Of a DNA stretch of 38,716 nt, positions 1 through 38,716 are shown one piece after another. The stretch is from a virus. The stretch is taken from positions 1 through 38,716 of IMG/VR virus record IMGVR_UViG_3300012037_000001, one strand, 5' to 3'. The notes beneath the pieces were generated by a model. That model was not told the DNA's origin. It saw only the letters and a list, made by a program, of their open reading frames with translations, and did no database searches. Position 1 is the stretch's first letter; every line of letters starts with the position of its first letter. A program made the position numbers and the translations under genes.

Positions 1-1932
1 AACGCGGGGACGCCACAAAACCGAACGCTTAATTTCGTTATTCCGCGCGGGGATACTGGGGCGACTGGTAGTACGGGGGCGACTGGTAGTACGGGGGCGG
101 CTGGTAATACAGGGGCGACCGGGGCGACCGGCCCGGCTGGTGCTGATGGCGCGGCGGGTGATGATGGGGCGACTGGCAATACTGGACCGACTGGCAATAC
201 TGGCCCGACCGGCGCGACTGGTGCTGCGGCAACAGTAGCGGCAGGGACGACAACGACGGGGGCCGCTGGCACTAATGCCACCGTCTCAAACGCGGGGACG
301 CCACAAAACCGAACGCTCAATTTCGTTATTCCGCGCGGGGATACTGGGGCGACTGGTGCTGATGGGGCGACCGGACCGGCTGGCAATACAGGGGCGACCG
401 GACCTGCTGGGAATGATAGCACGGACGATCAGACGTTAGCTGAGGTTTTGACCCAGGGCAACACCATGAATACAGCCCTTAATACAGCAGGAAACTTCAT
501 ACAAAATGGCACAGGCCAACACGGTCTGACTATGCTGAATAATGGCGGTATGCTTTTGCGCGGTAATGGGTCCAGCAGCATAAATGGGGTTAATTTCATA
601 GGTTTTCGATATACCGAAACGCATAAGCTCAATACGATTGGAGCTTTGCGTGGCTCCAGCAATTTCGTTTTTTCCTACGCGGTTGAGCCAAACCCTTTGG
701 TGAACTTTCAATACATTTCAAGTGCAGATAATATCGCGTGGCCACGAACTTCTTTTGAAACAGGTGACGCGCTAATTTGGCGCGGGCTCCCCGCAACTGT
801 CGCTGCAATGGGGTCAGTCGTTGCGTTGCCAGAATTATTCAAAGTTGAAACAGACGGACAAGCTTTCTTTCCTAGTGCGCAAGCGGCAGGAGGTGGAAGC
901 GACGGGGTACTGTATGGTAATTCTGCTGGAAGACTTCAAAAGTATTCTAATGGAGTTCCGCAAAACCTTATCAACAGAACGAACCTTGACGCTGACCTGC
1001 TAGACGGTCAGCATGGGAGCTATTACTATTCGCCTGCTAATTTGCCCGCCACAGACGGCAACGGCATATACTCCACCTCCGCAACCATACCAGTCGGCCG
1101 CGTTGCCTCAGCAGCCAGCCACACGGGCGGGACGGTGGGCAGGACAAAGCTGCATTTTGCAGAGGCGGGCGCATCCAGCAGCCGACACACAGGGTTTCAA
1201 TCCTTTGCGCAGGCGTCCGACACAGGCGTAAAGCTGGATCACCGCGTGAACAGCGTGGGCGCAACCCTTTCGTCGAGCCTTGAGCTGTCGAACCTGGTGG
1301 ACAAAAGCAGCTTTTCAAATAATACCTGGTATTATAATAATGCGGCGAATACAGTACTTAGGGGCTTTAGGTTTGTAGGCGATAAGCCTGCCATGCGGGT
1401 CGGGTCAGCTAGTTTTATTGATATGCCGGCGGCGTTGCCAGCGTACAACAACAGCGCGTGGATAGTGGACGCAAATGGATCTGGAGGCAAGTACAAACCA
1501 GTCAGCTACCGAGCGGCAAAGGATCGGGAGGTGACCCTCACAAACACAAGTTTTGCGACTGATGCTGAATTGCAATTAAATGTGCCAGTTGGGAATTACG
1601 ACGTGCGCTGCAAGCTTATTTTTCAGGGCGAAAACACAAACAGCGAACTAATGTACCGCGTCACCGCAGCGGCAACAACAGGCAGGGTAAACGCCTATAC
1701 GTCGAAGGGGGAAAGCGTGTTGACACAAGCCTTTACGGGCAACACGTTTGGGGAGCTGTACAGGACTGAAAATGCGGCGGGCGTTCACATGATTATTATT
1801 GAGGGAACATTACAGGTGTTTGGCGCATCAACCCTGGTGGCGGTTCAGCGCGGCGTGCTAGATGCTGACGATTCTGTTACCCTTGAGCAGGGTTCGTTTA
1901 TCGAATTGACCCTGAATACGCTTGGCCTTTAA
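1..1932 (+). CDS. Collagen-like tail fibre protein, C-terminal part (continues from 38001-38716)
   Basis: Base 1 lies mid-gene: the frame is open from base 1 to the TAA at 1930-1932, and the same frame runs off the right end of the window, so this is one gene of about 872 codons if the ends are joined. Codons 1-140 are collagen-like Gly-X-Y repeats (GATG, GNTGPT) interrupted by a module of the type [17 protein letters not shown] followed by NFVIPRG, a repeat I know from phage tail fibres. The rest (about residues 150-643) is Ser/Asn/Thr-rich and probably beta-structured; it includes a [13 protein letters not shown] stretch, a motif common in phage fibre tips. Expected role is host attachment at the tail tip. 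A TTG at 448 could pass for a start but lies inside the open frame and is not needed. Confidence 0.85.
289..317 (+). repeat. Internal copy of the 29-bp end repeat
   Basis: Identical to bases 1-29 and 38688-38716. Part of the fibre repeat module ([15 protein letters not shown]). It makes the ring closure ambiguous by one in-frame 288-base unit. Confidence 0.85.
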
Positions 1933-1944
1933 AATTAAAATAAT

Positions 1945-2283
1945 ATGAAACCTGGATACCTAAATTATGGCGAACACCCTCGCGGCGATACCATAGACGC
2001 CAAGACATTCACGCTGACCAACACCAGCGCAGGCACAACTGCGCCTATTAACCTGACCGGCGCGGACGTAAGAATGACGTTCAGCCTTTCAGGTGTAAAA
2101 GTCGCTTTCGCCACAGGTGGCGGTATTACGCTGACCGATGCCGCAGCGGGCGTTTTCAGGAAAGATAAGTTCTCCTTGCCTCACGTTGGGGTGTGGACAT
2201 TCGACCTTCAGGTTATCATTGATGGAGATACGAAAACGTACATTATTGGACAGATTGAAATCATTAAAGATATAACAACATGA
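1945..2283 (+). CDS. Small baseplate/fibre-associated protein (BppU-N-like beta domain)
   Basis: 112 residues. It lies 12 bases after the fibre gene and its stop overlaps the next start (ATGA), so it is translationally coupled to the second fibre gene. The sequence alternates hydrophobic and polar residues with blocks such as TFTLTNTSAGTTAPINLTGADVR and GVWTFDLQVIIDGDTKTY, which resembles the N-terminal beta-sandwich of baseplate upper proteins (BppU-like, DUF2479 type). That resemblance is by pattern only. Likely role: connector between tail tip and fibre. No signal peptide or catalytic motif is visible. The start is preceded by an A/T-rich stretch (aaaattaaaataat), typical of Bacteroidota genes without a Shine-Dalgarno site. 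Confidence 0.6.
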   Translation: MKPGYLNYGEHPRGDTIDAKTFTLTNTSAGTTAPINLTGADVRMTFSLSGVKVAFATGGGITLTDAAAGVFRKDKFSLPHVGVWTFDLQVIIDGDTKTYIIGQIEIIKDITT

Positions 2284-4040
2284 GTGCTGTAAATATATTA
2301 GTAGAGGAAACAGTTGAAACTGTGACGATTTCGGTAACGAATGGCGCGGATGGCGAAGCTGGTGCTGCCGCAACCGTCGCGGTCGGGACGACAACGACAG
2401 GCGAAGCAGGGACTAATGCCAGCGTAACCGAAACAGGGACCGCACAAAATAAAACGTTTAATTTTGTTATTCCACGCGGCGAAGCTGGTGCTGCCGCAAC
2501 CGTGGCGGCCGGGACGACAACGACAGGCGACGCCGGAACGGATGCCAGCGTGACCGAAACCGGGGACGCACAAAACAAGACGTTTAATTTTGTTATTCCA
2601 CGCGGTGCAGCGGGTGCTGCTGGCTCGGCTACGGTATCAATAGGGACAACAACGACTGGAGCTGCTGGCTCTGCTGCTAGTGTTGCTAATTCAGGGACTG
2701 GGACGGAAGCGGTACTTGACTTTATTTTACCTGCTGGTGAAGAAGGAAGCGGGGGCACAGAATTGACAACTCCAGCAGTCCTGCTTAATGACATTCGTAG
2801 AGCCGATACAAATAATGCTAGCTATAACAACACAAATACCTTTGTTTGGATTCCAGCGACAAATAATACGGCCAACGGGTACATTACAAAAATATCAATT
2901 GAAGCAAATAACGCTTTAGCAGGAAGGAAGATGAATTTATTCCTTTTTACACGAGATGGCACAACCAATAACTTTATTACTCAATATATTGGAACTGACG
3001 ATTTTCCCGCTGAACTTGACGGGCTTAACGAAGCTACCTTACCCACTAGAATAGCAATTAAGGAAACACAAATGTTTGGCGTTTCGTTAAGCACAACTGT
3101 TGCGTCAAGCGCAGTACGTCTGTATTCTGGAGGCGGTAGTTCGTCAGACGAGGGAGGAACTGGGCACTTTCAGAATATAACAAGCCTAACCCTATTGGTG
3201 CCGACATCAATGTTGTTTATGTCGAACCGGGGATTATCCGCGAAGGCTTATGTTGAAGAAGCGGTAGCTTCTTCGCGCATAAACAATCCTTCGGGGCTAA
3301 GCGTGATTGCGGCAGTCGATAGCTTAGTTGGGAGCACAGTTTTTAATGAAAGAGATTGGTTTTTTGGCAAAAAAATACTTTATGTCGGCACGTCTATTCC
3401 AGCCGGGGGTACTACCCAGGAAGCTAGATACCCTGACATCATGGGGCGCATATTAGGGGCAGATGTGGAGAACGTAGCAATAGGAGGCTCAAGAGTGATA
3501 TTTACTAATTTAGCGAGCGACAATTTCAACGTAAATGCGTTGATGGGGACGATTGCGGAAAAAGAAGCTTTGTTTTCAGATAGCGCAACAGCGGTAGCTG
3601 CTTCGTATGAAACGCTAATAATTGGGAAGACGTATGATTACCTAGTTATCGACCATTACGTCAATGATCGCAGTCAAATACGATTTGGTTCCATCGGAAC
3701 AATATCAGACACCACAGCAGCAACTTTTCATGGAGCGTTCAACGTACTGCTAGCATCTGTATATGCCGACAAACCGGCCGCAAAAGTGTTGTTGGTTGCC
3801 TGCCCTAACATCTACACAACTGCAAATGCGCAAATAGATCAGGCAGGACAAGATGCAATTACAGCCCTCAAGGAAATCGCTTTAAAGTATCATTTGCCGT
3901 TTCTGAATCAGGCCGAGGAAGGGTATGTAAACACAAGCAATTTCACCGTTTATAATTCAGATGGCACGCACCCGACAGACGATGCGGAAAGGGCAAGGCG
4001 GGGCTACGCAGTTGCTCAATTTATTAAAAGACATCCTTAA
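2280..4040 (+). CDS. Tail fibre with C-terminal SGNH/GDSL hydrolase domain
   Basis: 586 residues. Residues 20-165 hold three copies of the fibre module (AATVAxGTTTTGxAG, ASVTETGxAQNKTFNF, VIPRGxAG), also present in the fibre gene that spans the window ends. Residues 165-330 look like a trimerising beta region. The C-terminus from about 360 carries SGNH-hydrolase blocks in the right order: GTSIPAGG (candidate nucleophile Ser372), AIGGSR (Gly403), HYVND (Asn462) and DGTHPTDDA (Asp561, His564). Such domains are esterases or deacetylases. On a tail fibre the likely job is removing acetyl or acyl groups from capsule, O-antigen or teichoic-like glycans during adsorption. Substrate is unknown. The block pattern is seen directly; the function is inferred from the family. 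Confidence 0.82.
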   Translation: MSAVNILVEETVETVTISVTNGADGEAGAAATVAVGTTTTGEAGTNASVTETGTAQNKTFNFVIPRGEAGAAATVAAGTTTTGDAGTDASVTETGDAQNKTFNFVIPRGAAGAAGSATVSIGTTTTGAAGSAASVANSGTGTEAVLDFILPAGEEGSGGTELTTPAVLLNDIRRADTNNASYNNTNTFVWIPATNNTANGYITKISIEANNALAGRKMNLFLFTRDGTTNNFITQYIGTDDFPAELDGLNEATLPTRIAIKETQMFGVSLSTTVASSAVRLYSGGGSSSDEGGTGHFQNITSLTLLVPTSMLFMSNRGLSAKAYVEEAVASSRINNPSGLSVIAAVDSLVGSTVFNERDWFFGKKILYVGTSIPAGGTTQEARYPDIMGRILGADVENVAIGGSRVIFTNLASDNFNVNALMGTIAEKEALFSDSATAVAASYETLIIGKTYDYLVIDHYVNDRSQIRFGSIGTISDTTAATFHGAFNVLLASVYADKPAAKVLLVACPNIYTTANAQIDQAGQDAITALKEIALKYHLPFLNQAEEGYVNTSNFTVYNSDGTHPTDDAERARRGYAVAQFIKRHP

Positions 4041-4041
4041 T

Positions 4042-4800
4042 ATGATTGATCTAATCCCCATGTACCAAACCAAAAACATATCCTCAAAGCTCCCCCGCCT
4101 CGTCACCATATTCCCACCCTACCTTTCTGAGAGAAAGGTGACAAAGGTCATGGTCCACCATTCAGGTGCGGAGAACGACATCTTTCAAGATGTCAGCTGG
4201 CAGGTAAAAGGGCGGGGCTGGTGGGGCTCGTCGTACTATATGTCAATCGACTATGATGGCACCCGATTCATTTGCCGCAAGCGGACAGAAAAGGGGTGGC
4301 ATTGCGGCGGTGGCGGAAGGAACCACGACACCCTGGCTATCTGCCTGCGCGGAAACATGGACAATCACCCGCCAACACCCGACCAGCTGGCCAGCCTCCA
4401 CGAGGCCCTGGTGGGGGAAGATGAGCATTTTGGGCGGCAGCTTGAGCTGGTGTGGCACGATATGTATGTGGCGACCAGCTGCCCGGGAAAGATGATGCCG
4501 CGCGAATTGATTTCTGGCCAGCTGCGCGATCATTACGCGCCTGTGGTGGTGGTGGTGCCAGCTGACGAACTACCCATCGCCGCCCCGCCAGCCCAGGTAA
4601 CAATTGACACACCCTCGCCGCCCGATCCGGTAGCCCCCATCAGAGAACCCAAAAACAACATACCAATGAACCCTACTGACGAGGACCGCCCTGGCTGTGC
4701 TTCCGCCATCTTTCTCCTGATTGCCCTGCCCTTCGTCACTGGTGCTGCCTTTTTCCTCCTCATGCTGGCCGCGCTGGTCGGCATACCAATCCCTTTCTAA
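4042..4800 (+). CDS. N-acetylmuramoyl-L-alanine amidase endolysin with C-terminal membrane segment
   Basis: 252 residues from ATG 4042, one base after the fibre stop; the frame is open further upstream, but earlier starts would overlap the hydrolase domain. Amidase_2/PGRP fold: zinc ligands are visible as His39 (MVHHSG), His139 and Cys147 (WHDMYVATSC), the same His-x7-Cys spacing as in T7 lysozyme. GWHCGGGGRNHDTLAICLRG is the typical core. It cleaves the amide bond between N-acetylmuramic acid and L-alanine in peptidoglycan. After a Pro-rich linker (residues 175-215) the C-terminus is a hydrophobic helix (about 222-250, FLLIALPFVTGAAFFLLML). That could make the enzyme membrane-tethered or allow holin-independent export. 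The holin gene lies far away at 26458. Confidence 0.88.
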   Translation: MIDLIPMYQTKNISSKLPRLVTIFPPYLSERKVTKVMVHHSGAENDIFQDVSWQVKGRGWWGSSYYMSIDYDGTRFICRKRTEKGWHCGGGGRNHDTLAICLRGNMDNHPPTPDQLASLHEALVGEDEHFGRQLELVWHDMYVATSCPGKMMPRELISGQLRDHYAPVVVVVPADELPIAAPPAQVTIDTPSPPDPVAPIREPKNNIPMNPTDEDRPGCASAIFLLIALPFVTGAAFFLLMLAALVGIPIPF

Positions 4801-5003
4801 TGCCTAATTTCAAGGACCCCATTACCCTCATCACCGCCGTCATGACCTGGGTGAACACCCTTTCCGACTGGCTGCCCACCCTCCACCAGAGAATGGCCAA
4901 TCGCGAACGTCGCAAACGCCTGCAACACGCCAAGGGGAAAATCAGTGATGCGGAGCTGGAGATTGAACTCGAAGCCATCCGCCAGAAACTGGCCGCTACC
5001 TAA
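4800..5003 (+). CDS. Small charged protein of unknown function between endolysin and protease
   Basis: 67 residues, with the start overlapping the endolysin stop (TAATG). The N-terminal third is amphipathic (ITLITAVMTWVNTLSDW). The rest is strongly charged and predicted helical/coiled-coil (RERRKRLQHAKGK, ELEIELEAIRQKL). The coupling to the amidase suggests a lysis accessory role, for example a spanin-like or regulatory peptide, but there is no clear signal peptide or lipobox, so I would not call it a spanin. The function is unknown. Confidence 0.6.
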   Translation: MPNFKDPITLITAVMTWVNTLSDWLPTLHQRMANRERRKRLQHAKGKISDAELEIELEAIRQKLAAT

Positions 5004-5046
5004 TGCGTCCTTCTTATGCACCGCCCGGATGTACGATCATTGTAGT

Positions 5047-5889
5047 ATGAACAAGGCCCAGGGCCACGCCCCTAATTTATCGTTTCCATTCGCCATGCTG
5101 CCCGCAGGACCGCTCCTCGTCGAGTCCGATTACCTGCTGAGCCAGCTGCTGAGCGAGGCGGCAAGACTGGCGCAAGGCGGGCACCCCCTAAAATCATCCG
5201 CCGAAACCGTGACCGGCCAACCGATGGTAATGGCTGGTTACGGCGGGAACGGGAAACCGATGACCGCCGCCCGCGTCCGCCTTGCTGGCCTGATGAGAGA
5301 CGAGGAAGCAGAATACCAGGTAGAAGCCCTTCGCGCTGCCTACGCTGACCGTGGAATTTCCGGTATTCTGCTGGAAGTGAACACTGGCGGCGGAGCCGTG
5401 ACGGCTGCCGAAATGGTCCGAGATGCCGTCAGCAGCAGGAACAAGCCAGTCGTCGTGACGACTAATTACATGGCCAGCGGCGGCGTACTCGCCACGCTAG
5501 GAGCTGACGAGCTGATCGCAATGAGTGAGTCGGCCCTGATCGGCAGCATCGGTGTCGTTCAGCAGATCGCCACCTTCATGCGTGACCTCCTGAATCGCTA
5601 TTTTGTATTCGAGTACGCCGATACCAGCCCCGAAAAGAACGCCAGTACGCGGGAGTTCCTGCGCACTGGCGACACCTCCGTTTTCAAGCCCCTGCTCAAC
5701 GATCTCGACGCCATATTCATGGCGGCCGTCACCGCTGCGCGCCCGCTTGACCCCAAAACAGCCGCCGACACCCTGAAAGGTGGCACCTGGCTGGCCGTCG
5801 AAGCGCAGCAGCGCGGGCTGATCGATGGGATTGGCGGCACCAACTATTCTCTTTCACGCCTCGCCGAGGCAATCAATAATTATCAATGA
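5047..5889 (+). CDS. S49 (SppA/protease IV-like) prohead protease
   Basis: 280 residues from ATG 5047; an in-frame ATG at 5029 is possible, and the open frame upstream overlaps the preceding gene. ClpP/crotonase-like S49 fold: VNTGGGAV forms the oxyanion region, NYMASGGVLATLGADE carries nucleophile Ser144, ALIGSIGVV is the usual strand, and Lys197 (TSPEKNAS) is the candidate general base. The Ser-Lys spacing of 53 matches that of Bacillus SppA (147/199). The gene lies directly upstream of the scaffold-like and capsid genes, so it should mature the procapsid by cleaving scaffold or capsid N-termini. It is coupled to the next gene by an ATGA overlap. Confidence 0.87.
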   Translation: MNKAQGHAPNLSFPFAMLPAGPLLVESDYLLSQLLSEAARLAQGGHPLKSSAETVTGQPMVMAGYGGNGKPMTAARVRLAGLMRDEEAEYQVEALRAAYADRGISGILLEVNTGGGAVTAAEMVRDAVSSRNKPVVVTTNYMASGGVLATLGADELIAMSESALIGSIGVVQQIATFMRDLLNRYFVFEYADTSPEKNASTREFLRTGDTSVFKPLLNDLDAIFMAAVTAARPLDPKTAADTLKGGTWLAVEAQQRGLIDGIGGTNYSLSRLAEAINNYQ

Positions 5890-6341
5890 TCACCACCCTA
5901 TTGGCGAAGGCCCGCGCTCATTTCGGGCTCGCCCCCAACGCTTCTCTTTCTCAGCTCGACGCGGCGATTGACGCCGACACCCTCCCTGTAGTTCCCCCGA
6001 CTGATGCAGATCAGGGCGCGGACGCAGGTGCAAAGAAGGTGGACGTGCCAGCCGACGAAATCGCACCAGAAACCGCCCTTACCCGCGAAGTTGTCGCCAC
6101 CATGATTGCCACCGCCAGCGCAGAAATGTCGCAAGCCATTATCGATCTCAACGCCGCCAACGCCGAGCTGACGCAGGCCAATACAGCACTATCTGACCGA
6201 CTCAGCGCAGTCGAAGGCCAAGACGCTGCCAGCCACACGAGTGGGAAGACCGACGCCGTCGACCTCACCACGCCCTCACCAATTTACGCGCTGAACCCCG
6301 CAAACCTTCGCGCCGCTGCGCGCCTGAAAGGGCTCTCCTAA
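5886..6341 (+). CDS. Candidate scaffold protein
   Basis: 151 residues, overlapping the protease stop by 4 bases and 42 bases upstream of the major capsid gene. Composition is Ala/Asp/Glu/Thr-rich with a low-complexity linker (residues 35-65) and a predicted coiled coil at about 70-115 (TREVVATMIATASAEMSQAI, then NAANAELTQANTALSDRLSAVE). Position between an S49 protease and capsid, acidic composition and coiled coil fit an assembly scaffold removed by the protease. No sequence family is recognised. One copy of the dispersed GC-rich repeat lies in this gene on the minus strand at 6013-6032, coding here for QGADAGAK. Confidence 0.65.
   Translation: MITTLLAKARAHFGLAPNASLSQLDAAIDADTLPVVPPTDADQGADAGAKKVDVPADEIAPETALTREVVATMIATASAEMSQAIIDLNAANAELTQANTALSDRLSAVEGQDAASHTSGKTDAVDLTTPSPIYALNPANLRAAARLKGLS
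6013..6032 (-). repeat. Dispersed GC-rich 20-bp repeat, copy f (minus strand)
   Basis: Minus strand TGCACCTGCG followed by TCCGCGCCCT, inside the scaffold gene. Upstream on the minus strand CCTTCTT precedes it, as in copies e and g. Confidence 0.7.
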
Positions 6342-6383
6342 ACCAGGCCCCGAGCCAATTATTAAATCTAAACAAACCCTATT

Positions 6384-7346
6384 ATGGCATCTACCGATTA
6401 CTCCGCCGTTGCAGGCTACCGCAGCTACGTCGAGACAATCAGCGAAGACATCTTTCGCAAGCTCTTTTTCGAGTTCAATACCGCCAGGCTGGTGACCATT
6501 CACGAAGGCGTGAAAGGGAAAAAGGTATGGACTGAGATGAAGCTGCTGAACCTGGCGAAAGCCTATTTCCCTGCTTTCTCGGCAGGCGATACCAACCAGT
6601 TGGTACCCATCGAAATGGATGTTTCCCCCTTCAAGGTGGAGCACAAGGAAATCCCCCAAGAGATTGAGGATACCCACCTGGGCTTCCTGCGCCGCAACAG
6701 TTTCAATCACCAGGAGTGGCCCCTTGAACGCTACTCTGTCGAACAGCTTCTCGCGAAGCTACAGCAAGAGCTGGAAGTGGCCGTGTGGCAAGGAGTGAAG
6801 AAATCGACTGCGCTTGCCGCTGGCGATTCCATCAATATCGTGTTCAATGGCTACCTCAAGATTATCGCCGACGCGATTACCGCGACCACCGTTACTGCCG
6901 TCGTCACCGGAGCGATTACCGAAGTCAACATCCTCGAAAAGCTGAAGCTGATGTACGCCGAGCTCGCGCCCGAGCTCAAGACGAATGGCACGGACATCTT
7001 CGTGAGCTACGCGCTTTTCGATCACTACGTCGCTGCGATGGACACCAAGTTCGCTGGCAACTCTGCCCCCTACGTGGAGCTGGGCTCTGCGACATACCAG
7101 GGGATGCGCTACCGCCAGGGCGGCGGCAACACAACCCTGATTCCTGTCGCTGGAATGGGCGACAGCGGTCGCGTCATCATGCTCCCCCGCGCCAATTTCC
7201 ACATGGGCATTGACAGCCTGGCCGACTTCTCGAACTTCAATTTCGAGCAGCAGGTACGCGAGCTGCTCTACTGGCTGGATGCCAAGATTGGCGTTCAGAT
7301 CACGCTCCTGCGCGATGGCATTGCCGTCGTGAACGACCAAGCGTAA
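6384..7346 (+). CDS. HK97-fold major capsid protein
   Basis: 320 residues. The N-terminus is short, with no long delta domain, consistent with a separate scaffold. Recognisable capsid-type features are an N-terminal arm region (EDIFRKLFFEFNTARLVTIHEGVKGKKVW), a long spine-helix-like segment around residues 115-135 (VEQLLAKLQQELEVAVW), a central A-domain beta region and the C-terminal block HMGIDSLADFSNFNFEQQV with a final strand. It follows protease and scaffold and is followed by a strong terminator (7378-7407), giving it an expression unit typical for an abundant virion protein. It should form the icosahedral shell. Confidence 0.85.
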   Translation: MASTDYSAVAGYRSYVETISEDIFRKLFFEFNTARLVTIHEGVKGKKVWTEMKLLNLAKAYFPAFSAGDTNQLVPIEMDVSPFKVEHKEIPQEIEDTHLGFLRRNSFNHQEWPLERYSVEQLLAKLQQELEVAVWQGVKKSTALAAGDSINIVFNGYLKIIADAITATTVTAVVTGAITEVNILEKLKLMYAELAPELKTNGTDIFVSYALFDHYVAAMDTKFAGNSAPYVELGSATYQGMRYRQGGGNTTLIPVAGMGDSGRVIMLPRANFHMGIDSLADFSNFNFEQQVRELLYWLDAKIGVQITLLRDGIAVVNDQA

Positions 7347-7377
7347 GACCTGCCCTTTTACCCTTATTTACCTACCC

Positions 7378-7407
7378 GGCGGCGGGGCACTTGCTCCGCC
7401 GCCTTTT
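7378..7407 (+). terminator. Rho-independent terminator after the capsid gene
   Basis: Perfect 8-bp stem GGCGGCGG/CCGCCGCC (7378-7385 with 7396-7403), 10-nt loop, followed by TTTT. It sits 31 bases after the capsid stop and 14 bases before the next start, so downstream genes depend on readthrough or a separate promoter. Confidence 0.8.
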
Positions 7408-7420
7408 CAACACAACTCCA

Positions 7421-7771
7421 ATGAAAAAGGAAAATCAAGAAGTTCCCGGCGACATGCCAGAACAAGACATTGAGCAGAAGCTGAGAGCTGCTGAAGAAGC
7501 CCTCCGCTTGCAGGAACTGGACGCTGCCGAGGCTCTCGAACGCATTTCTACCCTCGAAGCCCAGGTAGCCAAGACCGCCCGCATCACCGAAGCCGCGAAC
7601 CCAACCGGCAACCTCCCCGTCTTCGAGGCGAATGAGAAGAACTATCGTTTCAAGGTGGCCCGGCTGAATTTTGGGAACAAAAACATCCTAACCGCCGACC
7701 AGATTTGCGAGGACGAAGTTTTGCTTCTCCAGCTGGTCCTAAATGGCAGCGACGCCATCGAGGAGGTGTAA
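7421..7771 (+). CDS. Small head protein of unknown function, N-terminal coiled coil
   Basis: 116 residues from ATG 7421; the frame is open upstream, but the terminator lies there. Residues 15-55 form a predicted coiled coil (EQKLRAAEEALRLQELDAAE, then ALERISTLEAQVAK). The C-terminal half is a small globular domain (NYRFKVARLNFGNKNILTADQICEDE, then LLLQLVLNGSDAIEEV). Proteins of this shape next to the capsid gene in Bacteroidota phages can be head-surface or head-completion proteins, but I recognise no family. It is expressed with the capsid and tail-tube genes on the plus strand. Confidence 0.6.
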   Translation: MKKENQEVPGDMPEQDIEQKLRAAEEALRLQELDAAEALERISTLEAQVAKTARITEAANPTGNLPVFEANEKNYRFKVARLNFGNKNILTADQICEDEVLLLQLVLNGSDAIEEV

Positions 7772-7806
7772 AATGCCTTCACTCCTAACCCCTAAAATAA
7801 AATCAA

Positions 7807-8376
7807 ATGTGCGAACGTAGCCGCCTGAAAAGTATTACGAAATGTATCGACAATGCAGGCGGCAACGCTGCTGGCATGGTCATTACCCTCGACATCGCCA
7901 GCAAAAGCGTGATCACAAGCATTCCCGAACCTGGCGCGGGATCCAGCACCATCACGGAGAATATCGTGATGGTCGAAGACACGCGTACTGCTGCAGAAGT
8001 ATCTGCATCCAGTCCCGCCGACCCAATCCCTGGTGTTTTCAGTGAGTTCGAGTTTTCCGAAATCGGCTTGGCCTACTCAGGAGCTGAGGAAGGCGAAGCA
8101 GAAGATGGGAACCTCGTCCACACCGTCACGGGCATCATCACGAAGATGAACCCCTTGAAGAGCTACATCCTGGAAGGGACGCGTGGGGGTCTGGAGCACA
8201 TCGTTCGTTTCATTGACCGAAACGGGAATAAGTGGCTCATCGGCGACAACAACGAGGGGGCGAAAATTACTGTCGTACCCCAGACGAACGACCGAAATGG
8301 CTACACGCTCACCATCACGTGGCGCGCCTCCCGCCTGCTATACGCCTACACGGGTGCCATCGCACTCCAAGCCTAA
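7807..8376 (+). CDS. Probable major tail tube protein
   Basis: 189 residues, beta-rich. The C-terminal part contains FIDRNGNKWLIGDNNEGAKI and NDRNGYTLTITWRASRLLY. This DRNG-x-x-WLIG followed by NGYTLT pattern is what I remember from tail-tube-like proteins of Bacteroidota siphophages. The N-terminus has CERSRLKSITKCIDNAGG. It lies four genes upstream of the portal in the head cluster, away from the other tail genes. A head decoration protein is the main alternative. Upstream sequence is A/T-rich (cctaaaataaaatcaa). Confidence 0.55.
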   Translation: MCERSRLKSITKCIDNAGGNAAGMVITLDIASKSVITSIPEPGAGSSTITENIVMVEDTRTAAEVSASSPADPIPGVFSEFEFSEIGLAYSGAEEGEAEDGNLVHTVTGIITKMNPLKSYILEGTRGGLEHIVRFIDRNGNKWLIGDNNEGAKITVVPQTNDRNGYTLTITWRASRLLYAYTGAIALQA

Positions 8377-8381
8377 GCGCC

Positions 8382-8618
8382 ATGGCGAAGCAGAAAAAGA
8401 CTCCGCTCTTGACACCTACGCAGCCTCTGGTTGCGTGGGTGTACACCGGGCCCGCCTACCCCCGCGTCAAGATTGATGGCGTTCCGACCTTCGTGCCGAA
8501 CACCATCAGCCAACAACGCATCGGGGAATTGATGGCCCGCCACCCGGACGAACTGGCCGCTTATTTCGAGCGTGCCAGGCGCGTGAAGCCGGGCATCGAT
8601 ACCGCTGCTGGCGATTAA
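8382..8618 (+). CDS. Small protein of unknown function, end of the capsid operon
   Basis: 78 residues from ATG 8382; the frame is open upstream but would overlap the tail-tube-like gene. It is basic and Pro-rich at the N-terminus (MAKQKKTPLLTPTQPLVAWV), followed by a possible small beta region (GPAYPRVKIDGVPTFVPN) and a helical end (RIGELMARHPDELAAYFERA). It is the last plus-strand gene before the terminator at 8645. No family is recognised; a small head or neck protein is possible from context. Confidence 0.6.
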   Translation: MAKQKKTPLLTPTQPLVAWVYTGPAYPRVKIDGVPTFVPNTISQQRIGELMARHPDELAAYFERARRVKPGIDTAAGD

Positions 8619-8644
8619 GATTAGTGTGTTTTGGGAATAAAGTA

Positions 8645-8680
8645 GCCCCCGCCCTTGTGAAGAGGTGCGGGGGCTTTTTT
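8645..8680 (+). terminator. Rho-independent terminator, end of capsid operon
   Basis: Perfect 8-bp stem GCCCCCGC/GCGGGGGC (8645-8652 with 8667-8674), 14-nt loop, then six T. It separates the rightward capsid operon from the leftward island that ends at 8713, so it also isolates the two convergent units. Confidence 0.85.
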
Positions 8681-8712
8681 GCTTTCAATTTGGGTCTTTG
8701 GGTTCTCGACGC

Positions 8713-9042
8713 TTAACCGAAGGCGGGAAAAGGCACCCGCGTTAGCATCCCAAACTGATATCCCATCTTCTCCATTCCTGCTCTGTCTAGAATGACGCCT
8801 TCAGGCACCCTTCCGTTCAGTTTGAAGATGAGCGCACTTTCGCCTTCTTCTTGGTAATACTCAATACGGTTCGACTTTACTTCTTTTTCCAGTAGTTCTG
8901 ACAGGATATCTGCAGTTGAGCTGTGTCCTACTGCACTGGTGAACCCCTCTTCTACCAAGCTCTTGGCTTCATCCAAGGTCAGAGCTGTGTACTGGAACTG
9001 GCCAAAGGTAGTGAGTATTGATGTGTTTAAAATCGTAATCAT
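8713..9042 (-). CDS. AcrIII-1-like viral ring nuclease (DUF1874, anti-type III CRISPR)
   Basis: 109 residues, leftward. It matches the DUF1874 / STIV B116 family across its length: N-terminal strand with an Asn (MITILNTSI), YTALTLDEAKSLVEEG helix, the signature SAVGHSSTADILSELL, NRIEYYQEEGESALIFKL, then GRVPEG and a C-terminal helix (MEKMGYQFGMLTRV). In the archaeal-virus enzyme SIRV1 gp29 (AcrIII-1) the catalytic or binding residues are His47, Arg85 and Glu88; the equivalents here are His40, Arg78 and Glu81, with the R-x-x-E spacing kept. Known family function: rapid cleavage of cyclic tetra-adenylate, which shuts off type III CRISPR ancillary effectors. Bacterial homologues of unknown role also exist (YddF of ICEBs1), so activity is inferred. 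Confidence 0.88.
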   Translation of the reverse strand: MITILNTSILTTFGQFQYTALTLDEAKSLVEEGFTSAVGHSSTADILSELLEKEVKSNRIEYYQEEGESALIFKLNGRVPEGVILDRAGMEKMGYQFGMLTRVPFPAFG

Positions 9043-9164
9043 GGTTTCTGTGTTGTGGCGGCCTTCGCGACCGCCAGGTTAAGCAGGACGTTTTGCCCTG
9101 CATCACCCCAACCCCGCCCCGACCGGTTAAGGCTGGAGCGGGGTGGAGCGGCGGGCGGGTGGGG

Positions 9165-9383
9165 CTAAAATCGCACTTCGATTTTCGCGCCCATCGCTGC
9201 TGCAATGGTCTCAAACTCTTCGGCCCTCGTCCGAAGCCTACCCTTGTCGCGGGTAGAATTGGTCGGCTGGCGACCAAGTGCCTCCCCGATCTTGCCGGGA
9301 GGCACCTGGTCCAGCCAGGTGGTGAGGGTGGTTACTTTCCCACCAGACGGAAAGTATTGCCCCCGGCAGGGCCATCCGACCAT
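9165..9383 (-). CDS. Small HTH-like protein, possible Aca-type regulator of the acr island
   Basis: 72 residues if started at ATG 9383, overlapping the upstream 73-aa gene by 52 bases. The C-terminal 45 residues (VPPGKIGEALGRQPTNSTRD, then RAEEFETIAAAMGAKIEVRF) have the rhythm of a small XRE-like HTH ending in IAxAxGAKIEVRF, frequent in short phage regulators. The first 18 codons look unlike protein (MVGWPCRGQYFPSGGK), and no better ATG/GTG/TTG lies in frame just before VTTLTTWLDQVPPG. The true start may be non-canonical or damaged, or a frameshift may lie near 9340. In an acr operon such a protein would be an autoregulator. The function is inferred from context. Confidence 0.55.
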   Translation of the reverse strand: MVGWPCRGQYFPSGGKVTTLTTWLDQVPPGKIGEALGRQPTNSTRDKGRLRTRAEEFETIAAAMGAKIEVRF

Positions 9384-9553
9384 CCCTGGTCTACGAAAAT
9401 TACTTCGTTTTCTCCTTCTTCGTACCGGTCAAGACCGGCAATACTGGGCATTTCATGGTAGTGGTTTTCACACGCCACCCCCCATGCTGCGTTTACCGTC
9501 GATGTTGCCTTGATTTCGTTGATGATGGCCGTCGTGCTTTGAATCGTAATCAT
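9332..9553 (-). CDS. Unknown 73-aa protein, first gene of the leftward anti-CRISPR island
   Basis: 73 residues, leftward, directly behind the candidate promoter at 9604-9634. It starts MITIQSTTAIINEIKATSTV, and its leader and first codons (ATGATTACGATT) are nearly identical to those of the ring-nuclease gene, so the two starts share a common upstream element. The rest is acidic (DRYEEGENEVIFVDQGWSDG). No family is recognised. By position it is a guilt-by-association anti-CRISPR or anti-defence candidate. Confidence 0.55.
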   Translation of the reverse strand: MITIQSTTAIINEIKATSTVNAAWGVACENHYHEMPSIAGLDRYEEGENEVIFVDQGWSDGPAGGNTFRLVGK

Positions 9554-9603
9554 GGTATTGGTATTGTGTGTTTCTCGTCAGCGATATTGCTTTCGATAGT
9601 GTA

Positions 9604-9634
9604 AAGATAGTCCTTTCGGACTAACCGCGCAACT
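9604..9634 (-). promoter_or_regulatory. Bacteroidota-type promoter of the leftward island
   Basis: On the minus strand: TTG (9634-9632), 20 nt, then TATCTTTA (9611-9604), one mismatch from TAnnTTTG. It lies 51 bases upstream of the first leftward start (9553), with nothing but leader between. Spacing and orientation are right for the Bacteroidota -33/-7 promoter; no experimental support is visible. Confidence 0.55.
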
Positions 9635-9853
9635 ATTCAAGACTTTATTTACTCTTTTTGGAATAATAATTCCAAAAAAGAGAACGCCCACCGGCTGGGG
9701 AGCTGGTGGGCGCGGGTGATGGTGAGCCATGTCTGGCTTTTTGCTTTTGCCCACCTTCCCTGCACCTGCGTCCGCGCCCCCCTACCCTAACCACGTTCGC
9801 GCCTAAACCCTTTACGTCCTTCCCGCGTCACTCACGCTGCCAGAAATTGCAGC
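9635..9853. other. Divergent intergenic region with inverted repeats
   Basis: Region between the leftward island and the portal operon. It holds an A/T-rich inverted repeat near 9654-9683 (arms ending CTCTTTT and AAAAAAGAG around AATAATAATT), which could be an operator or bidirectional terminator. A 12-bp GC-rich hairpin lies at 9685-9712 (CGCCCACC/GGTGGGCG outer arms, GGGG loop). One copy of the dispersed 20-bp repeat is at 9761-9780, and a TACGTCCTT box at 9813-9821. No ORF of credible coding character is seen. Confidence 0.5.
9761..9780 (+). repeat. Dispersed GC-rich 20-bp repeat, copy a
   Basis: TGCACCTGCG followed by TCCGCGCCCC. Consensus over the window: TGCACCnGCG nCCGCGCCC. Other copies lie at 18709, 27541, 31127 and 38040 (plus strand) and at 6013 and 22239 (minus strand). 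This copy lies in the leader of the portal operon. Confidence 0.75.
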
Positions 9854-10213
9854 ATGCAATCAGGAAAACAAGAAGAAATCAGCATACAGGCCGCTTACGC
9901 GCAGATGACCGACCCCATCAGGGCTGATACGTTTTCGCTCGTCATTAGGCTATCTGGAGGCAAGGAAATCGGACAGAAACGCACGCTATACCGCTGCCGA
10001 TTCGGGAAGCGGGCGGGAAGCGGAAAAACGAGGGAGCAACGGGCAGAAGACCGCAAGGTCGCCGGGCTGGACAAATCCGGGCTGAACGGAACCGAACGCA
10101 GGCAGCACGTAGAAAACGGCACCATCCCGATTCACGACCTGGAGCAGAATCGCTATATCTCGCCCCTGATTAGCCACATCACCGAATTCAATCAGTACAA
10201 AATCATTCACTAA
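9854..10213 (+). CDS. Unknown 119-aa protein at the head of the portal operon
   Basis: 119 residues. Basic in the middle (RFGKRAGSGKTREQRAEDRK), with an N-terminal segment TDPIRADTFSLVIRLSGGKE and an aromatic C-terminus (NRYISPLISHITEFNQYKII). Its stop overlaps the portal start (TAATG), so it is cotranslated with the portal. No family is recognised; a packaging or DNA-binding accessory would fit charge and position, but that is only inference. Confidence 0.6.
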   Translation: MQSGKQEEISIQAAYAQMTDPIRADTFSLVIRLSGGKEIGQKRTLYRCRFGKRAGSGKTREQRAEDRKVAGLDKSGLNGTERRQHVENGTIPIHDLEQNRYISPLISHITEFNQYKIIH

Positions 10214-11583
10214 TGAGCGCAGACCTACAGAAATTTTCCGGGCCAGGGTGGTCAGCCTTCCCCGATTCAGGCATACTGATGACAGAAGATATACGCGTCA
10301 CTCACTCCGCGAAGACCAGCCCGATAGGGAAACCCATGGCCATACCTGGCATGAGTGACGCGAAGGAGAGAGCGATGAGCTGGGGCTTCGACGATATGCT
10401 GCCGAATTACAGGGAGCAGCTAGTCAGCGAGAATGACATTGTGCCCAGCCTACTGGCCACGAAACGCGACATCCTGGTCGGCGGGGGCATTATGGCCTAC
10501 ACGAAAGAATACGTGGAGACCGCGCAGGGGCGGAAAGAGGTGAGGCATGAGGTAGCCATCCCTAACGTGGTGCAGGCCTTTTTCGAGAAAATCGACATTG
10601 ACGAATACCTGGAGACGACAGCGAGGAATTACGTAATGCACTCAATCATGCCCGTCGAGATCATTGCGAGAAAAGACAGGCAGAGCATCGCGAGCATAAA
10701 AGCCCTGGAATGCCGACACATCCGATCAGCAGAAATGGATGTAGAAGGCAAAATCCCGGCCTGGTACTGGTCAGGAAGCTGGGGCCATCGCCGAACAGAG
10801 GGCCGGGGAGAGGTGAAATCTTACCGGATTCCTGTTTTCGATCGAACAGAAGAGCGGTTGGCGCCAAAGTCTATCATCGTCATGATGGACCGCCTGCTTT
10901 GCCTCGACGAATACTACCCTACCCCATATTGGTGGGGCAGTGAGGAATGGATCAGGCTGGCCAATTGTATTCCCGAGTTTCACTTGGCGATGCTGAAAAA
11001 TGGGTACACGTTTCGAGTGCACGTCCAGGTCCCGAAAGACTATTTCTACGATAATACGCCACTGGACCTCGACAATAATGAGAACGAAGCCAGCCGCAGG
11101 ACGGCCGCGACCGCCGCAAAATTGGCCTTTGTGGACCGGCTCAACCAGGTGCTGCAGGGCCACACGAAGGCGGGAAAGCTGATCATCACCGAATACGAGG
11201 TCGACAAGGCTTTGGGGAAAGAATACCCTGGGATCAAGATTACCCCGATCAGCCTGGACCTGAAAGACGAGGCTATGCTGAAGCTTTTCGACGCCTCCAA
11301 CACAGCGAACATGTCAGCTCAGGGAGTTGCGCCCGCCCTGGCCAATATCCAGATGCCTGGAAAGCTGGGATCTGGCAGCGAGATCCGTAATGCGCTGGCC
11401 ATGCACATAATCCTGAAAACGCCAGGGCCGCGACGACGGATGTTCTCCCCTATTCACCTGGCCAAGCGGCTGAACGGCTGGCCAGCAGACGTATATTATG
11501 ACATCCGCGACACCCTCGTCACGAACCTGGACGAGGACAAAAGCGGAATCACAACCGGCACTGAGAAAGAAACTGCGCTATGA
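10213..11583 (+). CDS. Portal protein
   Basis: 456 residues, in the order portal - 203-aa protein - small terminase - large terminase. Features are portal-like: an N-terminal segment leading to a SWGFDDMLPNYREQLVSEND helix pair; a central wing domain (RHIRSAEMDVEGKIPAWYWS); a long stem/clip segment with PKDYFYDN; and a C-terminal crown-type block LFDASNTANMSAQGVAPALA followed by GKLGSGSEIRNALAM, where the GSGSE-type motif is common to Bacteroidota phage portals. It should form the dodecameric ring at the capsid vertex through which DNA enters. The start overlaps the preceding stop by one base; the stop overlaps the next start (ATGA). Confidence 0.78.
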   Translation: MSADLQKFSGPGWSAFPDSGILMTEDIRVTHSAKTSPIGKPMAIPGMSDAKERAMSWGFDDMLPNYREQLVSENDIVPSLLATKRDILVGGGIMAYTKEYVETAQGRKEVRHEVAIPNVVQAFFEKIDIDEYLETTARNYVMHSIMPVEIIARKDRQSIASIKALECRHIRSAEMDVEGKIPAWYWSGSWGHRRTEGRGEVKSYRIPVFDRTEERLAPKSIIVMMDRLLCLDEYYPTPYWWGSEEWIRLANCIPEFHLAMLKNGYTFRVHVQVPKDYFYDNTPLDLDNNENEASRRTAATAAKLAFVDRLNQVLQGHTKAGKLIITEYEVDKALGKEYPGIKITPISLDLKDEAMLKLFDASNTANMSAQGVAPALANIQMPGKLGSGSEIRNALAMHIILKTPGPRRRMFSPIHLAKRLNGWPADVYYDIRDTLVTNLDEDKSGITTGTEKETAL

Positions 11584-12191
11584 GCCTGGATCAGTACTAC
11601 GCAATCCTCGAAGTCCTGCGCCGCGTGATCCCTGAGAACGCGCTTTTGCCACGCCTACTCAGTGGGTACACCAGTACGAACGCCCGCTACGTGGCCCGCC
11701 TGATGGCAGAAAACGTTGCGCCGGCACGCACACGCAGCACCCGACTGGTGACCCAACCAAGCACCGAAGAGCCCACAACGCCAGAATGGGCAGCGATGGC
11801 GAAGCGAAAAAGCAACCTATACCAGCAGCGGGCGAAGCTCAGCAACCGTTTCCACGACTTTCCCAACGACGTGACGGCCTGCGCCGACATTAGCAGGGAA
11901 ATACGATTCCTGCAGATTAAGATTAGAAGAGTACACCAAGAAATGGGCTATTACCGTGTTCACGGGAAGATGCCAGAAATCGAAGCCGAGCAGGAGCGAG
12001 CAGTCTACACCGAGGCGGAGCTGATGAAACAACGCCAGGCCGTCAATTCGCAAATGACCCGCCTGCGGGCAAATCTGAAACAAGCCGCTACTTCCAAGCC
12101 TGCGAAGGTGAAGAAATGGCAGGCCCAATTAACTGAATGTGAGCAACAGCGCGAAGTCATTAATGGGAAAATTGGACAGTTCCGTCTATAA
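11580..12191 (+). CDS. Coiled-coil protein between portal and terminase
   Basis: 203 residues. The N-terminus is globular (QYYAILEVLRRVIPENALLP); the remainder is strongly helical and charged, with likely coiled coils at about 75-115 and 135-200 (EAEQERAVYTEAELMKQRQA, LRANLKQAATSKPAKVKKW). Overlaps on both sides (4 bases with portal, 29-53 bases with small terminase) show a tight packaging operon. No family is recognised. It could be a packaging or head-completion accessory. Confidence 0.65.
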   Translation: MSLDQYYAILEVLRRVIPENALLPRLLSGYTSTNARYVARLMAENVAPARTRSTRLVTQPSTEEPTTPEWAAMAKRKSNLYQQRAKLSNRFHDFPNDVTACADISREIRFLQIKIRRVHQEMGYYRVHGKMPEIEAEQERAVYTEAELMKQRQAVNSQMTRLRANLKQAATSKPAKVKKWQAQLTECEQQREVINGKIGQFRL

Positions 12192-12729
12192 CCAGGCGGA
12201 GTTCAAGAAGGCCGACATGCCGGAACGAATCAGGATGTACCTGGTCGGGGGCGGCTATAAAAGTCACTTTCAGCTACGTGATAACGAAATAGAGTACCTG
12301 GGGTACATGGAAATCGCCTACACCCTCAGCCAGGAAAACAGGAGCCAGCGCGAAGCGGTGCGGCTGCTAAGGACCCAGCTGAAAACAGATCGATTTCGGG
12401 CAACGCAAGTGATGCGGGATGCCTGCAATTTGTTCGGGAGTTTCGAGGATGTACACCGCCCTACCCAGCGCGCAATGATTCGCGAAGGGCTGCTTCAGGA
12501 CATTGCGCAAATAGAAAAGGAACTTGACGACGCGGAAACATCGACAGAGCGGATGGCCTGGATGAAAGTCAAGCAAGGGCATTGGAAAAACCTGATGGAA
12601 CTGGACCAGGTCAGCAAGCTGGAAGACGCAATCGCCAGAGACACGAAGCTGCCAGAGATTTCTTTCACCACCGACCCCTCCGCGCTCATGTCAGCAGAGG
12701 CAGAAGACATTGACCACGAAGTGATATGA
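12163..12729 (+). CDS. Probable terminase small subunit
   Basis: 188 residues from ATG 12163; a GTG at 12139 would add MSNSAKSL and deepen the overlap with the preceding gene. It lies directly upstream of the large terminase, with an ATGA overlap. Predicted mostly helical: an N-terminal region EIEYLGYMEIAYTLSQENRS that may be the DNA-binding part, then helices in DIAQIEKELDDAETSTERMA and HWKNLMELDQVSKLEDAIAR, and an acidic tail (SAEAEDIDHEV). The role, DNA recognition for packaging, is inferred from position and architecture rather than from a clear family match. Confidence 0.62.
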   Translation: MGKLDSSVYNQAEFKKADMPERIRMYLVGGGYKSHFQLRDNEIEYLGYMEIAYTLSQENRSQREAVRLLRTQLKTDRFRATQVMRDACNLFGSFEDVHRPTQRAMIREGLLQDIAQIEKELDDAETSTERMAWMKVKQGHWKNLMELDQVSKLEDAIARDTKLPEISFTTDPSALMSAEAEDIDHEVI

Positions 12730-14186
12730 GCAAGGAAGTCTACCTGAACGAGAAGCAGATGAAATTCCTCACTGCCCCACAGAAAACGAAAGTTTTTGTG
12801 GGGGGGCGTGGCGTTGGAAAGTCTCGTGTCTTGGCCTATGGGCAGGCAGAGAAAGCGACCCTGATGCCAAGGAGCAAGGGGTTTCTTGCGTCGACGACGT
12901 ATGGGCAGCTGCTGACGAAGACCTGGCCAGCCATTGCGGAAGCGTGGGAGGCCATGGGCTATGTAGAGGGGATTCATTATGTGATTGGGGTTCGCCCGCC
13001 AGCATATTTCAAGTCAGCCATCAGCCCGCCCAAACGCTTTGGCAACGTGGTGACGTTTATAAATGGGCGAACCATTGACCTGATCAGTATGGACCGCCCG
13101 GAATTGGCGCGGGGTGGTAGTTACGACGATGGCGACATTGACGAGGCCGCGCTGGTGAAGCAGGAGGAGTGGGCGGTCATCCTGCTACCCTCCATTCGGG
13201 GAAATAAGTGGCGATTCGGCCAGGTGAAGACGTGGCAGATGGTGGGCTTTTACACTTCCCTGCCCTGGAAAGCGGCTGGCTATTGGGTACTAGAATACGA
13301 AGACAAGGCGAAAGCGGAGCCGGGCAAATACTTCTACCTGGAGGCCAGTGCCTACGACAATATAGAGGTGCTTGGCCAGGAAGCGATAGACAGGATGCGC
13401 TCAGAAATGAGCTACATTCAGTTCCAGACAGAGATTATGAACGTGCGCATCCTCCAGGTAGAAGATGCCTTCTACAATAGGTTCGATCGTGATCGACACA
13501 TGTACCAGCCTGGCTACCTATATGGTCAGGACAGCACGACAGGACGCGATGTCATTACTGCTACTACTGATGTGAACAAGAAGCAGTTTCTTGAGATCAG
13601 CCTGGACTTTGGCGGCTGGATCTCCTGCATGTGTGTGTTTCAGGAGAAGCCCAACAGAGAGGAGTGGATGGTGGACAGCTACTTCGTGAAGGGAGACAGC
13701 AAGATATCTGAGCTGGTGGCCCGGTTCTGCGAGACCTATAAGGAGCATAAGTACAAGCACGTACGTATGTGGGGCGAGCCACGAGGCCACGACCGCAACG
13801 CCACGAGTGGCACGATTTACCAGCAGCTGGTGACGCTCTTCGCCGCGCAAGGCTGGAGGGCAGATGTACATGCACCAGCCAAGCAGAGCGCACAGCACAT
13901 TGAGCGTCAGCACTTCATGAGTGCAATACTAGCAGAGGAGACCAGGGGCTACCCTACCCTGCGCATGAACGCTGAGACCTGCAACGACGTCAGGATAGCA
14001 CTCCAGACCGCGCAGTCGATGGCCGATGGAAAGAAAGACAAGCGTAATGAGAAGGTCAGAGAGTTCCCCCAGGAACACGCGACGCACTTTACTGACGTGG
14101 TCGACTACTACTTCGAGCAGAAGTGGGGCAAGCGAGTGACGACAGGCAGCGACGCCGGCCGGGCGAGCGAGGCCATGTTCGGGTAG
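12726..14186 (+). CDS. Terminase large subunit
   Basis: 486 residues. ATPase domain: Walker A GGRGVGKS (residues 26-33), adenine/Arg region MPRSKGFLASTTYGQLLTKT, Walker B-like DDGDIDEAALV (about 136-146). Nuclease domain from about residue 280: LDFGGWISCMCVF with a first acidic metal ligand, then RMWGEPRGHDRN and a C-terminal HFTDVVDYYFEQKW holding late Asp residues. It powers DNA translocation into the prohead and cuts concatemers. Domain order and size fit the family. It ends the packaging operon; a 183-bp spacer follows. Confidence 0.88.
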   Translation: MSKEVYLNEKQMKFLTAPQKTKVFVGGRGVGKSRVLAYGQAEKATLMPRSKGFLASTTYGQLLTKTWPAIAEAWEAMGYVEGIHYVIGVRPPAYFKSAISPPKRFGNVVTFINGRTIDLISMDRPELARGGSYDDGDIDEAALVKQEEWAVILLPSIRGNKWRFGQVKTWQMVGFYTSLPWKAAGYWVLEYEDKAKAEPGKYFYLEASAYDNIEVLGQEAIDRMRSEMSYIQFQTEIMNVRILQVEDAFYNRFDRDRHMYQPGYLYGQDSTTGRDVITATTDVNKKQFLEISLDFGGWISCMCVFQEKPNREEWMVDSYFVKGDSKISELVARFCETYKEHKYKHVRMWGEPRGHDRNATSGTIYQQLVTLFAAQGWRADVHAPAKQSAQHIERQHFMSAILAEETRGYPTLRMNAETCNDVRIALQTAQSMADGKKDKRNEKVREFPQEHATHFTDVVDYYFEQKWGKRVTTGSDAGRASEAMFG

Positions 14187-14369
14187 CTCGCTGAGTGGAA
14201 TAGCCAGCGGCGGGAGCCGCTGGCATATAATACCGAATTTTGTGTTGCGTGGATCACGCAAACGCTAATCCGCGCCCTACGGGGGGGGAGAAGGTCAAGG
14301 CAAACAGAAGTTAATTTCGACCCCCAATTGGTTAAGAATCAGTACCTTTAAAAATCAAAGTAATACAAT
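14187..14369. other. Intergenic spacer with two inverted repeats
   Basis: It contains a perfect 9-bp hairpin GCCAGCGGC/GCCGCTGGC (14203-14224, GGGA loop) just after the terminase stop, and TTGCGTG/CACGCAA (14245-14261). A run of nine G lies near 14280. A weak TACCTTTA (-7-like) at about 14342 precedes the next gene but lacks a well-spaced TTG. No T-run follows the first hairpin, so it may be an RNA-processing or operator element rather than a terminator. Confidence 0.45.
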
Positions 14370-15416
14370 ATGCAAAGCTTATTCAGCAACCAAATCAACA
14401 TCGAATTGAAGGAAACGAACTTCCTTGAGTTCCTGCCATCTGCCCATCGCAGCATGGCATGGTCGAGCATGAGACCCTACGAAACGCCCGCGATGCGCGA
14501 GTATCTGGCCCCCTACCTGGGGGAAGCGTTCATGGCCGAGATCGTGACCTACGCCAACCTGCCGGATTCCGATCAGGATGTAGCCATTTTGAGCAGTTGC
14601 TTGAATCGCGTGAGATTAGCCCTCGCCTACTACATGGGCTACAATTTTACAGTAGACCAGAACGTGCAGCTTTCCGACCTTGGCCCACAGACGCAGAGCG
14701 CAAGCGAAGGCGGCAGCAGCCAGCCCAGTCAGTGGGCCTTCAAAAACAAGGTATGGAACCTGATTAGTAAAGCAGACCAGTACACCGACCAGCTACTTAA
14801 TTTTCTGGAAGGTAGGGCGCGGGCGCAGGATGCAAGCTTTGAGACGTGGAGCAATGATCCGCTACGTCGTCGCCAAACCTCTGACTTTTTCACCAGCACA
14901 ACGGAAGTCGACAACTACCTGAACATCGAAGGAAACCTTCGTGCCTGGAACAACATGGTGCCCAGCTTCCGAACGGCAGAATGGCGACACTTGCTGCCAG
15001 TGCTGGGGTCGGCGTTCAACACAGAGCTGGTCGGGATGTACAAAACTGGTGTCAACATTACCCCGACCCACCAGACAGTAATTGTGTTGGTTCAGCGGGT
15101 GGTGGCTCATTACGGATTACTGCTGGCCATCCCGAATCTCAGCTGCGTCATTCAGGGTAACGGCATCGTAATGGTGAGCCAGATGGATGGCTTTGACGAG
15201 CGAGTGAGCAGCAGTTTGACGACTGAACAAACTGCCATTACTCGACTTCAGCAAAGCCACGAAGGCCTTGGCCGCATTGCCCTGGCCGAGCTGCGGAACT
15301 ACATTATTCGAAACGCTGACAATCTACCCACTTACAAAAACAGCCCCGCCTTCATCTCCGCCCCCGATCCCGTTCTGCCGATCGGAGACAAGGATGGTGG
15401 TGCCATTTTCTTATAA
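14370..15416 (+). CDS. Probable head-tail connector/adaptor protein (DUF6712-like)
   Basis: 348 residues. It has two similar halves: the first with QINIELKETNFLEFLPSAHR and RPYETPAMREYLAPYLGEAF, the second with FRTAEWRHLLPVLGSAFNTE and HQTVIVLVQRVVAHYGLLLA. This repeated helical arrangement is one I associate with a Bacteroidota phage family (DUF6712) found next to terminase and portal. It follows the packaging genes, so an adaptor or neck role is likely. It ends with a flexible tail (SAPDPVLPIGDKDGG). Function is from context only. Confidence 0.6.
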   Translation: MQSLFSNQINIELKETNFLEFLPSAHRSMAWSSMRPYETPAMREYLAPYLGEAFMAEIVTYANLPDSDQDVAILSSCLNRVRLALAYYMGYNFTVDQNVQLSDLGPQTQSASEGGSSQPSQWAFKNKVWNLISKADQYTDQLLNFLEGRARAQDASFETWSNDPLRRRQTSDFFTSTTEVDNYLNIEGNLRAWNNMVPSFRTAEWRHLLPVLGSAFNTELVGMYKTGVNITPTHQTVIVLVQRVVAHYGLLLAIPNLSCVIQGNGIVMVSQMDGFDERVSSSLTTEQTAITRLQQSHEGLGRIALAELRNYIIRNADNLPTYKNSPAFISAPDPVLPIGDKDGGAIFL

Positions 15417-15430
15417 TTAATCCCCTACCT

Positions 15431-15715
15431 ATGGCTACCGATATGCTAAAACTGAAAAACGAAGTAACGCCCCAGCAGGTCACCCGCCTCGCAAAAGTCG
15501 AAGGGCTGATACGGCTAAAAGATAGCCTGCAAGAAGACCTGGAAAGTGCGCGAGAAATCGTAGGCGAAATGATAGAGCAACGAAGGGAGGAAGCCCTTGC
15601 AGTAGGCATTCAGCTCGACGATTTAGACGCTGGGTTGAACCAGCTCATCGATCATTTTGCGGAGCAAAAAAGGGCGGTCGAATCGGCCCTGCACCTGGCG
15701 ATCAAACAGGGCTAA
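15431..15715 (+). CDS. Small coiled-coil protein, end of packaging cluster
   Basis: 94 residues, nearly all predicted helix: EVTPQQVTRLAKVEGLIRLK, DSLQEDLESAREIVGEMIEQ, DAGLNQLIDHFAEQKRAVES. It is 14 bases after the connector gene and 33 bases before a terminator. No family is recognised. Such small helical proteins often assist head or neck assembly, but nothing more can be said. Confidence 0.6.
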   Translation: MATDMLKLKNEVTPQQVTRLAKVEGLIRLKDSLQEDLESAREIVGEMIEQRREEALAVGIQLDDLDAGLNQLIDHFAEQKRAVESALHLAIKQG

Positions 15716-15748
15716 AATCTAGTGTTTTGAATGTGAAGTGTGTGTTTG

Positions 15749-15782
15749 TCCGGTCAGCTTATGTTGGCCGGATTTTCTTTTT
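15749..15782 (+). terminator. Terminator between packaging and lysogeny modules
   Basis: Stem TCCGGTC/GGCCGGA (15749-15755 with 15766-15772; one G-T pair), 10-nt loop, then TTTTCTTTTT. It stops rightward transcription before the convergent integrase gene. Confidence 0.75.
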
Positions 15783-15825
15783 AAACAAATACCACACGTT
15801 AAATAGGTTAAATGGTGCTGAACCT

Positions 15826-15883
15826 TTGACCCTAGTTGACCCTAATACGAGGCCATTTGACACAAGTTGACACAAGTTGACCC
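15826..15883 (+). repeat. Phased TTGAC(C/A)C repeats downstream of the integrase gene
   Basis: Five copies of TTGACCC or TTGACAC at 15826, 15836, 15857, 15867 and 15877, in two groups with exact 10-bp (one helical turn) periodicity; a reversed GTGTCAA lies at 15931. They mirror the GGGTCAA cluster at 17502-17572 on the other side of the integrase gene. Likely arm-type integrase sites or binding sites of another phage regulator. Confidence 0.6.
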
Positions 15884-15998
15884 AATTGCATTTTTGCAAT
15901 AGTATGATTTTCAGCAGGTTACAAAAGTTAGTGTCAAAAGTTCACGAAACGCCGTAATAGACAAGTACATAGAGAATAATGTTTGAAAAGATAGACAT

Positions 15999-17051
15999 TT
16001 AAAAAGTTGGATAATCCTCCGCCAAAGAGCCCATATCCTTCCATCCAATGCGGCTCAAATAGATGCTCGTAGTCTCTAAATTAGCGTGCCTATTCTGCTT
16101 CTGAATGTAGAGCAAACTGACCTTCTTATCTGCTAGTAAATAGTTGGCGGTGTTCTTCCATCCATACAGCTTGAACTCTAATCCGAAACCCAGGTGATTA
16201 AGGTGTTCACGGTACCTCCCGGCCAGGGTGTTTACACCAATTGGCTTCTTCTTATCTCGTCCGGGAAAAAGGAAATCACCTGGCTGTTTTAGCGAGAGGT
16301 ACTCGGCCAGCTCCTCGCGAAAGGTGACAGGGATGACGACATAATCATCCTCTCCATTCTTCGAGATGTGAGAGGGGACATGTACGCGCCATTCGTCGAG
16401 CTCGAAGTGCATCACCTTCATCAAGCGTAGTTCTGAGCCTGGCCGCAGTAGTAGGTAGAAAACACACTGGCAGGCAAAAAGCAATTCGGGGTCGTGCTCT
16501 GAAAGGTGTTGATAGATGGCTCGACGATGCGAGGTCTGATACCTACGATTGGTGAGTGCCTTGTGCTTGAGGCGAGGGATGTGGCTGAAGAACTCATCGT
16601 CGGTGATGGCTGCAAAGATTTGTTTAAGGTATCGAAGGTAATCATTACGCGTTCCTCTGGCGACGTGGTCTTCCAGGTGCTCGAAGTAATCAGTCACCAG
16701 GTCGGTACTCATCTCTCGTTTTCCTTTCCACTTCAGGAATAGGCGAAGTTTGGAGCAGTAGCACAGGTAGCTCTTTTTGCGCCACGTTTTTTTCTTCTGC
16801 GCGATCCAATCCCAAGCGCGAGCTTCGATAGGCTTCTTCGCCACGTAAGTTTCGATGAAGGCCAGCATTGACCGCTCGGCGAGCTTCACCCTGCCTTCGT
16901 AGGTTTTGGGGTCGGATAGGCCAGTGTAGATACGCTGCCGCCTTCCTTCCTCATCGTAGTACTGGAGATAGGGCTTTAGGCCAAGGTTCCGGGAGACATG
17001 TATCTTAATACGCGATGGTCCGTTTTCGGCAAGTTTTTTTTCTGCTGACAT
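15999..17051 (-). CDS. int: Tyrosine recombinase (phage integrase)
   Basis: 350 residues, leftward. An N-terminal arm-binding region and SAM-like core-binding domain (residues 75-165) precede the catalytic domain. Catalytic positions: Arg203 (LRPGSELRL), Lys231 (SHISKNG), the box II segment YGWKNTAN where the usual His and Arg are Tyr296 and Lys299, His322 (QNRHANL) and the nucleophile Tyr331 (TTSIYLSRI). A Lys at the second Arg position is something I recall in other Bacteroidota mobile-element integrases, so the enzyme is probably active. It should catalyse attP x attB recombination. It is separated from the repressor by a minus-strand terminator and the attP-like region. Confidence 0.9.
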   Translation of the reverse strand: MSAEKKLAENGPSRIKIHVSRNLGLKPYLQYYDEEGRRQRIYTGLSDPKTYEGRVKLAERSMLAFIETYVAKKPIEARAWDWIAQKKKTWRKKSYLCYCSKLRLFLKWKGKREMSTDLVTDYFEHLEDHVARGTRNDYLRYLKQIFAAITDDEFFSHIPRLKHKALTNRRYQTSHRRAIYQHLSEHDPELLFACQCVFYLLLRPGSELRLMKVMHFELDEWRVHVPSHISKNGEDDYVVIPVTFREELAEYLSLKQPGDFLFPGRDKKKPIGVNTLAGRYREHLNHLGFGLEFKLYGWKNTANYLLADKKVSLLYIQKQNRHANLETTSIYLSRIGWKDMGSLAEDYPTF

Positions 17052-17132
17052 GATTAAGTGTTCAGCAGTCCCTCACGTGTGCGCGTGCGGATCGAATGAA
17101 GAAAGAGGTGCCTGGCGATGCGTCGCCAAACG

Positions 17133-17173
17133 AAAACCGCCCTACCCCTAGTAGATACTAGGAGTAAGGCGGG
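17133..17173 (-). terminator. Leftward terminator between repressor and integrase
   Basis: Read on the minus strand: a long imperfect stem with perfect core CCTAGTA/TACTAGG and outer CCGCC/GGCGG arms, followed by TTTTCGTTT. It would stop repressor transcripts before the integrase gene, so integrase expression needs its own start or antitermination. Confidence 0.65.
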
Positions 17174-17501
17174 TGGTGGAGAATATCGGAATCTACCCCA
17201 CCCCCCAAAACCTAAGCAAACACTATCACCCAACAAACCCAATTTGGCGATCGCCAAATAAATAAGGCGACGGCGCATAGGGCCAAAAGTTCTCGATACG
17301 GCCAGGTACATACTCATCAACAACTATTTGTAGTGAAATAGAAAAACAATAAACAAAGAACCAAACAACAATCAAATAACCTGATACTTTGACCCTAACA
17401 GATAGAATCACTTAAAGTATCAAAGTACCAGAGATAGATAAATAGCTGATTCTTACTTACTTACTTACTATATACTAAGGGGGGGGGTGGTCAATCCAAT
17501 T

Positions 17502-17572
17502 GGGTCAAATAGGGTCAAACACCCCCCCTACTTGGGTCAAACACCCCCCATATTAGGGTCAACTAGGGTCAA
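17502..17572 (+). repeat. Phased GGGTCAA repeats upstream of the integrase gene
   Basis: Five GGGTCAA copies at 17502, 17512, 17534, 17556 and 17566; two pairs are spaced exactly 10 bp. They are the reverse complement of the TTGACCC units at 15826-15883, so the two clusters flank int as inverted arrays. Poly-C stretches lie between the copies. Confidence 0.6.
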
Positions 17573-17642
17573 CGTGTTTAAACATGCACCTAGCAGCTAG
17601 GGGCAACTTCAAACAATACCACCCCCCACCTCGCGCAAACAC

Positions 17643-18068
17643 TCACTTATCGAGGATTTCCAGCAGCTCAGATAATTGGTTCCCCAGTACCCCCCCAGCC
17701 TCTTTTGCCGCTGGCGACCGCAACAACGCGACCACCTGCCGCCGCAGCTGCTCCACCTTCGCTTCCTGTTCCTCTACGGTGCCATGTAGGAGCGACTTCT
17801 CCCTGACTGATCGCTCCAGCTCCTTCACTACCCCGTCTTCGCTCGGCGGCCGGGTTTCTCCCTTCCACATGTCTTGCCCGACAATGTCGCCCACGTAGAC
17901 GCCGAAAAGGTCAGCGTATTCTTGGATAACAGAGGCTGGCGGCGTTGCTTTTCCCTTCTCGTAATCAATGATGGAACTGGAAGTCTTGCCTAATCTCTCC
18001 GCAACGAAAGATTTCGACCATTTTTTTTTCTCTCGTAAATGCTTGAGGTTCTGATGAATACGATTCAT
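17643..18068 (-). CDS. XRE-family repressor (CI-like)
   Basis: 141 residues, leftward. N-terminal HTH_3 domain at about residues 6-60: LKHLREKKKWSKSFVAERLG, KTSSSIIDYEKGKATPPASV, then YADLFGVYVGDIVG. A helical coiled-coil C-terminus (ELERSVREKSLLHGTVEEQE and AKVEQLRRQVVALLR) probably dimerises; there is no peptidase-type (LexA-like) domain, so SOS self-cleavage is not expected. It is divergent from the early operon starting with SSB, with an operator-like repeat between. Role: lysogeny maintenance, by position. Confidence 0.85.
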   Translation of the reverse strand: MNRIHQNLKHLREKKKWSKSFVAERLGKTSSSIIDYEKGKATPPASVIQEYADLFGVYVGDIVGQDMWKGETRPPSEDGVVKELERSVREKSLLHGTVEEQEAKVEQLRRQVVALLRSPAAKEAGGVLGNQLSELLEILDK

Positions 18069-18103
18069 GTGTAGTTATTATCTGGATTATTGTAGTTTTA
18101 AAC

Positions 18104-18135
18104 TTGCTTATGTGAGTTCAAACCGACTATGTTTG
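18104..18135 (+). promoter_or_regulatory. Rightward early promoter (Bacteroidota consensus)
   Basis: TTG (18104-18106), 21-nt spacer, TATGTTTG (18128-18135), a perfect TAnnTTTG box. It lies 140 bases upstream of the SSB gene in the divergent repressor/early region. A TATTTTTG box on the opposite strand (18167-18160) could start the repressor transcript, but its -33 spacing is poor. Confidence 0.72.
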
Positions 18136-18140
18136 TATTG

Positions 18141-18156
18141 CAATCGGTTCTGATTG
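18141..18156. promoter_or_regulatory. Candidate repressor operator
   Basis: Inverted repeat CAATC-6 nt-GATTG located 5 bases after the -7 box of the rightward promoter, within the expected start region. Location fits repression by the XRE protein encoded divergently. A single site only; no second copy was found by eye. Confidence 0.4.
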
Positions 18157-18274
18157 TCGCAAAAATAATAGACAATAGCAATGCAAATGCGATTTAGTCT
18201 GTCTTTTCTGCGATTAAAGCGAAGGTCGTCCGTAATCAAAATCGATTTCAAACTCAAAACTTAAAGAAATCATA

Positions 18275-18697
18275 ATGTACAATCTCATCACGCTCATCGG
18301 CCACCTTGGCCAGGCACCTGAAACAAAAAAGATCTCCATGGGCAGTTCGGTAACAAGGCTTTCCCTTGCGACCAGCATAAGCTGGAAGAACGCTGAGGGC
18401 GTAAAGTCAGAGAAAACAGAGTGGCACAGCATCGTGCTGTGGAACAAGCTGGGCCAAGTGGCTCAGGACTACCTGGAAAAGGGAAGCAAAGTGCTGATAG
18501 TCGGTCGGGTAGAATACAGGAAGGTTGAGAACAACGGGGAAACTCGCTATTACACTGATGTAATCGCATCGGAAATGAGGCTACTCAGCACTAAGTCCAC
18601 CCCTACCAACAGCTCCCCTGAAAATAACCTCCCCAAAGGCCAACCTAAGTCACTAACCGCCTTGCGGCCAGACGACAAAGAAGACCTGCCTTTCTAA
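18275..18697 (+). CDS. ssb: Single-stranded DNA-binding protein
   Basis: 140 residues. OB-fold at residues 1-105: MYNLITLIGHLGQAPETK, SLATSISWKN, TEWHSIVLWNKLGQVAQDYL, KGSKVLIVGRVEYRK, TRYYTDVIASEM. A Ser/Pro/Asn-rich linker leads to an acidic C-terminal tip DDKEDLPF, the conserved partner-docking peptide. Note that the N-terminal Asn-x-x-x-x-x-G-x-x-G pattern of host SSBs is close to NLITLIGHLG. First gene of the early operon under the promoter at 18104; expected to coat ssDNA during phage replication. Confidence 0.93.
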   Translation: MYNLITLIGHLGQAPETKKISMGSSVTRLSLATSISWKNAEGVKSEKTEWHSIVLWNKLGQVAQDYLEKGSKVLIVGRVEYRKVENNGETRYYTDVIASEMRLLSTKSTPTNSSPENNLPKGQPKSLTALRPDDKEDLPF

Positions 18698-18708
18698 CCC
18701 CCCCCCTT

Positions 18709-18728
18709 TGCACCGGCGTCCGCGCCCT
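18709..18728 (+). repeat. Dispersed GC-rich 20-bp repeat, copy b
   Basis: TGCACCGGCG followed by TCCGCGCCCT, in the 44-bp spacer between ssb and the next gene, just after a run of nine C. It is identical in 19 of 20 positions to copy e in the fibre signal-peptide region (38040). Confidence 0.75.
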
Positions 18729-18741
18729 AAACCAATTCTCA

Positions 18742-19059
18742 ATGAATCTAAGTGATTTCATTATCTCCCGCCATAAGGAGCTCGATATTTCCGCTGAAGG
18801 AACCCACGAGCTGCTAGGCTCGAAGAAAAGATTTACCCGCATGATGAACACATCCCCCGAAAAGGCAACGATGCGGGATATCATGCGCCTGGCACAGCGA
18901 ATTGAAGTCCACCCCCTTCGCCTAATCAATGAGTACGGTCTTGGTGACCGGGGACTCAGCCAAGAAGACAAAGACCAATTGGGACTGCACTACGCAGTCC
19001 TGCCACTCCCCACGACAAAACACAACAATGCGACCCCCCCCCCCGAAAACCGCGGCTGA
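18742..19059 (+). CDS. Small HTH-like early protein
   Basis: 105 residues. Residues 1-70 look like a compact helical DNA-binding domain (LSDFIISRHKELDISAEGTH, KRFTRMMNTSPEKATMRDIM, RLAQRIEVHPLRLINEY), similar in rhythm to an XRE fold without a clean signature. The C-terminus is low complexity and ends in a poly-C-encoded PPP stretch overlapping the next start. A one-base change in the C11 tract would fuse this protein to the next frame (see findings). Probably an early regulator; not assigned to a family. Confidence 0.6.
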   Translation: MNLSDFIISRHKELDISAEGTHELLGSKKRFTRMMNTSPEKATMRDIMRLAQRIEVHPLRLINEYGLGDRGLSQEDKDQLGLHYAVLPLPTTKHNNATPPPENRG

Positions 19060-19231
19060 AATAAGAAGCCGGATCTTTCAAATCCATGAGCAGCGCAAAA
19101 GCGCGCTGACAACCCAGCACAATTTCAAAAGCTCAAACGACCCGGCCTTGGCCGAGTACTGCCTGAGACTTCACCTCCGCCTACATGAGCTGCACTGGGC
19201 TCTGGGCGAAAAAACAAAATACGATGCTTAG
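19028..19231 (+). CDS. Small helical protein overlapping the HTH-like gene
   Basis: 67 residues from ATG 19028, overlapping the preceding gene by 32 bases; its first codons (MRPPPPK) are made from the poly-C tract. The body is helical and charged (AAEIRSRIFQIHEQRKSALT, AEYCLRLHLRLHELHWALGE). It may be a separate gene or the displaced C-terminal half of the preceding one. The stop overlaps the next start by 8 bases. Confidence 0.5.
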   Translation: MRPPPPKTAAEIRSRIFQIHEQRKSALTTQHNFKSSNDPALAEYCLRLHLRLHELHWALGEKTKYDA

Positions 19232-19502
19232 CCCCGACGCCGCACAACGCAAAGCCATCCGATTCTTCGAGCAAAAGACTGCCGATGGTTACGACATGAG
19301 TTCCTGGACGATTCTCCGCTCCCACCCCACCAAGCTCAGTCCTGCCAACCTCGTCCTTCTTGCTGCGGCAACGGATGAAGACATTGGTACTCTGATAAGT
19401 CACGGAATGGGTCTGGACAACAGAATTAGCGACTTTGAACCCCACGTTATCATCGATCGTCGGGGCATCCGCCCCCGGCATAATACCTACGAATTTGATT
19501 AG
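19224..19502 (+). CDS. Unknown 92-aa early protein
   Basis: 92 residues from ATG 19224. Segments: LSPDAAQRKAIRFFEQKTAD, SSWTILRSHPTKLSPANLVL, LAAATDEDIGTLISHGMGLD, HVIIDRRGIRPRHNTYEFD. The even mix of helix and strand suggests a folded domain, but no family is recognised. It is followed by a strong terminator at 19539, so it ends the first early transcript. Confidence 0.6.
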   Translation: MLSPDAAQRKAIRFFEQKTADGYDMSSWTILRSHPTKLSPANLVLLAAATDEDIGTLISHGMGLDNRISDFEPHVIIDRRGIRPRHNTYEFD

Positions 19503-19538
19503 GTCGTCTTTTTTTTCATGAGATTATGATAGTAGATA

Positions 19539-19566
19539 CCCCCTGGCTTCGGCCAGGGGGCCTTTT
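19539..19566 (+). terminator. Terminator with TTCG tetraloop in the early region
   Basis: Perfect 9-bp stem CCCCCTGGC/GCCAGGGGG (19539-19547 with 19552-19560) closed by a TTCG tetraloop, then CCTTTT. A textbook stable hairpin; the short T-run suggests partial termination, allowing early genes downstream to be read at a lower level. Confidence 0.8.
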
Positions 19567-19578
19567 AAAAAACTCACC

Positions 19579-19968
19579 ATGCTTGCAACAGATATAGGCG
19601 AAAAACTGAAAGCTGCCACTCGTGTGCTGGAAAGCATGAAAGTCAGAGTACGACAGTGGAATCAAAAATCTGAGGCAAAAGATCGCCTCAAAATAATGGA
19701 ACGCGCAGACGAGATAATGACCATCGAGATGGCTATCCTTAGTGCTTCCCGCGACCTAAAGCCCATAGTTATTTCGGAGGACTTTGATGGGGCGTACAAG
19801 CGAGGGTTTGAGACTGCTCGCCGCCGATTCTCCCCTTCCGAGCACGGTATTGTTGATCGTCGCCGTGTCGAATTCGACAACTTCGGTAGCCCTTACAATC
19901 CGGCCAACGAAGCAAAGCGCAAAGCGCACAACGCCGGGCAGGCAGAAAAGTGGGAAGACCACTACTAG
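19579..19968 (+). CDS. Unknown 129-aa charged early protein
   Basis: 129 residues. The N-terminal two-thirds are helical and charged (ATDIGEKLKAATRVLESMKV, RLKIMERADEIMTIEMAILS), and the C-terminus is hydrophilic (PYNPANEAKRKAHNAGQAEK). It lies between the early terminator and the replication ATPase. No family is recognised. Confidence 0.6.
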   Translation: MLATDIGEKLKAATRVLESMKVRVRQWNQKSEAKDRLKIMERADEIMTIEMAILSASRDLKPIVISEDFDGAYKRGFETARRRFSPSEHGIVDRRRVEFDNFGSPYNPANEAKRKAHNAGQAEKWEDHY

Positions 19969-20014
19969 CCTCTCCTACCACATCCGACCTTTTCATATTT
20001 TATATTTCTTTTCC

Positions 20015-21514
20015 ATGTCACAAGACCCCTTTCTTCAGCTAGTTGAAGCAGAAATGGCGCAAGCTATGAGCCTCCTGAACGGAGGGGCTGCTATCCGTGA
20101 GCGCATCGCGAAGCTAGACCTGCGCAAGATCGCTTTCCCGCTTCATTGTCTTCCACTCGGCGTTGCCGAGTTTGTGCGGGCCTACATGGAAACCTTCAAT
20201 AGCCCAGCAGATCACTATGGCCTGGCAATAATGTGTGCTGCGGGAGCCGCCGTGGGCAACGCCGCCCGCATCAATGACCGGGGAACGATGCACCCGGCGG
20301 TGCTCAATGCTGTATTTGTCGACGTGCCCGGCAGCGGGAAAACGCCCACGATCGGAACGGTATTGAAGCCCTTCGTGAAAATCGAAGGGGAACACCAGCG
20401 CGACTACGACCGCGCAATCCACGAGTATAAGCAGGAGCAAAAGCAGAAGAAAAAAAACGATGACGAGGGTGACGACGAACCACCCTGCCCTGCTGAACTG
20501 CTGGTCGGCGATTTCACCCTTGAGTCGCTTATCGACGTGCTAGAGCACAATACCCGTGGGGTGCTGGCGTGGGCTGACGAGATAGAGGGATTTATTTCCG
20601 CGATGGACAAGTACCGCACGGGAAAAGGTGGCGACGATAAGTTTTGGCTCTCGGCCTACACCGGCGAGCCCTACAAAACAAACCGCCGAAACCGCAGCCG
20701 ACCGGTCTACATACCCCGGGTTTTCTGCCCTTTTATGGGCGGCATCCAGCCGGGCTTAATTACTGTCTTCTCTGACGATAAGCGAGATAGTAGCGGGTTC
20801 CTTTCCCGCCTGTTGTTCACGAAACCCGCCTTGGCTAAAAAGCAGCATTACCACAATCAGCGTCCGCACGACAAGCATGCAGCGCACTGGGAGTACTGCG
20901 TCCGCCGGCTTTTGGCCGTTCCCCCTCGCGAGACCATCAGCGACTTTTCAGGCAAGCAATTAGTGACGCCACACGAAATTGAGATGTCGGACGATGCAAG
21001 GCAGATTTACGCCGCCTTCGTCAATGGAATCGCCGACCGGATTAATGAGCTCGACGAGCTGGACATCACGACCAGATCTACCCTTGTGAAGTTCGAGACG
21101 CACCTGTTGCGCTTCGCCCTAATCCTTCACTACCTCGACTGGGCCAGCACTCCCCCACCCGCACCGATTGAATCGGACAATGAATTTGCCGATCTCCTGG
21201 CAGAAGGATACGTTCGCGAAAGCGACATCAGCAAACAAAAGATTACTGGCGATGCCATGAAGCGCGCCACCGAAATAGCTGAATACTTCATGGCTACTGG
21301 CCTGGAAGTAGTCGGCAAGCTGAAAGACTACGTGAATACACTCCCGCCGACGTACCAGGTGTGGTACGAAGAACTGCCCGAGGAGGGCATAACCACCAAG
21401 CTTGCGGTGACGCTCGGAGAAGAAGCGACCTTCAGCTCCAGCACCGTGAAGCGGATGCTGAAAGACCAAAAGCTTTTCAAGAAAGTAGGCCGTGGGGTCT
21501 ACGAGAAAATTTAA
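20015..21514 (+). CDS. DUF3987-type replication ATPase/helicase
   Basis: 499 residues from ATG 20015; the frame is open upstream, but that part overlaps the previous gene. It matches the DUF3987 family by layout: an N-terminal region ending in PLHCLPLGVAEFVRAY, then VDVPGSGKTPT (Walker A, Lys109), a Lys/Glu-rich insert (residues 130-155), GVLAWADEIEGFISAMDKY (Walker B-like, Asp188-Glu189), PRVFCPFMGGIQPGLI, SGFLSRLLF (Arg-finger-like) and a C-terminal winged-helix-like segment (ATFSSSTVKRMLKDQKLFKK). Such proteins act with primases as the phage replicative helicase or primase-helicase. No catalytic primase domain is visible here. Confidence 0.8.
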   Translation: MSQDPFLQLVEAEMAQAMSLLNGGAAIRERIAKLDLRKIAFPLHCLPLGVAEFVRAYMETFNSPADHYGLAIMCAAGAAVGNAARINDRGTMHPAVLNAVFVDVPGSGKTPTIGTVLKPFVKIEGEHQRDYDRAIHEYKQEQKQKKKNDDEGDDEPPCPAELLVGDFTLESLIDVLEHNTRGVLAWADEIEGFISAMDKYRTGKGGDDKFWLSAYTGEPYKTNRRNRSRPVYIPRVFCPFMGGIQPGLITVFSDDKRDSSGFLSRLLFTKPALAKKQHYHNQRPHDKHAAHWEYCVRRLLAVPPRETISDFSGKQLVTPHEIEMSDDARQIYAAFVNGIADRINELDELDITTRSTLVKFETHLLRFALILHYLDWASTPPPAPIESDNEFADLLAEGYVRESDISKQKITGDAMKRATEIAEYFMATGLEVVGKLKDYVNTLPPTYQVWYEELPEEGITTKLAVTLGEEATFSSSTVKRMLKDQKLFKKVGRGVYEKI

Positions 21515-21538
21515 CCACAACTTCATTTTTTAACCAAG

Positions 21539-21570
21539 TGCGCCCTACCCCGTGTCTGGGATAAGGCGCA
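21539..21570 (+). other. Hairpin upstream of the membrane protein gene
   Basis: TGCGCC/GGCGCA arms enclosing ACCCC..GGGAT pairing, 20 bases before the ATG at 21590. No T-run. Possible translational control element. Confidence 0.35.
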
Positions 21571-21589
21571 TGCACTCAAGTATTTACTA

Positions 21590-22507
21590 ATGATTACAAG
21601 TACAAATATAGGTAGCAACGCCCGGATGATGGGCATCGTGTTCAACGCCTTCATCATTTTGTCCATCCTAGTCAACGCTGCGCTGACCGCGCAGTTTGGC
21701 TGGGAACACAGTGGCGGCGTATTCGGCGCGCTCATTATGCTCCTGTTTTTCGATGGCGCGGCCATCGCCTGGTACCTCGCTCGGAAAAAAGAAGGACTCA
21801 GCAGCATGCAGCGAGGAATCGCCAAGCTGCTTTCAATCGGCACCATCATTGCCAGTACGCTGGTGAGTGTCATCCAGGTACTGCTGAACACTACCCTGGT
21901 CGCGTTCAGCACGGACGCCCTGCAAACCATCGGGAAAGGTGGCCTGATTCTGGTCACCGTGGCGGCGGCTGCCAATTTCCTCGCCCTGTTTGCCTTCCAG
22001 TACTTCAGCATCGAAGAACAGAAAGCCGAGCAGCTCGAAGAACAGAAAGCCCGCGCCAACGACGAGCGGCAGGACATGATAAACGAGGCCCACACGAAGG
22101 CACACACCAAGGCCCGGGCCCGCCTAATGATGCAGACGGACGCAATCGCGGAGCGCATGGCCAACGATGCCGAACGCGAGTTCTACGCAGCAATGGACTG
22201 CCTGGACATGTACGAAGCACCAGCCGCGCGGCCTAATAAGGGCGCGGGCGCGGGTGCAAAGAAGAAGGGAAAGAAAGCAAAGAAGGCTACCCCTACCCCG
22301 CCCGTAAAAGCGGCAAACTCTGCCTGTGACTGTGGCATGCCGATAGGAACATCCGAAGGAGAGTGTGATTATGAACTCGGCGGTAACGGCTGCATGATCG
22401 ACCTCCGGGCCGAGCAAGAAAAAGCCGCCGCCCGCCCTATTGATTTCGAGAGTGTGCCGCTCGAACTCCCTGGCTTCGGTGCAGTAACCGACCCGCCGGG
22501 AAAGTAG
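21590..22507 (+). CDS. Four-helix inner-membrane protein with cytoplasmic coiled coil and Cys-rich tail
   Basis: 305 residues in the zero frame. Four hydrophobic segments at about 13-35, 43-65, 78-100 and 115-138, then a charged helical region (EEQKAEQLEEQKARANDERQ) to about 215, a Lys/Gly/Ala-rich linker (GAGAGAKKKGKKAKKA) and a Cys-rich end (CDCGMPIGTSEGECD). The stop TAG (22505) directly follows the heptamer GGGAAAG in the correct register for -1 slippage; the -1 frame encodes a zinc-ribbon-like extension. A membrane-linked replication, superinfection-exclusion or sensing role is possible; no family is recognised. The linker is encoded by a minus-strand copy of the dispersed repeat (22239-22258). 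Confidence 0.7.
   Translation: MITSTNIGSNARMMGIVFNAFIILSILVNAALTAQFGWEHSGGVFGALIMLLFFDGAAIAWYLARKKEGLSSMQRGIAKLLSIGTIIASTLVSVIQVLLNTTLVAFSTDALQTIGKGGLILVTVAAAANFLALFAFQYFSIEEQKAEQLEEQKARANDERQDMINEAHTKAHTKARARLMMQTDAIAERMANDAEREFYAAMDCLDMYEAPAARPNKGAGAGAKKKGKKAKKATPTPPVKAANSACDCGMPIGTSEGECDYELGGNGCMIDLRAEQEKAAARPIDFESVPLELPGFGAVTDPPGK
22239..22258 (-). repeat. Dispersed GC-rich 20-bp repeat, copy g (minus strand)
   Basis: Minus strand TGCACCCGCG followed by CCCGCGCCCT, inside the membrane-protein gene, preceded by CCTTCTTCTT on the minus strand. It codes for KGAGAGAK in the sense frame. Confidence 0.65.
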
Positions 22508-22632
22508 CCCAGCCTGGCGTGTGCGGGTATTGCGGCACTAACTTCCCCTACAGCAATGCCCGCCAACGCTACTGCCACGCCCACCGCCAAGCCAAGTACC
22601 GCGACCGCAAAAAGCTGGTAGTAAAAAGTTAA
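22498..22632 (+). CDS. Zinc-ribbon-like extension, candidate -1 frameshift product
   Basis: In the -1 frame from the heptamer GGGAAAG (22498-22504), read as G GGA AAG TAG in the zero frame, 42 codons follow to TAA (22630-22632). They encode VAQPGVCGYCGTNFPYSNAR and then QRYCHAHRQAKYRDRKKLVV, with C-x2-C, C-x-x-H and a basic tail as in small phage zinc-ribbons. There is no ATG; the only independent start would be GTG 22519 (38 aa). Frameshifted full product: 347 aa. A one-base sequencing or assembly error is the alternative explanation. Confidence 0.55.
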   Translation, partial: GKVAQPGVCGYCGTNFPYSNARQRYCHAHRQAKYRDRKKLVVKS

Positions 22633-22850
22633 GCTGTTACGCTCAATTAACTGATTGCGTGACATATACAGAAACTGACTGGTATCAGTACGGGCCGCGC
22701 CTTGCCCTGAACGCAGGGGAGGCGTGGCCCACTAATCACTAATTTTCCCATAATGTTTTTTCTGAGTATAGGGAAGTTCCTGTCAGCCTAAACGTAGGAT
22801 GGCAGGGGGAAGGGCTTCCCCGCTCGGACAAAAAACAACCAATATCAACC
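22633..22850 (+). other. Hairpin-rich leader region
   Basis: No ORF. Three hairpins in a row: ACTGA/TCAGT (22674-22689), GGGCCGCGCCT/AGGCGTGGCCC with inner CCCT/AGGG (22692-22730), and an outer GGGAAG/CTTCCC (22771-22820) enclosing CCTGTCAGCCT paired with AGGATGGCAGG (one mismatch, one wobble). The last ends 30 bases before the phosphatase start. It may be a structured 5' leader or small RNA; no T-run directly follows any of the stems. Confidence 0.45.
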
Positions 22851-23510
22851 ATGAAACTATATCCAAAAGAAAAACCATCCACCGAGTTCTTCTATGTGCT
22901 ATTCGTACTACTCGTGTGCGTCTACCTGTACCACGCAGGGCAATCGCATCTACGCAGCGAAGCCACTCAGGCCGCGATGACGCCAAGCCTCCAGCGCACC
23001 CAGCCCGCCCCCAAGCTACCAGATGGGGTGGGGCAGATGATTGGGAAGTACAGAATGGTCTTCGTCGGCGAACAGATCAACGCAGAGCAGCTGACTGAAT
23101 TTCTAGCCACCTACGACATCCGCCACGTCATCGACCTGGCCAACGAGGCCAAGGCCGAAAACATACTGCCCAACAGGGAGGAAAGATTTATCGTCGAAAA
23201 GACCGGCGCAAGCTACTGGCCCTTCAATATCGAGGGGGAAAATGACCGCCTGAACCAGGTGGTCCTGGCTACCATCGACAGTCTCGTGGACACAGGCCTG
23301 CCTGTTTTCGTCCATTGCAGCAATGGGATCCATAGGGTAGGGGTGGTCAAGGGCCGCGCGTATGCGCGGGATGGTCGACGCTGGAAGGAAGTTGTAGCCT
23401 TGCTGCGCTGGGAAAAGGTAGTCATTGATGCAAAGTACGATAGGTACACAAACGATGTCTGGGAGGCGGTGCAGGCATTGAATCAACCCCCAACCTTCTC
23501 TCAGCGATGA
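22851..23510 (+). CDS. Membrane-anchored PTP/DSP-like phosphatase
   Basis: 219 residues. One N-terminal hydrophobic helix (about 11-30, FFYVLFVLLVCVYLYHAG) followed by a Pro/Gln linker, then a phosphatase-like domain. Signature C-x5-R loop at residues 155-162, HCSNGIHR (Cys156 nucleophile, Arg162), preceded by LVDTGLPVFV and followed by VGVVKGRAYARDGRRWKEVV, as in dual-specificity phosphatases. LTEFLATYDIRHVIDLANEA is the usual earlier strand-helix. Expected reaction: hydrolysis of phosphotyrosine or another phosphoester. The anchor would place the catalytic domain outside the membrane if Nout-Cin does not hold; topology is uncertain. Phage role unknown. The stop overlaps the next start (ATGA). 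Confidence 0.72.
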   Translation: MKLYPKEKPSTEFFYVLFVLLVCVYLYHAGQSHLRSEATQAAMTPSLQRTQPAPKLPDGVGQMIGKYRMVFVGEQINAEQLTEFLATYDIRHVIDLANEAKAENILPNREERFIVEKTGASYWPFNIEGENDRLNQVVLATIDSLVDTGLPVFVHCSNGIHRVGVVKGRAYARDGRRWKEVVALLRWEKVVIDAKYDRYTNDVWEAVQALNQPPTFSQR

Positions 23511-23725
23511 ACCATCACTACTCAGATTATCGAACTTCGATCTTCGCGTATCTCCAGCACTTATCGCCCAGCCTGCCACTGGCCGAGGTCGTAAAGTGCC
23601 TGGAGAAAGATAAACCTGGCTACACTAAAACCGGGAAAAAGTCAGTAGACAACACCAATTACAATAGGTGGTTCCGGGTTTGCCAGGTCGCCATTCGTTC
23701 ACGAAGTAAACTAATATCATCATGA
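23507..23725 (+). CDS. Unknown 72-aa protein
   Basis: 72 residues, coupled to the phosphatase gene (ATGA) and to the next gene (ATGA). Basic; it contains YRTSIFAYLQHLSPSLPLAE and VDNTNYNRWFRVCQVAIRSR. The compact helical look could be a small DNA- or partner-binding domain, but no family is recognised. Confidence 0.55.
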   Translation: MNHHYSDYRTSIFAYLQHLSPSLPLAEVVKCLEKDKPGYTKTGKKSVDNTNYNRWFRVCQVAIRSRSKLISS

Positions 23726-23946
23726 GCAGATACTCGAAAATAGCAGGAGCCGCCATCGCTGGCATCATCGAAGAGGCGGGGCCTTCCGCATCCCTGATTG
23801 AGCTGAAAGGCTTAATCCGACGAGCTGGCCCCCAGCGGCCAGACCGGCCCGAGTTCCGCGTCTGGCACCAGGAAGGGAAGCGGGCGATTGACGCGGTGAG
23901 AGCTGACAGACTGCGCCCGGTCTCGGGCATTGACCTTTTTTCGTGA
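23722..23946 (+). CDS. Unknown 74-aa protein
   Basis: 74 residues, last member of the coupled three-gene unit (phosphatase, 72-aa, 74-aa). It has a helix-rich N-terminus (YSKIAGAAIAGIIEEAGPSA, SLIELKGLIRRAGP) and a basic middle (EFRVWHQEGKRAIDAVRADR), reminiscent of a small winged-helix or HTH but without a clear signature. It is followed directly by the structured element at 23961. Confidence 0.55.
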   Translation: MSRYSKIAGAAIAGIIEEAGPSASLIELKGLIRRAGPQRPDRPEFRVWHQEGKRAIDAVRADRLRPVSGIDLFS

Positions 23947-23960
23947 CTACAAAAATACGG

Positions 23961-24054
23961 CGCGCAGGGACGTGAGGTTCGCTTCATCGGCGGGTATGCC
24001 TAGGGTGGAAGATGAACACTACGAAAGCTTCATCACTATCTCTGCGCGTTTTTT
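23961..24054 (+). ncRNA. Candidate structured RNA ending in a terminator
   Basis: A closing stem of 10 bp, CGCGCAGGGA/TCTCTGCGCG (23961-23970 with 24039-24048), is followed by six T, i.e. terminator-like. It continues with GTGA/TCAC (23972-23975 with 24033-24036). Inside, GATGAA (24011-24016) can pair either with TTCATC at 23983-23988 or with TTCATC at 24029-24034, the second choice breaking the GTGA/TCAC pairing. This bistable design with a terminator resembles a riboswitch, attenuator or small RNA ahead of the small-gene cassette array. No known RNA family is recognised. Confidence 0.5.
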
Positions 24055-24064
24055 GTTTCTTTTT

Positions 24065-24082
24065 GCCAACCGCACAACAAAA
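24065..24082 (+). repeat. Shared cassette leader, copy 1
   Basis: GCCAACCGCACAACAAAA just upstream of the start at 24088. The core ACCGCACAA recurs before the genes at 25452, 25712 and 26006. Confidence 0.65.
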
Positions 24083-24087
24083 TAAAA

Positions 24088-24429
24088 ATGAAAAACCAAT
24101 ATACCTTCGCTTGGGTTCCACTAGTATTAATGATTGCCTTATTCTTGTCGATGGGTAAACCGCCCCCCCCCTGCGCTGAGGGATCGGGCTACCTGAACAA
24201 AAAGGACACGGAACTGCCTTGCCTGACACAACATACTTATACAGTGCAGCAGGGTGTACCTGGTGAAGTTCTGTATATTGCCACACCTGATAGTGTTGGT
24301 TATGTCTATATCCGTTCAGGATATAGTCCTGAATCAATGAAACTAGCAAGAACAGTAGAGGCTGTGCGGGAGTGCGCCCTTCTTCACAACCATATCCTCA
24401 CAAAAACCCAGTATGGTGGCAGATTGTAA
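24088..24429 (+). CDS. Small secreted or membrane-anchored protein, cassette gene 1
   Basis: 113 residues. The N-terminus is a signal or anchor (FAWVPLVLMIALFLSMGK), followed by PPPPC encoded by a run of nine C, then a small domain (YTVQQGVPGEVLYIATPDSV, GYVYIRSGYSPESMKLARTV). Secretion to the periplasm or inner membrane is likely; typical roles for such phage genes are superinfection exclusion or host-envelope modification, but no family is recognised. Visibly AT-richer than the structural genes. Confidence 0.6.
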   Translation: MKNQYTFAWVPLVLMIALFLSMGKPPPPCAEGSGYLNKKDTELPCLTQHTYTVQQGVPGEVLYIATPDSVGYVYIRSGYSPESMKLARTVEAVRECALLHNHILTKTQYGGRL

Positions 24430-24433
24430 CTAT

Positions 24434-24826
24434 ATGTCAACAAAACAATATCTTGAAAGCCTGATGGAAAGACTCGACATTGGGGATAGAATTCCGAACG
24501 TAGAGAACCACGTATTGAAATACAAGCAATTGTACATTGGCCTCCCCTATAAATATCCGGGGGATTCTTTCGTTTACGACTTCTACAAAAAAGGGTTTTC
24601 TGAAAGACTTGACTTTGACGATTTGCAGGAAAGCTTTGAGCAGCTCCTTAAAATTAGTCAGTCTTTTTTATTATCAGCTTCTAGCATGGGGCTCCATCAC
24701 CATCAAATTGAAAAAAACATGAGCGCACTTATTGCAATGGCAATTGCCTACGTAATCGTTAATAAGCTAGACAAGGCTGGAGATTACCGACCTCCAACCG
24801 GAAAAGATAAAAACAGGTACAAATGA
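24434..24826 (+). CDS. Unknown 130-aa protein, cassette gene 2
   Basis: 130 residues from ATG 24434; an in-frame ATG at 24413 would overlap the previous stop. Helical: STKQYLESLMERLDIGDRIP, FDDLQESFEQLLKISQSFLL, HQIEKNMSALIAMAIAYVIV. The last block is hydrophobic enough to be a buried or membrane helix. Low GC relative to the genome core suggests recent transfer. The stop overlaps the next start (ATGA). No family is recognised. Confidence 0.6.
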   Translation: MSTKQYLESLMERLDIGDRIPNVENHVLKYKQLYIGLPYKYPGDSFVYDFYKKGFSERLDFDDLQESFEQLLKISQSFLLSASSMGLHHHQIEKNMSALIAMAIAYVIVNKLDKAGDYRPPTGKDKNRYK

Positions 24827-25023
24827 AAAAGATTATTGACACAATGCTAAAAGTAGTAGCATTTCAACGTGGGAGTCCGTTTCGGTTTCCTGATGATGAA
24901 GCAGTATATAGGTTCTGGTATATCGCATATGTCAAAGGAAGGCCTGTAGTTTGGTACTACGACGAAAACGGGAACGGCCGAGCAAAGCAAGGATTTTACC
25001 TTTCTGACTTAATCAGGGTTTAA
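24823..25023 (+). CDS. Unknown 66-aa protein, cassette gene 3
   Basis: 66 residues, coupled to the previous gene by ATGA. Aromatic-rich beta-like segments (YRFWYIAYVKGRPVVWYYDE, GRAKQGFYLSDLIRV) suggest a small beta-barrel or SH3-like fold. The function is unknown. Confidence 0.55.
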   Translation: MKKIIDTMLKVVAFQRGSPFRFPDDEAVYRFWYIAYVKGRPVVWYYDENGNGRAKQGFYLSDLIRV

Positions 25024-25032
25024 CTTTACAAC

Positions 25033-25419
25033 ATGGAATTTTTAAATGAATTAGAAGATCTAATCATCGACATCGTGCAGGGATCACCTGCTCAGCTTCA
25101 GGAGATGTATTATACTGGCACTCCGAAACTTATTTTTCTTGTGCCAGTATGGGTGCTCAAATGTATTAAGGTCGAAGGGCAGCGATTCTCAATAGAAACT
25201 GAGATCATTGTCAGAGGTGTACGCCTATTACCCAATCATGAAGACAGCTTGGTATTGTATCACCCTGAATATGGCCTCTACAAGGACAAGCGATACATAC
25301 GTAAAGTATCATTGATAGGAGGGTATAATCCGACGGATAGTAAGTTGATTGTTTCAATGAAGTATTTACTGGAATTGGCTTTGCCTGAGAACCCTTTGGA
25401 CAGCTCATTTCTACCTTAA
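25033..25419 (+). CDS. Unknown 128-aa protein, cassette gene 4
   Basis: 128 residues. Segments LEDLIIDIVQGSPAQLQEMY, LIFLVPVWVLKCIKVEGQRF, YLLELALPENPLDSSFLP. Beta-rich central part; no signal peptide. AT-rich. No family is recognised. It is followed by the shared leader of the next cassette gene. Confidence 0.55.
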   Translation: MEFLNELEDLIIDIVQGSPAQLQEMYYTGTPKLIFLVPVWVLKCIKVEGQRFSIETEIIVRGVRLLPNHEDSLVLYHPEYGLYKDKRYIRKVSLIGGYNPTDSKLIVSMKYLLELALPENPLDSSFLP

Positions 25420-25423
25420 CCAG

Positions 25424-25445
25424 CGGCCAACCGCACAACCAAAAC
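25424..25445 (+). repeat. Shared cassette leader, copy 2
   Basis: CGGCCAACCGCACAACCAAA, 7-10 bases upstream of the gene at 25452; core identical to copy 1. Confidence 0.65.
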
Positions 25446-25451
25446 AGAACT

Positions 25452-25661
25452 ATGATCGCTATTTTTTGCCGATATTATGACGACTTCCAAGAACTGGAAT
25501 TGTACCCCAAAAACATGTTCGTTCGCATAGAAAGCGTCCAAGACATCCGAGGTGTAAATTTTACTGGCGTAATACAATTCAACAATTTGTACGAAGCCGA
25601 CCAAGCCATTATAGAAGCCTTTCACGAGCTTCAATATAGTCAGCCTGAGCTGTTTCTATAA
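25452..25661 (+). CDS. Unknown 69-aa protein, cassette gene 5
   Basis: 69 residues: MIAIFCRYYDDFQELELYPK, GVNFTGVIQFNNLYEADQAI, EAFHELQYSQPELF. Small acidic alpha/beta protein of a size common among anti-defence proteins, but no homologue is recognised. Confidence 0.55.
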   Translation: MIAIFCRYYDDFQELELYPKNMFVRIESVQDIRGVNFTGVIQFNNLYEADQAIIEAFHELQYSQPELFL

Positions 25662-25684
25662 CCGCATAAAGTAAAAAACAACGA

Positions 25685-25706
25685 GCGGGCGACCGCACAA
25701 ACCACA
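25685..25706 (+). repeat. Shared cassette leader, copy 3
   Basis: GCGGGCGACCGCACAAACCA upstream of the gene at 25712; the A of the core AACC is G here (GACC). Confidence 0.6.
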
Positions 25707-25711
25707 AAAAA

Positions 25712-25975
25712 ATGAAACCTTTCCTCTTCAATCAAATTTGCGCCAGGCAATGGCAGCTAGCAGGATGCCAAGCGATGCGCGACCACCGAACCGAAACAGT
25801 CGCGGCCCTCCTCCATTGGAGCAGGTACAATAGTGATACAAGCGTAAGGCTGTTGCTTATCGAAACAGCGACCGGCATAGCGCACACAGATCTTCACGGG
25901 CGCAGTCTGCTGGGGTTCGGGCAGACGGACGGGAAGGTGTTTGTTCAGTTTATGTTTGTAACTATATTCTTTTAG
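25712..25975 (+). CDS. Unknown 87-aa protein, cassette gene 6
   Basis: 87 residues: QICARQWQLAGCQAMRDHRT, ETVAALLHWSRYNSDTSVRL, LLIETATGIAHTDLHGRSLL. Alpha then beta layout; higher GC than the neighbouring cassette genes, so the array may have mixed origins. No family is recognised. Confidence 0.5.
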   Translation: MKPFLFNQICARQWQLAGCQAMRDHRTETVAALLHWSRYNSDTSVRLLLIETATGIAHTDLHGRSLLGFGQTDGKVFVQFMFVTIFF

Positions 25976-26001
25976 CCAGCGGGCAACCGCACAAACCAAA
26001 C
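25976..26001 (+). repeat. Shared cassette leader, copy 4
   Basis: CCAGCGGGCAACCGCACAAA upstream of the gene at 26006. It shares AGCGGGCnACCGCACAAACC with copy 3. Confidence 0.65.
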
Positions 26002-26005
26002 CAAT

Positions 26006-26371
26006 ATGCTGGATCAAAAAGAACTGTACAACCACATGGAGGAACAGCACGGCCTGATCCTCGGCCAAGACGAAATGGATAGCATTATCCACCTCGTCAT
26101 TCAGGGACTGAGGGAGGAACACCCTGAATACTTCCCCGCGCCATCCATACCCCCGCCATCGATCACGGAAAAACCTACCTCCTCAACAAGCCTCTTCGAC
26201 AAGCTGCAAGTAGGGGACTGCCTTAGAACTAGGTCCTATATCGGCGGAACTTGGTCTCTGGTGAAAGTCATCCAGAAATTAGAGGACAAAATCTTCTTGC
26301 TAGGCATGAGTGACCAGGAGCAGATTCCCCGCGAAGAGATCGACGAAGGCGACTATTTCCGATCCCTCTAA
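26006..26371 (+). CDS. Unknown 121-aa acidic protein, cassette gene 7
   Basis: 121 residues in two parts: an acidic helical N-terminus (LYNHMEEQHGLILGQDEMDS, IIHLVIQGLREEHPEYF), a Pro/Ser linker (PAPSIPPPSITEKPTSSTS) and a small C-terminal beta domain (LQVGDCLRTRSYIGGTWSLV, KVIQKLEDKIFLLGMSDQE). The function is unknown. It ends the cassette array; a strong terminator follows 15 bases later. Confidence 0.6.
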   Translation: MLDQKELYNHMEEQHGLILGQDEMDSIIHLVIQGLREEHPEYFPAPSIPPPSITEKPTSSTSLFDKLQVGDCLRTRSYIGGTWSLVKVIQKLEDKIFLLGMSDQEQIPREEIDEGDYFRSL

Positions 26372-26385
26372 CCCAACCGCTCCCT

Positions 26386-26425
26386 AAGCCCTGCCAGCCA
26401 CTCGCGCTGGCAGGGCTTCCTTTTC
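26386..26425 (+). terminator. Terminator closing the cassette array
   Basis: Perfect 13-bp stem AAGCCCTGCCAGC/GCTGGCAGGGCTT (26386-26398 with 26406-26418), 7-nt loop, then CCTTTT. It separates early and accessory transcription from the late holin-tail block. Confidence 0.85.
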
Positions 26426-26431
26426 CGCATC

Positions 26432-26440
26432 AACGTCCTT
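26432..26440 (+). promoter_or_regulatory. AACGTCCTT box upstream of the holin gene
   Basis: AACGTCCTT, also present at 27527-27535 (before the tape measure gene), 31114-31122 (before the tail gene at 31204) and, as TACGTCCTT, at 9813-9821 (before the portal operon). All four lie 26 to 90 bases upstream of rightward late-type gene blocks, so it is a candidate late-transcription element. Confidence 0.45.
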
Positions 26441-26457
26441 CTACCGCCAGGCGCAGG

Positions 26458-26913
26458 GTGGCCACCTTGCAGAAAAATAGAAACGTGCGCAAAATCCTAC
26501 TCCTGAACCTTTCCCGAATCTTCGATTCCCCTTTCTGGCAGGGTGCGCTTTCGATCATGACGGGGTGGGTGCTATCATTCCTCGCTCCGCTCTGGCCATT
26601 CCTGGTGCTCATGTTTGCGTTGGTGCTGGCGGACCTGTATTCTGGTGTGAAGGCAGCACGACGGCGCAAGGAAACAATCACGTCGAAGGGGTTTCGTAGA
26701 ACGGTGGAAAAGATCACGATGTACACCCTGGCCATCATGCTGGCGCATGGCATGAGCGTGGTGTTTCTCCCTTCTTTCGATCTGGCTTGGCTCCCTGCTT
26801 TCGCCATTTGCGTCGCAGAAATCAAAAGCAACTTCGAGAACATCTACAGCATCACGGGCGTCGACGTGGGCGAAGAGGTGATGGAACTCCTAAAGAAAAA
26901 AATAAGGAAGTAA
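26458..26913 (+). CDS. Phage holin (holin_4 / Cph1-like family)
   Basis: 151 residues from GTG 26458; no ATG is available in frame nearby. Hydrophobic segments at about 28-48 and 48-68 (LSIMTGWVLSFLAPLWPFLV, LMFALVLADLYSG), then basic VKAARRRKETITSKGFRRTV, and two more hydrophobic stretches (KITMYTLAIMLAHGMSVVFL, DLAWLPAFAICVAEI). LADLYSGVKAARRR..I.SKGFRRTVEKI is the hallmark of the holin_4 family. It permeabilises the inner membrane to release endolysin. The endolysin gene is 22 kb away in window coordinates, but about 16 kb across the circular join. The stop overlaps the next start (TAATG). Confidence 0.82.
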   Translation: MATLQKNRNVRKILLLNLSRIFDSPFWQGALSIMTGWVLSFLAPLWPFLVLMFALVLADLYSGVKAARRRKETITSKGFRRTVEKITMYTLAIMLAHGMSVVFLPSFDLAWLPAFAICVAEIKSNFENIYSITGVDVGEEVMELLKKKIRK

Positions 26914-27512
26914 TGGATGCGCTGACCCAGTACATTACTACGACAGCAGAGACCTGGACGATTGAGTTCGTCCAGGATAGCATCTCGAAGCTGCGCGCGC
27001 GAAAGTCAGAAGTGACGGGCGATCTGGTGCGTAGCCTGATCGGTGCCGTACTACCCGCAGCAGGGGAGGCGGCGGCAACCATCGCCATCCAGTTCGACAG
27101 CTCCGGCCGATTCATCGACATGAGACGCATGAAACCGCCCGCTGGGGGACGCGAATACGTCGAGGAAATAATGATCTGGCTGGAGCGCAAGGGACTGGCC
27201 GAGAAGTTTATCCAGGGTTACCTAGAATCGAGGAAACTAATTAAGCGGCCAGAAGATGTTCTCCGCTACGTCGCTTTCGGCATCGTGAAGAAAAGGGCGG
27301 CAGGTAAGTACCGCAGAAAAGCCTGGTACAATAAATCGAAAGAGGCGCGCATTCGGGGCGTCGGTGGCCTGTACAATAGGATCGCGGCAAATATGCCCGA
27401 CGAGGTGGCGCAGATGTTGAGGGCTGGCCTAAGCACGGGGCTGGAAGATCGGGAATACAGCAGCAGCATCCGCGCCCTGCGTGGCTATGCGAAAGGGCGG
27501 GGGCGAACCTGA
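26913..27512 (+). CDS. Probable tail/neck morphogenesis protein
   Basis: 199 residues from ATG 26913. Features: MDALTQYITTTAETWTIEFV, a helical middle, AIQFDSSGRFIDMRRMKPPA, GGREYVEEIMIWLERKGLAE, and a basic C-terminus (KKRAAGKYRRKAWYNKSKEA; RALRGYAKGRGR). The basic, Gly/Arg-rich end and position before the tape measure gene fit neck or tail-completion proteins of the HK97 gp10 type in Bacteroidota phages; not a firm family match. Confidence 0.58.
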   Translation: MDALTQYITTTAETWTIEFVQDSISKLRARKSEVTGDLVRSLIGAVLPAAGEAAATIAIQFDSSGRFIDMRRMKPPAGGREYVEEIMIWLERKGLAEKFIQGYLESRKLIKRPEDVLRYVAFGIVKKRAAGKYRRKAWYNKSKEARIRGVGGLYNRIAANMPDEVAQMLRAGLSTGLEDREYSSSIRALRGYAKGRGRT

Positions 27513-27540
27513 GCACCTTCCTTGTAAACGTCCTTTCTAC

Positions 27541-27560
27541 TGCACCTGCGGCCGCGCCAC
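27541..27560 (+). repeat. Dispersed GC-rich 20-bp repeat, copy c
   Basis: TGCACCTGCG followed by GCCGCGCCAC, preceded by the AACGTCCTT box (27527). It lies 10 bases upstream of the tape measure start. Confidence 0.75.
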
Positions 27561-27569
27561 CTTAGCTTC

Positions 27570-30563
27570 ATGGCGCTAACTACCGACAAGTATCAGCTAG
27601 AAGTTTCCTTCATTACCGACCAGAGCCGCGCCCTGGCCAAAACCCTGATGGAGACGGAAAAGCTACCCAATGAGCTGAAAAAAGCACAGAAGGAAGGCAA
27701 GGGCGTCGCGGAGGTGATGGCCCGCATCGAGGCCGCAGGGAAGAAAGCGGAGGGGATTGACCTGACGAAGGTGTTGCCAGACCAACTTATCTCCAGGGCT
27801 CGGCAGCTGCGCCGCATCCTCGACCAACTACCAGCAAGCGCACCCCAAGTGGCTGCGCTGGAAAAAGAATATAAAGCGATAAACGACCAGCTGGCGACGA
27901 CGCGATCGCGCACGCGAGGGGTAGTGGCAGCAATGAACAAGGAAGATGGGGGCGGCTTGCTCGGCTTTTTCAAGCGTGGTCAGGTGGCAATCGTCGGCTT
28001 TGTCGCCGCCTTTAGCGGCGCGTTCGCGGTGCTCTCCCGGATTGCCACCACCTCCGCATTATTTCAGAAGTTCGAGGCGGTGCTGACCAACTCCCTGGGC
28101 AGCAAAAGCGCAGCCCAGTCTGCCCTCAACGACCTGCAGGATTTCGCAGCGAGGACACCTTTCCAGGTGGAGGAACTAATAGGAAGCTACGTTAAGCTGG
28201 TCAATCGTGGCCTGAAACCCACGCAGGTAGAACTTACGAAGCTGGGCGACATCGCAGCCAGCCAGGGCAAAGGGTTCGACCAGCTGACTGAGGCGGTGCT
28301 CGACGCGACGACGGGCGAGTTTGAGCGATTGAAAGAGTTCGGCATAAAAGGCAAGAAGGCGGGCGATGATATTGCCCTCTCCTTTAAGGGCCAGACGCTG
28401 GAAATCAAGAATACCCAGGAGGCTATCCTGGAAGCCATTGTTGGCTTTGGTGATTTGGAGGGCGTCCAGGGTAGCACCGCCGCCATCAGCGCGACCCTCG
28501 GCGGGAAGATTAGCAACCTGACCGACCAGTTTACGCGCCTGCTGAAGAACCTGGGCGAGGGTTTCCTTGGCAGGATCATCGCGGGGGCAGTCGATAAGGT
28601 CAGCAAGCTGGTCGGCATGTTCGTCAATCTGACGGACAATACGAAGACGCTAAGCCAGAGCACGGCGGTGCTGCAAGTAGCGTTCAATCAAGAAATAGCC
28701 ACCCTGGAGCGGGGCAACATCAGCACAGAGAACCGGGCCAGACTGATCGCGCGAATCAACGATCGATACGGCGACCTGCTGCCGAACATGCTGCAAGAAA
28801 CAACGAGCCTGGGAGAGATCAAACGAGCGCAGGAACTGGCCAATCGTGCTTTTGAACGCAAAATAATTCTCCTGGCGGCGGAGGAAGCGTTCGTAGATAC
28901 CAGGAAAAAACAGCTACTCGTAGTACGCGAAGAACTTCAGCTCGCTGACGAGCTGACGGCCGCGCAAGAAAAAGCCGCGCGAGCACAGAGACTAGCAGAA
29001 GCAAGCAGGGCCCGAGACCAGAAGTTTGCAGGCAACAACTCTGTAGAAGAAGCTGCTGCGCGCGAACTGAGCGGAGCAAGGGCGGCGGTGAAGGAAAACC
29101 AAAAGCTTCAAAAAGAACTGCAAAAAGAACTAGACGAGACCAGCAAAGCCGCCGAGAAACTCGGCCTTGACCTGTCACAGCTTGGCCAGCCAAGAGGCTC
29201 GGACCGAACAGTGACGGACGGACCAGTCGGGCCTGGCAGTGGCGACCCGCTCAAAGAAGCCCTCAAAAGACTCAAAGAAAACTTCGACATCCAAAGCCAG
29301 CTCGCGGAACAGCAACGCCTTCGTGAGGAGATCAGCGAAAGCGATTACCAGAAACGTGTACTGGAATTGCAAGCAGCTGAATACGTGCTGCAACTCCAGC
29401 TATTCAAGAAATTCAACGCCAACAAAACCCTGGCGGCAGAGGAAACGCGCACGGAATTGTTGCGCGTAGAGAAAGAGCTGAACCGCAGCGCGCCAGCGGC
29501 GGTACAGTCCATCGAAGGCGGTGAGCAAATTACCCGCGTTGATCGGCGCGGAATCAACGCGAGGCTGGACGCCCTGGCAAAGGTAGAAGAGGAGCAAGGG
29601 AAGATCACCCAGGACGCGCGCAACGCTGACCTCATCAATGAAGACCAGTTTGCCGTCGCCAAGCTGGCCCTCAAGCGATTGATTCTCAGTCAGGAAATTG
29701 AAATACTAGGGGAAGGGACCACCGCCGAGATTGCCCTGGCCAGGGAGAAAAAAGACGAGCTGGTGGCCATTGACCAGGAGCTTTTCGATAAGCGCAAAGA
29801 GCTATCCCTGCGCGAGCAGGAGCTACGCGCCGAGCTAGAGCAGCAGAAAACAGCGATTGCCACTGAGGGCCTGAGCACCCTGGAGGATCTGCTGGGTCGC
29901 GACGAAGCCGCGCGAAAGAAGAATGCGGCGGTCATCAAAGCTTTTCAGGCGGGGCAAGTCTTCGTTGCTGGCTTTGCCGAGCAGCAGCAGATAGCAGCAG
30001 CTACCGCCGCCCAAGTCGCTACCGCATCGCTGACCGTGGCCGGTCTGGCCCTGGTGCCAGGCATCATCGCGGCCGGAAAGATTCGCGCCATCTTCGCGGG
30101 CGTCCGCACCGCCGCCAACGTGGCGAAAATCGTATCGACGAAGTTCGAAAGGGGTGGAAAGGTGGGCACTTTTGGCGGCAAAAGCCATCGCGCTGGCGGC
30201 ACAAAGCTGTATGGCGACGACGGAACCCTCGTCGAAGTAGAGAAAGGGGAGGACTTTTTCGTGATCAACAAGCGCAGCAGCGACATGCGCCGCCGCCTCA
30301 GTAATATGAACGTGGCCGGGGGCGGCGTTCCTTTTTTCAATAGGGGAGGGGATGTATTCAATGCACCCAACACTACGCCATCGTTGCCGGCCAGCCTGCT
30401 GGGCGGCGGGCAGGCTGACAACGCTGCCCTGCTGGAACGCATCGACCTCCTGACCGCCGTCACCGCCAACATGCAGACAAGCCTGCGCGCCACGGTCTCC
30501 CTCACAGAAATCAACGATGGCAATGCAGACCTCGCTGAGCTGTTCAATATTTCGTCTGTTTAA
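27570..30563 (+). CDS. Tape measure protein
   Basis: 997 residues, the largest gene in the window. Order: N-terminal coiled coil (LPNELKKAQKEGKGVAEVMA), a hydrophobic segment at about 130-155 (GQVAIVGFVAAFSGAFAVLS), a TP901-type core (QSALNDLQDFAARTPFQVEE, KLGDIAASQGKGFDQLTEAV), long coiled coils (about 440-780), a second hydrophobic stretch near 830-860 (ASLTVAGLALVPGIIAAGKI) and a C-terminal Gly-rich end (FERGGKVGTFGGKSHRAGGT) typical of tape measure proteins. It sets tail length, and with no sheath gene nearby the virion is siphovirus-like. Confidence 0.9.
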   Translation: MALTTDKYQLEVSFITDQSRALAKTLMETEKLPNELKKAQKEGKGVAEVMARIEAAGKKAEGIDLTKVLPDQLISRARQLRRILDQLPASAPQVAALEKEYKAINDQLATTRSRTRGVVAAMNKEDGGGLLGFFKRGQVAIVGFVAAFSGAFAVLSRIATTSALFQKFEAVLTNSLGSKSAAQSALNDLQDFAARTPFQVEELIGSYVKLVNRGLKPTQVELTKLGDIAASQGKGFDQLTEAVLDATTGEFERLKEFGIKGKKAGDDIALSFKGQTLEIKNTQEAILEAIVGFGDLEGVQGSTAAISATLGGKISNLTDQFTRLLKNLGEGFLGRIIAGAVDKVSKLVGMFVNLTDNTKTLSQSTAVLQVAFNQEIATLERGNISTENRARLIARINDRYGDLLPNMLQETTSLGEIKRAQELANRAFERKIILLAAEEAFVDTRKKQLLVVREELQLADELTAAQEKAARAQRLAEASRARDQKFAGNNSVEEAAARELSGARAAVKENQKLQKELQKELDETSKAAEKLGLDLSQLGQPRGSDRTVTDGPVGPGSGDPLKEALKRLKENFDIQSQLAEQQRLREEISESDYQKRVLELQAAEYVLQLQLFKKFNANKTLAAEETRTELLRVEKELNRSAPAAVQSIEGGEQITRVDRRGINARLDALAKVEEEQGKITQDARNADLINEDQFAVAKLALKRLILSQEIEILGEGTTAEIALAREKKDELVAIDQELFDKRKELSLREQELRAELEQQKTAIATEGLSTLEDLLGRDEAARKKNAAVIKAFQAGQVFVAGFAEQQQIAAATAAQVATASLTVAGLALVPGIIAAGKIRAIFAGVRTAANVAKIVSTKFERGGKVGTFGGKSHRAGGTKLYGDDGTLVEVEKGEDFFVINKRSSDMRRRLSNMNVAGGGVPFFNRGGDVFNAPNTTPSLPASLLGGGQADNAALLERIDLLTAVTANMQTSLRATVSLTEINDGNADLAELFNISSV

Positions 30564-30639
30564 TTGCGAAGTAGCAGAAAGGAGTAGCCTTATCGCCGAA
30601 AAGGTTCATGGATAGTCTACCTTTATTTCTCATCCTTGT

Positions 30640-30678
30640 GGCGTTTTTAAAACGCCTATTTAATAATCCCTATCTTTG
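30640..30678 (+). promoter_or_regulatory. TATCTTTG promoter box with overlapping palindrome
   Basis: TATCTTTG (30671-30678) is a perfect TAnnTTTG -7 box. The 17-bp palindrome GGCGTTTT-T-AAAACGCC (30640-30656) covers the -33 position, where the TTG is replaced by TTT/TTA. This looks like an operator-controlled promoter; the palindrome could also act as a terminator for the tape measure transcript. Confidence 0.55.
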
Positions 30679-30683
30679 GCCTT

Positions 30684-30820
30684 GCCTAGCAGCATTACTA
30701 TCATACTCTCTTATGCCCATTTCTCCACAGATCGACACGTTGGATGCCCCTCCCCGCAAAAGGATGGGGGCGAACTCGTAAGGGGGAGTATGCTTGCTAG
30801 GCTCATCCAGCGTGTTTTTT
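30684..30820 (+). ncRNA. Candidate pseudoknotted or switching RNA with T-run
   Basis: Starts about 6 bases after the TATCTTTG box. Pairing 1: GCCTAGCA+GCAT (30684-30695) with ATGC+T+TGCTAGGC (30790-30802), 12 bp with one bulge. Pairing 2: ACACGTTGGATG (30735-30746) with CATCCAGCGTGT (30804-30815), 12 bp with one G-T, directly followed by six T (30815-30820). The two cross, so they form a pseudoknot or exclude each other. An inner stem GCCCCT/GGGGGC (30746-30771) competes with CTCCCC (30750-30755) / GGGGAG (30783-30788). No ORF lies inside. No known RNA family is recognised. Confidence 0.6.
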
Positions 30821-30833
30821 AATTCCCTTTATT

Positions 30834-31052
30834 ATGCCTAGCAGAAACGAGTCTCCACTGGAGACGCTACTCTTTAGCATCGCCGGCGTCGCCATTGACG
30901 AAGATTCCCAGATGGAAACACGGCGCATTGCACTCTCCATTCTTTACCGATATCTTGCCTCGGTATTATTAACTCCCGAGGAGAAAAGTGCTGACCCTTC
31001 CCTTGACCGCATCGATAAGATTATTGAGGAAAAGAAGCAGTCGGTAAGTTGA
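30834..31052 (+). CDS. Unknown 72-aa protein downstream of the structured RNA
   Basis: 72 residues. Helical: SPLETLLFSIAGVAIDEDSQ, METRRIALSILYRYLASVLL, DPSLDRIDKIIEEKKQSV. It starts 14 bases after the T-run at 30820 and is closed by a strong terminator, so it forms its own small transcription unit with the structured RNA as 5' leader. The function is unknown; a regulator or moron-type gene inside the tail operon is plausible. Confidence 0.6.
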   Translation: MPSRNESPLETLLFSIAGVAIDEDSQMETRRIALSILYRYLASVLLTPEEKSADPSLDRIDKIIEEKKQSVS

Positions 31053-31069
31053 ATACGATGCCCGAATTA

Positions 31070-31106
31070 AGCCCCGCCACGATCAACCGTGGCGGGGCTT
31101 TTCTTT
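31070..31106 (+). terminator. Terminator after the small moron-like unit
   Basis: Perfect 12-bp stem AGCCCCGCCACG/CGTGGCGGGGCT (31070-31081 with 31088-31099), 6-nt loop ATCAAC, then TTTTCTTT. One of the strongest in the window. Confidence 0.9.
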
Positions 31107-31126
31107 GCCCATTAACGTCCTTCCCT

Positions 31127-31146
31127 TGCACCTGCGGCCGCGCCCA
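31127..31146 (+). repeat. Dispersed GC-rich 20-bp repeat, copy d
   Basis: TGCACCTGCG followed by GCCGCGCCCA, with the AACGTCCTT box 13 bases upstream (31114). Together with copy c it defines a combined AACGTCCTT + 20-mer leader. Confidence 0.75.
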
Positions 31147-31147
31147 T

Positions 31148-31194
31148 ATTGTGGTTCATTACGATTCAATTACCTGAACCGTCTAACCCACAAT
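31148..31194. promoter_or_regulatory. Nested inverted repeat upstream of the tail gene at 31204
   Basis: Outer arms ATTGTGG (31148) and CCACAAT (31188), inner arms GGTTCA (31153) and TGAACC (31175). An operator or a structured leader 10 bases before the ATG. Confidence 0.45.
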
Positions 31195-31203
31195 ACCCCA
31201 TTC

Positions 31204-31662
31204 ATGAATAAGGAAATCACTAACCTCGGCACCGACAACCTCAAGCGGGTGCTCGCCTTCCTGCTAATGATCAGCTTCGCGATCAAGGAACTCATTGAAA
31301 ACTTCACCTTCGCCAAGGCGGTAGAGCTGGGCTTTAAGCTGGCCCAGAATCAGGACCTGCTGACCGTCAGCACGGTCGCCCTGGCGGAACTGCGCGACCT
31401 TGATGTCTTCGAGACAGAAGACGTGATCAAGTTCATCGGCATCAATTTCGACCTGGAAAACGACAGCCTGGAACAGCGCATTGAGGAAGCCCTCGACATC
31501 ATCCCTGAAGCCTACGCCCTGATCCTCGCCAACCTTGCCCTCTACGGGAAAGTCAATCGCATTGTCACGAATTGGGGCAAGGTCACTGAGGCCCAGGTCA
31601 AAGACCTGCAAGGCCGATTTGACGTGGCGACCCGCTTGGCCGGCGGGAAACGGGGCAATTAA
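31204..31662 (+). CDS. Probable tail assembly protein, 152 aa
   Basis: 152 residues from ATG 31204. Helical: TDNLKRVLAFLLMISFAIKE, LIENFTFAKAVELGFKLAQN, NDSLEQRIEEALDIIPEAYA, LILANLALYGKVNRIVTNWG. The stop overlaps the next start (TAATG). Size and helical nature recall tail assembly chaperones, but it lies after the tape measure gene rather than before it, and no frameshift register links it to the next gene. Kept as an unnamed tail-cluster protein. Confidence 0.6.
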   Translation: MNKEITNLGTDNLKRVLAFLLMISFAIKELIENFTFAKAVELGFKLAQNQDLLTVSTVALAELRDLDVFETEDVIKFIGINFDLENDSLEQRIEEALDIIPEAYALILANLALYGKVNRIVTNWGKVTEAQVKDLQGRFDVATRLAGGKRGN

Positions 31663-32453
31663 TGACTGCCATCACCTGCGGCAGCTTCTACCAGGAGCTG
31701 CCGACCAGCTGGGAAGAAGCCGGGCCAATTGCGTGGGAGCTCCTGCGCGACTTGGCCCGGCATCCGCCCGGCGAGGGAAAGCTGAAAGCCCTGCGCCGAC
31801 TGTGCCAGCTGACAAGCAGCGACTTCGCCAGGTTCACGCCTGACGATGTCGCGGCCCTGGCGGCGGGCACGGAATGGCTCGACGTTGGCACCGCCCTAGA
31901 CGTGCCAATTAAGCAGATGATGCGCTGCCGCTGGCGGGTTTATCACTGGCCTGGCTACCAATTCGTCGATGGCCAAGCCCTGGCCTACGCCTACGCTGAC
32001 GAGTATTACGAGGAAGCCATTCAGGGCGACGCGAAGGGCTCGGCGGAAGCTACGCGGAACCTGCTGGCCACCCTAGCGCGGCCCATGCGTGGCCTGGAAC
32101 GTCAGCCGATTATCAGTCGCGCAGACATCGAAGCGAGGGGCGAACGCTTCCGCAAGATGCCGCCCGAATGGTACGCGCAAGCATTGATGTACTGGACTGG
32201 CGTGAAGCTCGCTATTCACGAAACCTATGGTGATTACCTGTTCACGAAAGAGGACAGCGGACCACCTTCTACTGCGCCCACCTTCAGCTGGTTCACCTGG
32301 TTTCGAGACATTGCTACGGAGGGAGCGTTCGGTGATTTAGCCGCCGTACACCGCGCCGATTTTCACGACATCTGCCAGCACCTGGTGACCCGCGAAGGTC
32401 GCCGCCGCGACCAGGAACGAGCCATGGAAACGGCGCGGAATCAACACAAATAA
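31662..32453 (+). CDS. Unknown tail-cluster protein, 263 aa
   Basis: 263 residues. N-terminal half: CGSFYQELPTSWEEAGPIAW, KLKALRRLCQLTSSDFARFT; middle: VDGQALAYAYADEYYEEAIQ, NLLATLARPMRGLERQPIIS; C-terminus: VKLAIHETYGDYLFTKEDSG, WFTWFRDIATEGAFGDLAAV and a charged tail. It resembles proteins found next to tail genes in Bacteroidota siphophages that I know only as hypotheticals. One base separates it from the next gene. Confidence 0.6.
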   Translation: MTAITCGSFYQELPTSWEEAGPIAWELLRDLARHPPGEGKLKALRRLCQLTSSDFARFTPDDVAALAAGTEWLDVGTALDVPIKQMMRCRWRVYHWPGYQFVDGQALAYAYADEYYEEAIQGDAKGSAEATRNLLATLARPMRGLERQPIISRADIEARGERFRKMPPEWYAQALMYWTGVKLAIHETYGDYLFTKEDSGPPSTAPTFSWFTWFRDIATEGAFGDLAAVHRADFHDICQHLVTREGRRRDQERAMETARNQHK

Positions 32454-32454
32454 T

Positions 32455-32910
32455 ATGCTCACCGAATACGCGCAATACAAGAACTACTTTCGTCAGCTCG
32501 CCGCTGACCACGTCGCCATCAACGACTTCGTGTTCGGTGGGAGCGACCGGATCATTAGCCGCCGCAATAGCAAGATCAACTACCCTTGCCTGTGGCTGAC
32601 GACACCGACTGAAGTGCGGAAGCCGGACGGCCACAAAATGTACGACACCCTGATCGTTATCCTGACGAACGTGCGCCAAGACCACGAAGAGGAAGACGAG
32701 GTAAGCGAGCAAATGAAGGTAATTGCTAATGATATCTATCTTCGCCTGAAGGAAGACGCCAATAAGGGGCTGTTCAATTTCGGATATAGCGACGTTGCAT
32801 TGCAGCCCAAGTTCCGAGCAGGTTCGGAGAACGATACCGGGTGGTCGATTGATTGCGATATCACCTTCGGCGATGGCGATTGCTATGACCCCGAAAAATT
32901 CAGAGCATAG
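32455..32910 (+). CDS. Tail terminator/completion-like protein
   Basis: 151 residues: LTEYAQYKNYFRQLAADHVA, KINYPCLWLTTPTEVRKPDG, DTLIVILTNVRQDHEEEDEV, SEQMKVIANDIYLRLKEDAN, SIDCDITFGDGDCYDPEKF. The alpha-beta layout with a central strand followed by a long helix and final strands resembles tail terminator or neck-completion proteins. The stop is directly followed by the next ATG. Family not certain. Confidence 0.58.
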   Translation: MLTEYAQYKNYFRQLAADHVAINDFVFGGSDRIISRRNSKINYPCLWLTTPTEVRKPDGHKMYDTLIVILTNVRQDHEEEDEVSEQMKVIANDIYLRLKEDANKGLFNFGYSDVALQPKFRAGSENDTGWSIDCDITFGDGDCYDPEKFRA

Positions 32911-34392
32911 ATGGCCATTACTATTTTCACCGCTCCGCGCAGCCCTGCGCTAAGCCAGGACGACAATTACGTAGTACTCGAAACAGACATCCCGACCGCT
33001 TCCGCGCGGCCGGGCTTTCTCGTTTCCGGAATCGGCGCGAACACGAATGTGCTGCGCCTGCGCTGGGGCACGACGCTGGTGGAAATGACGTTTGTCGCGA
33101 ACCCCACCAGCCCCCTCGAACTACGATCTGCCCTGAACCAAACCGCCGAAGAGTTCTATCCCCAGCTGATGGAGGGCTTGTTTTCTGTGCCGGCCATCGA
33201 GTCGGCGTTCATCATTACGCTGACGGCGACCGGCGTATTGCTTACGCTGCGCGGCATCCCCAACGGGGCTTTGCTTGCTGGAAGTTCGGGTGTCACGGTG
33301 ACTGTTTTCGGGGTGGGGGCGACGGCCAGGCCCAACCTCTCGGCGATGGTCAGCGTCTACCAGGTCGGCCGGGTGGCTCCGCTGGTGCGCCTGGAAGGCA
33401 CGTATAACCCTGCCGGATTTACCGAAATTAATTTCGCTAATCTGTTGCCTGTGCAGGTCGGCTTACCCAACGCCAGCCTGATGGCGGGCGGGAATTATGG
33501 CGTAGAAACGCCCGGAGGATTCGCCGAGTTCTTCTTCAGGTACGCAGACCAATATGGTAGCCCGCCTCAGCCTGAACGCCTGACGAAATCGGCAAACTTC
33601 GCTGTCGTTGCGGGCGGTAGTGCTGGCGGATCCCGGCTGCGGTGGGGCGCGAGTGGGAGCATCCAGCTTTGCCATGCGTATTTCAATAGTCAAGATCAGT
33701 TTTTCTCGAAGCCCATCGGTCGGCAGCAACCAGACTGGGTATATCTCTACGTCAATGCGGCGACCGCCACGACGGTATTCGTTACTGTGACCTTTTCTGA
33801 TGGCACGACGGCAGAGCGTCAGGTGTCGGCATCGGTCGCCCTGGCGAAGGGTTTGCATGCCTTCCCCAGCGGGCCACTGCAAACTGCCATCGCCAGCGTT
33901 ACCGGGGCCGACACCAAGTTGGCGGTTCGCTACACCTTCGAGCTGCGCAGCCTTGGCCCCAGCGTCACCTACGATTTGCTTCCAGATTTTCACCCCTGGC
34001 AGGTGGTACTTGCCTACGACAATGGCGCGGGCGGCATCGAAACCGTGGCCATGCGAGGCATCGCAGAGCGTGGCTATCGCGTAGAGGCCAGTACTTTTAG
34101 GCGGGCGCAAACGCGGGTGCAGGGATCTGATGAAGGGAGCATAGTGACCTACGACGCAGAGGGCGCATTCTCGCACCGCCTCCGATCTGGCTATTACCCA
34201 GCTGACTACATTGAGCACCTTCGCGCCCTGATGCTGGGGCGGGTCTGGCTGGTCGACACCCTTGCGCGTCGCTTCGTGGCCGTCCAGATTGATGGTCGAA
34301 GCCTTTCCCTCACGACTGACGACGACGACCTGCATGCACTAGAGTTCACCATCACCAGTGCGACGCCAGACAGAGGCGCACACAATTTCTAA
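32911..34392 (+). CDS. Tail protein (distal tail or tip component), 493 aa
   Basis: 493 residues, almost entirely beta: SQDDNYVVLETDIPTASARP, LRLRWGTTLVEMTFVANPTS, ARPNLSAMVSVYQVGRVAPL, HPWQVVLAYDNGAGGIETVA, RVEASTFRRAQTRVQGSDEG. The C-terminal part with LAYDNGAGGIETV and the HLRALMLGRVWLVDT...LEFTIT end is a pattern I know from tail genes of Bacteroidota phages. It is the first of a run of large tail-tip genes after the terminator protein. Confidence 0.68.
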   Translation: MAITIFTAPRSPALSQDDNYVVLETDIPTASARPGFLVSGIGANTNVLRLRWGTTLVEMTFVANPTSPLELRSALNQTAEEFYPQLMEGLFSVPAIESAFIITLTATGVLLTLRGIPNGALLAGSSGVTVTVFGVGATARPNLSAMVSVYQVGRVAPLVRLEGTYNPAGFTEINFANLLPVQVGLPNASLMAGGNYGVETPGGFAEFFFRYADQYGSPPQPERLTKSANFAVVAGGSAGGSRLRWGASGSIQLCHAYFNSQDQFFSKPIGRQQPDWVYLYVNAATATTVFVTVTFSDGTTAERQVSASVALAKGLHAFPSGPLQTAIASVTGADTKLAVRYTFELRSLGPSVTYDLLPDFHPWQVVLAYDNGAGGIETVAMRGIAERGYRVEASTFRRAQTRVQGSDEGSIVTYDAEGAFSHRLRSGYYPADYIEHLRALMLGRVWLVDTLARRFVAVQIDGRSLSLTTDDDDLHALEFTITSATPDRGAHNF

Positions 34393-34397
34393 CGATC

Positions 34398-36107
34398 ATG
34401 CTGAAACTGTACATCAACGATGGCCTGGTCGATCTACCTCCCGACGTGGCCATCACCATCAAGCGTAGCAACCCGGCCTACATGGGGGAAGATGTGAACG
34501 TGATCAAAAGTACCTTCTCCTTCCCTTTCACCCTGCCGCTTTCTGCGCGAAACAGGGAGATACTTGGCTTCCCTGATCGCCTGGACAACGCTGCTACGCT
34601 GCCCGAAAATATGCCCGCCTACCTGGTTGCAGGGGCGGGCACCTTGCTGAAGGGACTGGTGACAGTCCAGGCAGCGACCCGCACCACCGCGAAGGTTTTC
34701 TTCTATAATAACCCCCTGGCTGATCTCGCGAAGCAGTACATCGACGACACCGACCAGGGCGTTTTCCAGGCCAGCAGCGAGGCTGACCTGGCCACCCGCA
34801 TGAAGTTCACCGCCGAGAATCCGCTCGAACAGGATTTCATATTTTGCCCTGTGTACAACTTGGCCCTGCGCGACGATGACGAGTTCATACCACCCGTCAG
34901 CGACTTCATGAATAGCTGGAACTATGATGGCCAGCGTTTCATTACTGCGTTTCATGTCGCGCCTTTCCTTCGCGTTGCGCCGATGTTGCGCAAGGCCATC
35001 GAAGCGGGAGGGTTCACCTTCACGGATGGCTTCCACGTCACACCCGAATTACAACGTCAGATACTGATCACGAACCGATCGCTACGTTTTGAGACCGCGC
35101 TGAGCTTGCGCATCCCCCTGAAGATGTGCCTGCCGAAAACGAGTATTACCGACTTACTGAAAAGCCTTTGCCGCACCTACTGCCTGGCACCCTTCACCGA
35201 TCTGAATGGTACCCACATAGACCTTAGCCCGCTGGGGCCTCTGGTCAATGGCCCCATCGCTCGCGACTGGAGTGCGTACACAGAAGATGATTATGAACGC
35301 CAGTCCGCTGGCGCAAACGTGGCGCGATATGAGTGGGGGGAGGAGGCGCATACCCTGACCTACTACTTCAGTACCTGGTCGCAGGATCACCCGGTCCCGG
35401 TCCTGACCGTGGCAGACTTCGTCAACGAATCAAACCAGATAATCCAGATCCCGAACAATCAGGTCTACTACTTTCATGGCCGTAGTGCGGTGTCTATCCC
35501 GAAGCGGATCCCGGGCCTGTTGGGGCGGGAATTCCAAAACAGTTTCGGGTATATCGAAAACCCGGGCGGGGGAGAGACAGTCTCCCCTTCGCTACTGCCA
35601 GCGCAGACACACATCGTGTACAGCTTCCCCAGTAATGGCGACGAAATCGTATTGCCTACTGTGTCCATGCAGGTGGTAGGAATAGAGACCGCACCCTTCG
35701 AGGTACCCGTCGCGTTCGGCGAAATCACCAGCCAGACGGGGGAGATTGTGGGGCAGCTATCGTTCTATCGTGGAATGCGGACGACCCGAAACGGGCAGCG
35801 GTTCCCCATGTCGAACCACGCGCCGAGCAACGCCTTTTTCCGCAAGCTGCCTGAAGACAACGTAAGCCTGAACTGGCTTGGGCCGAACGGCCTCTACGAG
35901 CAATGCTGGAAGGAGTGGGATGGGATGCTACGACGTGCCAGCGTGGTGAAGCGTCGCTTCCTGCTACCCCTTACTGAGCTGATCGGCTTCGACTTTCGCG
36001 ATAAGGTGCGCGCTGGTAATCGTAATTACTTCGTTCGCGATATGGAATTCACGGTGTCAGCGAAGGGGGTGAGCCCAACGACTTGCACGCTGGTTACTGT
36101 ATCTTAG
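34398..36107 (+). CDS. Tail tip / baseplate-hub-like protein, 569 aa
   Basis: 569 residues. The N-terminus MLKLYINDGLVDLPPDVAIT, then GEDVNVIKSTFSFPFTLPLS and ARNREILGFPDRLDN, is a conserved start in tail proteins of Bacteroidota phages. The remainder alternates beta domains (GLVTVQAATRTTAKVFFYNN, PFLRVAPMLRKAIEAGGFTF) and ends with RNYFVRDMEFTVSAKGVSPT. Probably the tail hub or fibre-attachment protein. Followed by an inverted repeat around its stop (36106-36128). Confidence 0.7.
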   Translation: MLKLYINDGLVDLPPDVAITIKRSNPAYMGEDVNVIKSTFSFPFTLPLSARNREILGFPDRLDNAATLPENMPAYLVAGAGTLLKGLVTVQAATRTTAKVFFYNNPLADLAKQYIDDTDQGVFQASSEADLATRMKFTAENPLEQDFIFCPVYNLALRDDDEFIPPVSDFMNSWNYDGQRFITAFHVAPFLRVAPMLRKAIEAGGFTFTDGFHVTPELQRQILITNRSLRFETALSLRIPLKMCLPKTSITDLLKSLCRTYCLAPFTDLNGTHIDLSPLGPLVNGPIARDWSAYTEDDYERQSAGANVARYEWGEEAHTLTYYFSTWSQDHPVPVLTVADFVNESNQIIQIPNNQVYYFHGRSAVSIPKRIPGLLGREFQNSFGYIENPGGGETVSPSLLPAQTHIVYSFPSNGDEIVLPTVSMQVVGIETAPFEVPVAFGEITSQTGEIVGQLSFYRGMRTTRNGQRFPMSNHAPSNAFFRKLPEDNVSLNWLGPNGLYEQCWKEWDGMLRRASVVKRRFLLPLTELIGFDFRDKVRAGNRNYFVRDMEFTVSAKGVSPTTCTLVTVS

Positions 36108-36128
36108 GGCTTTGAATCTCAAAGGCCT
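36106..36128 (+). terminator. Weak hairpin at the end of the tail tip gene
   Basis: AGGGCTTTGA-ATC-TCAAAGGCCT, 9 of 10 pairs, overlapping the TAG stop. No T-run follows, so attenuation or mRNA processing rather than strong termination. Confidence 0.4.
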
Positions 36129-36157
36129 CTAAGAACGAACGTCTCACCTTGCTTTCC

Positions 36158-36919
36158 ATGAAACAGATTACACTGCCAGTATCCGGCCTGACTTGGGCGG
36201 TCATGCGTCACAGATATGGACCCGGCGTTATCCGCCTGCATCGAAATGATCTGCGCAGGCGAGAGCTGATGCACGTTGGTACCACGAACATCCACCTGGA
36301 GCGAAAACAGTATGCCCTTACCCACGCCGTCACGCTCGAAGTCAGTAGCCAGGAATATGACCACCTGGCAGGTCGCTTGCCTGAAGTAGGATTCTATCTC
36401 TACGCCCAGGACAAAAACAGGATGTCGGCGTTCGTATGGTCGCAGGTCACCGCCGGGCTACCTGCTCTGGCTGCGCTGAAAAACTATTACCTGCTGCGCG
36501 GGATTACTGACGACGAGCACGACATCGAGACGGCAGAGCGACAATGGAAGCGGTGGCGAAAAGAATATGAAAAAGAACGGGGCCCAAATACCCCGCATAA
36601 TGTCCCCCGTTTGGGCCCCGTTCTCTTGTCCGGGCGGCAAGCGGAAGTATTGGCTGCCAGATTAGTCAGTCTAGCAAAAGTGGTTTGCACTGGAATGGAC
36701 CCGCGATACTTGCAATCTATTCCCATTTGGGTGTTTTGCGACTTCACGACGATGACACACCAAGAGGTTGCGAACAAGTTTAAAAAAAACCGAAGGAGGG
36801 CAACAACAAGTGCGAGCCGATTTAGGGATTACCTTTCGCACCATTCCGAGCTTCGAACACTCGCCAGCTACTGCCTGAAGACGACGCTTGCCAAGCCAAC
36901 GCCCTCGGCTGCGTCCTAA
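36158..36919 (+). CDS. Unknown 253-aa protein in the tail cluster
   Basis: 253 residues from ATG 36158. N-terminal half beta-like (TLPVSGLTWAVMRHRYGPGV, TNIHLERKQYALTHAVTLEV), then basic helical (WKRWRKEYEKERGPNTPHN), and a C-terminal HTH-like region (FTTMTHQEVANKFKKNRRRA, TTSASRFRDYLSHHSELRTL). A 15-bp perfect inverted repeat (36574-36624) interrupts the coding sequence between the two halves. It could be a fusion of a tail-related N-terminus with a DNA-binding C-terminus; no family is recognised. Confidence 0.6.
   Translation: MKQITLPVSGLTWAVMRHRYGPGVIRLHRNDLRRRELMHVGTTNIHLERKQYALTHAVTLEVSSQEYDHLAGRLPEVGFYLYAQDKNRMSAFVWSQVTAGLPALAALKNYYLLRGITDDEHDIETAERQWKRWRKEYEKERGPNTPHNVPRLGPVLLSGRQAEVLAARLVSLAKVVCTGMDPRYLQSIPIWVFCDFTTMTHQEVANKFKKNRRRATTSASRFRDYLSHHSELRTLASYCLKTTLAKPTPSAAS
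36574..36624. repeat. 15-bp perfect inverted repeat inside the 253-aa gene
   Basis: AGAACGGGGCCCAAA (36574-36588) and TTTGGGCCCCGTTCT (36610-36624), 21-nt loop. On the minus strand the stem runs straight into TTTTTC, as in a leftward terminator; on the plus strand no T-run follows. Confidence 0.7.
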
Positions 36920-36951
36920 CGATTGCCAGCGAATAGCACGATTATTGTATC

Positions 36952-37686
36952 GTGTCATTTTCCATACCCAACATTGAGAGATATTTCGGAGCCAGCTTTG
37001 CGGGCTTGCAGCCGGTGGTCAAGGTCGTCGTGCCTGACGATGTGCTGAGCTTCAACGATGCTAATGCAGAGGCGGGCGTCACAGTGAAGCAAGGGAAACA
37101 GATATACACGCTCAAGGTGGAGCCACGAAGCGGTGTAGCGCAGGAGCAATTGCGGGGCGGGGTCCATGGTGATCATCACGAGCGTTCGCTCGCCTTCACC
37201 TTTCGACATAACCGCCAGGAGCTGGTGGACCTGCGCGCCAGCTGCATGAATCAGCGAGTACACGTGATCTTCACTGACGCGAATTGCACCACCTACCTAT
37301 ATACGAACCTGCGCCTTCGCGCTGCGGATGCGACGAGCGAGACGGCAGTCACGTCGCTACGCTTCGAGGGTAGCAGCGTACAACCCACCAGCTTCGTGCA
37401 AGGGGTGATCTTACCGCCCGCGCCCAGCCCCGAAATAGACGAAGACAATACTGGCATCGACGAAACGCCCGACGGTATCGACACCTCCGGCGGCATCGAT
37501 GGCGGTGCCGCAGACGTAGATCTGGGTGGCCCGACTGATGGCGGAGACGGCGGGGACGGCGGCGGCGATGGGGGCGACGGCGATGCGGGCACGGACGTTG
37601 GCCGGCTGCTTCAGCCCTCGACTGGCGACTACTTCACGCTGACCGTCACGGCTTGTGAAGGCCTACTACTCACGAAAATTACCTAG
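36952..37686 (+). CDS. Tail-tip protein with acidic Gly/Asp repeat, 244 aa
   Basis: 244 residues from GTG 36952. N-terminal folded part (residues 1-150) beta-rich: FGASFAGLQPVVKVVVPDDV, GVTVKQGKQIYTLKVEPRSG, SLAFTFRHNRQELVDLRASC. Residues 158-222 are strongly acidic and low complexity (DGIDTSGGIDGGAADVDLGG, DGGDGGDGGGDGGDGDAG), then a short hydrophobic end. The acidic Gly/Asp repeat looks like a flexible or calcium-binding linker. Role by context: tail tip. Confidence 0.6.
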   Translation: MSFSIPNIERYFGASFAGLQPVVKVVVPDDVLSFNDANAEAGVTVKQGKQIYTLKVEPRSGVAQEQLRGGVHGDHHERSLAFTFRHNRQELVDLRASCMNQRVHVIFTDANCTTYLYTNLRLRAADATSETAVTSLRFEGSSVQPTSFVQGVILPPAPSPEIDEDNTGIDETPDGIDTSGGIDGGAADVDLGGPTDGGDGGDGGGDGGDGDAGTDVGRLLQPSTGDYFTLTVTACEGLLLTKIT

Positions 37687-37689
37687 CGC

Positions 37690-38001
37690 ATGTCTCTAAT
37701 TATCCCACTCAAGACGGGTACCCGCGCGGACATTATCGCGATTGGTGTGGCGGGGACGGCTTGCCCTTCTGCCCTCTACCGCGCGACTGATCAGAAGGCG
37801 GTATGGTTCGGCGCGGAGGATGGAAGCCTGATTGGGCCCTTCATTACGGAGGCGAACGCGGGGCCTCAATTCTATGCCAGCTACGCGAACGATACAGAGG
37901 CGGCAAACAACAACGTGCCCCTCGGTGGCATATACTTTCTTACCCTGAGCAATACCTATGGCGGCATTGAGGGTACACCGAAAAAACGAACTGAACAATA
38001 A
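37690..38001 (+). CDS. Unknown 103-aa tail-cluster protein
   Basis: 103 residues: LIIPLKTGTRADIIAIGVAG, TACPSALYRATDQKAVWFGA, PLGGIYFLTLSNTYGGIEGT, basic end KKRTEQ. The stop overlaps the start of the fibre gene (TAATG), so it is probably a fibre chaperone or small structural partner. No family is recognised. Confidence 0.58.
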   Translation: MSLIIPLKTGTRADIIAIGVAGTACPSALYRATDQKAVWFGAEDGSLIGPFITEANAGPQFYASYANDTEAANNNVPLGGIYFLTLSNTYGGIEGTPKKRTEQ

Positions 38002-38716
38002 TGAAGCAATTACTTTCTCTGCTCTTCCTCTGCCTTCTTTGCACCGGCGTCCGCGCCCAAAACGCTGCCCCCCTGAAGGGTACGGGCGTACTGCACTATA
38101 AGGACATCCCGACCCACGTACCCGATACGCGATCCCCCCAGGTGGTCTTCGTCGTCGATTCGCTGAAGTGGTACGTGTACGACGCTGACGCTACCGCCTG
38201 GCTCCAGCTTTCTGGTGGCGGTGGGCAAGGGATTGACGGGAAAAGCCTGCTGAATGGGCAAGGCGCACCGGCCAACAGCCTCGGCAATAATGGAGACTTC
38301 TATATTGACACTGATGCCGACCGCATTTATGGCCCCAAGGGCGGCGGCGTCTGGGGAAACGGGACACTGATTACTGGCCCGGCCGGACCCACTGGGCCAG
38401 CGGGCGCGGGCGTCGTGATCGTAGGATCGGTGGCCAACGCGGCCGCCTTGCCAAGCCCCTACGACGGTAATGTCGGTGATATGTTCATTGCAGAAGATAA
38501 CGGTGGGGGCTATGTCTACAATGGTAGCACCTACACTTTTGTGGGCCAGATCCGAGGGCCCCAGGGCGCAACTGGAGAAACAGGATTGACGGGCGGGGTC
38601 GGCCAGACGGGAACGGCAGGAGCTGCTGCGACCGTGGCGGCAGGAACGACGACGACAGGGGCCGCTGGCACGAATGCCACCGTCTCCAACGCGGGGACGC
38701 CACAAAACCGAACGCT
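38001..38716 (+). CDS. Tail fibre protein, N-terminal part with signal peptide (continues at base 1)
   Basis: Open to the window end; codon 230 (AAC at 38688) is the same codon as base 1, so the gene continues as 1-1932 (total about 872 aa). The first 20 residues are a classic signal peptide, MKQLLSLLFLCLLCTGVRAQ, with an AxA-like VRA/Q cleavage site as in Bacteroidota exported proteins. It is followed by a beta domain (GTGVLHYKDIPTHVPDTRSP, VVFVVDSLKWYVYDADATAW) and Gly-rich repeats (GPAGPTGPAGAGVV, GPQGATGETGLTG). A signal peptide on a phage fibre is unusual. The C-x-x-V-R-A-Q codons contain a copy of the dispersed repeat (38040-38059). Confidence 0.8.
   Translation, partial: MKQLLSLLFLCLLCTGVRAQNAAPLKGTGVLHYKDIPTHVPDTRSPQVVFVVDSLKWYVYDADATAWLQLSGGGGQGIDGKSLLNGQGAPANSLGNNGDFYIDTDADRIYGPKGGGVWGNGTLITGPAGPTGPAGAGVVIVGSVANAAALPSPYDGNVGDMFIAEDNGGGYVYNGSTYTFVGQIRGPQGATGETGLTGGVGQTGTAGAAATVAAGTTTTGAAGTNATVSNAGTPQNRT
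38040..38059 (+). repeat. Dispersed GC-rich 20-bp repeat, copy e
   Basis: TGCACCGGCG followed by TCCGCGCCCA, in coding sequence for the signal-peptide end (CTGVRAQ). Confidence 0.75.

Follow-up and report, generated by a model that had tools for sequence, protein, structure and literature searches.

A real programmed −1 frameshift at a G_GGA_AAG heptamer very probably lets one gene in the 38,716-nucleotide viral sequence analysed here (hereafter the window) specify a phage membrane protein in two forms. Most ribosomes would stop at the TAG codon adjoining the heptamer and release a 305-aa form, and a minority, carrying the Gly and Lys tRNAs, would slip back one base and add 42 residues, resulting in a 347-aa form. 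The features concerned are the following, numbered from the first nucleotide of the window.

20015–21514, plus strand: gene for a DUF3987/phage helicase-like replication protein, upstream neighbour of 21590–22507 and syntenic in relatives L003 and L004
21590–22507, plus strand: zero-frame ORF of 305 aa, described from hydropathy, AF2 modelling and comparison with relatives
22498–22504, plus strand: slippery heptamer G_GGA_AAG in the X_XXY_YYZ register, identical in relatives L002, L003 and L004
22505–22507, plus strand: zero-frame TAG stop codon adjoining the heptamer, conserved
22504–22632, plus strand: −1-frame extension of 42 codons and TAA, with a CxxC-x13-YC-x2-H module and a basic C-terminal helix (translation, comparison, AF2)
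22512–22575, plus strand: possible stimulatory hairpin of 64 nt with an 11-bp stem and a 7-nt spacer between it and the heptamer (z −2.7 over 70 nt), present also in L003 and absent from L004
22519–22521, plus strand: −1-frame GTG immediately preceding the codon for the first Cys; no other codon here could serve bacteria as the start of a separate zinc peptide, and L004 has no equivalent

An earlier note, made by a model from the letters of the window, had placed GGGAAAG in the −1 register directly before a stop codon. Site and register can be read directly from the sequence and are as described: the zero frame runs CCG (22496), GGA (22499), AAG (22502) and TAG (22505), that is, G_GGA_AAG followed by TAG. 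The −1 frame continues with GTA GCC for a total of 42 codons (22504–22629) before TAA at 22630–22632, and its peptide, VAQPGVCGYCGTNFPYSNARQRYCHAHRQAKYRDRKKLVVKS, holds the CGYC...YCHAH stretch and the basic tail that had been pointed out in this frame; the predicted fusion of 347 aa likewise agrees with the sum of 305 and 42. GGGAAAG occurs in 9 copies on the plus strand of the window. Of the 171 ORFs called mechanically with a minimum length of 60 aa, only 21590–22507 and one spurious antisense ORF (73 aa) have an in-register terminal copy. Measurements in E. coli place G_GG.A_AA.G, in the presence of stimulators, among the top three heptamers for efficiency (PMC4066793), and it has been called highly shift-prone in that species (PMC5009743). 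Judged by these published values, which are for E. coli and from which Bacteroidota ribosomes may differ, the heptamer itself would slip, probably with a low efficiency of a few percent, and the adjoining stop codon may add a pause. Another slippery form, C_CCT_TTC_TAA, ends the amidase gene at 3961–4800 and is followed by an open −1 frame of 68 codons (4800–5003); this frame is that of the following ORF, which has an overlapping ATG of its own at 4800, and ordinary coupling appears more likely there.

Three other IMG/VR contigs from separate metagenome assemblies carry the gene. L002 is identical over the gene, and the proteins of L003 and L004 are 95% and 72% identical to that of the window, giving three distinct sequences, two of them close, so that L004, as the one divergent relative, bears most of the weight of the comparison. 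Alignment-based and subregion-based searches for further IMG/VR loci returned none beyond the same three contigs, to which an alignment of the helicase also led. GGGAAAG-TAG was found at the same place in all three, each time with a CxxC-x13-YC module in the −1 frame, and the extensions are 42 (window and L002), 43 (L003) and 39 (L004) codons long. Over the first 210 codons of L004, 96 of 210 third positions differ from the window (46%) versus 22 first and 18 second positions (about 10%), an excess indicating that the divergence is real and under selection. Heptamer, TAG and zinc-like module have thus all been kept in a genome with 46% of these third positions changed, which supports the programmed switch that had been suggested for this site.

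Beyond residue 210 the linker is poorly alignable between L004 and the window. Across linker and −1 ORF (about 450 nt, with proteins about 30% identical), the longest exact word common to the two is the 14-nt GCCGGGAAAGTAGC. The −1 peptides share 32% identity, with V-A..G-x-C-x2-C-x13-Y-C...H kept and V-A, G, CxxC, YC, H, A, R and L in common. When the L004 DNA was shuffled with dinucleotides preserved, CxxC..YC appeared in 0 of 20,000 shuffles and a protein score as high as that observed in 141 of 20,000. In each of the three genomes the −1 frame had the best codon-usage score, at +7.1 for the window, +7.2 for L003 and −0.3 for L004; against references of 1.4 (in-frame 5th percentile) and −5.5 (off-frame 95th percentile), the L004 value is intermediate between the in-frame and off-frame ranges. 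Between L003 and the window, a 3-nt insertion preserves the −1 frame and 2 of 4 substitutions are silent in it.

Two scans of 2.9 million viral contigs for GGGAAAG-stop with CxxC and YC after it gave 142 matches (34 + 108), and a zero-frame ORF longer than 115 codons accompanied the motif in the three relatives only, the longest other one having 113 codons. Two of the other matches, contigs L113 and L093, resemble common gene overlaps of the GTGA type. A 20-nt conserved intergenic word also matched other contigs, and those matches arise from ParB-like 'NRLALNAG' coding. In the fecal phage contigs L009 and L010, which carry a distant DUF3987 helicase, the next gene looks primase-like and no such membrane gene is present.

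We considered whether the zinc module could instead be translated as a separate 37-aa peptide, starting at GTG 22519 by termination-reinitiation just past TAG. This GTG lies 11 nt after the stop codon, adjoins the first Cys codon and is shared by L003, and short coupled ORFs are common in phages. By contrast, L004 has no ATG, GTG or TTG between the upstream −1-frame stop and the first Cys codon, its first available start being a TTG after that Cys, the use of which would remove it. The comparison therefore rules out a separately started zinc gene in L004, where the module needs a ribosome coming from the membrane gene. A separate start would also leave unexplained why the in-register heptamer is the longest shared word and why the −1 frame is open through it in all genomes. 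Taken together, these results make a separate start unlikely. The earlier statement that the zinc-ribbon lacks an ATG of its own holds for the window and has to be qualified by the GTG at 22519–22521, present in the window and L003 and not in L004; in none of the three related contigs does the module stand as a separate gene.

If the slippery site were coincidental, some shifting would occur, the tail would be incidental and the 305-aa form would be the only functional product. That no stimulator is common to all three sites and that the tail is variable (32% identity) would fit such a reading, for which incidental A_AAG frameshifting producing an extended cytidine deaminase in Bacillus offers a precedent (PMC5009743). 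However, the Cys/His pattern, the coding bias and the exact heptamer are all conserved, which makes coincidence quite improbable, even if three sequences are not overwhelming. A decayed or mis-assembled in-frame fusion, in which a biological or sequencing indel split one gene into two frames, has very little left in its favour: a fused gene with one base altered would have this arrangement, and the contigs are metagenomic, but L002, L003 and L004 from other assemblies have the same base order, with no base missing or extra at 22498–22504, and both the −1 coding signal and the motif survive large divergence, whereas a dead tail would not keep CxxC..YC. Readthrough of TAG was discarded, as it would add just 9 codons in L004.

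For the favoured reading of a programmed −1 frameshift, a stimulator is possible but not shared. The hairpin downstream of the heptamer has a predicted counterpart in L003 (z −3.1 in a 70-nt window), and L004 is without one, leaving no downstream structure common to all three sites; inspection by eye also revealed no SD-like element common to the three. For certain frameshifts of tailed phages, stimulators appear to be dispensable (PMC5009743). Farther downstream of the gene, two strong intergenic RNA hairpins were predicted at 22692–22730 and 22754–22836 (z −6.2 for the region), the second ending just before the next start codon. They are predicted in L004 as well (z −5.5), with the apical CC-AAACGU-GG kept and the stems changed, and the region had no Rfam match at E 1. 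These hairpins could act as a leader or in processing; for T7 gene 10, an effect on frameshifting from a distance has been reported.

The extension is best described as a putative C2CH-type zinc-finger-like module, for which zinc binding is suggested by the residue pattern and by a low-confidence model. AF2 folded the 42 residues into a short CxxC/YC-x2-H finger with a basic helix (pLDDT 71), for which Foldseek gave no significant match, the top hits being of zinc-finger type at E 2.5 or worse, among them the FCS finger of LMBL2 (E 3.4). The best PHROG match was PHROG 1271, an HNH endonuclease, at a non-significant E of 0.024, and a PDB sequence search returned a C2H2 finger at a sub-threshold E of 0.0076. 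The assignment is thus sub-threshold in every library searched (family, profile, PDB and fold). The module resembles HNH-preceding and FCS-type zinc fingers in its CxxC...(Y/F)C layout and in these weak matches, but differs from them in having no significant match and no nuclease domain after the module; we accordingly rejected an identity as an HNH-associated or FCS zinc finger. The module may bind nucleic acid, with no family or fold match reaching significance.

The description of the carrier as a membrane protein agrees with hydropathy, which predicts four transmembrane helices in the 305-aa protein at about 14–32, 42–60, 80–104 and 118–136. A long helix, predicted to be cytosolic, reaches residue 201 or so and is followed by a Lys/Ala-rich linker in which four zero-frame cysteines (C246, C248, C259 and C268) form a cluster and are all invariant in the relatives. 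AF2 placed helices at 5–36, 38–65, 72–105 and 108–201; at a mean pLDDT of only 50.7 the model was too poor for a fold search. The loop after the second transmembrane helix contains RKKEG and the region after the fourth is charged, and from this pattern the positive-inside rule would put both termini, and with them the tail, in the cytosol; this topology is deduced from anatomy only. Profile searches of tail families gave no match for the gene. Searching INPHARED phages by tblastn with the N-terminal 203 aa (E up to 10), and PLSDB and GTDB genomes with peptide patterns, revealed no relatives of the membrane protein.

The gene content of the window is that of a temperate tailed-phage genome. Integrase and repressor genes lie on the minus strand and are followed in gene order by SSB, small genes, the DUF3987 helicase-like gene, the four-helix membrane ORF and a phosphatase-like gene, with holin and tape measure genes farther on. 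The tape measure gene, at 27570–30563, is about 5 kb downstream of the membrane gene, with other genes between. The host group is probably Bacteroidota. Terminase matches were mostly to phages of this group, with two Microcystis phages and others also among them. SD-like cores were found at 2 of 36 gene starts in the window (background 14%), and A-rich leaders stand upstream of its genes; both are as expected for Bacteroidota, given that Bacteroidia ribosomes are reported not to recognise SDs (PMC9976891).

Among the programmed frameshifts of tailed phages that we found described, most involve tail assembly chaperones or virion proteins extended by surface domains (PMC5009743, PMC10885494). 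G_GGA_AAG has been recorded for the archaeal virus HCTV-5, and C-terminal parts added by frameshifting in phages include those of gpGT chaperones, the Ig-like domains of T3 and A2, T7 10A/10B and proteins of Listeria phages A118, A500 and PSA (PMC5009743). The present case is like T3, A2, T7 10A/10B and A118/A500/PSA in that a small domain is put on a fraction of copies by a frameshift near the stop codon, but those proteins are virion proteins receiving Ig-like or other surface domains, whereas here the carrier is an early-module membrane protein and the addition is zinc-finger-like. The lambda gpG/gpGT heptamer is, as we take from the earlier note, also GGGAAAG. With lambda gpG/gpGT the present site would share heptamer class, −1 direction, independence of an obligatory stimulator and a C-terminal extension on a minority of copies; it differs in being on a four-helix membrane protein of an early/replication module with a 42-aa zinc-finger-like addition, rather than on a tail chaperone. 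We also rejected an identity as a G/GT tail assembly chaperone on the grounds that the gene does not immediately precede the tape measure gene, lacks any match to tail families and follows the helicase-like gene. In the open-licence literature we found no phage frameshift described for a membrane protein and none that adds a zinc-like tail, which is not proof of absence but agrees with the earlier remark that the arrangement is known from no described phage system. Thus the mechanism is known, and we found the carrier gene and the added domain in no described phage. Addition of a zinc-finger-like tail to an early-module membrane protein by a conserved frameshift would widen the use that phages are seen to make of recoding. 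It would also represent a natural −1 site abutting a stop codon in a group whose ribosomes should not respond to stimulation of the SD type, and a gene likely to be cut short by automatic annotation.

As for function, our tentative guess is that the protein serves as an inner-membrane anchor for phage replication or nucleic acid and that frameshifting fixes the number of copies with a binding tail. The position in the early module and the basic tail are our reasons for preferring an anchor that would hold replication proteins or nucleic acid of the phage at the membrane. The working analogy is phi29 p16.7 (and also p1), p16.7 being an integral membrane protein which brings phage DNA together at the membrane (PMC4974454); the possible likeness would extend here to transmembrane helices and module position, whereas no sequence relation was seen and frameshifting is not described for p16.7 (PMC4974454). 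A fuller and somewhat more doubtful proposal is that, in a family of Bacteroidota phages, slippage would set the share of an early membrane protein carrying a nucleic-acid-binding zinc tail, and with it the number of docking points for DNA or RNA. If true, frameshifting would serve a non-structural, membrane-associated function in a tailed phage. The next gene (22851–23510) encodes an N-terminally membrane-anchored, tyrosine-phosphatase-like protein with an HCSNGIHRVG signature (DSPc E 6.6e-5, below the cut-off), and in L003 a DNA cytosine methyltransferase-like gene (6267–7106) is inserted between the downstream hairpins and the phosphatase-like gene.

Several further observations concern the window as a whole. 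A 29-nt direct repeat at its ends (1–29 and 38688–38716) is similar to repeats of a collagen-like gene at about 2280–4040, and by its sequence the record would be either circular or broken at a repeat of this type. Clusters of TTGACCC/GGGTCAA repeats, mostly in opposite orientation (9 of 12 copies in the window), flank the integrase gene at 15826–15883 and 17389–17572; they may be integrase arm sites or operators. Finally, contigs L050, L054 and L052 (74% identical) stop at an apparently homologous base corresponding to position 14270, shortly past the terminase gene, with the sequences ...ACGCTAATC and ...ACACTAATC at the shared contig end. Other contigs continue through the homologous position, and 14270 is a candidate end of packaged DNA.
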